A stretch of 37,368 bases of DNA from a virus: positions 1-37,368 of the IMG/VR virus record IMGVR_UViG_3300010354_000234; one strand, 5' to 3'. Positions 1 to 37,368 of the stretch are shown in pieces. Each line of letters begins with the position of its first letter. The stretch's first letter is position 1. The notes under the pieces were generated by a model, which made no database searches, had not been told where the DNA came from, and saw only the letters and a list, made by a program, of their open reading frames with translations. A program made the translations under genes and the position numbers.

Positions 1-6
1 CCTCGC

Positions 7-35
7 AAGCCCCTTATACGATAGGGGGGGGGCTT
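7..35. other. hairpin-like inverted repeat at left edge
   Basis: AAGCCCC at 7-13 pairs with GGGGCTT at 29-35, with a partly pairing interior and a run of nine G. It resembles a terminator stem but has no following T-tract on either strand. A TATAAA-like stretch follows at 39-44. Its function is unknown, and the left flank lies outside the window. Confidence 0.3.
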
Positions 36-114
36 AGGTATAAAAGTGCCCAAAACGCATCGGCCCGGTCAACCGCTCTCGGCTGCCTGGCTCGGCGTGC
101 GATATGTTCGGCCC

Positions 115-525
115 ATGCCGATCGCTATCTGGTTCGAGGTCCGCGCCCACCTAGAAGGCGGCCAGCCCTTCGACATTCTCTCTGCTCGCTTCCGACAGGG
201 TCCGATCCCCGCTGGCGCGTGGCCTACCTACTCGGACGCCGAGGCAGGAACCGCGCCGTGGCGTGGCCATCGTCGCATCTACCGCGTCGTGCGTTCAGCT
301 CACCAAGGCCATCGAGGCCGCCGAGAGCTGGGCCATCACTACGAGCTCGATGGCCGCCTGCTAGGCTCCGATTCCTTGGCCGCTCGAGTAGCTAGAGCCG
401 AGGCCCGCAGACGAGGACGGCCCGGCAGGCTGGTGCGCGTGGTGCGCTACGCAGCGCTTCCGCGTCACCAACGCACCGAGCCGATCCTGCGCACCACCGA
501 TGGCCTCGTCTACGTGTGGCGTTGA
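115..525 (+). CDS. uncharacterised protein (doubtful)
   Basis: This is an open frame of 136 codons from ATG at 115; the frame is open back to an ATG at 46. The N-terminal part (MPIAIWFEVRAHLEGG) looks protein-like and its codons mostly end in G or C, as in neighbouring genes. The middle and end are rich in Arg, Gly and His, which is less typical. Another plus frame between about 260 and 364 also reads plausibly (VASTASCVQLTKAIEAAE, stop at 362-364), so a frameshift or a different true frame is possible. It would converge with the leftward operon ending at 565. No family is recognised. Confidence 0.4.
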   Translation: MPIAIWFEVRAHLEGGQPFDILSARFRQGPIPAGAWPTYSDAEAGTAPWRGHRRIYRVVRSAHQGHRGRRELGHHYELDGRLLGSDSLAARVARAEARRRGRPGRLVRVVRYAALPRHQRTEPILRTTDGLVYVWR

Positions 526-526
526 C

Positions 527-581
527 CGATCCACACCACCCGTCGCCCGATCCACACCAGTCCCCTAGTCGATCCACACCA
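527..581. repeat. three direct repeats of CGATCCACACCA
   Basis: Copies of CGATCCACACCA lie at 527-538, 548-559 and 570-581, spaced 21 and 22 bp apart. They straddle the gap between the convergent gene ends at 525 and 565, and the third copy overlaps the last codons of the leftward gene. Two-helical-turn spacing suggests a protein-binding array, but nothing else identifies it. Confidence 0.5.
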
Positions 582-843
582 GCCCGCTCGGGTCGCCTCG
601 GTCGTTCCAGTCCTGGTGCGCCGTGGCCAGTCGCCACGCCACGTAGGCCCGCTCTCGAGCCGGAGCGCCGTTGGCACGGCGCAACGCGTCGCCTAAGTCG
701 ATGAGCGAATCGGCGTCGACGACGTATCGCCGGGCCGTGATGGTGTCGCGGTAGGTGTAGCGCTGCGCGTTGAGGTAGCTGCCGCCGAGGTAGCGATCGG
801 CCTCGTGCACACACTGCGTCGCGCGGTCGGACATGGCGCTCAC
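565..843 (-). CDS. small uncharacterised phage protein
   Basis: A 92-residue protein begins at a GTG (843) that overlaps the upstream stop as GTGA; an ATG four codons in (834) is an alternative. It is the last gene of the leftward early operon. The sequence contains CVHEADRYLGGSYLNAQRY and a central D-A-D-S-L-I-D-L stretch, with no membrane segment, signal peptide or recognised motif. It is called coding because of the overlap with its neighbour and its clean open frame. Function unknown. Confidence 0.6.
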   Translation of the reverse strand: MSAMSDRATQCVHEADRYLGGSYLNAQRYTYRDTITARRYVVDADSLIDLGDALRRANGAPARERAYVAWRLATAHQDWNDRGDPSGLVWID

Positions 844-1064
844 TTGACACCGCCGATCGCCTCGACGAGCCGGCGAACATCGTCCGACGTGAGCGTCACC
901 GTGTGAGTGCCGGCGTCGAACAGATAGCCCGGATCGTAGCCAAGGACCTGCCAGCCGGTCGCGGCTAGGAGTGGCTCGGCCCACGCAGACCACGCATCGC
1001 AGTACGTGTCTGCGTCGACCACCCGAATGGTCCCGTCGGGAAGCCTGCGTGATTTGCCGCTCAT
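840..1064 (-). CDS. small uncharacterised phage protein
   Basis: A 74-residue protein starts at ATG 1064 with an ATGA overlap to the gene before it and ends in a GTGA overlap with the gene after it. It opens MSGKSRRLPDGTIRVVDAD, contains several aromatic residues (YCDAWSAWAEP) and closes DDVRRLVEAIGGVK. It is a soluble, slightly acidic protein with no recognised domain. The coupled overlaps on both sides support a real operon member. Confidence 0.65.
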   Translation of the reverse strand: MSGKSRRLPDGTIRVVDADTYCDAWSAWAEPLLAATGWQVLGYDPGYLFDAGTHTVTLTSDDVRRLVEAIGGVK

Positions 1065-1294
1065 CGGGAAACCTCGCGAACGCTGCCGTTGGCCGAGCGA
1101 ACCTCGAGACGGATGGGCGAGCCGAGCAGGCGGCGATCGCATCCGCTAGCGCGCATCGCCGCAAATGCCGCGTCGTGCGCTGCCGAGACCGATCGGTACG
1201 ATCGACCCACGACGGCGCTGCACTCGTCCCCTCGGATGTAGTGATCGACTGCCGAGTAGCCCTTGCGGATCGTCGCGCTTAGTACGGCGATCAT
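1061..1294 (-). CDS. small uncharacterised phage protein
   Basis: A 77-residue protein from ATG 1294, overlapping its upstream neighbour as ATGA and its downstream neighbour likewise. Visible stretches are MIAVLSATIRKGYSAVDHYI and SAAHDAAFAAMRASGCDRR. It shows no transmembrane segment and no recognised motif. Translational coupling is the main evidence. Confidence 0.65.
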   Translation of the reverse strand: MIAVLSATIRKGYSAVDHYIRGDECSAVVGRSYRSVSAAHDAAFAAMRASGCDRRLLGSPIRLEVRSANGSVREVSR

Positions 1295-1503
1295 CGCGAC
1301 ACCTCAAACGCATCGGTCGACCCCGCCCACTGCGAGTAGGCATCCGTCTCGCCGGCCGAGAGCATCCGCCCCAGCTTGGCCAGGTCTCGCGCCGAGACGA
1401 TCCAGTCGGACGACGTCTCGTGCGCGCGGTAGCGGTAGCCCCGCGACGTGCGCGAGGCCTGGAGGTAGTCGATCGCGATGCGCTTGTGGTTGCTCGTGTT
1501 CAT
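1291..1503 (-). CDS. small uncharacterised phage protein
   Basis: A 70-residue protein from ATG 1503 (MNTSNHKRIAIDYLQASR). It is the first gene after a 135-bp non-coding gap and is followed by three overlapping small genes, so it probably heads a short sub-operon. The sequence is basic at the N terminus and contains RDLAKLGRMLSAGE. No family is recognised. The Shine-Dalgarno site upstream is weak. Confidence 0.6.
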   Translation of the reverse strand: MNTSNHKRIAIDYLQASRTSRGYRYRAHETSSDWIVSARDLAKLGRMLSAGETDAYSQWAGSTDAFEVSR

Positions 1504-1581
1504 GCCGACACCTAATACACGGACCGTGCCAAGGTCGGGCCCTCGGAATCTCCGCAAATATCGACCCTGGCCACCTAGGTT

Positions 1582-1643
1582 CGTAACCGAAACCGTAACA
1601 CACGCGGTTACGGTGTGACGCTGCCGGTTACGCTGGAGTTACG
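1582..1643. promoter_or_regulatory. cluster of GTTACG/CGTAAC motifs with a perfect dyad
   Basis: The gap between the genes ending at 1639 and starting at 1503 holds five related motifs: CGTAACCG at 1582-1589, CCGTAAC at 1593-1599, GTTACGG at 1607-1613, CCGGTTACG at 1624-1632 and GTTACG at 1638-1643. The second and third form a perfect 7-bp inverted repeat with a 7-nt spacer. This looks like an operator cluster for the small-gene sub-operon to its left. No convincing -35/-10 pair was found. Confidence 0.5.
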
Positions 1644-1839
1644 CACTCCCGCCGTGCACCAACCGCAGCGCTGGCGACAGCCTCGCAGGCTCGACGAACC
1701 GACGCATACCGTCGTCGCATTCGACCATGACTGCCACGCCATCGCGCCATTCGCGCGGTGGCTGTAGTACCCTACCCGACACGATAGACCCGTCGGTGAG
1801 CCGCAAAAGCACCCTATCGCCGCCGAGCCAGCGCCTCAC
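1639..1839 (-). CDS. small uncharacterised protein downstream of the helicase loader
   Basis: A 66-residue protein begins at GTG 1839, overlapping the stop of the DnaC-like gene as GTGA. It reads RRWLGGDRVLLRLTDGSIVSG and then EWRDGVAVMVECDDGMRRFV, suggesting a small beta-rich fold. No family is assigned. Its position suggests it is translated together with the helicase loader. Confidence 0.6.
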   Translation of the reverse strand: MRRWLGGDRVLLRLTDGSIVSGRVLQPPREWRDGVAVMVECDDGMRRFVEPARLSPALRLVHGGSA

Positions 1840-2450
1840 GTTGCACCCCCGATCTCGACGCTGGCCTGCGCGTGTAGCCGACGGGTCATGCCGTCGCCGT
1901 ACCTGCGCGTGAGCTCGTCGGGTCCAAGGCTCGTCGTCACGATGGTGCAGCGCCCCGCTCTCTCGTTGTCCGCCCGCCTCCACACGAGGTCGCACATTGC
2001 GGCCCGGTTGGCTTCGGTGGCCGCCTCAATGCCGAGGTCGTCCAGCACCAGGACGCGCGTACCTCGAGCGCGGTGCACTTGGTCTGGCGTGCTCCCGTAG
2101 CCAGCCTCCTGCATACTGGCGACGATCTCGGTGCACCTCACGAAGTACCCGATACCGTCGGTAGCCAGGCCGCGCGCGAGCAGTAGTGCCGCTGCCGTCT
2201 TTCCGATGCCCGAGCGGTTGCCCCAGATGACGACTACCCGTGGCTTGCTCCGGCTGTAGGCCCGCAGCTGCTCGATCGCGGGCCAGCCGATGCAGGGTGC
2301 GATCCCTTCCGCCGTCCTCGCCCACTCGTAACTGCGAGGCGCTCCGTAGAGGTCGCGAGGCGGCTCCGGCGGCGCGGGCTGCGGCGGTTCGAGGCGAACG
2401 CGTTGCCCGAGCGCGGTCATGATCTGAAGGAGCTCGTCACCTAGCATCAT
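1836..2450 (-). CDS. DnaC/IstB-like helicase loader ATPase
   Basis: The 204-residue protein starts at ATG 2450 (MMLGDELLQI) inside an ATGATG overlap with the initiator gene. It has a Pro-rich linker at about 20-35, then a P-loop with Walker A GNRSGIGKT (77-85, K84) and Walker B VLVLDDLG (D137, D138). The order resembles DnaC/IstB-type AAA+ proteins, which load the replicative helicase onto origin DNA. Its place directly after a replication initiator is the classic phage arrangement. A C-terminal arginine-rich stretch (TRRYGDGMTRRL) resembles the sensor-2/arginine-finger region of this family. No helicase gene is in the window, so the host DnaB would be the expected partner (inference). Confidence 0.85.
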   Translation of the reverse strand: MMLGDELLQIMTALGQRVRLEPPQPAPPEPPRDLYGAPRSYEWARTAEGIAPCIGWPAIEQLRAYSRSKPRVVVIWGNRSGIGKTAAALLLARGLATDGIGYFVRCTEIVASMQEAGYGSTPDQVHRARGTRVLVLDDLGIEAATEANRAAMCDLVWRRADNERAGRCTIVTTSLGPDELTRRYGDGMTRRLHAQASVEIGGAT

Positions 2451-3580
2451 GCTGCACCTGCCTTGACCCCGGCCTTGTCGCTGTCCCATGGCCCCGGGCC
2501 GAACACCTTGTCGATGTGGTCGAGCTCGGCCTGCGTCACCGGCTGCTTCGCCCAGCCTTCGATCGTGCCCTGGTTGGGATACCAAGCGCGCTCGATCGGC
2601 ACCTCCGACTGGGCGGGCGCTACCTTGGGCCGACCGCGATGGCGCGCGTGGTCGCAGTAGCCCACGACCATGCGACGAAGCGGAGCCGCGGCGATACCCT
2701 CGTCCGCGTGCGCCACGGCGTCGCCAATGGCTCGCGCGACGTCGGCGATGCTCGTGCCGCTACCGATGCGTCGACCGTCGATGACTCCGGCAAGCTCCGG
2801 CGATGCGATGGGCGCTAGCTTCGGATGGCGGCTCAGCTCGGCGAGGATCTTCCTCGTATCCTCGCTCAGCCGTTCGGTGCCGCCGACGCGCGACGCCGTA
2901 GGCGGCGTGTCTGCCTTCGGTGCAGGCGGCGACGTCGGCGAGGCCTCGCGCGCGGGCGCGGGCAGAACACGCTCCTTCGGAGCGTGCTTCTGCTCTGATC
3001 TGATCTGATCTTCTCTGATCTGATCTGATCTAGAGCGTGACACGCTCAACGTGTCACGGCGTGACATTGGACCTAACTGCGCGGAATCACTAGGGCCGAC
3101 ATGCAACACTGTCGCGCCTCTGTCGCCACTGTGTCGCGCCTCTGTCGCCACTGAGTCGCGCCTCTGTCGCGTCTCTGTCGCGACTGAGGTCGCACTCTGT
3201 CGCGTCTCCGATGCGTCGGAGGTCGCTCTCCGGTGCGACTGGCGAGCCGCCGCCAACCCTCGCGCACGCTCGCGCTCGTCCAGGCGAGGCTGGCCCCACC
3301 GGGCGAACGCATACCCATCGGCGTCCTCTGTCCAGGTGCCCGATGCCACCATCGCGGCGATGATGACCTCGGCCTTGCGCGAGCTAGTGCCTACCGCCGC
3401 AGCTACCATCCGCAGCGCGCGGGAGCGCGGGATGCGACCGTCTGTCTCGTGCTGTACCGTCCAGCACAGAGCCACCGTCCAGGCTGCGAGCAGGTCGCCG
3501 CGCCGCACCCGATGCGACGCCGTGGCCGCCTCCACCCAGCCCTGCTCGTGATACCCGCAGTCGAGCTTGGCCCAAGTCAT
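2447..3580 (-). CDS. phage replication initiator-like protein containing the putative origin
   Basis: The 377-residue protein starts at ATG 3580 (MTWAKLDCGYHEQGW). The first 100 residues resemble the winged-helix N-terminal domain of phage replisome organisers, with a helical TVQHETDGRIPRSRALRMV stretch. Residues about 115-160 are an 11-residue repeat (ATSDASETRQS, ATSVATETRQR and so on), followed by an S/R/D/Q-rich stretch and a Pro-rich linker. The C-terminal part (about 230-375) is helical. The repetitive middle is encoded by iteron-like DNA, as in lambda-type initiators whose origin lies in the gene. It is followed by a DnaC-like loader with an ATGATG overlap. The exact family is not certain; the role rests on context and architecture. 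Confidence 0.7.
   Translation of the reverse strand: MTWAKLDCGYHEQGWVEAATASHRVRRGDLLAAWTVALCWTVQHETDGRIPRSRALRMVAAAVGTSSRKAEVIIAAMVASGTWTEDADGYAFARWGQPRLDERERARGLAAARQSHRRATSDASETRQSATSVATETRQRRDSVATEARHSGDRGATVLHVGPSDSAQLGPMSRRDTLSVSRSRSDQIREDQIRSEQKHAPKERVLPAPAREASPTSPPAPKADTPPTASRVGGTERLSEDTRKILAELSRHPKLAPIASPELAGVIDGRRIGSGTSIADVARAIGDAVAHADEGIAAAPLRRMVVGYCDHARHRGRPKVAPAQSEVPIERAWYPNQGTIEGWAKQPVTQAELDHIDKVFGPGPWDSDKAGVKAGAA
2994..3031. repeat. 18-bp duplication with six GATC sites, putative origin element
   Basis: An 18-bp unit made of TCTGA steps (TCTGATCTGATCTGATCT) occurs at 2994-3011 and again at 3014-3031. Together they carry six GATC sites in 38 bp and are markedly AT-richer than the surroundings. 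The period is 20 bp, not a multiple of three, so protein repetition does not explain it. It encodes the S/R/D/Q-rich linker of the initiator. It could be an unwinding element or a methylation-sensitive origin segment (inference). Confidence 0.65.
3036..3058. promoter_or_regulatory. perfect 9-bp inverted repeat inside the initiator gene
   Basis: CGTGACACG at 3036-3044 and CGTGTCACG at 3050-3058 are exact reverse complements separated by CTCAA. A further CGTGACA lies at 3060-3066. Lying between two direct-repeat arrays, it is likely a dyad bound by the initiator or another dimer, and part of an origin. Confidence 0.6.
3111..3242. repeat. about twelve 11-bp iteron-like units, putative replication origin
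   Basis: From 3111 the sequence runs in 11-bp steps, each beginning GTCGC or a close variant: GTCGCGCCTCT, GTCGCCACTGT, GTCGCGCCTCT, GTCGCCACTGA, GTCGCGCCTCT, GTCGCGTCTCT and onward to about 3242, with decay toward the right end. Three units make 33 bp, so the encoded protein shows an 11-residue repeat. One helical turn per unit and location inside an initiator gene fit an origin of the lambda O type. The role is inferred. Confidence 0.65.
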
Positions 3581-3753
3581 CGCGGCACCGCCTCGAGCAC
3601 CTTGGCGCGCACGTAGTCGCTGATCGTCATGCCCGCCGCCTTGGCCAGCGCGAGCAGTGCGGCGTGCTCAGCTGGCGCGAGCCGCACCTCGGTTCGATGG
3701 CCCCTGGTAACGCCGATGACAGGCGGACGGCCTCGCTTGCGTTTCTCGTCCAT
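3577..3753 (-). CDS. ribbon-helix-helix DNA-binding protein with RGRP motif
   Basis: A 58-residue protein starts at ATG 3753 (MDEKRKRGRPPVIG); GAGGTG six bases upstream supports this over a TTG at 3771. An AT-hook-like KRGRPP is followed by a beta strand (HRTEVRLAP) and two helices (AEHAALLALAKAAGM, TISDYVRAKVLEAV), the pattern of Arc/MetJ-type regulators. It overlaps the initiator start as ATGA, so it probably controls the replication sub-operon. A palindromic site lies just upstream. Confidence 0.75.
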   Translation of the reverse strand: MDEKRKRGRPPVIGVTRGHRTEVRLAPAEHAALLALAKAAGMTISDYVRAKVLEAVPR

Positions 3754-3774
3754 GTTTAGCACCTCACCCAAACC

Positions 3775-3785
3775 GTATTACATAC
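3775..3785. promoter_or_regulatory. GTAT-TAC-ATAC palindrome, candidate operator
   Basis: An 11-bp interrupted palindrome lies 22 bp before the RHH gene start. On the minus strand a TTGCCT element stands 14 bp before a TAATAC, which would be a short-spaced promoter. Autoregulation by the RHH protein is plausible but inferred. Confidence 0.35.
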
Positions 3786-3813
3786 CGGCGCAATAGGCAA
3801 GCTACGAACGACG

Positions 3814-3835
3814 AAGCCCCCCAGCCGTGAGGGCT
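3814..3835 (-). terminator. possible hairpin terminator upstream of the RHH gene
   Basis: On the minus strand AGCCC and GGGCT flank an 11-nt loop and are followed by TCGTCGTT, which is only weakly T-rich. It sits after the initiator fragment (ending at 3888) and before the RHH promoter region, so it may end transcription coming from cas12m and the array. The gap 3754-3887 holds no other gene that I can see. Confidence 0.3.
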
Positions 3836-3887
3836 AGAGGGCCACGAGTGACCCGAGTGATCCGGATCGGTCGTAGGTTCGGTTGGA

Positions 3888-4031
3888 TCAGTCAGCGATC
3901 ACGCCATCGGTCCGGTGCTGCACCGTCCAGGCTAGCGCTACCGCCCAAGCTGCCAACAGCTCGGCCCGTCGTGCTCGTGCGCCATCGATCCAGCGCGCCT
4001 CATACCATCCACAGTCAAGTTTCGCCCACAC
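3888..4031 (-). CDS. 47-residue truncated relative of the initiator N terminus
   Basis: Starting at GTG 4031 the frame reads VWAKLDCGWYEAR, then LLAAWAVALAWTVQHRTDG, and stops at VIAD. It is clearly homologous to the first about 50 residues of the initiator (WAKLDCGYHEQGW, LLAAWTVALCWTVQHETDG). An excellent Shine-Dalgarno AGGAGGT lies seven bases before the GTG, so it may be translated. It ends where the full protein continues into its winged-helix region. It is either a decayed copy left by recombination or a functional short form. It lies directly beyond the CRISPR array in the same orientation. Confidence 0.65.
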   Translation of the reverse strand: MWAKLDCGWYEARWIDGARARRAELLAAWAVALAWTVQHRTDGVIAD

Positions 4032-4041
4032 TGTGCACCTC

Positions 4042-4084
4042 CTATCAAACATCCGAAGCGGTTTCGTCGCGTGTTCTATCAAAC
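4042..4084. repeat. two CTATCAAAC copies between array and initiator fragment
   Basis: CTATCAAAC occurs at 4042-4050 and 4076-4084 (GTTTGATAG on the minus strand), 34 bp apart. The first is just upstream of the AGGAGGT site of the 47-residue gene. This may be a paired regulatory site; no function can be assigned. Confidence 0.3.
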
Positions 4085-4101
4085 GCCACCGACTGCCGCT
4101 G

Positions 4102-4608
4102 GTCTCAGATTCCATGGCCCTGAGCAGCCCTTGCAATGCGCCGAGCGTTATACCGTCTCAGGTTCCAGGGCCCTGAGCAGCCCTTGCTATTGTGCTCCTC
4201 CGACATAGCAAGTCGATAGCCACAAAAGGTCTCAGATTCGATGGCCCTGAGCAGCCCTTGCAACATCGGCGTAGAGCCCACGCGCTCCGCCTTCGCTCGA
4301 GTCTCAGATTCCATGGCCCTGAGCAGCCCTTGCAACGCCGCGCCCGGTAATGGTGTCTCAGATTCCATGGCCCTGAGCAGCCCTTGCGATATTGCTTGCG
4401 GCGATGTCGTCGTCCTTGACGTCGACATGTCTCAGATTCCAGGGCCCTGAGCAGCCCTTGCGAGAGGATGCGCTTGATGTTTTCGACCGTGGGCTTGAGG
4501 CGTCTCAGATTCGATGGCTCTGAGCAGCCCTTGCAATACGTTCGCCACAGAGCAGTTCGCGCTCCCGCACTGGCGGTCTCAGATTCCAGGGCCCTGAGCA
4601 GCCCTTGC
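4102..4608 (-). CRISPR. eight-repeat CRISPR array of the Cas12m-like system
   Basis: Eight 33-nt repeats lie at 4102-4134, 4155-4187, 4229-4261, 4301-4333, 4355-4387, 4429-4461, 4502-4534 and 4576-4608. Read on the minus strand, the same direction as the cas12m gene, each starts GCAAGGGCTGCTCAG and ends ATCTGAGAC (CCTGAGAC in the second), followed by the spacer. Two further bases upstream (usually TT) are semi-conserved. Spacers at 4135, 4188, 4262, 4334, 4388, 4462 and 4535 are 20, 41, 39, 21, 41, 40 and 41 nt. CTCAG and CTGAG can form a hairpin near the 3' end of the repeat, and every repeat variant maps to its 11-nt loop. The spacers differ from each other and none was seen elsewhere in the window by eye. 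There is no obvious separate leader; transcription may come from the early operon. Confidence 0.95.
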
Positions 4609-4617
4609 AACGTGTCC

Positions 4618-4660
4618 CGCAGGATGCCAGCAATACCGCGCACATGGCAAGCATCCTGCG
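4618..4660. other. strong hairpin between cas12m and the array
   Basis: CGCAGGATGC at 4618-4627 and GCATCCTGCG at 4651-4660 are exact reverse complements around a 23-nt interior, where TGCCA (4625-4629) and TGGCA (4645-4649) can pair instead with a bulge. It begins six bases after the cas12m stop, just before the first-transcribed repeat. There is no T-tract, so it is not a typical intrinsic terminator. It may separate mRNA from pre-crRNA or stabilise the transcript. Confidence 0.6.
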
Positions 4661-4666
4661 AGCGGT

Positions 4667-6391
4667 TCACTCCGCGGCCTCGGTCGCGTGTTTCTTGGCC
4701 CACTTCGGAGCGCGGATCTCGCGGACCTTGCCGCTTTCGTCCTTGGCTCCTCCCTTCTTCCACGACCACGCGCCGGCCTCCTCGAGATCCAACATCGTGC
4801 GAACGGCCGCCTCGTCGATGTCCCTCGCTTTGCCGCACGAGGTGCATTCTCTAACCCACGTGTCGCCGGTGTCCTTGTGGTCGCAATGCCGGCACGCTTG
4901 ACTCAGGTAGCTAGGATCGACCCAGACCACTTCGGTCATTGCAGAATGCAAGGCCTCGGTCAGCACGTAGGGAGCAGTCTCCACACGCTGCGCCCGCGCT
5001 TCGTCCGGTAGGTCCGGCGCGCCTTCTCCGATACCGGGCAGCTTTGCCATTTCGGCCCAATCGGCCGCCATCAAGATGGCGCGACGGTATCGCCTCGACA
5101 GCTCAGCCACCGCGATCCTGTAGACTTCGCGACGGTAGCGAGTCGAGTTGAGCCTCTGGTCGTGCTCCCATCGCCACAGGTGATGATCGTTGTAGCGCCA
5201 CGCCTCGATCGCTCCGTAGTCGCTCGCGTGTTCAGGAGCCACGCCAGCCGCTTTCCATCGTTGCGCGAGCGCTACGAATCGCCCCGGCGATCGCCACTGG
5301 TATAGGCTCGACGTCGCATCGCGCAGCCATACCGGCCAGCCCTCGCGAGCCAAAACTAGGCGCGCCCGTAGTTCGTCGAGATTTCGATCGCGAATCGATC
5401 GCAACGACTCGCACTTAGCGAACCCGGTCAGAACACGCTCGGGGCACTCGATTGTGCCAGCGTCCCCATCGTCGCCGAGCCAAGTAGCCACTCGCACGTT
5501 CCCGCTAGGCTCTTTTCGCCAGCCAAGATGAACCGCCACCTTGCCGCCATCGGGCCGGTCGCGGAGCCTGCACGTCGACGCGTCGATCGTGACCTCGACC
5601 GACCACTCCTCACGCGGCCCGCGCATGCGTAGCGATACGATCGCTCGCTTGATCCGGGCATTGGTGGGCAGCGGCCGGTGATACACCATCGGCCAACGTG
5701 CCCAGACCGGCACGCCCTTTTCGCTGCTTACGCGCATGGCAAGTTCGGTGCGCTTCGCCTTGCGCGTCCCCTCGACATATTCAGGCCAGCGAAGCCGAGT
5801 GTCCGAATCGCCGACGACGTCGTCGACGTCTGCACCGCCCTGGATCTGCACCGAGACCTGTCCAGAGCCGTCCCAGCGCTGAAATCTCAGCTCGCCCTTC
5901 GTGGTCTTTGCCGCCTGTTCGGCCGCCGCTTCCGCTAGCAGATAGGTCCCCCAATAGACCCCGCAGTGAGCGCGAGCGGAGATCTGCAGCTCGTGAGCCC
6001 TAGCGTCGACTTCCGCGATCCTAGGTCGCAGCTCGGATTGCACGAGCGGCTTGATGGCTCGCAGATCGAGCACGGCAGCGGCCTTAGATGCTTTCAGTGA
6101 CCGGATCTCGGACTTGGTCTGCTCGGTGTCTGCTTTGGTTCGGCGCGCCACTCGAGCTTGTCGAGCTCGCTCTACCGCTTCGGAGATCTTCGCGTCGATT
6201 TCCGTGATCTTGGCTTCGGCTTCTGCGATCCGCGTGTCGCTCGACATGACAGCGGCAAACGCCAGCCTTCGGCCTCGTTCGATCGCGATGAGGTCGTTCT
6301 GATAGCGATGGCCGAGCCGCATTTGCTGCCTGACTAGCTCGCTGTTCTCAGTCGGAGCAAGCAACCCGTACCTGTAGACCCTCGTTGTCAT
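4667..6391 (-). CDS. cas12m: Cas12m-like (type V-M) RNA-guided DNA-binding effector
   Basis: The 574-residue protein starts at ATG 6391 (MTTRVYRYGLL), overlapping the upstream gene as ATGA. I recall Mycolicibacterium Cas12m as about 600 residues, with matching blocks RFQRWDGSGQVSVQIQ (169-184) and KVAVHLGWRKE (284-294). A long charged helical region spans about 53-130. The RuvC-I position has H288 (HLGWR) instead of Asp. The RuvC-II region AILMAADWAEM (438-448) has Ala where the acid would align, with D444 nearby. RuvC-III keeps D524 and D526 (RDIDEAA). A zinc-ribbon pattern C500-x2-C503 and C516-x2-C519 is intact. The tail is basic. Characterised Cas12m proteins bind crRNA-matched DNA next to a TTN-type PAM and silence without cutting; this one likely does the same. 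It is downstream of phage metabolism genes and followed by its array. A TnpB-like nuclease is a less likely reading, given length and array. Confidence 0.88.
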   Translation of the reverse strand: MTTRVYRYGLLAPTENSELVRQQMRLGHRYQNDLIAIERGRRLAFAAVMSSDTRIAEAEAKITEIDAKISEAVERARQARVARRTKADTEQTKSEIRSLKASKAAAVLDLRAIKPLVQSELRPRIAEVDARAHELQISARAHCGVYWGTYLLAEAAAEQAAKTTKGELRFQRWDGSGQVSVQIQGGADVDDVVGDSDTRLRWPEYVEGTRKAKRTELAMRVSSEKGVPVWARWPMVYHRPLPTNARIKRAIVSLRMRGPREEWSVEVTIDASTCRLRDRPDGGKVAVHLGWRKEPSGNVRVATWLGDDGDAGTIECPERVLTGFAKCESLRSIRDRNLDELRARLVLAREGWPVWLRDATSSLYQWRSPGRFVALAQRWKAAGVAPEHASDYGAIEAWRYNDHHLWRWEHDQRLNSTRYRREVYRIAVAELSRRYRRAILMAADWAEMAKLPGIGEGAPDLPDEARAQRVETAPYVLTEALHSAMTEVVWVDPSYLSQACRHCDHKDTGDTWVRECTSCGKARDIDEAAVRTMLDLEEAGAWSWKKGGAKDESGKVREIRAPKWAKKHATEAAE

Positions 6392-6711
6392 TTGTCCTCG
6401 ATTCCTTTGACCATCCGAAGCGCCTCGTGATGAGGCACCCCGCTCTTTACGTACGCCCTGTGAAAATCTTCCCACGGGCCCCACCAGCGCTCGGCCTCAC
6501 CGGCCGCCAGCTCCTCAGCCGTTGCCCGTGGGACCTTGGCATCGACCTCGATGATCGCAGCTCGCTCGCATCGCGGACAGATCTCGTCGACGCACGCTTG
6601 CTCGCGAATGTGCGCCAATACCCGCCGCTGGTAATCGTTCAGCCCAACGCCGGCTTGCCGCTTGCGCATAAGCGCAACAAGCTCGGCCGCGCTGTATGTC
6701 ACTCCAGCCAC
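6388..6711 (-). CDS. uncharacterised protein with CxxC, upstream of cas12m
   Basis: A 107-residue protein from GTG 6711, overlapping the MazG-like gene by 13 bp and cas12m by ATGA. It contains VDEICPRCERAAII, a possible half zinc site, and a Trp-rich stretch ERWWGPWEDFHRAYV followed by PHHEALRMVKGIEDK. The tight coupling to cas12m means both proteins are translated from the same mRNA. No similarity to known Cas or anti-CRISPR proteins is evident; it looks like an ordinary small phage protein. Confidence 0.65.
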   Translation of the reverse strand: MAGVTYSAAELVALMRKRQAGVGLNDYQRRVLAHIREQACVDEICPRCERAAIIEVDAKVPRATAEELAAGEAERWWGPWEDFHRAYVKSGVPHHEALRMVKGIEDK

Positions 6712-7142
6712 CCTTGACGCGCTAGCTCTCCCTCGATGTCCGGCGCTTGCCAGCCTTCGGGCTTGCGAATCTTTCCGTGCGCGTCGGGCTTGCCGCCGAG
6801 TTTAGCCATATTGGCCGCGTGCACGAGCGCAGCGACAGGTTCGCCGTCGACGCCAAACTCAGCGCGCGTTCCCTCGATCACGTAGTCCAGATCGGCCAGC
6901 GCATCGACGGCCGAAGGTAGATCCACGTTCACTGTCGACGTGTCGACAATGCGTCGTAGCAGGCCGCCGAGGTCGACGTTGCACTCGCCCAATAGCAGCG
7001 TCGCGTCGAGCAGCTCCACGAACTCCTCAGCGATGAGCCGCAAGCGTAGCCGCACTCGATCGTGACGCGGCACTGTAGGCCGTTCGAGCACGGGCTGACC
7101 CATCGCGCGGTGAAACTCGCGCACCTGTTCCGATAGCTTCAT
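6699..7142 (-). CDS. MazG-like nucleotide pyrophosphohydrolase
   Basis: The 147-residue product from ATG 7142 (MKLSEQVREFHRAMGQPV) is chosen because AGAGGGG lies six bases upstream; an in-frame ATG at 7187 overlaps the preceding gene as ATGA and is an alternative. It carries RLIAEEFVELLDA, the helical acidic motif of MazG/PRA-PH-type phosphohydrolases, then ALADLDYVIEGTRAEFGVD and a C-terminal GGKPDAHGKIRKPEGW, typical of phage members. Such enzymes hydrolyse NTPs or dNTPs, altering the nucleotide pool. It sits with RusA and a methyltransferase in the early operon. Confidence 0.8.
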   Translation of the reverse strand: MKLSEQVREFHRAMGQPVLERPTVPRHDRVRLRLRLIAEEFVELLDATLLLGECNVDLGGLLRRIVDTSTVNVDLPSAVDALADLDYVIEGTRAEFGVDGEPVAALVHAANMAKLGGKPDAHGKIRKPEGWQAPDIEGELARQGWLE

Positions 7143-7183
7143 TTTGACCCCTCTTGCCAGCCGACCGACTGGTTTACTCAGCA

Positions 7184-7567
7184 TCATTCACCGAGCAGCC
7201 GTAGCCGCACCGTGATGCTTGGCTCGGTGCCAAGCACGAACTTGCGCGCAGTGCCCTCGACCACCTGCGAATCGTCGCGATAGGCGACCGAGAGCAACGA
7301 ATCCATGACCCCGCCGAGCAGGTTGTCGATGTCTCGCCGTCGATGGTCGGTAAAGACGAACGTGCAATCGAGCACCATCGGAGCCTCGACATCCCAACGC
7401 CCTCCTGACTCGAGATGCAACCCGAAGGCCTCGATTGCGCACGCCTTCACCTCGCGCTGGTAATCGCGATAGCGGGTCGGCATGAACGCACCGCGCGCGG
7501 TCACACGAGGCCGAGGCTTGCCGATGGCCAGCCCGCGCACGAGAAACGAGACCTCTGGGCTAGCCAC
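7184..7567 (-). CDS. RusA-like Holliday junction resolvase
   Basis: The 127-residue protein begins with GTG 7567, sharing one base with the previous stop. It matches the RusA family: basic N terminus (GLAIGKPRPRVTARG), then RRRDIDNLLGGVMDSL with D79, D81 and N82, and YRDDSQV with D99 as the third likely metal ligand. RusA enzymes are homodimers that cut four-way DNA junctions and are common in phages to resolve recombination intermediates before packaging. Length is usual for the family. Confidence 0.88.
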   Translation of the reverse strand: MASPEVSFLVRGLAIGKPRPRVTARGAFMPTRYRDYQREVKACAIEAFGLHLESGGRWDVEAPMVLDCTFVFTDHRRRDIDNLLGGVMDSLLSVAYRDDSQVVEGTARKFVLGTEPSITVRLRLLGE

Positions 7568-7731
7568 TAGTTCGCCCTCGCGTTTCGCGCCTTGCGCAGC
7601 TCACTTAGGCGACGCTCTAGCACCTCCAGCTCCGCGTCATCGATCTCGCGCCGCTTGCGCTCCCACTCGTCGATGATGGCCTCAGCGACCACCGAGGCAA
7701 TCGCGTCCCAAATCAGTTTCAGCCCTTGCAT
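7567..7731 (-). CDS. small coiled-coil protein
   Basis: A 54-residue protein from ATG 7731 (MQGLKLIWDAIASVVAEAII), sharing its first base with the preceding stop. The second half is highly charged and helical (DEWERKRREIDDAELEVLE), predicted coiled coil. The hydrophobic N terminus could be membrane-associated. Function unknown. Confidence 0.6.
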   Translation of the reverse strand: MQGLKLIWDAIASVVAEAIIDEWERKRREIDDAELEVLERRLSELRKARNARAN

Positions 7732-8300
7732 CACGCACCTTCCTTGCGCGCTAGAACGCGCCATCCCTCGACCATCGGCTGATAGCGCCGATCCCAAACA
7801 AACCACGCATAGGCGCTTGAATCCGTGCCCCTAGTGTCGACACGAAACCGAGGCCGCTCCGACAGCACCCGCAGCGCGCTCGGGTACGATCGATGAAACT
7901 CGACCCGCGCCTTGGATTCAGCAAACGCGAGACGCAGGAGCAGCGCAGCCACGGTCCCGTGCGCCTCGGCCCATTGTGCCGCCTTTTCCGCGAACTCTTG
8001 CGCCTTGCCGAATGGCGGATTGCCCACGATGGCCGATGCGTGACACCAAGGCTCTGGACCGAGCGCGTCGCATTGGATCGTCGGATGTTTCGCGCCGCAG
8101 ACGCGCGCGCGTTCGGCGTCCAGCTCATATCCGATCGTCGCGAATCCTCGTGCCGCAGCGACGTCGAGGATCGCGCCCTCGCCCGCAGACGGGTCGAGGA
8201 TGCGCGCGTGCGTAGGTAACCAAAGCTCGTCGAGGATTAGCTCCGTCGCCCAAGCTGGTGTGGCGTAGTAGTCGCCGGCGATTCGTTCGAGCTTGCTCAT
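7731..8300 (-). CDS. adenine-N6 DNA methyltransferase-like protein
   Basis: The 189-residue protein starts at ATG 8300 with an ATGA overlap. It has the SAM-binding motif DPSAGEG (36-42) and the catalytic NPPF (94-97), in the order of gamma/alpha-type N6-adenine methyltransferases. The opening YYATPAWATELILDEL resembles phage Dam-like enzymes. No target-recognition domain is obvious beyond the C-terminal FRVDTRGTDSSAYAWFVW. It may protect phage DNA from host restriction or modify the GATC-rich origin (inference). Confidence 0.78.
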   Translation of the reverse strand: MSKLERIAGDYYATPAWATELILDELWLPTHARILDPSAGEGAILDVAAARGFATIGYELDAERARVCGAKHPTIQCDALGPEPWCHASAIVGNPPFGKAQEFAEKAAQWAEAHGTVAALLLRLAFAESKARVEFHRSYPSALRVLSERPRFRVDTRGTDSSAYAWFVWDRRYQPMVEGWRVLARKEGA

Positions 8301-8860
8301 GGCCTCGGCCTCCGCAGGAAAGCCGATACTTTGCGCCACAAGGCATACCGAGCGCGCACGTCGGGCAGGCCTTCCTTGCAGTAGCCTGCGCCATACGCCG
8401 ACAGCCTATCGCGCGGCTCCATCTTTCGGCATTGGCCAAGGCTCCCTCGTGCGAGCCACAGCGCTACCCGCGCCGCTAGCGCTCGATTCGCCTGCAGCTC
8501 TTTTCCGCTGCGCACAGCCCCGTCAAATCGCACCGTTTTGAGCTGCCAGATCGTGTGGCTAGTGCCTCCGTCGCACCGAGCAGCCCACTTGCCTTTTCGG
8601 TAGCAAGGCCCTCGATCGACGTCGAGCGAGAGACCAGACTCACCGATCGCAAGCGCGAGCAGTAGCGCGGCCTCATCCTCATCGCTGATTCCGCCGGGCT
8701 TAACTGGCGTTTCTTGCGCGGCAGCGGCGATGTCCTGGGCAATCGACCAATAGCGGTCGAGAGCTTCCGCGCGCGTCTCCTGGTAGCCCGGAAACTCGGG
8801 CCGCGATTCGATCGGCGCGAACTCGAGAGCGGCCAGCATGATCGCTTGTGCGAGGCTCAT
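8297..8860 (-). CDS. lysozyme/transglycosylase-like protein
   Basis: The 187-residue protein from ATG 8860 has the layout of a soluble lytic transglycosylase-like fold: a helix with the candidate catalytic Glu (LALAIGESGLSLDVD, E74), then GTSHTIWQLK, and LSAYGAGYC with a C-terminal ARYALWRKVSAFLRR. Such enzymes cleave peptidoglycan glycan strands. It has no signal peptide. It lies in the early operon, far from the lysin at 13552, so it may be a virion-associated or early-acting enzyme. Confidence in fold is moderate. Confidence 0.6.
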   Translation of the reverse strand: MSLAQAIMLAALEFAPIESRPEFPGYQETRAEALDRYWSIAQDIAAAAQETPVKPGGISDEDEAALLLALAIGESGLSLDVDRGPCYRKGKWAARCDGGTSHTIWQLKTVRFDGAVRSGKELQANRALAARVALWLARGSLGQCRKMEPRDRLSAYGAGYCKEGLPDVRARYALWRKVSAFLRRPRP

Positions 8861-9300
8861 CCGATTACCTCCGCGCCGGTCGCTAGCGGGCTATCGCGAC
8901 GCGAAATCAGCGACAGCCGTTCGCGCTGGTAGTACGCGCAACCCGTCGGGCACGCAGCATGCGCGTCGGAGCGCTGGCAATACCGCGCGACGAACGCGTC
9001 AAGACAGCCGCTATATCGGGCACAATCCGTGTTGCGCTCGCCAGTGTGAAACTGCGTGCGCTGCATCGCAGGTCCGTCCACCGCTTCGGCGATCGCCGCG
9101 ATGCGCTTGTTTCGCCTTGCCTCAGCCTCCGCATCCGCTTTCTGTTGCTGCCTACGCTCGGCCCGCAACGGGTCGCGACCATGCACGGGTCCCATGGGGT
9201 GGACCGTCGTGTGTTTGCCCGCCTCGCTCTTGTATACGCGCATATCCGCTCCGAATCGGTCTGCTAGTGCTAGCCAAAGGTCGAGTTGCTCAGGCGTCAT
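8857..9300 (-). CDS. cysteine-rich uncharacterised protein
   Basis: A 147-residue protein from ATG 9300 with ATGA overlaps at both ends. The middle is a charged helix (RRQQQKADAEAEARRNKRIA), and the C-terminal half has five Cys (NTDCARYSGCLD, ARYCQRSDAHAACPTGCAYY), which suggests a metal site. The N terminus reads MTPEQLDLWLALADRFGAD. No family recognised. Confidence 0.62.
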   Translation of the reverse strand: MTPEQLDLWLALADRFGADMRVYKSEAGKHTTVHPMGPVHGRDPLRAERRQQQKADAEAEARRNKRIAAIAEAVDGPAMQRTQFHTGERNTDCARYSGCLDAFVARYCQRSDAHAACPTGCAYYQRERLSLISRRDSPLATGAEVIG

Positions 9301-9476
9301 GACGCCTCATCGGCCGGCGGCCACGGTTCGAGGCCGAGGAGCTCGCACCCGTCCGGGTCGACCCAAACGGCCATGCCCGCACCTGCGGACCACGACAGCG
9401 CATCCACGTACGACGAGCCAGCGGCCCAACGCCGCGACGCTTCGTCGCGAACCTCGTCCATCGTGGGGCGCGTCAT
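9297..9476 (-). CDS. small uncharacterised protein
   Basis: A 59-residue protein starts at ATG 9476 (MTRPTMDEVRDEASRRWAAG) and overlaps both neighbours as ATGA. It includes SYVDALSWSAGAGMAVW and an acidic C terminus. No motif is recognised; coupling supports it as real. Confidence 0.6.
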   Translation of the reverse strand: MTRPTMDEVRDEASRRWAAGSSYVDALSWSAGAGMAVWVDPDGCELLGLEPWPPADEAS

Positions 9477-9622
9477 GCGAGCACCAGCGCGGCAAGGCAT
9501 GCGATCACAACGGCACCGCCGAGAGCTTCGATCGCAAACGACTCGAGGTCGAACGTCGGGGCAGGCTCGATCCGCAGGTTTCGGCGGTTGATTCTGGTGG
9601 GCTTACGCGTGTTTTTCGGCAT
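9473..9622 (-). CDS. small single-pass membrane protein
   Basis: A 49-residue protein from ATG 9622 (MPKNTRKPTRINRRNLRIEP), overlapping the end of the HTH gene by 20 bp. A basic N-terminal half is followed by a C-terminal hydrophobic helix (GGAVVIACLAALVLA). The topology suggests a tail-anchored inner-membrane protein with its N terminus in the cytoplasm. Function unknown. Confidence 0.55.
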   Translation of the reverse strand: MPKNTRKPTRINRRNLRIEPAPTFDLESFAIEALGGAVVIACLAALVLA

Positions 9623-9812
9623 TGATCCAATCCTCCATCGGAATCGCGAACGCCTGCGCCAAGGTCGCCCGGTGTCGTTCACTGGGCACGCTCCGGCCAT
9701 CGATCCAGTATCGGACCGCAGTCGGAGAGACCCCGCATGCACGAGCCACCTCAGCGATCCGTGGACCGGGCCGAACGAGGCGTTCGAGCTGTTGGCTGGC
9801 TGGCGTTCGCAT
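9603..9812 (-). CDS. small HTH (Cro/CI-like) regulator
   Basis: The 69-residue protein (MRTPASQQLERLVRPG) contains a helix-turn-helix: AEVARACGVSPTAVRYWID followed by GRSVPSERHRATLAQAF. It is the first gene of the leftward early operon and diverges from the recombination operon at 9902. A perfect dyad AACCGC-AA-GCGGTT lies in the 89-bp space between them. It probably represses one or both promoters. Confidence 0.82.
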   Translation of the reverse strand: MRTPASQQLERLVRPGPRIAEVARACGVSPTAVRYWIDGRSVPSERHRATLAQAFAIPMEDWINAEKHA

Positions 9813-9869
9813 CGCCGCGAACCTTGGCAGGTCTCGATCGTCGTGGTCAAGAAAAAAGTTTCTGTTGCA

Positions 9870-9883
9870 AACCGCAAGCGGTT
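9870..9883. promoter_or_regulatory. operator-like dyad AACCGCAAGCGGTT
   Basis: A perfect 6-bp inverted repeat with a 2-bp centre sits between the divergent HTH and nuclease genes, 19 bp before the nuclease ATG. Its symmetry and place fit a binding site for the HTH protein. The flanking run of A at about 9852-9857 is the most AT-rich part of the intergenic region. Confidence 0.6.
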
Positions 9884-9901
9884 CGAGGTAGGCCCGTTGT
9901 G

Positions 9902-10867
9902 ATGCTCCTCACCACAAGTTCGATCTCGCTCTACAGGTCATGTCCCCGCGCCTACCTACACCGCTACGAACAAGGGATCCGCAAGCGCGGAGAGAAGGCC
10001 GAGGCCCTTGCGTTCGGCACGGCGATCCATGCCGCCCTCGAGGCGTATTGGTTGGGCAAGCCCGAGCAGATCGAGCCGATCCTATTCGAGCAGCTACATG
10101 GCGAAGAGCTGGCCCGTGCTCGCGCCATGCTCGACGGATACGCGCTCCGATGGGACACGGACCGCACCGAGCACGGCCTCCGCGCGGTAGCAGTCGAGGC
10201 GTCCTTCCGTTGCCCCATCTACGACCCGCGCACGGGCAAGCGCATTCGCGGAATCGAGCGAGCGGGCAAGGTCGACGCGATCGTGGTCGATCGGCACGGC
10301 GCACACTGGGTACTCGAGCACAAGACGACGAGCAGCGACGTCGGGCCAGGATCGCCCTATTGGGATCGCCTGCAGGTCGACACGCAAATCAGTTACTACG
10401 TGCTCGGTGCTAAGACCCTCGGCTACGACGTCGCCGGCGTCATTTACGACGTGCTTGGCAAGCCGAAGATTTCCCGACGTCTCGCAACGCCAGAGGCCGA
10501 GAGAAAGTACACCAAGGAGGGCCGCCTCTACGCAACGCAGCGCGAGGTCGACGAGACGATCGAGGAGTACGCCGAGCGCGTTCGCGCGGCCATCGCAGAG
10601 CGGCCCGAGACCTACTACGCACGAGCCGAGATTTTCCGCTTGGAGCAAGAGCTAACGGAATGCCAAGCCGACGACGTCGCGACGATCCAGGCGATGCGCG
10701 CCGATCGTAAGCGCGGCCACTGGCCTAGGAGCACCGCAGCCTGTTACCGATTCGGGGCACGCTGCGACTATCTCGACGTCTGCGCCGGTGCAGCGTCGAT
10801 CGAGGATTCGGAGCGGTTCGAGCACGTCGGAGCGCACACCGAGCTAACAAAAGAAACGAGCGCCTAG
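9902..10867 (+). CDS. Cas4/AddB-like PD-(D/E)XK exonuclease with Fe-S cysteines
   Basis: The 321-residue protein is read from ATG 9902; a GTG one codon earlier is possible. It has C14 near the N terminus (YRSCPRAYLHRY), H43 (FGTAIHAAL), the nuclease core D125 plus E139-x-K141 (GKVDAIVV, LEHKTT), and C281, C288, C294 at the end (CYRFGARCDYLDVC). One early and three late cysteines are the 4Fe-4S pattern of Cas4 and AddB nuclease domains. It is followed by a Sak4-like ATPase and an SSB-like protein, so it most likely supplies 5' resection for phage recombination rather than spacer acquisition. Confidence 0.85.
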   Translation: MLLTTSSISLYRSCPRAYLHRYEQGIRKRGEKAEALAFGTAIHAALEAYWLGKPEQIEPILFEQLHGEELARARAMLDGYALRWDTDRTEHGLRAVAVEASFRCPIYDPRTGKRIRGIERAGKVDAIVVDRHGAHWVLEHKTTSSDVGPGSPYWDRLQVDTQISYYVLGAKTLGYDVAGVIYDVLGKPKISRRLATPEAERKYTKEGRLYATQREVDETIEEYAERVRAAIAERPETYYARAEIFRLEQELTECQADDVATIQAMRADRKRGHWPRSTAACYRFGARCDYLDVCAGAASIEDSERFEHVGAHTELTKETSA

Positions 10868-10886
10868 GACCATCCTAGACGCTCGT
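10856..10886. terminator. long hairpin at the end of the nuclease gene
   Basis: ACGAGCG (10856-10862) pairs with CGCTCGT (10880-10886), and CTAGGA (10864-10869) pairs with TCCTAG (10873-10878), with one C/A mismatch and a CCA loop. The nuclease stop codon (10865-10867) is within the stem. On the minus strand it is followed by TTTCTTTTGTT, so it looks like an intrinsic terminator for leftward, antisense transcription. On the plus strand there is no T-tract, and it may act as a translational or stability element. Confidence 0.6.
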
Positions 10887-10911
10887 GAGTGTCACAGCGA
10901 AGCGAGGGGAT

Positions 10912-11829
10912 ATGTCTACAAGCAAAATGCAAGCAACGCAAGCAACCAAGAACACCAGCCGAATGGGTCTCGCGAACGTCAAGCGCGGACCGATCGCGTC
11001 CCCGCATCGCGTCGTGCTGTACGGCGCGGAAGGCGTGGGCAAAACGACGTTCGCGGCCTCAGCACCATCGCCGATCTTCATCGGCACCGAGGACGGCAGC
11101 GGCGCGCTCGACGTGGCGCGATTCCCGCGTCCCGAGGCGTGGAGCGACATCCTCGAGGCGGTCCGTGAGCTGACCGATGCCGAGCACGACTATCAGACCG
11201 TGGTGGTCGATTCGCTCGACTGGGCCGAGCCGCTGCTATGGGCCCACGTCTGCGACGAGCACAAGCAGCCGTCGATCGAGGCGTTCGGGTACGGTCGCGG
11301 ATATGTCGAGGCCCTGCAGACCGCGCGGCGCTTCCTCGGTGCTCTCGAGTTGCTCCAAAGCAAGCGCGGGATGCACGTCGTGCTAATCGCGCACGCGCAT
11401 CTGAAAAAGTACGCGAACCCGGCCGGTGAGGATTGGGATCGATGGACGATGAAGGTGCAAGACAAGTTCGGCGGCGCGGTCCGCGAATGGGCTGACACCG
11501 TTCTCTTTGCGTCGTGGGAGCAATACGCGACGCAGGTCGACGGACGCACGAAGGGCGTATCGACCGGACGTCGCCTCATCTACACGACCAAGACGGCCGC
11601 CTATGAGGCAAAGAACCGCTTTGCGCTTCCCGAGTCGCTGGACCTATCGTGGAGCGCGTTCGCGAAGTCCGTCGACCGGAATCGCAAGGCAGCGGCCGAG
11701 ATTCGCGCGCTACTGGCAAGCGACGCGGAGAAGCTGGCGAAGTTCGAGGCCTGGGCCGCAAGCCCGAGACCCATGCATGAAATGGTCGCAATGCGCGATC
11801 GAATCCAAGAGGAGAGCAAGACCAAATGA
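10912..11829 (+). CDS. Sak4-like RecA-family recombinase ATPase
   Basis: The 305-residue protein starts at ATG 10912 (MSTSKMQATQ), supported by GAGGGG just upstream; an in-frame start at 10885 is less likely. It has Walker A GAEGVGKTT (38-46) and Walker B TVVVDSLDW (D100), then helical YVEALQTARRFLGALELL and LIAHAHLKKY, the conserved AAA_24/Sak4 layout. Sak4 proteins are RecA-core single-strand annealing or strand-pairing proteins of phages and work with an SSB. The next gene overlaps by ATGA and resembles an SSB. Confidence 0.85.
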   Translation: MSTSKMQATQATKNTSRMGLANVKRGPIASPHRVVLYGAEGVGKTTFAASAPSPIFIGTEDGSGALDVARFPRPEAWSDILEAVRELTDAEHDYQTVVVDSLDWAEPLLWAHVCDEHKQPSIEAFGYGRGYVEALQTARRFLGALELLQSKRGMHVVLIAHAHLKKYANPAGEDWDRWTMKVQDKFGGAVREWADTVLFASWEQYATQVDGRTKGVSTGRRLIYTTKTAAYEAKNRFALPESLDLSWSAFAKSVDRNRKAAAEIRALLASDAEKLAKFEAWAASPRPMHEMVAMRDRIQEESKTK

Positions 11830-12308
11830 GCATCACGGAACCCGGCAAATACCTGGCACGCTGCATCGACAACCCGTCGCAAATCCGATGGGGACGTGCG
11901 AAGAGCGGAGCCGAGCAGATCGCGCTTTCGTTCGCGTTCCTCGAGAACGGTAAGCCCGGCTCGTCGACGATCGAATGGGTCGGCGGCTTCGGCAGCGACC
12001 AAGCGGCCGAGATCACAATCAAGGCCCTCCGCGCTTGCGGTTGGTCCGGGGACGACCTCCTCGACCTCTCCGGAATCAACGATTGCGACGTCGAGCTCGA
12101 CATCGCGTGGGACGAATACCAGGGCGAGCGTCGACTCCGAATCAAGTGGGTAAATCGCCCCGGCTCGGGTCGGCTCACGTTCCGCGATGCTCTCGACGAG
12201 CGCAGCAAGAAAGCGCTCGCCGCACGCATGCGCGGCATGATCGCACGGGCCAATGGGGGCGCGCCTTCGGGAGCGCAGCGCAAGCCCGCAGACGATTACC
12301 CGTTTTGA
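11826..12308 (+). CDS. SSB-like single-stranded DNA-binding protein
   Basis: A 160-residue protein (MSITEPGKYLARCID) with a beta-rich N-terminal body (AEQIALSFAFLENG, STIEWVGGFGSD) and a flexible tail ending PADDYPF, close to the DD(D/E)IPF tip of bacterial SSB. The tail normally recruits partner proteins. It is translationally coupled to the Sak4-like gene, the usual partner. An annealing or DUF669-like protein is the main alternative. Confidence 0.75.
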   Translation: MSITEPGKYLARCIDNPSQIRWGRAKSGAEQIALSFAFLENGKPGSSTIEWVGGFGSDQAAEITIKALRACGWSGDDLLDLSGINDCDVELDIAWDEYQGERRLRIKWVNRPGSGRLTFRDALDERSKKALAARMRGMIARANGGAPSGAQRKPADDYPF

Positions 12309-12317
12309 GGTGATGCG

Positions 12318-13544
12318 ATGACTTGGTGGCTATGCTGCGGCGATTCTCGCGACGTCTTGCGAGGCCTAGAAACATCATCGGTGGATTCGGCCGTATGCGA
12401 TCCACCGTATGAACTCGGCTTCATGGGCCGGCGTTGGGATTCGTCCGGCATAGCCTATAGCGTCGAGATGTGGACCGAGGTGCTGCGTGTCCTGAAACCT
12501 GGCGGCCATCTGCTCGCATTTGGCGGCACGCGCACATATCACCGAATGGCGTGCGCAATCGAGGATGCCGGGTTCGAGGTGCGGGATTCGATCCATTGGA
12601 TCTCCGGCAGCGGGTTCCCGAAATCGCTCGACGTCAGCAAGGCAATCGACAAGGTGAATGGCCATTGGCGCGGACGCACCGGGGAAAAGTTCAGCGAAAA
12701 CTGTTCCATGTCCAGCGTGAACTACTGGCGAACGGACAAAGGTGACCCCGCGACCGAAGCCGCCAAGCAATGGGCTGGATGGGGCACAGCGCTCAAGCCC
12801 GCGCACGAGCCAATCGTCGTTGCGCGCAAGCCGCTCGACGTTACCGTCGCGGCGAACGTGCTCGCGCATGGGACGGGCGCGATCAACGTGGACGCGACGC
12901 GCGTGGGATACGCTAGCGAATCGGATCGTGCGAAAGTTGCCGCAAGTGTGGAATCTATGAAGCAGCGCGACGGAACAATGGCGAATAGCTGGAAGAACTC
13001 CAGCGACCTGTCCGGTGCGAACGATGCGAGCACCATTGGTCGCTGGCCTCCGAACATCCTGCTTTCCCACGCGCCCGATTGCGGCGACGAGTGCGCGGAA
13101 GGGTGCGCGGTCGCGGAGATGGATGAGCAAAGTGGGACGCTCAAGAGTGGTTGCAAGATTGGCGGATCTTACGGCCGAATTGCAGGAATCCATCATGGAG
13201 GACAGCGTACAGATGGTGTCGCCTGCTATGCAGACACCGGCGGCGCGTCGCGCTTCTTCCCGGTGTTCCGCTACCAGGCGAAGGCGAGCCGCGCGGATCG
13301 CGGCGAAGGCAACACGCACCCCACGGTCAAGCCGATCGAGCTTATGCAATGGCTCGTGCGGCTCGTGACGCCTCCAGGCGGCCTCGTGCTCGACCCGTTC
13401 GCCGGCTCGGGCTCGACGGGCATCGCTGCCTTGCGCGAGGGCTTCCGGTTCGCCGGTGTCGAGTTGTTGCCAGAGCACTACGAAATCGCGCTCGCGCGCA
13501 TCGCTGCGGCCAAGCCGAAGATGCGGCAAGCGGACCTTTTCTAG
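12318..13544 (+). CDS. DNA methyltransferase, DPPY type
   Basis: The 408-residue protein starts at ATG 12318. The catalytic motif DPPY (28-31) comes first, and the SAM-binding LDPFAGSGSTG is near the C terminus after THPTVKPIELMQWLVRLV, the order of beta-class N4-cytosine/N6-adenine enzymes. The middle (about 110-290) is a Cys- and Gly-rich insertion that probably holds target recognition. It closes the rightward operon and meets the lysin gene tail to tail with only seven bases between. Likely anti-restriction or epigenetic marking; the target site is unknown. Confidence 0.88.
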   Translation: MTWWLCCGDSRDVLRGLETSSVDSAVCDPPYELGFMGRRWDSSGIAYSVEMWTEVLRVLKPGGHLLAFGGTRTYHRMACAIEDAGFEVRDSIHWISGSGFPKSLDVSKAIDKVNGHWRGRTGEKFSENCSMSSVNYWRTDKGDPATEAAKQWAGWGTALKPAHEPIVVARKPLDVTVAANVLAHGTGAINVDATRVGYASESDRAKVAASVESMKQRDGTMANSWKNSSDLSGANDASTIGRWPPNILLSHAPDCGDECAEGCAVAEMDEQSGTLKSGCKIGGSYGRIAGIHHGGQRTDGVACYADTGGASRFFPVFRYQAKASRADRGEGNTHPTVKPIELMQWLVRLVTPPGGLVLDPFAGSGSTGIAALREGFRFAGVELLPEHYEIALARIAAAKPKMRQADLF

Positions 13545-13551
13545 TCACTAG

Positions 13552-14796
13552 TCAGTAGCGAATCACACCAACCGCGCGAGGCAGGTCGGCAGTCACGTCG
13601 GCTCGTCTCACGCGGTTTTCTTCGTTGCCGCCGATCGTAATCAAGCGACCACCGGCGAACGACTCGCACCGCGAAACGTGGCCCGTTTGCCCCGGCTTTC
13701 GAGGGTCGCCAGCGCGTTGCCAGATCACGAGGTCACCCGGCCTAGGGCCCGAGCCCCACGCAGAGACGTCGTCGAATCGACCGGCCTCGAGAGCATCGCG
13801 AACCAGCTCCCAAACCGCGATCCTGCGACCGTGCGGGGCGGTTTGCCCTGCACCGAGCGCGCGATACCCGCACCAAGACGCGAACGCCGCGCACCAATCC
13901 CAGCCCGCGGCCCAACCCGTTCGCGCCTCGACACCGTTCGCGCTGCGCCGGCTGCAGCCATCGAAATAGGCAGCGATTGCCGCCCCATCGTTGCGCCCGG
14001 TCGACTCGCGCACGCCTAGCTGCGTGCGTGCCACCTCGAGAGCAGCCAGGCCAAGGCTAGGCGGCTCTGGAGTTGGCTCGATGACGCGCCCGACGACGTC
14101 GGAGACGAGCCCGGCCCAATAGCTGCCGATCCGCGCGAGCAACGGCGCGAGACCGGGCGCACGAGCGAACCACGGCGCGACGTAGGTCCGCAGCATGTCG
14201 GGCATCACCTCGCGCTGTTGGCGGATGTGCGCAGCCGCGTCGATGTCCGCACTCGGGTAGGCGATGACGTGCAAGCCTCCGTCGTGCAGCTCGTTGCCAG
14301 CGCCGAGAGCTGCGCCGGTCGCGCGTTCGAGCACCGTGCGCGTCGAGGCGAAGGCTTTGCCAGGGCCCAAGCGCTCCGTGTAGAGCTGTTGGGTACAGGT
14401 CGCGACGAAGAGGCCCGAGCCCATCCGCGCACGGTCTGCGATGCGTTTCCACACGTCGATCTGCCACGGCGCAGGCGGCCACGATGCGTGTGTGCCGTCG
14501 ATGGCGACGACGGCCGCGGCCTCGACACCGTCGAGCAGATGCCGCCTCACGCCCTGGCACCCGGCCGAGTAGCCGATGAGCCCCAGCGGCGCAGCGTCGC
14601 CACAGCCGGCCAGAATGCGCGCTTGCGCGAGCGTTGCCCCCGTCGTCGCTACGCCACTTTCGGAGCTGGCCACGATGCCGCAGCCGGGCAACGCTGCGCG
14701 CATATCCGCGTCACACTGCGAGCCCACGAGATAGGCGACGAGCAGCGGAGCGGCAGGGTCGGCAGCACGTTGAACGAGGCGTAGCTTGACGGTCAT
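13552..14796 (-). CDS. two-domain lysin: serine esterase-like plus CHAP
   Basis: The 414-residue protein from ATG 14796 (MTVKLRLVQR) has two parts. The N-terminal about 240 residues resemble an alpha/beta-hydrolase or cutinase with the nucleophile elbow GYSAG (S77) and a likely acid and His further on (AIDGTHAS, ELHDGGLHVIAY). The C-terminal about 150 residues are a CHAP/NlpC-like amidase: WDWCAAFASWCG holds the Cys, TGHVSRCE the His, and IGGNEENRV follows. The CHAP part would cut peptidoglycan peptides, and the esterase part could attack an outer lipid or polysaccharide ester (inference). It has no signal peptide, so export needs a holin. It is the last gene of the late operon. Confidence 0.75.
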   Translation of the reverse strand: MTVKLRLVQRAADPAAPLLVAYLVGSQCDADMRAALPGCGIVASSESGVATTGATLAQARILAGCGDAAPLGLIGYSAGCQGVRRHLLDGVEAAAVVAIDGTHASWPPAPWQIDVWKRIADRARMGSGLFVATCTQQLYTERLGPGKAFASTRTVLERATGAALGAGNELHDGGLHVIAYPSADIDAAAHIRQQREVMPDMLRTYVAPWFARAPGLAPLLARIGSYWAGLVSDVVGRVIEPTPEPPSLGLAALEVARTQLGVRESTGRNDGAAIAAYFDGCSRRSANGVEARTGWAAGWDWCAAFASWCGYRALGAGQTAPHGRRIAVWELVRDALEAGRFDDVSAWGSGPRPGDLVIWQRAGDPRKPGQTGHVSRCESFAGGRLITIGGNEENRVRRADVTADLPRAVGVIRY

Positions 14797-14978
14797 CGTG
14801 GATCCTTGGGTCCGATTAGGACAAGCCTCCCCGATGCGTCGACCGAGACGAGTCCGCCTGAGAATCGACGCGAGGAGGGCTCTGCGTGGATAGGACAAAA
14901 AAAGACACACTCTAGCCGCTCGTGCTCGCGCCAAGCGGTGACCCGTAGTGATCCGCAGTGACAGCACCGAGGGTGCAT
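14793..14978 (-). CDS. small zinc-ribbon-like protein
   Basis: A 61-residue protein from ATG 14978, overlapping the previous stop by one base and the lysin start by ATGA. CCHCGSLRVTAWREHERLEC and then FFCPIH give Cys pairs that could bind one zinc. Function unknown. Confidence 0.6.
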   Translation of the reverse strand: MHPRCCHCGSLRVTAWREHERLECVFFCPIHAEPSSRRFSGGLVSVDASGRLVLIGPKDPR

Positions 14979-15286
14979 CAAACGCGCTCCATATCTTCGA
15001 GGGCGTAAGCGATGGCGCGTCGGATCTGCTTGATTCTGGCCCATCGCTGCAGGTCGACCGCGTCCGTGGTCTTTTTCGCCGACAATACGCGAGCCGCTGC
15101 GGTGAGGTAGACGAGCGCGTCGGCTAGTTCCTCGCGCGCTTCTGCAATCCAGTTGCGCCCGTCGAACGGGTCGAGCGGCACTCCGTACCGCGCCAAACCG
15201 ACCGCCTCGCGTGCCTCGAATCGCGCGCAAAGTGCGGGAAACTCCGTCGCTAGGCTCGTGCAAATCGTCTCGTTCGCTTCGCTCAC
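14978..15286 (-). CDS. MazG-like/dNTP pyrophosphohydrolase-like protein
   Basis: The 102-residue protein (MSEANETICTSL) holds ARYGVPLDPFDGRNW and AEAREELADALVYLTAAARVL, typical of short phage MazG-like proteins with the E-E-x-x-D helix. These hydrolyse a dNTP to dNMP and PPi. It is the second protein of this kind in the window and lies among late genes, unusual for nucleotide metabolism. Confidence 0.7.
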   Translation of the reverse strand: MSEANETICTSLATEFPALCARFEAREAVGLARYGVPLDPFDGRNWIAEAREELADALVYLTAAARVLSAKKTTDAVDLQRWARIKQIRRAIAYALEDMERV

Positions 15287-15310
15287 GTGTGACCTCCAGA
15301 GCCGAGCAAC

Positions 15311-16270
15311 CTACGCCGCGACGATCGATCCTGCAACCCATGCGCGCCCACCAACGAACGGCACAGCCTGGACGTGCACGTGGCCCTGGTCGTCGAGCGT
15401 CGCGATTCCGCAGCCGTGAACCCATTCGCGTCGCGCAAGGCTTCGGTGCCTGTAGTCGACGGCCTCAGCGTCGCCCAACCACCCGAAGCTCGCGCCTAGA
15501 TGGTGTCGCCCGTCGACGGTCCGCTCGTGCTCGATCGCCATGCGGTGAACGTGCCCAATCGCGATGCTAGAGCCGAACGCCATACGGGACTGCCTTGCCG
15601 CGTAGACGCCGGCGCGGCCCACGTCGTGGGTCACGTGCAAGTCGCCGATGGCCCACGCTTGGTGGTAGGGAACCCAGTGCCAGCCGTGCGCGGGAAGCTC
15701 TAGGATCTCTGGATACGTCGTGCCGACGATGCCGTGGAGCGCTCCGGCCTGCCTCGAGATGTAGCGCGAAAGCCGCGCCTCGTGATTGCCCTCTACGTAG
15801 ATGCGCGCGGCGCATGGTGTCGCGGCCTCTAGTTCACGCAGGCATTCGGAGACCGCCTCTAGCTCGTCTGCGAGCTTGGAAACGCGGCGCGGGCTCTTGT
15901 CGTGGAACGACACCGAATAGCAATCCGCGAAGTCACCGAGCACGACGACGTGAGCCGGTTTCATGTATTCGGCAACCGCTAGCAACAAGCGCCACGCGTC
16001 GCGGTCGTGGTAGGGCACGTGCACGTCCGGCACGAGAAGGATCGAATCGCTTGGCTTGCACTTAGCCAGCGGCTTCGGGGTCATAAGCTGCGCCGTTCCG
16101 AAGTAGTAGCCAGGCGGATTGGTCCCGCAGCATTGGCGATGCCGCTGGAACACCGAGCGAATCGAATCGAGGTTGATGCCGTGCAACGCCGCGCGCGCTT
16201 CGGGATAGTCGCGACACCTACGCAGCACCGCCAAGATGGGCGGCAGATCTTCGCATAGCCATCGCTTCAT
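15311..16270 (-). CDS. calcineurin-like metallophosphoesterase
   Basis: The 319-residue protein starts at ATG 16270 (MKRWLCEDLPPIL) in an ATGA overlap. After an about 70-residue N-terminal helical part come the metal motifs in order: PDVHVPYHD (D82, H84), LGDFADC (D113), EGNHEAR (N162, H163), LHVTHD and IGHVHR. The substrate may be RNA/DNA ends, cyclic nucleotides or phosphoproteins; phages often carry one of unknown target. The head resembles an HTH-like element that could bind DNA, which is only a guess. Confidence 0.85.
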   Translation of the reverse strand: MKRWLCEDLPPILAVLRRCRDYPEARAALHGINLDSIRSVFQRHRQCCGTNPPGYYFGTAQLMTPKPLAKCKPSDSILLVPDVHVPYHDRDAWRLLLAVAEYMKPAHVVVLGDFADCYSVSFHDKSPRRVSKLADELEAVSECLRELEAATPCAARIYVEGNHEARLSRYISRQAGALHGIVGTTYPEILELPAHGWHWVPYHQAWAIGDLHVTHDVGRAGVYAARQSRMAFGSSIAIGHVHRMAIEHERTVDGRHHLGASFGWLGDAEAVDYRHRSLARREWVHGCGIATLDDQGHVHVQAVPFVGGRAWVAGSIVAA

Positions 16271-16638
16271 CCGTGACGAGCCTCCATAGCGAGCGTGTGC
16301 ATCCGCTCCCACCCGACCGGGAGCAGCGGAGGCCGAAACCCAAGTTGCGAGACGATGGCCCACAGCCTCGGCTCACACGCGAGAATGAAGCGCTCTTCGT
16401 GGTCAGCGTCGAACACGTTCGAGGCGTTGCCAGCGCCAGCGCAGTGCAGAAGCTCGTGAATCAGCGTATTGCACAGCTCGTCGACTGGTTGCGCTGCACT
16501 CAGCTTGATGATGCGCCGGTCGTAGTCGCAAACGCCGTACAGCTCCGATCCTGTCTCGCTAAACAGGCGCGGAACGATGACGACGCGCCACACCTCGCGA
16601 GGGAGGCGGAATCGGAACCATTCGAGCCGTCGCCTCAT
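16267..16638 (-). CDS. small HExxH metallopeptidase-like protein
   Basis: The 123-residue protein shows NTLIHELLHCAG, with H61, E62 and H65 as a zinc site, in a SprT-like or phage-type small peptidase fold. A third ligand may be in FDADHEERF. It overlaps the repeat protein and the phosphoesterase through short overlaps. It could process the host wall or proteins; the substrate is not visible. Confidence 0.65.
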   Translation of the reverse strand: MRRRLEWFRFRLPREVWRVVIVPRLFSETGSELYGVCDYDRRIIKLSAAQPVDELCNTLIHELLHCAGAGNASNVFDADHEERFILACEPRLWAIVSQLGFRPPLLPVGWERMHTLAMEARHG

Positions 16639-18017
16639 TTGAGCGCAATCGTAGCCGTTGCACGCCGCATTGCCAACGTCGGCACGATTGAGCGTTCGAG
16701 CTGCACCGCATTCGCGGATCGCTGCACTGCAATCGTGTTTTCGATCACGGCTCGCGTGAATGATTCGGATCCAGCGATTGCAGTAGCTATTGACTCGGAA
16801 TCGAAGAACGTCGTCCCGACAAGCTCGGCTCCGATAGAAATCTCGGCGACGGCTGCCGAATCTGCGACCGTTGGGACCTCGGCCGTTTCGGATGTTGCGA
16901 CTGCGTCGACGACGCTTGCGACATCGTTGAACGAATATCCGAACGTCTCGGCCTGCGAGCTTGCTTCGGCGTATGCGACAGCGTCGAGGAATACGACTGC
17001 GAACGATTCCGCGCCGGCCGTGGCGTCGACCGTAGCCGCTACGTCGAGAGCGACGACGTCGAACGCATCGGACCCAACGAACGCGTCGGCGTAGGTGGCC
17101 CCGTCGTCGAATACGTCGCCGGTCGACTCTGCGCCCACCTCGAGGTCGACCGAGGCCGATGCGTCGAGCACCGTGATCGTAGCCAGCTCTGCACCGGCGA
17201 AGGCCTGGACGATAGCCGCAGCGTCGAGCGCGACATGGTCGACCGTCTCGGGCCCAACGAACGCGTCGGCGTAGGTCGTGCCGTCGAGCGCTACGTGCTC
17301 GATCGTCTCCGTGCCTGCTACGGCGAGCGCTTCGGTCGGAGCATCGTCGAATCCCGGCGTAGGGATCGCGATGACCTCGGGGACGATCGTGGCCTCGGCC
17401 ACAGCGACGACGTCTGCGATCGGCGCGTCGAACGCCTCGGCTCCGACGAAGGCTTGGCCGAGCGTCGCATCGTCGAGCACTGTGATCGCGGCCGTCTCGC
17501 TGCCTGCGGCAGCATCGACCACGGCCAACCCGTCGAGCATGACGAGCGCGACGAGCTCGACACCGGCGACAGCGTCGACCGTCGCGGCGACGTCTAGCGC
17601 CACGTTGGTGAGCGTTTCCGCTCCGGTCGAGACGTTGACCGCTGCGACCGCGTCGAGCGCGACCAGGGCGGCCGTCTCGGTGCCTGCGACAGCGTTGACC
17701 GTTGCGGCTACGTCGAGCGCGACGTGCGCTGCGGTGTCCGTGCCAGGTACGGCCGAAACGTTCGCAAACGCATCGACCGCAACGTGCGCGACGGTTTCTA
17801 CGCCTTCGAACGCTTCAACGATTGCAGCCGCGTCATCAAACTGGACGACGACGGCTGCGGTCTCAGCCCCGACGAAGGCGTCGACAGTGGCGGCAGTATC
17901 GGCCGCGACGAGCGTGAACGTCTCGGTCCCTACGACGGCGTCGACCGTTGCGACACCGTCGGCGACGGTAATCGTCTCGTCGTAGAATAGGACCGGGAGT
18001 AGCCGCTGCGTGATCAC
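16635..18017 (-). CDS. repeat protein of about twenty 20-residue units
   Basis: The 460-residue protein starts at GTG 18017 (GTGA overlap). After MITQRLLPVLFYD come nearly 20 units following ET-x4-VALDVAATVDAVAGT: for example ETAALVALDAVAAVNVSTGA, ETLTNVALDVAATVDAVAGV, ETVDHVALDAAAIVQAFAGA. One unit near residue 210 is expanded (PEVIAIPTPGFDDAP), and the tail from about 430 is basic and not repeated. The composition is Ala, Val, Asp and Thr rich with no Cys, as expected for an elongated beta-helical fibre. I know no family with this repeat. It lies among virion fibre genes, so a surface fibre or decoration is likely. Confidence 0.75.
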   Translation of the reverse strand: MITQRLLPVLFYDETITVADGVATVDAVVGTETFTLVAADTAATVDAFVGAETAAVVVQFDDAAAIVEAFEGVETVAHVAVDAFANVSAVPGTDTAAHVALDVAATVNAVAGTETAALVALDAVAAVNVSTGAETLTNVALDVAATVDAVAGVELVALVMLDGLAVVDAAAGSETAAITVLDDATLGQAFVGAEAFDAPIADVVAVAEATIVPEVIAIPTPGFDDAPTEALAVAGTETIEHVALDGTTYADAFVGPETVDHVALDAAAIVQAFAGAELATITVLDASASVDLEVGAESTGDVFDDGATYADAFVGSDAFDVVALDVAATVDATAGAESFAVVFLDAVAYAEASSQAETFGYSFNDVASVVDAVATSETAEVPTVADSAAVAEISIGAELVGTTFFDSESIATAIAGSESFTRAVIENTIAVQRSANAVQLERSIVPTLAMRRATATIALK

Positions 18018-18850
18018 GCGATGAGGCCCCAGACGGCCAAATCGATCGTCCTATCTCCAGCCGTGGTGTTCGTCGATTGCATGCGCGCCCAGATCGTTGT
18101 GTTCGCTGGTATCGACACGGGCAACGGTCCGACGACGTTGGGGAAAGGCGTGTCGCTCGTCGTCGTGAATCCCCACAGAATGTTCTCGATCACGGCGTAT
18201 TGATTGCCAGCGGAACCAACGCCGATGTCGAGCAAACCCGTTGTAGCAGCCGTGCGCGTGACGTCTGCATTGGGTCCGATTCCGAGCATGATCGCGTCCA
18301 CCGTTTCGCCCGCGCTCAATGTCCCGATGCTGGTCCAGGCCGGCTTGGTGTTCGCGGTTGCGCCCGCGTCGACCGTAATGCCTCGAGAAGCATTCGGCGT
18401 GTAATAGGCGTTCAGCTCCGAGAATCCGCCGGCCGATAGCGGCGTCGACGTTGCGGCCGTGACGATGCCTCGGAGCGTCGATCCGCCCGTGCTCGCAGCG
18501 CAGCGCATCCCCACGAAAAACCCGTCGGGAATGCGCACGGGAATCGTGTAGCCGAGAAACAAATCAGCCGCGCCTTTCAGCGCTCCAAGGCGCAGATTGG
18601 TCGCGATCTCGTAGAAGTTCGTTCCGTCGCCACTAAGGCCAACGTCGAACACGTAATCGGCAGCGGCCGATGATGCACCGATGCCGACGTGGAATAGCTC
18701 ATAGGCGCGCGCAGCTTGACCAAGCGAGACCCACGCCCCTTTCGTGTTCGCTGTCGCGTTTGCGGTTACGAGCGTGCCCGTTGACGTGCCCGTGACCGCG
18801 CCTAGCGTCTGCGTCCTGCAATCGCCGAAACTCGCCGCTGCGTAGGGCAT
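18014..18850 (-). CDS. virion protein with internal duplication
   Basis: The 278-residue protein (ATG 18850, GAGGTG upstream) appears to have two related halves: ATANTKGAWVSLGQAA and GATANTKPAWTSIGTLS, each followed by a beta-rich stretch with IGIG/VGIGASS-like and DVGLSGDG or DIGVGSAG segments. Each half looks like a jelly-roll domain of phage structural proteins. A tail fibre or capsid decoration role is inferred from the neighbours. No catalytic motif is seen. Confidence 0.7.
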   Translation of the reverse strand: MPYAAASFGDCRTQTLGAVTGTSTGTLVTANATANTKGAWVSLGQAARAYELFHVGIGASSAAADYVFDVGLSGDGTNFYEIATNLRLGALKGAADLFLGYTIPVRIPDGFFVGMRCAASTGGSTLRGIVTAATSTPLSAGGFSELNAYYTPNASRGITVDAGATANTKPAWTSIGTLSAGETVDAIMLGIGPNADVTRTAATTGLLDIGVGSAGNQYAVIENILWGFTTTSDTPFPNVVGPLPVSIPANTTIWARMQSTNTTAGDRTIDLAVWGLIA

Positions 18851-18859
18851 TGGGTCACC

Positions 18860-19195
18860 TCACGGCTGATAGACAGCCCATGGGAAAGCGCGGCCGGTTC
18901 CGGCCGTTTGCGTGATAGCCACCTTGTAATAGTGCGGCGACCACACCGGAGGGCTTCTCCATAGCGGCTTCGATTGAGCCCCGATGAAATGGTAGACCTC
19001 TTCGGTCACCTCTGCGTCGCCCGTTCGGGCTTTGCCAAAAACGAACACGCGAAGCTCGTCGGGAGTCGTGCCGCCAGCCATGGCAGACATATCGACGACG
19101 AGCTGATACGTGCCAGCGGCCGTGATGGTCGCTAGCACGTGCTGTGTCGAGATGACCGCCGTTTGCGATCCGCTGGTGTTGACGCTTGCCGCCAT
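18860..19195 (-). CDS. small virion-associated beta protein
   Basis: A 111-residue protein from ATG 19195 (MAASVNTSGSQTAV). It is beta-rich: HVLATITAAGTYQLVVDMS, DELRVFVFGKARTG, and an aromatic C-terminal part WRSPPVWSPHYYKVAITQ. It resembles small phage virion proteins that sit next to fibre genes, but no named family is certain. Confidence 0.65.
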   Translation of the reverse strand: MAASVNTSGSQTAVISTQHVLATITAAGTYQLVVDMSAMAGGTTPDELRVFVFGKARTGDAEVTEEVYHFIGAQSKPLWRSPPVWSPHYYKVAITQTAGTGRAFPWAVYQP

Positions 19196-19204
19196 TGGCT
19201 AGCC

Positions 19205-19636
19205 TCAGACGTTGCGCAGCTCGAAAACGCCGTTGGCGCTCACGGTGACGTTGACCGTTCCTCCACCGGGAGGAGGCGTAAGCGGAAGGCTTGCGCTCGT
19301 GTCCATGTATTTGATCAAGTAGTTCTGCGCGTCGGTACCGATCTCGGCGTAGTAGATCAGGGCCTCGCACGTCGGCTGTGCAGCAGCGAAAGTCACCGAG
19401 AAATCGGCGACATCGAAGCGCACGTCGTCGGTGTTCACGGTCGCGATCGTCTTGCCCGTGAGCGCGGCACTCGTCGCGATTCGCGCGCCGACAGCGACCG
19501 AGGACATGAACTCGTGAGCGTCCGAATACGTGTAGGTCGCGGTGTCGATGAAAACCGCTTTGATCGTGTGAGCGCCGAGGTCGAGACCGGCGGAAAGAGA
19601 GCGCTCGAGAGCCTTCGGGTAAATCTTGTTTGCCAT
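19205..19636 (-). CDS. virion-associated protein of unknown family
   Basis: The 143-residue protein (MANKIYPKALERSLSAGLDL) has a good GAGGAG upstream of ATG 19636. Recognisable features are DTATYTYSDAHEFMSSV, a beta-rich core and a PPPGGG linker before the last 20 residues (TVNVTVSANGVFELRNV). Proteins of this layout occur in many phage structural clusters; the role is inferred as structural. Confidence 0.65.
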   Translation of the reverse strand: MANKIYPKALERSLSAGLDLGAHTIKAVFIDTATYTYSDAHEFMSSVAVGARIATSAALTGKTIATVNTDDVRFDVADFSVTFAAAQPTCEALIYYAEIGTDAQNYLIKYMDTSASLPLTPPPGGGTVNVTVSANGVFELRNV

Positions 19637-19648
19637 GATCGAATCTCC

Positions 19649-19978
19649 TCAGATGGGCCAAGTATGCCGCGAAGGCGCGACCCGTAGCAATGCCTCGTCG
19701 GTATCGAGAATCTGTGCGCCTAGCGCGGTATAGCCCCACGCGCGGACGTAATAGGAGCCCTCGAGCGGGACGGACGAGCCATCACTCTGCAGCGCGTACG
19801 CGCACGTGACCGAGGTAGCCGACGTCGCTGTGACACTCGGAAGCCATTCGGCCTCGGTCCCGTCGGGATAGCGCACGCGCAGCCGAACCGATGCGATCGA
19901 CGTACCAGGGACGGCACCGGTCGCGATTGTGATCGCAATCGTCTTTGCCGGCCCCTTGTCGCCCGCATACAGGGTCAC
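19649..19978 (-). CDS. small Ig-like/beta-sandwich virion protein
   Basis: A 109-residue protein starting at ATG 19978 (MTLYAGDKGPAKTIAITI). The strand pattern SVRLRVRYPDGTEAEW, SVTCAYALQ, GSYYVRAWGY resembles a small beta sandwich such as baseplate upper-protein-like N-terminal domains. It overlaps the upstream membrane-protein gene as ATGA. Probably a structural protein. Confidence 0.6.
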   Translation of the reverse strand: MTLYAGDKGPAKTIAITIATGAVPGTSIASVRLRVRYPDGTEAEWLPSVTATSATSVTCAYALQSDGSSVPLEGSYYVRAWGYTALGAQILDTDEALLRVAPSRHTWPI

Positions 19979-20241
19979 GGCTTGGGCTCCTCAGAGTTAG
20001 CCTCACCCGGCGATTGCGAGTCCAGCGCGAGGGGTCGAGATTCGCTGTCGGCTGCAATCGCCGAGTGAGTCTTGGCCGCGACGAACACCGCCACGAGGCT
20101 GCGGACGTGCGGCACGAGCGCGGCGACGACGCCGGCGGCCCGTTTCGCGCCCAGCTTCTCAAGCAGCTCCGCGAGGGCGTTGCCGGCGAGCGCCACGACG
20201 ACGAGTGCGATCTCAGGATGGTCGAGAATCCAGCGCCCCAT
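19975..20241 (-). CDS. small membrane protein, holin candidate
   Basis: The 88-residue protein (MGRWILDHPEI) has one clear hydrophobic helix (IALVVVALAGNALAELL) and a second (AAGVVAALVPHVRSLVAVFVAA), followed by a charged, disordered tail with many Glu, Ser and Pro. Two hydrophobic helices and a charged C terminus are holin-like, and the late operon needs a holin for the CHAP lysin. The alternative is an unrelated small membrane protein. Confidence 0.5.
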   Translation of the reverse strand: MGRWILDHPEIALVVVALAGNALAELLEKLGAKRAAGVVAALVPHVRSLVAVFVAAKTHSAIAADSESRPLALDSQSPGEANSEEPKP

Positions 20242-20242
20242 T

Positions 20243-20530
20243 TCAGCCTCCCAGAAGTCGCATCAAGTCGGGCAGCACGCCGGCGAGGATCGTCGCCATG
20301 CCGATGGTGCGGCGTTGCTTCGCTGCGTCTGCGATGTCGGCCTCGAGCTTCGTGCGCAAGTCGTCGACGCGCTTCGCTGCTTTGCTGGCCTCTTCGGCTG
20401 CTAGCTTGGCACCCTCGACAGCTCGCAAGAGCAGTTCGCGATCGTCCTCTGGATGCGACTCGGCGACGTGCTCCGCGGAGCCATTCGAGACCGGCATGAT
20501 CGGCATGTATTGCATCCTATCAGGATCCAT
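20243..20530 (-). CDS. small coiled-coil protein with hydrophobic C terminus
   Basis: The 95-residue protein from ATG 20530 (MDPDRMQYMPIMPV) avoids overlap with the fibre gene; a TTG at 20551 or an ATG at 20515 is also possible. The centre is a long charged helix (RELLLRAVEGAKLAAEEASK, KRVDDLRTKLEADIADAA) and the end is a hydrophobic helix (TIGMATILAGVLPDLMRLL). With the adjacent membrane protein it forms a candidate lysis pair, but this is a guess. Confidence 0.55.
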   Translation of the reverse strand: MDPDRMQYMPIMPVSNGSAEHVAESHPEDDRELLLRAVEGAKLAAEEASKAAKRVDDLRTKLEADIADAAKQRRTIGMATILAGVLPDLMRLLGG

Positions 20531-20534
20531 CCAT

Positions 20535-21623
20535 TCAGGGATTGATGCCAAAGCAGTTGTTGGCTCGCTCGATTGCGTAGGATGCGCTTCGTGCGATATT
20601 GCTAACGCGAACCTGCGAAATATAGCCTTCGAATGGTCCAGGCGGCCAGCATCCGATTTGGAACCACTGCAGCGCAGGCATCGCCCCGGTAGCCGCAGCC
20701 TGGTTGGTCAACAGACCATTCCGGTATTGTCGGATCTGACCAGCCGTAACGTCGTAGACGACCATCAAATGCTCAGGCTTGCCGTACACGATCGTTTGGA
20801 ATGGCGCGGACGTGTCAAATCCAACGTTGGATCCTGACGCGAGTTGCCGTCCACAATTCCACTTCGGCGTCGCCGAACCGCTCGTGATCCCTTGGTAAAT
20901 CCCGTCAGTGTAAACGCCGTTCGACTTGTGGAGAAAAGTCAACCCTGCCGACGAGAACGTCTGCGCCTTATCGGAAACAACGAAGCACTCGATCGAATAA
21001 CCGTTTGACGGTTGAACATCGACGGCCCCCTCGAACCTCGTCAAGCCACCAGGCAGGCCGCCCATATTGTAGCCAAACAGGCTCGCGCCAACGATTCTGC
21101 GTTGACTCAGTTTGAAATCAGACCCGACACGAGAGAGATTCCCACCAGACGCAACGCCAGTATTGACCAGCGTTACAGCGCCATCGCTCTCTTGCATGTC
21201 GTAGACGTATAGATGGTTCGCGTCGCTCGCAGACGTGACCCATCCGCCATTTGGAATCCTGGCGAACGTGAGCAGCGTCGCACCGAGCGCGATCGGGCCA
21301 CTCGTCGGGCTCGTCATCATCCAAACTTGGCCGGCTGCGGTCCCGTCCGTAATCGCGAACCGCGAACCATATTGGACATCGCTCGCTGAATCGAAGTCGA
21401 TGCCTCGAGACCATGCGCCGCTCGAGACCGTGTAGGGCCCATTTTGCGCGGCGTTGGTTTGCCCCGTGACGAGCACTCGATCGCCTACCGCAAGCGCAAC
21501 CCCGCCGATCGTCTGCAGGCCTGAGAGCGTGACGTTCGAGGTCGCGACCGTGCGACAGGCGAGCTTCCAGGCGCTTTTGCCGTAGGCCGCTTGTGCGAGT
21601 AGTTCCGAGAGCGCTGTACCCAC
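20535..21623 (-). CDS. tail fibre with phage repeat and LamG-like lectin domain
   Basis: The 362-residue protein starts at GTG 21623 with GAGG six bases upstream. Residues about 20-110 (VALAVGDRVLVTGQTNAAQNG to GQVWMMTS) match a domain common in phage tail fibres. Residues about 160-350 look like a concanavalin A/LamG sandwich ending in FEGYISQVRVSNIARS. It likely binds host surface glycans as a receptor-binding fibre. No collar or chaperone domain is seen. Confidence 0.75.
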   Translation of the reverse strand: MGTALSELLAQAAYGKSAWKLACRTVATSNVTLSGLQTIGGVALAVGDRVLVTGQTNAAQNGPYTVSSGAWSRGIDFDSASDVQYGSRFAITDGTAAGQVWMMTSPTSGPIALGATLLTFARIPNGGWVTSASDANHLYVYDMQESDGAVTLVNTGVASGGNLSRVGSDFKLSQRRIVGASLFGYNMGGLPGGLTRFEGAVDVQPSNGYSIECFVVSDKAQTFSSAGLTFLHKSNGVYTDGIYQGITSGSATPKWNCGRQLASGSNVGFDTSAPFQTIVYGKPEHLMVVYDVTAGQIRQYRNGLLTNQAAATGAMPALQWFQIGCWPPGPFEGYISQVRVSNIARSASYAIERANNCFGINP

Positions 21624-21631
21624 TTAGGACC

Positions 21632-22327
21632 TCACAGCATGGTCGAGAAGAACGAGACGTTTCCGCCCCAAGCGGAAACCCTCCACGTGTTATTCGATGG
21701 CCCGAACACGAAGTCGATCCAACCCTTGTGGTCCCCAAGGTCAATAGTGCCGATTAGACCAGCAACCGGATCGTTGATGTTGACCCCGAAGGCGCTGCTA
21801 TTGACCTTGACGACGCGCTTGCGTGCGTACCCTGCAGCGAACGAAATCGAAGCAGGATCGGGCAACGTGTAGGTCCGCGCAGCCGTCAACGTCGGCACGC
21901 GCGACTCGAATGCCCACCCGAGCGTTCCGTTCGCGTCGGAAAGAATCTCAAAGTCTGCGCCGAATGCGCCGTGAATCGTCGTCTTTGATCCTGTGCTTGT
22001 AATGAGCGACGAGCTGCCCGAAAACAAGACTTGCGCGCCGCTCTGCACGGTCAGCGCGGCCGAATAGACGTCGACACCAGAGTAAAAACGGAATGGTACC
22101 GTCACGTCTACGCGAGATCCGGACACGCCCGAGAGCGTATAGGGGACAGCAACAGGCAGCGTAGCCGGGATCGAGTTTTCCGCGCGCGTTTTGAGGTAGC
22201 CAAGATGATCGCCGATCGAATCGACGACCACGTCCATGGTCGCCTCGCTCGCTGGATCTCCGTCCTGGATCGTAGTCAGCGAACCCGTCCAGGTTGCTGC
22301 GGTGTCGATGGTCAGCGGCTTCGTCAT
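21632..22327 (-). CDS. tail fibre/adaptor protein, paralogue of the next gene
   Basis: The 231-residue protein starts at ATG 22327. Its first 50 residues (MTKPLTIDTAATWTG, GDPASEATMDVVVDSIGDH, LGYLKTRAEN) and its C terminus (WRVSAWGGNVSF) match the neighbour at 22335-23024, while the middle differs. It is beta-rich and lacks catalytic motifs. Position between baseplate and fibre genes suggests an adaptor or fibre. Confidence 0.7.
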   Translation of the reverse strand: MTKPLTIDTAATWTGSLTTIQDGDPASEATMDVVVDSIGDHLGYLKTRAENSIPATLPVAVPYTLSGVSGSRVDVTVPFRFYSGVDVYSAALTVQSGAQVLFSGSSSLITSTGSKTTIHGAFGADFEILSDANGTLGWAFESRVPTLTAARTYTLPDPASISFAAGYARKRVVKVNSSAFGVNINDPVAGLIGTIDLGDHKGWIDFVFGPSNNTWRVSAWGGNVSFFSTML

Positions 22328-22334
22328 GTGGTCC

Positions 22335-23024
22335 TCACACTCGCGAGCTAAACGACGACGTGTCCCCACCCCAGGAGGACACCCTCCACTCACCGGTCGC
22401 GCTCGTGACGAACTCGGCCCAACCGCGCCGGTCAACTCCTGAGCCGAGCGTGATCATGTTCGCGCCGGTTGGGTCGATGATGTTGGCTTGATGATTTGTA
22501 GAGATGTCCAGCTTGCTCACGCGCAGTCGGTATCGCGGCCCAGCTCCGAACGGCAGCGAAGCCACGTTCGGGAGCGTATAGATTCGGGCAGCGGTGAGAG
22601 CCGGGACGCGATGCTCGAAAAAACCCATCGTGATCGATGCGTTGGCATCGGGCAGAACCTGATACTCGGATGCAATAGCCCCAGTGACGTTGAGCAGCCC
22701 ATCGACAGCCAAGAACGCGCCCGAAGCGACGGACAGGCCCGAACCGCCGTTTACGACCATCCCCAGCGCGCTATTCAGCGCAACCAAGGCATTGAGATTC
22801 AGCGCCCTCGAGAAGTCGATCGAGCCTGCGCCGGTGAGCGTTTGCACGCTACCAGACACGAGCCGGAGCGAATCTTCGGCCCTTGTTTTGAGGTAGCCAA
22901 GACGGTCCGCGATCGAATCCATGACGGTGTCGATCGTCGCCTCGCTCGCCGGGTCGCCGTTCGTGATCGTGGTGACCGTGCCGGCCCAAGGCGCAGCGGT
23001 GTCGATTGTCAGGAGTTTCGTCAT
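22335..23024 (-). CDS. tail fibre/adaptor protein, tandem paralogue
   Basis: The 229-residue protein begins at ATG 23024 (MTKLLTIDTAAPWAG), with ATGA overlap to the baseplate gene. GDPASEATIDTVMDSIADR, LGYLKTRAEDS and a terminal WRVSSWGGDTSSFS are shared with the paralogue. The middle has its own beta-rich sequence. Shared ends and unlike middles suggest duplication followed by diversification of the exposed part. Confidence 0.7.
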   Translation of the reverse strand: MTKLLTIDTAAPWAGTVTTITNGDPASEATIDTVMDSIADRLGYLKTRAEDSLRLVSGSVQTLTGAGSIDFSRALNLNALVALNSALGMVVNGGSGLSVASGAFLAVDGLLNVTGAIASEYQVLPDANASITMGFFEHRVPALTAARIYTLPNVASLPFGAGPRYRLRVSKLDISTNHQANIIDPTGANMITLGSGVDRRGWAEFVTSATGEWRVSSWGGDTSSFSSRV

Positions 23025-23782
23025 GTCGACCTCTCTACGAAACGTTCGCCGAACGTGCGCCCACCATTGAACTGCGGCAGCGACGCAGAGTACCACGTTC
23101 GCACCAATAGCGGGAACCGGTAGACGTTCGCCGTGACCGTGTGATTGGCTTTTAGCGCTGCCGGCGTCGTAGCGTCCGTGACGATCCAAGCCTCAACCGG
23201 CAACATATGCGCGGGTCGGTATTGCTGGATCGTGTGTCTGAGTAGCGCCAGCTCGCTCTGCGTTATGTCGAGCCCGAACGTCGTATCAGGCCCGAACGTG
23301 AGCGACGGGCCGAAGTAAACCGGAGCCCACGGATGCGGCTCCGCGAACACGACCCAGAAGCGCGACCAGTTGTCGGCATTGGCGTCCTCGAGGTTGCTCG
23401 GCTGATAGCCGGTCAACCAACCATCGTTCGCCACGTCGTAGATCGTGCAAGGCGTACCCATGGCGGCATCGACGAAGGCTTTCAGCCCCGCCGTTGGTCC
23501 GAGCCCTGAAAACGCGTCCCAGGCCTCTTGCAGACGCAGCCGCAGCGCCTCGAGGGTTTCGCCCGCGATGCTCGGGACCCATCGATCCGTCTGATAGAGC
23601 GGCAGCGCATCCTGCGGAGCCAACCCGACGAAATGCGCTTTGCTCGCCTCACCGATGCCGCCAGTGGTCCCGAGCGCGGCAGCGTCGAGGATTCCGCCAA
23701 CCGCTACGCGGTAGCGCTCGCCCCACTCACCGAGGAGCCAAGGCGGCAGATTTTCACCGATCCAGGATTCGTATTCGGCCAT
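23021..23782 (-). CDS. baseplate-to-fibre protein (tail protein I-like)
   Basis: The 253-residue protein is read from ATG 23782 (MAEYESWIGENLPPWLLGEWG); a TTG at 23788 is an alternative. It contains ETLEALRLRLQEAWDAFSGL and NWSRFWVVFAEPHPW, reminiscent of phage proteins that follow baseplate J genes and attach fibres. Order (J-like, then this, then fibres) matches Mu gp47-gp48. Assignment is by position and general features. Confidence 0.65.
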   Translation of the reverse strand: MAEYESWIGENLPPWLLGEWGERYRVAVGGILDAAALGTTGGIGEASKAHFVGLAPQDALPLYQTDRWVPSIAGETLEALRLRLQEAWDAFSGLGPTAGLKAFVDAAMGTPCTIYDVANDGWLTGYQPSNLEDANADNWSRFWVVFAEPHPWAPVYFGPSLTFGPDTTFGLDITQSELALLRHTIQQYRPAHMLPVEAWIVTDATTPAALKANHTVTANVYRFPLLVRTWYSASLPQFNGGRTFGERFVERST

Positions 23783-23784
23783 GG

Positions 23785-24870
23785 TCAAACCGTCACGAAC
23801 GCAAGAGCAGACGCGTCGATCTGCGGGATCTGTCCAACGCCTAGGATCGTGTCTGTGAGCCCGAGCGGAACGAAATTGAACACGCCTGGAGCGCTCATCA
23901 CCTGCTCGATGATCTCGGCCGCGTAGATGCGTCCTCCGATCGGCGTTTCGAGCGACAGCGCGGCGAGATTGCTAGCTATCTTGGTTTGCGCCGCTGCTAA
24001 CTGTTCGGCCTGCAGATAGACCGTGCCGGCTACTGGCACAGACACCGTCGTTGCAGCCGCTACGTTGATGAGCGTTCCCAGCGGCTTACGCGCGTCGATA
24101 TACGCCTGCGTCGCGGCCACTGCGCCAGCGTTGTCGACGTAGACACGCGCCGAGCCAGGCCCTAGCGGATTCGCGTCGTCCACGGCCGCGCGCGTAACGT
24201 TGGTTTGCAATAGGGCCCAGTACACGTACGCCGAGACCGGCGAACCGGTCGACAGCGTCGCCCACTTGGCCCGGCATCGTTCGCGAAGCGCGGTGTCTGT
24301 CTCTTCGGGTGCGCCCGAGACCGAGAGCCACGTCCCAGTGACCCCGACGGCCGGATTGCTCACCGATACGCCGGAGAGACTAGTCACCAGCTCCGTGATC
24401 GCCCCGTTCGCGACATTGTAGTCACTGCCCACGGATTCGGCGCGAAACGTTAGATCGAGAACGCCATTGAGCGGCAGCGTTCCGCCGGTCGTGTTGCGGT
24501 AGCGGAGGCCGCTCGACGTCGCGACGTAGAGCTGGCCCACCGCGATCGTGTGAGGCCCACCACCGGCATCGGTGAGCCGCACCGTGCCCGTGGCAAACAC
24601 GCCGGGCTGCCTCGTCTCGTCGTATTGCGAGGCCGCTAGCAGGTCGAGCCATCCGCCTTCGGCCGTCGACAGCGTCGAGCCCTTGGCGACCGATTGGATG
24701 GTGCTCCATGCGTCTTGCATGACGTTGGCGAACGCTTGGAGCAGCGTGCGCGGAACGCTGCCTGCTTGCCACGCTGAGACCGGGAATCCCTGCAGCTCGA
24801 GAACATTCAGCTCTTCCTGCAGGATCTCATCCTCGGTGACCGGTTCGATCAAATCGGCAAAGTCAACCAT
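23785..24870 (-). CDS. baseplate J-like wedge protein (Mu gp47-like)
   Basis: The 361-residue protein (MVDFADLIEPVTEDEIL) contains typical J-family landmarks: an N-terminal helix pair, GSTLSTAEGGWLDLLAAS, a beta domain with GLRYRNTTGGTLPLNG, the APEETDTALRERCRAKW segment and a C-terminal ferredoxin-like part (GRIYAAEIIEQVMSAPGV). It forms the baseplate wedge of contractile tails. It overlaps the gp25-like gene by eight bases. Confidence 0.85.
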   Translation of the reverse strand: MVDFADLIEPVTEDEILQEELNVLELQGFPVSAWQAGSVPRTLLQAFANVMQDAWSTIQSVAKGSTLSTAEGGWLDLLAASQYDETRQPGVFATGTVRLTDAGGGPHTIAVGQLYVATSSGLRYRNTTGGTLPLNGVLDLTFRAESVGSDYNVANGAITELVTSLSGVSVSNPAVGVTGTWLSVSGAPEETDTALRERCRAKWATLSTGSPVSAYVYWALLQTNVTRAAVDDANPLGPGSARVYVDNAGAVAATQAYIDARKPLGTLINVAAATTVSVPVAGTVYLQAEQLAAAQTKIASNLAALSLETPIGGRIYAAEIIEQVMSAPGVFNFVPLGLTDTILGVGQIPQIDASALAFVTV

Positions 24871-25273
24871 TGATGAGGACCTCCGCAGTCAACCGGTCAA
24901 CAGATAGCACAAATTGAAGCGTCTCTGCAGAGACCACGATCGCGACGCGCAAAGTCAGCCGCGAATCGGCCGGCGTTGGGAGTTGCGCCTGGACGACTCG
25001 AGCCGAGTCGACGCGCTCGTCCTTGCGGCATTCGGCCTCGACACCGGCGATAATCCGCGCGCGGGTCACGTTCGTGATTCGAGCACCCAAGAACTCGCGC
25101 AGATCGAACCCATACTCAGGATCGCCGATGAGCGATCCGCGCGGCGTAATCAGCCGACGCGCGCACGCTTCGGCCACGAGGATCGTGGTATCGATCGTCG
25201 CGAAACGCGGGTCCAGGTCCGCTTTACCGCCGACGAACGTACTGCAGTCGATACCGTATTCGCCGGCCATCAT
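24863..25273 (-). CDS. gp25-like baseplate wedge protein (Mu gp46-like)
   Basis: The 136-residue protein (MMAGEYGIDC) starts in an ATGATG overlap with the spike gene. It shows LITPRGSLIGDPEYGFDLRE and VEAECRKDERVDSARVV, a pattern of gp25/W-like wedge proteins, which carry the EPR-like contact to the sheath. Length fits the family. It lies next to the J-like gene as in Mu-like phages. Confidence 0.8.
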   Translation of the reverse strand: MMAGEYGIDCSTFVGGKADLDPRFATIDTTILVAEACARRLITPRGSLIGDPEYGFDLREFLGARITNVTRARIIAGVEAECRKDERVDSARVVQAQLPTPADSRLTLRVAIVVSAETLQFVLSVDRLTAEVLING

Positions 25274-26439
25274 GCCCCCTTGATCTTGGTTGTCGCGACA
25301 CCGACCAGCGGGCTAATCGGAGCGCCGGCCAACGCCGGGATCGTCGGATTTTGAGCGACGACGATCGCAGCCCATGCCGCCAGCCCGGCCGACATCGCTT
25401 GCACTTGTGCAGCCCATGCCTCGAGCGGAGCCGCTAGAGCCAGCGAATCGGAGCCGCAGATCCTTGCTTCGCCCGCGTCGACCTCGATCGACACAGCCGA
25501 ACCAGGCGCAAAGCCCACCACGTATGGCTTGCGCGCGTCTCCGTTTTCGTGGACCACGTAGCACTCAGTGCCAGCGCTAACGCGATTCACGGCCACGCCA
25601 GCCACGCCGAATCGCACTGGCACGCGCTGCAAGTCGGGCATATCCGCATCAAACACGCGCACGTCGAGCGTCCCGTCTGCGGCCTGAGACAGCACGCGAC
25701 CGGTCAACGGCCGGAGCAGCGTCACGCTCCCCATTTCGCGCTTGATGAACTTCGCGATCTCGGAGGCAGCGCCATCGCGCCCGCCTTCGTCGTACGACAG
25801 GAGCGCGCGTAGTTTCGCCGCGTCAAACTCATAGGTAGCGCTCGAGATGCGTCGACCTGCGAACGTGACACCGGGCAGGACGTCGAGCCCTTCGAGCGCC
25901 ACCACAAGCTCGTCGCGCGTCGGGTCCTCGGACTCGATCGTCGACTGCGGAGAGACCTCGGGCCACGTCTCTGCGACGAAAACGACGGCACCATCGGAGC
26001 CGATCCGCCACGAGTAGCCCGTTCCGTCCAGTACGGCCCGCACAAGCTCCCCGACCGTCTGCCGTGGCCTTGTCCACCGGTCGACCGAAACGGCCAGCCA
26101 CGAGGCATCGGACGCGCTCGAAATCGATTCACCGCCCACCTCAAGGGCATCGGCGAGTAGCACCCTCCTCGTGGCGCTTCTGTAGGCCTTGGGCTCTAGC
26201 ACCGTCGCGAGACCACCAGCCCCGCCCACGACGCGCACCGTGACGAGGCCGCCTAGGTCCGCCTCGGCCCGCAGCACTGTGCCCGACCACGATTGCCCAC
26301 CCATGTCGAGGCGAACGCGCCCGGTGAGGTCGCGCGCGTCGTCTGCGGTCACGGTTAGGCTCGCCTCCCACGTCCCGACGAGCGGAACGCGGACGCTACC
26401 GCGCGAGACCGGGATCGATTGGATGCGAGCGAACGTCAC
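25270..26439 (-). CDS. baseplate hub and spike protein (Mu gp44/gp45-like fusion)
   Basis: The 389-residue protein begins at GTG 26439 (TFARIQSIPVSRGSV) with a GTGA overlap. The N-terminal about 240 residues look like a hub domain (RPRQTVGELVRAVLDGTGYS). From about residue 262 an OB-like spike segment follows: TGRVLSQAADGTLDVRVF, VPVRFG, CYVVHENGDARKPYVVGF, typical of gpV/gp45 spikes. The tip (about 325-389) is Ala-rich and ends TTKIKGA. Mu has separate hub and spike genes, so this is probably a natural fusion; the domain border is approximate. Confidence 0.72.
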   Translation of the reverse strand: MTFARIQSIPVSRGSVRVPLVGTWEASLTVTADDARDLTGRVRLDMGGQSWSGTVLRAEADLGGLVTVRVVGGAGGLATVLEPKAYRSATRRVLLADALEVGGESISSASDASWLAVSVDRWTRPRQTVGELVRAVLDGTGYSWRIGSDGAVVFVAETWPEVSPQSTIESEDPTRDELVVALEGLDVLPGVTFAGRRISSATYEFDAAKLRALLSYDEGGRDGAASEIAKFIKREMGSVTLLRPLTGRVLSQAADGTLDVRVFDADMPDLQRVPVRFGVAGVAVNRVSAGTECYVVHENGDARKPYVVGFAPGSAVSIEVDAGEARICGSDSLALAAPLEAWAAQVQAMSAGLAAWAAIVVAQNPTIPALAGAPISPLVGVATTKIKGA

Positions 26440-27176
26440 GGGCCAACGCCTCCGCCCGAGCTGGGAGGCAACGGGCATCCCTTGCGCGCCATTTCGGCCG
26501 AGACCTTAGCGAGCCCCGCAGAGTTTCCAGCAATCTGCGCTGCATTGGCTCGCTCGAGACCTTGCGCTGCGGCCAATGCCCCAGGGTCGAACACGGCCAG
26601 AAGTTCGGCCGCCTGTACTTGTTGCCTGTATTGCAGCGCGAGCGCACCTAGACGCTGCAGCTCTTTCGCGAACCACGAATAGGTTTGCTGCATCTGCGCG
26701 CATGTCATCGCGCCGCCGGTGCCCTTGCCGCCAGACGTAGAAACGGTCGTCGGGGCCTTGTATTCGCTTGCCTCGATCGTGAACGTCCAGGTTTGATCGC
26801 CGTTGTCGTCGGGTCCTGATACCGAATCCACCGTGACCTTGGCCACCTTGCGCGCTTGCGTGACAGCGTGCGAAATGTCGAGCGGGTCTTTGCGTTTCTT
26901 CTCGTCCTCAGGCTCGACGATCGGAAGGCACTCAGATACAAGCACGTCGTATTGATCCGCAGCGTTCCAGAAACGCAGCTCGATCTTTACCTTAGCGGGA
27001 TCGGTGCCGGTGTACGTTCGATCGGCGTTGTTCGAGCCCTTGGCCTTTTTTTCGTCCCACTTGTTAGCGCGAGTGACCGTGACCTTGGCAATGCCCGGCC
27101 ATTCCTTGCCGCCGAGATACAGCGTATCCCAAACGTCGGAGAACTCGGCCCACGGTCCAGGTAGGATCTCGGTCAT
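26436..27176 (-). CDS. tail/baseplate protein downstream of tape measure (gp43-position)
   Basis: The 246-residue protein (MTEILPGPWAEFSDVW) has a beta-rich N-terminal half (LGGKEWPGIAKVTVTRANKW, KVKIELRFWNAADQYDVL) and a long Ala/Gln-rich helical C-terminal half. It occupies the position of Mu gp43 between tape measure and hub. A first-half resemblance to tail tube initiator or LysM-like hub proteins is possible. The exact family is not certain. Confidence 0.6.
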   Translation of the reverse strand: MTEILPGPWAEFSDVWDTLYLGGKEWPGIAKVTVTRANKWDEKKAKGSNNADRTYTGTDPAKVKIELRFWNAADQYDVLVSECLPIVEPEDEKKRKDPLDISHAVTQARKVAKVTVDSVSGPDDNGDQTWTFTIEASEYKAPTTVSTSGGKGTGGAMTCAQMQQTYSWFAKELQRLGALALQYRQQVQAAELLAVFDPGALAAAQGLERANAAQIAGNSAGLAKVSAEMARKGCPLPPSSGGGVGP

Positions 27177-29386
27177 GCGAAGCTATTGTTAAGGGATTTG
27201 AGGGTGTCGGAGATTGCTCCGACGATGCCACCGGTGTTCGAGGCTCCACCGGAGATGTTGACGTTGACAGTCGGAGCAAATTGCTTGTTCGTCGTTGTGC
27301 TGCGTACCTCGCGACCGGCCATAGCTCCCATCATCATCGCATCACCAGCCGGCGAAGCGCCAAAGCTACCGCCAAGGCTTAGATCGACGTCTCCGATGTT
27401 TTCCACCGCAGCCTTGACCGCTTCCGTAACGACAGCCGAGACAGCGCTCGCGATGGCACCGCCACCGCCGGCGATTGCGGCGATGATGCCTTGCACGAGG
27501 CTTGTGCCCATCTTGCGGCCGCCTTCCTCGAATGTGCTCCCAAGGTTTAGGACCTTATCGATCACGGCTCCGACGCTAGCGCTAACGTTGTTGATTGCGT
27601 CAACCGTCGTTTGGACTGCAGCGGAGATCCCAGTCCATACCGTAATCGCTACTGCCTGGATCTTGTCTAGCGCTGTAATCGTGAAGGCAATCGCGGAGCC
27701 TACTGCACCGATGGCGAACGCAACGGCCTGGATCTTTTGGGCCATGCTATCGGCCGGAATGGCGAGCAAGGCATCCGTGATCTTGTTGATCGATTCAAAG
27801 ATTGCGTCGAGGATCGGCTGCGCCTTCCCGCTCGCGAGACCATCGGAGATCTTGTTTACGAGCTTCGCGACCTTTTCGAAGGCCGGGCTATCCATCATCA
27901 ACAGCTTCTCGAACTGGACTTTGAGCCGACCGATAGCGCCGCCTAGCGTTTTTTCAGCCATTTCGGCTGCTACTGCTCCGGCCTCTTTGCCGGTCGTCTC
28001 ACGCAAGGCCGCCTTGATGGCCTCGATCGCGTCCTGCGATGAGATCTTGCCTGCCGCCTGCATCTTCAAGATTTCATCGCGAGTCTTGCCCAAGCGCTTC
28101 TCGAGCTGTGCGTAAACCTTGTCGCTTGCGAGACCGGCTTCGTTTAGCTGCATAAGCTCGTCGCCCTGCAGCTTGCCCGTGGCCTTGATCTGCATAAGCG
28201 CGCGAGCAATGCCGTCGATGTTTGCCGCAGGGTTTAGCGCTTTGAGGTCTGCGAATCGCTTGGTCAGCTCCTCGACCTCTCCGATTCCCATACCCTGAGC
28301 AAGCAACGCGTTCATGCTGCCTGCAATCTCTTGGATCGAGATGCCCGTTGATTCAGCGATCTTTTGCGCTCGTCCCCACGCATCATCGGCCGCAGCCGAA
28401 GATCCAAGTATTTGCCGAAACGCAAACTGTGTTGCCTGCTTGAACGACTGCAGCTCGATCACGCGTTGACCGAGCGCAACGACAGCATTGGCAAGAGCGG
28501 CAATCGCGTCGGCCGCAAGCATTGCGCCTGTCGTCACCGCCCCGAGCATGCCAGCGCCTAACATCCCATCGCCTGCGCCTGCCCGTTTTGTAGTCTTGCG
28601 CGCTTGGGCTCTTTGCAATCGTTGCTCTAGCTTTTCGCGTCGCTTGGTGAGCTGTTCTCGCTTGCGCGCAATCTGCTTTTCGGAGCGCTCGGCCTCGGCC
28701 GTCGTGAGCTTGGCGATTCGATCTTGCGACTTCTGCGCCTGCTTCGCCGAACGCTCCGCGAATCGCTCCGCGCGCTGCGCCTCTTGCTTTTCGAGCCTTG
28801 CTCTAGTTCGCGCGGCCGCCTTGCTTTGCTTCTCTTCGTACTTCGAAGCCTCGTCCGTAAAACGGCGATATTCCGACTCGGCTCGCTCTTTCGTTTTCTG
28901 CCGTAGTTCGCCGACGATTTGCTCCTGTGCGGCAATCTTCTCTTTCAGCTTGACGCCGCGCTTGCCGTCCTTTTTGACCATTGAGTCATAGCGCGCGCGC
29001 ATTTCTGCGAGATTGGTCTCTCCACGAGAGATTTGCCCCGCAGCTTGGTTATTCACTCGCGCACGAGCCTTGACGGCCTTGCTCTCGAGTCGTTCCCGCA
29101 CCGTAGCGGAACGCTCGGCCGCCTTCTCTTCGACCGATCCGATTTGTTCGGCGATTCGCTTGCTCGACTTTTGAGCACGATCCGACTCGCGCTCGGATCG
29201 TTTCTGCTGCTGCGACTCGAGGCGGTCCTGCAGCTTCTTTACGCTCTCGGCCGGGCCGTCGACCTTGGCCTTATCGAGCGCTTCCAGCTCGCCTTGGACC
29301 TTGTCGAGCGATGCGGCGATCTTCTTCGCCGCGCCGGACATGGCGTCGTTGAGCTTTAGCGTCCAAGTGAGTCCCGCTCTAGCCAT
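27173..29386 (-). CDS. tape measure protein
   Basis: The 737-residue protein starts at ATG 29386 within the frameshift-extension stop. Residues 1-260 are highly charged coiled coil (many R, K, E, Q and A). About 260-300 is hydrophobic (AVTTGAMLAADAIAALANAV). About 310-490 is the tape-measure N-terminal domain (FKQATQFAFRQILGSS, ALNPAANIDGIARALMQIKA, LQGDELMQLNEAGLASDKV). A further hydrophobic stretch lies at about 540-590. It sets tail length and is ejected on infection. It precedes the gp43-like gene by ATGA overlap. Confidence 0.9.
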   Translation of the reverse strand: MARAGLTWTLKLNDAMSGAAKKIAASLDKVQGELEALDKAKVDGPAESVKKLQDRLESQQQKRSERESDRAQKSSKRIAEQIGSVEEKAAERSATVRERLESKAVKARARVNNQAAGQISRGETNLAEMRARYDSMVKKDGKRGVKLKEKIAAQEQIVGELRQKTKERAESEYRRFTDEASKYEEKQSKAAARTRARLEKQEAQRAERFAERSAKQAQKSQDRIAKLTTAEAERSEKQIARKREQLTKRREKLEQRLQRAQARKTTKRAGAGDGMLGAGMLGAVTTGAMLAADAIAALANAVVALGQRVIELQSFKQATQFAFRQILGSSAAADDAWGRAQKIAESTGISIQEIAGSMNALLAQGMGIGEVEELTKRFADLKALNPAANIDGIARALMQIKATGKLQGDELMQLNEAGLASDKVYAQLEKRLGKTRDEILKMQAAGKISSQDAIEAIKAALRETTGKEAGAVAAEMAEKTLGGAIGRLKVQFEKLLMMDSPAFEKVAKLVNKISDGLASGKAQPILDAIFESINKITDALLAIPADSMAQKIQAVAFAIGAVGSAIAFTITALDKIQAVAITVWTGISAAVQTTVDAINNVSASVGAVIDKVLNLGSTFEEGGRKMGTSLVQGIIAAIAGGGGAIASAVSAVVTEAVKAAVENIGDVDLSLGGSFGASPAGDAMMMGAMAGREVRSTTTNKQFAPTVNVNISGGASNTGGIVGAISDTLKSLNNSFA

Positions 29387-29555
29387 TCTTCGCCATTCCT
29401 CGGATGAAGCCTATCATAAGCCGGTCGCGCTCGGCCTCGAGCATTGCGCCAGCGACAGCACGAGGGTTCGGCTCAATCCCTCGCGCTGCCAAGAGCAACC
29501 GAGCGTGCAAATACTCGTTGCCCTTGGCCGCGTCGCGGAGCTTTACGCTTCCCCC
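29379..29555 (-). CDS. -1 frameshift extension of the tail assembly chaperone
   Basis: In the -1 frame relative to the chaperone gene, a 58-codon stretch is open from the GGGGG run (29551-29555) to the TAG at 29379-29381: VKLRDAAKGNEYLHAR, LLLAARGIEPNPRAV, MLEAERDRLMIGFIRGM. It has no good start codon, is protein-like and ends at the tape measure start. Tail assembly chaperones commonly make a second, longer product by -1 slippage just before the first stop. The fusion would be about 245 residues. It was missed as an ORF because it lacks a start codon. Confidence 0.75.
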   Translation of the reverse strand, partial: GGSVKLRDAAKGNEYLHARLLLAARGIEPNPRAVAGAMLEAERDRLMIGFIRGMAKNG

Positions 29556-30115
29556 AGCTCGATCTCCATCAACGCGCCCGTTTGCTCCGTTAGGAACTCA
29601 CAGATCGCGATGAACAGGCCGGGTGCCTTGGCTTCGATCGTATCGATGTCGCCGAGCTTGACGACGCGCTTTGCGATTTGCTTACAGCTCGCGACCGATT
29701 CGGACCCTCGCGTGTATTCGTCCAGCTCGCGATCGGTGAACGTGCGCAGCACCAAGTCCATCGACGCGCCGAACTTGGGCACATAGCGCACCGCGAGTAG
29801 CTTGCCATGCGACGCGCATTCGACGAGGGCCTTGCCTTGCGCTTCTGAGACCTCGTGCTCATCGAGCACTTCAAGCGGGCCCACTGCACCCGACGCGGTA
29901 AGGATCGCGTCGCCGAGCGCCACGTAAGCGCCGCTCCGCTCCTCTAGGACCTCGTCGAGCGCGAGCTGGTCGAGGCAGCAATCGCGGACCAGCTTTTTGA
30001 GGCCCTTCAACCGCTTCGCTTCTTGGCGAACGGCCTTGCGTTGCTGGCTTAGTTCGTCGAGCGACGGCATGCGAAACGGCAGCCGTCGCCCTCCTACGTT
30101 GATCGAGTATTCCAT
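29543..30115 (-). CDS. tail assembly chaperone (gpG/gp41-like)
   Basis: The 190-residue protein from ATG 30115 (MEYSINVGGRRLPFRMP) has GAGAGGGG upstream. It is helical and charged (DELSQQRKAVRQEAKRLKGL, RTFTDRELDEYTRG). Its place between tail tube and tape measure is that of tail chaperones, and its last codons include a GGGGG slip site (29551-29555). It binds tape measure during tail assembly. Confidence 0.8.
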   Translation of the reverse strand: MEYSINVGGRRLPFRMPSLDELSQQRKAVRQEAKRLKGLKKLVRDCCLDQLALDEVLEERSGAYVALGDAILTASGAVGPLEVLDEHEVSEAQGKALVECASHGKLLAVRYVPKFGASMDLVLRTFTDRELDEYTRGSESVASCKQIAKRVVKLGDIDTIEAKAPGLFIAICEFLTEQTGALMEIELGEA

Positions 30116-30147
30116 TGCGACCCCTCTCGTGTGTTGTCGTGTCTAGC

Positions 30148-30618
30148 TTAGGCCGTCTCGCCAGCGGCGAGGTTGCTTAGCGGCCCCTTGCTCGCGAGCG
30201 GCTTGCCGTTGATCGAGATGAGAAGAGCGAGGAACGGGACCTCGACCTCGATCTCTTCGTTGCCCGAGATGTCTGCCGAGAACTCGGAGAACGCCGCGTC
30301 CTCGATCTTGATCGAATCGAGGCGCGAACCCTCTTCCAGGCTCACAGTGAACGTGTGCAGCTCGTCGAGCAGCGCTTGATGCGTGGCGTGATAGTCGAGG
30401 AGGCTGTCGAGGATCAGCTTGACCGAGCCCTCGAACATCTTCTGTCCTCGAGTGAAGCCGACGGCCGTTTCGCCATTGGCCATGACGGCCTTGCGTCCCT
30501 CGGTCTTGGCCGAGAACGAGATCCCGCGAATGCCTTTGAGCACTTCGGGACCCTCCTGCAGAGTGCAGCTCTGCAGCGTGTAGATGAATCCGGCCCTATT
30601 GGGGTATTGGAGCGGCAT
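30148..30618 (-). CDS. tail tube protein
   Basis: A 156-residue protein (MPLQYPNRAGFIYTL) with GGAGG before the ATG. The sequence RGISFSAKTEGRKAVMANG followed by VGFTRGQKMFEGSVKLILDS and the beta-rich C terminus fit tube proteins of contractile phages (Mu gpM-like), which stack into the inner tube. It follows the sheath gene as expected. Confidence 0.85.
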   Translation of the reverse strand: MPLQYPNRAGFIYTLQSCTLQEGPEVLKGIRGISFSAKTEGRKAVMANGETAVGFTRGQKMFEGSVKLILDSLLDYHATHQALLDELHTFTVSLEEGSRLDSIKIEDAAFSEFSADISGNEEIEVEVPFLALLISINGKPLASKGPLSNLAAGETA

Positions 30619-30633
30619 CGTCGAATCCTCCTA

Positions 30634-32070
30634 TCACTCGGGCAGGCTGGCCACGAGGCCGAGCTCCCAGTCGATTTCCTTGGCGTATGCCGGCCCGACG
30701 AGCCGGATCTTGTACCGCAGCGTCGGATCGGCGCTGAGGTTGTCGGAGCGATTGATTACGACGCTGATCCCGTCGACGTGCTGGCCAACGCCAGCGCGGA
30801 GGAACGTGGTCGCGTCGTCCTCGAGAGCGTTTGCGACAGCCGGCAGGATATACCCCGTCGCCGGGTCCTTGCGAATGCGCTGCGACAGATTGTCGAGCGA
30901 CCACAAGTAGAAGAGCTGCGCCGATCGCATGGCGATGCGAACGAACTGGACGAGGCCGAAGTCCGAGCCGCTAGGGGCCATCATTGCGCCGTTCGTGACG
31001 TATGCGCCAGCGCGACCCGTAAAGGTCATCAACGTGGCGAATCGGGCTTGATTCAGGCCCGGCGTGGCGGCTTCGTCGTGGTAGCCGTCGGCGGCCACTG
31101 CGCCCGGCGGGACGAGCGTAGAGACACGCGCGACCGGGTCGAGCACCGTGTCGGCAACGTCGCGCGCGAGGTCGACCGAGATTGGGTTACGTGCGACACG
31201 CGCAGCGATCACGATGTCGCTCGGTCGCTTCTCGATCTTGCCCGTGCGGTCGTTGACCAGCTCCAAGAAGCCCGCGCATGCCATGACGTATTTGGCCGAG
31301 ACGGACGTCGCGGCAGCGATAAGGAGGGCCTTATCGACCGCAGCGCTGCCGTGAATCGCGAAGAGATACTTCTTCGCCGCGAGCGCCGCTTCGATCTTGG
31401 TCTGGAGAAGCGCGGTGATTGCCACGGTAGCAGCCGCGTCGGAAGGCACGCCCACGAGGTGCACGAAACCCGCCTCGAGTGGCGAAGCGATGATTGCGTC
31501 CATCGCATTGCCGATGTTCGTGGTCGTCATGCCCGGAGCCGTCGACGTCCAGGTGTAGCTATCGCCCGAGACGTACGTTCCAGCCGCGAAGTTCAGCGTG
31601 ACGCCGAGCTCGGTGATGAGGTACGTCGCAGCGGTCGCGATCTCGTCGGAGAACGTGTCTCCGCCATCCGTCGAATAGCGGAACGTCGACGTGCCGATTA
31701 CACCACCGGCGACGATGACGACCTTGCCCTGCGCCTGATTGTAGGGCGCTCCCGTGAGCGTGAGCGCAGGCGAGGTGCCAACGGCCGTGACGACGCTATT
31801 GGTGCCAGCAGTCGAGGTCGTTGCCTTGTAGGCGTATACCGTTTTGCCGCCCGAATGCAGCAGATGATAGATCGTCGCATCGACCAGCGGGCCATAGCCC
31901 AGCGTAGCGACGACGCTCGAAGTATCGGTGCCACGGAACGTGTAGATCGAGCCGGCAACGCCGCTCGAGCACGAACCGATTTTCCACGAGGTCTGTGTGG
32001 TGTCCTCGGGCAATACGCCCAACCCACCGTCGGTGATCGCGCCGCTAGACGCGGGAATCGGGTAAACCAT
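30634..32070 (-). CDS. tail sheath protein (Mu L-like)
   Basis: The 478-residue protein starts at ATG 32070 with GGGAGAGAG upstream. It has the layout of Mu-like sheath: beta-rich N-terminal third, a middle DGGDTFSDEIATAATYLI, GNAMDAIIASPLEAGF, a helical FAIHGSAAVDKALLIAAATS, and a C-terminal conserved block (RIRKDPATGYILPAVANALE, VVINRSDNLSADPTLRYKI). It contracts to drive the tube through the envelope. It is followed by tube and chaperone genes. Confidence 0.9.
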   Translation of the reverse strand: MVYPIPASSGAITDGGLGVLPEDTTQTSWKIGSCSSGVAGSIYTFRGTDTSSVVATLGYGPLVDATIYHLLHSGGKTVYAYKATTSTAGTNSVVTAVGTSPALTLTGAPYNQAQGKVVIVAGGVIGTSTFRYSTDGGDTFSDEIATAATYLITELGVTLNFAAGTYVSGDSYTWTSTAPGMTTTNIGNAMDAIIASPLEAGFVHLVGVPSDAAATVAITALLQTKIEAALAAKKYLFAIHGSAAVDKALLIAAATSVSAKYVMACAGFLELVNDRTGKIEKRPSDIVIAARVARNPISVDLARDVADTVLDPVARVSTLVPPGAVAADGYHDEAATPGLNQARFATLMTFTGRAGAYVTNGAMMAPSGSDFGLVQFVRIAMRSAQLFYLWSLDNLSQRIRKDPATGYILPAVANALEDDATTFLRAGVGQHVDGISVVINRSDNLSADPTLRYKIRLVGPAYAKEIDWELGLVASLPE

Positions 32071-32089
32071 TATCTCTCTCCCTTTGCGC

Positions 32090-32344
32090 TCAGCGGAGCG
32101 TCAGCTGATTGTATACCAGATCGACCGCGGCATCGTATTCCGCAGCGGTGAGTTGCTTACCGATTGCCCACCCGAAATACGCGCGAACCACGCGCACGTC
32201 CGGCCCGGTGTGGGCGACGAGTCGAGGCCCGAGCAGCGAGGGCTTCGGGAGCTTGGCGACGTGGCCCTTAGCCTCGCCCCATTGCTCCCACGACTTGGTT
32301 TCTGCGGCCGGCTTCGCGGCCTCCGCTTCGTCTTTCTTTGCCAT
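32090..32344 (-). CDS. small uncharacterised tail-region protein
   Basis: An 84-residue protein from ATG 32344 (MAKKDEAEAAKPAAETKSW), overlapping the previous stop by one base. After a charged, low-complexity N terminus it reads VRVVRAYFGWAIGKQLTAAE. It lies just before the sheath, the place of the short Mu gp38 protein, but similarity is not evident. Confidence 0.6.
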   Translation of the reverse strand: MAKKDEAEAAKPAAETKSWEQWGEAKGHVAKLPKPSLLGPRLVAHTGPDVRVVRAYFGWAIGKQLTAAEYDAAVDLVYNQLTLR

Positions 32345-32913
32345 TATTCGGGGATCTCCTCGATGATTTGCTCGCCCAGAATCGCCGGATTCTGCGACAC
32401 GTAGACGCCGTTTTCGTACCCGGTCGGAACGACACCAGGCGTTGCGGGAATCTCTGGCGTGAGGCTCGACGGGTCTACGACAACGTCGATCGTCGGAACG
32501 ATGAGCGAGCAGATTAGCACGTAGACCTCGCCAGCCTGATTCCACCCTTGCGCTGGCCTCAGCCAATCTCCCGACTCGAGCACGAGGTCCGCTTGACCGA
32601 GCCGCTTCATCGCGACTAGTGCGTTGCAGCGAAGATTCCACGCTTGCCGGAAACTGCCGCCCCAGCAATGCACCTCGATGCGCTCGATCGAGGAAACCAG
32701 CGGCCGAAAGTCGTCCCGCGTTCGCGTGGCAATCTCTTTACGCGTGACCGTGCCCGACGGCACCCAGACGTATCGCGGAGGCGCGTAGTTGGCCGCGAGA
32801 TGCTTCTCTCCGAAGAAATGCGGCGTGATGTCGCCAGCGGCCACGAGCAGCGCTTGCGCTTGCGCGGCAAGCTCCTCGAGTGGGAACTTCAAGGCTTCGG
32901 CGACGATAGCCAC
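32344..32913 (-). CDS. tail terminator-like protein (Mu gp37 position)
   Basis: The 189-residue protein begins at GTG 32913, one base overlapping the preceding stop. Features include SSIERIEVHCWGGSFRQAW and VLICSLIVPTIDVVVDPS; the core is beta-rich, as in tail terminator/completion proteins, and the end has a Pro-rich linker. The assignment is mainly positional, between morphogenesis protein and sheath. Confidence 0.6.
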   Translation of the reverse strand: MAIVAEALKFPLEELAAQAQALLVAAGDITPHFFGEKHLAANYAPPRYVWVPSGTVTRKEIATRTRDDFRPLVSSIERIEVHCWGGSFRQAWNLRCNALVAMKRLGQADLVLESGDWLRPAQGWNQAGEVYVLICSLIVPTIDVVVDPSSLTPEIPATPGVVPTGYENGVYVSQNPAILGEQIIEEIPE

Positions 32914-33320
32914 TAGTCCGCTCCAAAGAATCGCGCGAACGCGTCGAGCAGCGTCCGACTAATCGGCTCGTCCCACGACGACGCTTGCTCATAGGGCATC
33001 ATGGCGCGGTTGTTCATCCTGCTCGTGCCGAACTGGTGATAGCGGGCCCACGGTGTCGAGTTGATTCGGACCGCGTTGGAGCTTTTCAGGTAGACGACCG
33101 ACGCGTTGCGAGTCGCGCCGGTCTTGACGAGCGTTCTGCCGCCCTTGGCCTCTTTGCGAGGGGCCCATACGCCACCGTATGGGCTGCGTCCTTGATCGAA
33201 TCCTTCGCGGTATTGCTGGCGAACGGTAGCGGCAATCTTGCCGCCATCTTGGTCGAATGCCTCGCTAGGATCGTCGATCTTGTCGACGAGCCGAGCCAAG
33301 CGATCGAAGTCGCCAGTCAC
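32913..33320 (-). CDS. virion morphogenesis protein (Mu G-like)
   Basis: The 135-residue protein is best read from GTG 33320 (TGDFDRLARLVDKIDD), with GGTAGGG six bases upstream; a GTG at 33338 is an alternative. GRSPYGGVWAPRKEAKGGRT, LVKTGATRNASVVY, NSTPWARYHQFGTSRM and RAMMPYEQ are the hallmarks of the phage virion morphogenesis (tail completion) family. It helps join heads and tails. Confidence 0.85.
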   Translation of the reverse strand: MTGDFDRLARLVDKIDDPSEAFDQDGGKIAATVRQQYREGFDQGRSPYGGVWAPRKEAKGGRTLVKTGATRNASVVYLKSSNAVRINSTPWARYHQFGTSRMNNRAMMPYEQASSWDEPISRTLLDAFARFFGAD

Positions 33321-33327
33321 CGAGACC

Positions 33328-33744
33328 CTACCAGCCACGAGTCTCCGTGTCGGCTGCACCGTCGTTGAAAATCTGCATAACGGCCGGCTTTTGCCGCGTC
33401 TGCGTGTATTGGCCCGCGAGGTTCGCGACACCCTTGGCCACGTCTCGGAGCCAGTACGTTGCATCGATGTGCGCTTGCCGGATTGCCTCGTGTCCAGGAT
33501 CTTCGGGATTCACGCCACGAAGATTCGTGAGCACAGACCACGCGGCGAGCTTGCATACTGCCGCGCGGAGGTCGTCGCCCCACGTCGCGAGCGGGGTCGA
33601 ATAACCCCGGCTCGTGATGTAGGAATCCGCAACCGCCGAGGCCGCCGCAAGCTGCGCGTCGAGGTCGTCGGACGACAACCCAGACGTTGCAGCAAGCGGC
33701 AACCCAAACCGCGCTAGATCGGCTTGTTCGGCGTATTGCGGCAT
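33328..33744 (-). CDS. gp36-like head-tail connector (DUF1320-type)
   Basis: The 138-residue protein from ATG 33744 (MPQYAEQADLARFGLPL) holds LDAQLAAASAVADSYITSRG and CKLAAWSVLTNLRG, followed by HIDATYWLRDVAKGVANL. These match DUF1320/gp36 connector proteins next to the Mu-type capsid. It starts seven bases after the capsid stop. Confidence 0.85.
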   Translation of the reverse strand: MPQYAEQADLARFGLPLAATSGLSSDDLDAQLAAASAVADSYITSRGYSTPLATWGDDLRAAVCKLAAWSVLTNLRGVNPEDPGHEAIRQAHIDATYWLRDVAKGVANLAGQYTQTRQKPAVMQIFNDGAADTETRGW

Positions 33745-33751
33745 TGCTTCC

Positions 33752-34648
33752 TCATGCGATGCAGCGCGCGGCGAGGAACCACAGCGCGTATCCGACGGCT
33801 CCGCGGCTCTCCGCGCCATAAATGAACTGGCGCTGGTGAAACACGTTGTCGTCGCTCTCGCCGTCCTTCATCGTCAAGAGCGGGCTCTTGCGATTCTGGA
33901 AGATGAACGGCTTTACGCCCTTCGAGCTGTCGACGAGGTACCAGGTCGTCCCCTCGTTCGCCAGCTCGGGGACGACGAGCAGCCGAGCGCTATTGCGCCA
34001 GATGTTGGTCGTTCCACCTCCGTTGACGTCGGCGATCATCTCCGCATTGAGGATCGTGCGCGCCGCTCCCTCGAGCTGCGGAGGGACGACGAGCAGATCC
34101 GGCATTACGCCGAGCGGCTGCCCATCGGCACCCACGAGCGCCATCATGGAAGCGCGGGTCGATGCGTAGTTGGGCGCGGTCAGAGCAGTCGTCGTGAAGT
34201 TGTTCGACTGGTTCGACCCACTCAGCGGGTGAGCGTTCGAGAAGAAGTTGACGCCGTCGAATCCGGCCGTCGACGTACCCGCCTGCATTGCAGCGACGAG
34301 GAGCTGATCCGGCCACTTCGCGGCCTGGCGGCCCATCTCGGCCATGAGCGGCGCGTATACGCCGAGATTGTCGTCCTCGATGTCGTCGCGGTCGACGCCG
34401 ACGGTCAGCTCGTAGGGCTTGTTGACGATCGTTGCGCCGTATTCCTTGAGATTCTGGATCTGGCGCTCGCCGACCCATTCTCGCATCTTGGGGATGCGAT
34501 CCATGAATCCGTAGGTATTGACGCCGGTGCTCGATGCGACCGTGGTCGCGAGCTGGTCGGCGAACACGGGAGCCGACGAGAACGCCGACTGGAAGATGTT
34601 CGAAAAGTTGGTCCGCAGCGCTGCGAGCGACGCGTTATTGATGATCAT
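33752..34648 (-). CDS. major capsid protein (Mu T-like)
   Basis: The 298-residue protein (MIINNASLAALRTNFSNIFQ) has a strong AAGGAGG upstream. It is readily recognised as Mu-like major head subunit: YGFMDRIPKMREWVGERQIQ, VDRDDIEDDNLGVYAPLMAE, NFFSNAHPLSG, GVMPDLLVVPPQLEGAARTI, and FLAARCIA at the end. It assembles into the T=7-type head. The flanking decoration and connector genes agree. Confidence 0.93.
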   Translation of the reverse strand: MIINNASLAALRTNFSNIFQSAFSSAPVFADQLATTVASSTGVNTYGFMDRIPKMREWVGERQIQNLKEYGATIVNKPYELTVGVDRDDIEDDNLGVYAPLMAEMGRQAAKWPDQLLVAAMQAGTSTAGFDGVNFFSNAHPLSGSNQSNNFTTTALTAPNYASTRASMMALVGADGQPLGVMPDLLVVPPQLEGAARTILNAEMIADVNGGGTTNIWRNSARLLVVPELANEGTTWYLVDSSKGVKPFIFQNRKSPLLTMKDGESDDNVFHQRQFIYGAESRGAVGYALWFLAARCIA

Positions 34649-34673
34649 TGTCTTTGCGCCTCCTTATGCGCTG

Positions 34674-35102
34674 TCAGAAGAGCCCGAGCTTGACGAAAAC
34701 GCCGTCGGCGGCGATTTCGAACACCTTGCCGGCGACGCTGCGCGTACCGGTTCCATCGGTCTTGGCCACCGTCTGGTCGTCGACGATGTAGCAGTTAGCG
34801 CCGACGTCTGCGATTCCGATGAGGTCACCCGCCGCGCTGTTCGCGAACTTCGCGACGCACGAGCGCAGCTTGACCTTCACCGCGCCTGCAGAGCCGCTAT
34901 TGACCACGGTTTCCTGGGCAACGCCCATTGCGACCTGCGTGGTCGCCGTCGAGCCGGGAACGAGGTAGCCCGACGCGTTCTTGGAGACGATCGAGCCCTG
35001 ATAGATCGTCGTCGAAGCGGCGACGCCAGCGGCCGGCTCGTGCGCGAATGCAGCGGGATTGTCCTTCTCGACGGTGTTTCGTGCGGCAGTCAATGCAGCC
35101 AT
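34674..35102 (-). CDS. head decoration protein
   Basis: The 142-residue protein (MAALTAARNTVEKDNPAAFA) has GAGGAGAT upstream. It is small, beta-rich and Ala/Gly-rich, with TIYQGSIVSKNASGYLVPG and GDLIGIADVGANCYIVDDQ, resembling DUF2190-type capsid decoration proteins between protease and capsid. Confidence 0.75.
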   Translation of the reverse strand: MAALTAARNTVEKDNPAAFAHEPAAGVAASTTIYQGSIVSKNASGYLVPGSTATTQVAMGVAQETVVNSGSAGAVKVKLRSCVAKFANSAAGDLIGIADVGANCYIVDDQTVAKTDGTGTRSVAGKVFEIAADGVFVKLGLF

Positions 35103-35105
35103 TTT

Positions 35106-36092
35106 TCAGATCTCCTCGGCCACGAGGGCCGCCTTGTGGATTGCGACTTTTTCGAGGCTAAGGCCGAGGGCCTTTGCAACGGATTTCTCCTCCTCGGTGA
35201 GCGCGACGGACGGCCCACTCGGAGGGACGACGGCGACGGGTGCCGCCTTGGTTTCGACGATTCGCGGGGCATGCGCGCCGAACGTCTCGAGACTCTCGAT
35301 CGATTGCGTGCGCGCCCACGAATGCAGAGCCGGCGGGAGCTGGCCAGCCTCGGAGAGCTGCGCGATGAGCGCGTCTCGCTTGGCCTCGGCCTCACGAGCG
35401 CGAACGGCAGACAGCTCGGCGACGGCAGCGTCACCAGCTTCCGCACGGAGCACGAGAGCGCGGACGGCCGCCCCGATCGCCTCGGCTGGCACGTTCAGCG
35501 TGCTAGCCGCGTCTGCGAGGATCGCCGACGTCGCCTTGATTTTCTCGATCGCCTCGGATTCGTCCGAGACCTCGAGGAACGAGAGAACGAGATTGCTCAT
35601 TTGGTCTCCTCGAACCTCCGAAGCGACGAGCGGCAGCGTGCCGATGGTCGCGGGAGTATTGGTTAGCGCGACGTTGCGGAGCCGCGTCAAACGCATCTTT
35701 GAGCCCTTCTTATCGAGCGGCTCGACGTCGCCCCAAAGCGACGTGTAGCGGTATTCACGAGCCTCGACAGCGGCCTTGCCCTTCGGCGTCCACCGGACAT
35801 CCGAAGCCCAAAGCTCACCGCCTCGAATCTCGGGCCGGAACCAACCCGCAGCGATTCGCTCGGCCGGTCTGGCCATCGGATCGGCCATCGCGTGATCGTA
35901 ATCGAGAGGCAGCTCCACGCCTCCGGCTTCGTATTCGCTCGAGACGGACTGCGCAGCCGAATCGTCGAACACGAGGAGCCCCTTGCGCGTCGGATTGTCG
36001 CCAGCGACCAGAATACGGAACTCGGTCGGAGCCGCATCGCCGTCGAGCTCGACGCAGAGCGAGAAACGCTCTTCGATGCGCGTTTTGCTCAT
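35106..36092 (-). CDS. phage I-like prohead protease/scaffold
   Basis: The 328-residue protein starts at ATG 36092 (MSKTRIEERFSLCVEL) with an ATGA overlap. The first 180 residues match Mu gpI: GLLVFDDSAAQSVSSEYEAGG, LPLDYDHAMADP, WTPKGKAAVEAREYRYTS, LTRLRNVALTNTPA. The candidate catalytic residues are H in DYDH and S/T in the RYTS and NTPA segments. The C-terminal half (about 185-328) is helical and charged, like the scaffold (gpZ) part of Mu. It cleaves scaffold and capsid during head maturation. Confidence 0.88.
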   Translation of the reverse strand: MSKTRIEERFSLCVELDGDAAPTEFRILVAGDNPTRKGLLVFDDSAAQSVSSEYEAGGVELPLDYDHAMADPMARPAERIAAGWFRPEIRGGELWASDVRWTPKGKAAVEAREYRYTSLWGDVEPLDKKGSKMRLTRLRNVALTNTPATIGTLPLVASEVRGDQMSNLVLSFLEVSDESEAIEKIKATSAILADAASTLNVPAEAIGAAVRALVLRAEAGDAAVAELSAVRAREAEAKRDALIAQLSEAGQLPPALHSWARTQSIESLETFGAHAPRIVETKAAPVAVVPPSGPSVALTEEEKSVAKALGLSLEKVAIHKAALVAEEI

Positions 36093-36229
36093 CGCTTGAC
36101 CTTCGGGGCAGGCGCGGGCTCGGGCTCGGGTGCAGGGGCCTTTGCGGCCTCTGCTTCCAGGGCTTCGGCTTGGCGTCGTCGCGCAAGCTCGTCCGGCGAC
36201 GGAGCGGTTACGTTGATTCGGTGGCTCAT
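36089..36229 (-). CDS. 46-residue Pro-rich linker protein
   Basis: From ATG 36229 to 36089 the frame reads MSHRINVTAPSPDELARRRQ, then an Ala/Glu helix and PAPEPEPAPAPKVKR. It overlaps the portal stop and the protease start, both as ATGA, which supports translation. Function unknown; it resembles small unstructured head-gene proteins. Confidence 0.6.
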   Translation of the reverse strand: MSHRINVTAPSPDELARRRQAEALEAEAAKAPAPEPEPAPAPKVKR

Positions 36230-37368
36230 TGTGGGGTTTTCCCTTCTCGGATCTGTTCGGCGATTCGCTCTGCCCAAGCGCGACCAGGATCGCCTCCCCA
36301 TAGCGCCCACGCAATGCGCCCAGCGCTAGGGAATCCAGGCTCACCAGGCGACCACCCATCGGCCTGCTTATCGACTTCGTGGCGCGCAAAGTAGCTAACC
36401 ATCCGCAAGATTGTATCTTCGCGGATCTTATCCCCTCGCGCAAGCGATTGCGCGCGATATAGCCCGACCGAGGTCCCTCCGCGTTTGAATCGTCGACGCC
36501 ATTCGAGGCCCTTGCGCGCTTCTGCGCGGACCGAATCCGGCGGGATGCTTAGCGTGATTTCGGAGAGAATGTCCGGCTCTTCTGGCATTTCTTCGTCGTC
36601 GTCCTCACCGGCCGCCTCGAGCTGGAACTCCTCGAGGATTTCGCCAGTGTCGACGCCGTTCGCTGCGAGCTTGGTCAATGCGTCACCAAGCGCATTGAGC
36701 ATTTCGGCGCGGCCTTTGAGGTCGGGAATCGGTCGCGTATCCCAGCGCGGCCAAGGCGCAAGCTCGGGCCGGTTCGGGTCGACGTTGTAGACCACGAAGG
36801 GTTTGAGGACCTGTTGCCGCAGCGACGTCGAAAGCGGCTCGCAATCGGCCGAGAGATATTCGACCTTCACGCGTTGGGCTGCTAGTTCGCCGTCGCCACC
36901 CTTTGCGCCCGCTTCGGAGTCGTGGCCGAGAATGACGAGCCGGATCGACGATCGAAGCTCCGCAAGGAACATTCGAAAACCGTCATAGGTCGCCGACTTG
37001 GGCTCGAGCCATTCGGCTTTCCAGCCTCCGTCGTCCTTGGTTGCGCCTTGCGGGAGCCTGAGAACGGCCTCGGAGCCAAGTTTACGAAACTGCGAATAGA
37101 TGGCCGTAGCGCCGCTACCCGAACCCGTTCCGCCTGCGCCTTCGACGTCGTCGTGAGCGAAGAACGGCTCGTGAATCGCGAGCACGGGCATGCCGTGCTT
37201 TTCGGAATACCGCGCCCAGTCGCGATAAGAAAACGTCCGCATGAGCCACGGAATCCCGAGCGCGCGAACCGCGCCCCATAGCCACGATCGATCGCCGTGC
37301 GGAGCGTGCAGAAACCACGTCCCGTCGCCGGGAGTCACGACGAGGTCTTGGCCGTCGCCGGTCAAATA
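36226..37368 (-). CDS. portal protein (Mu gp29/DUF935-like), N-terminally cut by the window
   Basis: At least 379 residues, with the frame open to the window edge; the ATG at 37365 is probably internal because family members are longer at the N terminus. TFSYRDWARYSEKHGMPVLA, AIYSQFRKLGSEAVLRLP and VLKPFVVYNVDPNRPELAPW are portal-like. The C terminus (about 280-375: ARKGLEWRRRFKRGGTSVGL, RMVSYFARHEVDKQADGW, FPSAGRIAWALWGGDPGRAW) resembles a conserved module seen in phage head proteins and seems fused here. The portal forms the packaging channel; the terminase genes would be just outside. Confidence 0.85.
   Translation of the reverse strand, partial: YLTGDGQDLVVTPGDGTWFLHAPHGDRSWLWGAVRALGIPWLMRTFSYRDWARYSEKHGMPVLAIHEPFFAHDDVEGAGGTGSGSGATAIYSQFRKLGSEAVLRLPQGATKDDGGWKAEWLEPKSATYDGFRMFLAELRSSIRLVILGHDSEAGAKGGDGELAAQRVKVEYLSADCEPLSTSLRQQVLKPFVVYNVDPNRPELAPWPRWDTRPIPDLKGRAEMLNALGDALTKLAANGVDTGEILEEFQLEAAGEDDDEEMPEEPDILSEITLSIPPDSVRAEARKGLEWRRRFKRGGTSVGLYRAQSLARGDKIREDTILRMVSYFARHEVDKQADGWSPGEPGFPSAGRIAWALWGGDPGRAWAERIAEQIREGKTPQ

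Follow-up and report, generated by a model that had tools for sequence, protein, structure and literature searches.

The DNA between about 2968 and 3242 of the genome analysed here very probably serves the phage as its origin for theta replication, located inside its own initiator gene and operating by the mechanism proposed below. An intragenic origin is a known arrangement among phages and appears here in another phage, with support from relatives; a probable origin is thereby placed in an uncultured phage. The window, i.e. the whole stretch of DNA that was analysed, is the entire virus record of 37,368 bp, and coordinates are those of the window unless a contig is named.

The initiator gene and its repeats

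The gene that contains the repeats had been called an initiator in the preliminary description, and its product indeed matched the profile phrog_2447 ('replication initiation protein'), as did all 12 members of the initiator protein alignment. It gave no Pfam match and no O-like PHROG match at E-values up to 0.1. The gene directly downstream encodes a DnaC-like helicase loader; its start at 2450 was picked by comparison with contig L319, and the initiator-loader gene order is the same in L319 and L032. A helicase loader gene adjoining the initiator gene is a trait of phage intragenic origins and was found in the window. An AlphaFold model of the initiator, built with 11 relatives, had a mean pLDDT of 67.5, with values of at least 90 over much of residues 20-120 and below 50 over most of residues 139-235. 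The order of secondary-structure elements predicted at residues 14-92 is that expected of a winged helix-turn-helix. A fold search of the PDB with this model yielded only weak matches, none below E=0.001 and several of them to winged-helix proteins, and a search of BFVD returned phage primosomal and uncharacterised proteins. The two genes and the parts of the initiator are:

1836-2450, minus strand: gene of the DnaC-like helicase loader (phrog_50, E=8.4e-14; IstB_IS21)
2447-3580, minus strand: replication initiator gene, 377 aa (phrog_2447, E=1.9e-9)
Initiator residues ~14-92: predicted winged helix-turn-helix (helix-helix-strand-helix-helix-strand-strand, confident in AlphaFold)
Initiator residues 100-136: long helix (AlphaFold)
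Initiator residues 139-186 and 199-235: linker, predicted to be disordered, whose DNA holds the repeats
Initiator residues 240-311: C-terminal helical domain (AlphaFold)

The repeats were confirmed at the positions given in the preliminary description. Read along the coding strand, the winged-helix part is followed by iterons (3242 to 3111), palindromes (3066 to 3033), a GATCA tract (3031 to 2989) and a hairpin (2986 to 2968), as listed here by window position:

2968-2986, strand not assigned: 8-bp hairpin CACGCTCC-TTC-GGAGCGTG, beyond the unwinding tract
2989-3031, minus strand: 5-bp tandem repeat tract (GATCA on the coding strand; TCTGA pentamers, 8.6 copies, 43 bp)
3033-3066, strand not assigned: cluster of three overlapping palindromes
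3033-3047: palindrome GAGCGTGACACGCTC, overlapping the 9-bp dyad
3036-3058: exact 9-bp dyad CGTGACACG-CTCAA-CGTGTCACG
3052-3066: palindrome TGTCACGGCGTGACA, overlapping the 9-bp dyad
3111-3242, minus strand: 11-bp iteron array (core GTCGC on the plus strand, GCGAC on the coding strand)

The array comprises ten clear and two degenerate units, so that the earlier count of about twelve was fair. In register from 3111, eight units start with an exact GTCGC (3111-3177 and 3199), those at 3188 and 3221 are shifted by one base and those at 3210 and 3232 are degenerate. Iterated repeats that look like binding sites and lie in the initiator gene are a trait of phage intragenic origins, and the window has them. 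The repeats were compared with codon shuffles in which synonymous codons were permuted 1000 times, leaving protein sequence and codon counts unchanged, p=0.001 being the floor. A preset region (gene nucleotides 271-660) and best-window scores were used, and the position of the repeats was therefore not tuned, while the periods were picked after the repeats of the window had been seen. The best period-11 window scored 45/60 against a null of 30.8 +/- 3.2, period 22 scored 51/60 against 32.6 and period 5 scored 30/35 against 18.0 (p=0.001 for each). Because the period-11 and period-5 signals exceed those of the synonymous-codon shuffles, selection acted on DNA in the linker-coding repeats, as the preliminary description had argued from the periods; its view that the protein tolerates a low-complexity linker agrees with the disorder predicted at both linker segments.

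The linker is of low complexity, with many R, S, T and D residues, which could mean that a repetitive linker is itself the selected protein feature and that the DNA pattern is its by-product. We consider this extremely improbable, since none of the periods 5, 11 and 20 is a multiple of three, the DNA repeats surpass what synonymous codon choice yields and the protein sequence of the linker is unconserved. Tandem Repeats Finder detected no comparable period-5 or period-11 array elsewhere in the window.

Imperfect repeats of another kind, of ~60 bp (20 residues), were seen at 17563-17744 in a 460-aa ORF (16635-18017, minus strand), which perhaps encodes a structural protein.

The 9-bp dyad is exact, as described earlier, and the palindromic half-site TGTCACG is one base away from the iteron sequence TGTCGCG. 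Nine short palindromes were counted in the repeat region against 2.6 expected (codon shuffle, p=0.015); taken by itself as a hairpin stem, the dyad reached only p=0.073. The dyad as an operator repeated elsewhere was ruled out, there being no further exact CGTGTCACG in the window outside it.

The six GATC sites reported earlier in an 18-bp duplication are present (2997, 3002, 3007, 3017, 3022 and 3027), but the duplication is 19 bp long (CTCTGATCTGATCTGATCT, found at 2993 and again 20 bp further on, at 3013) and is really part of a period-5 tract, its true repeat unit being the pentamer TCTGA. A role of GATC as a Dam-methylation element was not supported, because relatives keep the period of 5 and not the repeated GATC. 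The tract is a probable DNA unwinding element. The 60 nucleotides at 2990-3049 are 53% AT, within the top 0.12% of the window, and the AT-richest 60-mer of the initiator gene starts at 2973. An AT-rich tract beside the repeats is a trait of phage intragenic origins found here, although such a tract is not unique, as 60-mers equally or more AT-rich occur in at least six further places of the window; an AT content of only 53% at best counts against the origin reading. An excess of inverted repeats over the codon-shuffle level was seen in the 160 nucleotides after the array at 7 of 35 loci, versus 1 of 29 for a control region, which is only suggestive of a conserved hairpin as a third origin element. 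GC skew, which in the window follows gene direction and is thereby confounded, showed no switch at ~3 kb.

From this arrangement we infer the following sequence of events. The winged helix of the initiator would bind the 11-bp iterons as well as the TGTCACG palindromes; these sites would recur on one helix face, and the bound protein would build a compact nucleoprotein complex. This complex would open the neighbouring tract of 5-bp repeats, which is richer in AT. The C-terminal part of the initiator would then recruit the DnaC-like loader from the next gene, and the loader would put the host DnaB-type helicase onto the opened strand, allowing the origin to fire.

Relatives of the initiator and turnover of sites

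Single-sequence searches of viral contigs with the initiator and the loader found no relatives; those of the initiator were gathered by an alignment query blind to their repeats. The closest, L319, has an initiator 43% identical to that of the window, beside a 2.9-kb flank that is 87% identical. Absence of the repeats from close relatives that keep the protein had been proposed earlier as evidence against an origin, and the outcome is divided: the 11-bp array is absent from L319 (codon shuffle, p=0.998), whereas palindromic sites and a period-5 tract of its own (p=0.001) are present. L319 carries TGTCACGCCGTGACA twice and GTCACGGCGTGAC once, i.e. three GTCACG-S-CGTGAC palindromes, together with several further GTCACG sites, and the window holds a palindrome of this kind once. 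The array is thus not indispensable to the lineage, which counts against the origin reading.

By the codon-shuffle test, 11-bp arrays are present in L032, L318, L323, L324 and L326 and absent in L319, L325, L315, L316, L327 and Microbacterium phage Footloose. In L032, L323, L324 and L326 the 11-bp iterons are flanked by GTAACGGCGTTAC or near copies of it, and the palindromes of the relatives share the core GTNACGSCGTNAC. GTCCC/GGGAC sites together with period-5 repeats were found in L315, L316 and Footloose, and similar sites with a period-5 tract in L327; period-5 tracts occupy the same place in L319, L316, L327, Footloose and the lactococcal phage Tuc2009. Every tested relative except L325 had at least one DNA-level signal at p<0.05. 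L319, L032, L323-L326 and Footloose resemble the window in having related initiators and the same layout (sites, often palindromic, followed mostly by period-5 repeats), but the sequences of the sites differ. Since L319 lacks the 11-bp array yet has palindromes and its own period-5 tract, the sequences compared indicate a layout that is mostly retained and sites that turn over.

One further feature bears on the history of the gene:

3891-4031, minus strand: remnant of the 5' part of another initiator gene, of the L319 type (match to the initiator with E=7.6e-15)

This remnant corresponds to the first 46 codons, and its 46 aa share 91% identity with the L319 initiator; an older initiator therefore was probably replaced in the lineage of the window. 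With near-identical neighbouring DNA and different initiators and sites, the window and L319 form a natural test of how initiator and sites change together.

The phage also encodes a Cas12m/Cas12u1-like protein (4667-6484, minus strand; PADLOC Cas12u1, E=8.4e-90; PDB Cas12m, E=4.9e-49) and a CRISPR array (4102-4608, plus strand) of eight repeats, in which most spacers are 36-38 nucleotides long and two only 17-18 nucleotides. In the L319 record, the Cas12m gene product is 94% identical and the spacers differ. A search for protospacers of the window array's spacers found none.

Comparison with known phage origins

In one source (PMC8965321), the replisome organizers Rep2009 and TP901-1 ORF13 are described as binding repeats in their own genes that act as origins. 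Our reading of the sequence of the Tuc2009 rep gene (GenBank AF109874), which is annotated as containing the origin, found 11-bp iterons followed by AGGAT/AGGTT pentamers, with codon-shuffle values of p=0.005 for the iterons and p=0.001 for the period-5 tract. Tuc2009 (Lactococcus, P335 group) is thus like the window in having its repeats in the initiator gene past the N-terminal domain, 11-bp iterons preceding a period-5 tract. It differs in its iteron core (CAACC instead of GTCGC), in having no excess of palindromes (p=0.45) and in its next gene, annotated as a putative topoisomerase where the window has the DnaC-like loader. Because homology between the initiator and Rep2009 was not detectable (hhalign probability 0.1, the aligned part being the winged-helix region), the comparison rests on layout.

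In Bacillus phage SPP1, oriL lies in gene 38 and combines initiator-bound direct repeats with an AT-rich unwinding element, the phage helicase loader gp39 acting along with it (PMC6316719). On this published description, from which the SPP1 side of the comparison is taken, the window is alike in its direct repeats, its AT-rich element inside the initiator gene and its loader partner; SPP1 differs in having a second origin, oriR. The lambdoid origin sits midway along gene O and combines four iterons, each an imperfect inverted repeat of 19 bp, with an AT-rich tract; replication gene P lies in the same region (PMC7466680). The window shares the mid-gene position of iterons and AT-rich tract, but its unit measures 11 bp and its initiator matches no O-like family. 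The earlier likening to a lambda-type origin therefore does not hold in detail, and Tuc2009 is a closer model for the array than lambda. On our analysis the best reading is a probable intragenic origin like those of SPP1, Tuc2009 and lambda; as a putative assignment, the origin proposed earlier fits both the relatives and these published precedents.

The repeats might instead be sites at which the initiator is titrated for autoregulation or copy control, replication beginning elsewhere. In this case too, the initiator would bind repeats within its own gene, and cloned rep repeats are stated to give phage-encoded resistance in lactococcal phages (PMC8965321). The same source, however, reports the repeats of these very phages as the origin; an AT-rich tract, which titration does not need, recurs beside the arrays, and the window has no other array of this kind. 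We therefore regard titration without origin function as unlikely and retain the origin reading.

Iteron arrays in other viral contigs

Three GTCGCNNCTNN units were found in nine other viral contigs of IMG/VR, in seven of which they lie inside an initiator-like gene, always in antisense. In these seven the place is similar to that of the window array and the orientation is the same, with an AT-rich stretch just downstream; they represent about five independent cases, since L009 and L011 share one protein and the proteins of L005 and L010 are nearly the same. Stretches with four perfect GTCGC at constant spacing numbered at least 120 in IMG/VR for period 11, 57 for period 10 and at least 120 for period 12. 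For each array, the longest ORF spanning it was scanned against PHROG. At period 11, among the matches listed, 26 of 84 covering ORFs belonged to a DnaD-like helicase loader family, 19 of 84 to an O-like initiator family and 14 of 84 to a primosomal family (the counts overlap). At period 10, 6 of 52 ORFs fell in each of two initiator families, and the period-12 control gave, among the matches listed, at most one per such family among 78 ORFs scanned. A preference for periods 10-11 and not 12 is consistent with helical phasing of DNA and not with codons.

Among the matches listed, 50 period-11 ORFs were antisense to the array, which mostly lay at residues 110-160; the next 90 nucleotides averaged 53% AT versus 45% gene-wide. 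The AT-richest 50-nucleotide stretch was located 0-150 nucleotides downstream in 35/50 cases at period 11, 8/23 at period 10 and 19/62 at period 12, again among the matches listed. Period 5 as a universal feature was ruled out, being weak in the GTCGC set (combined Z 1.9). Iterons of helical-turn length, called unusual in the preliminary description, are not so: period-11 GTCGC arrays lie inside initiator genes of many IMG/VR contigs, and 11-bp repeats were read, by eye for the last three, in rep genes of phages of Lactococcus, Bacillus (phage Palmer), Listeria and Staphylococcus (one phage each). GTCGC iterons at helical-turn spacing may thus mark initiator genes across many phages, which suggests a simple DNA signature for phage origins in metagenomes.

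These data also bear on whether the repeats are neutral low-complexity DNA, produced by slippage during replication where the encoded linker tolerates change. The predicted disorder of the linker and the rapid change of repeat sequence between relatives would suit slippage. Distant initiators nevertheless share a similar array position, the orientation, a period of 10-11 and an AT tract thereafter, initiator genes are nearly absent at period 12 (among the matches listed), and palindromes with the common core GTNACGSCGTNAC are no product of slippage, which makes this explanation very unlikely next to an origin.

It is possible, if somewhat doubtful, that very distant winged-helix initiators of many tailed phages share one blueprint, in which 10-11 bp iterons, often GTCGC, in linker-coding DNA precede a short-period opening tract (5 bp in several families) and the sites are exchanged along with initiator alleles; the survey behind this proposal was seeded with one core sequence. 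The window and L319 would then exemplify a natural exchange in which initiator and sites were swapped together beside an 87% identical region.

Paired, inverted 11-bp GTCGC arrays, ~50-70 nucleotides apart and outside long ORFs, were also observed (L019, 1880-2080; L024, 2420-2620; L029, 2500-2710; L061, 870-1070); this different layout may represent an origin or operator of another kind.
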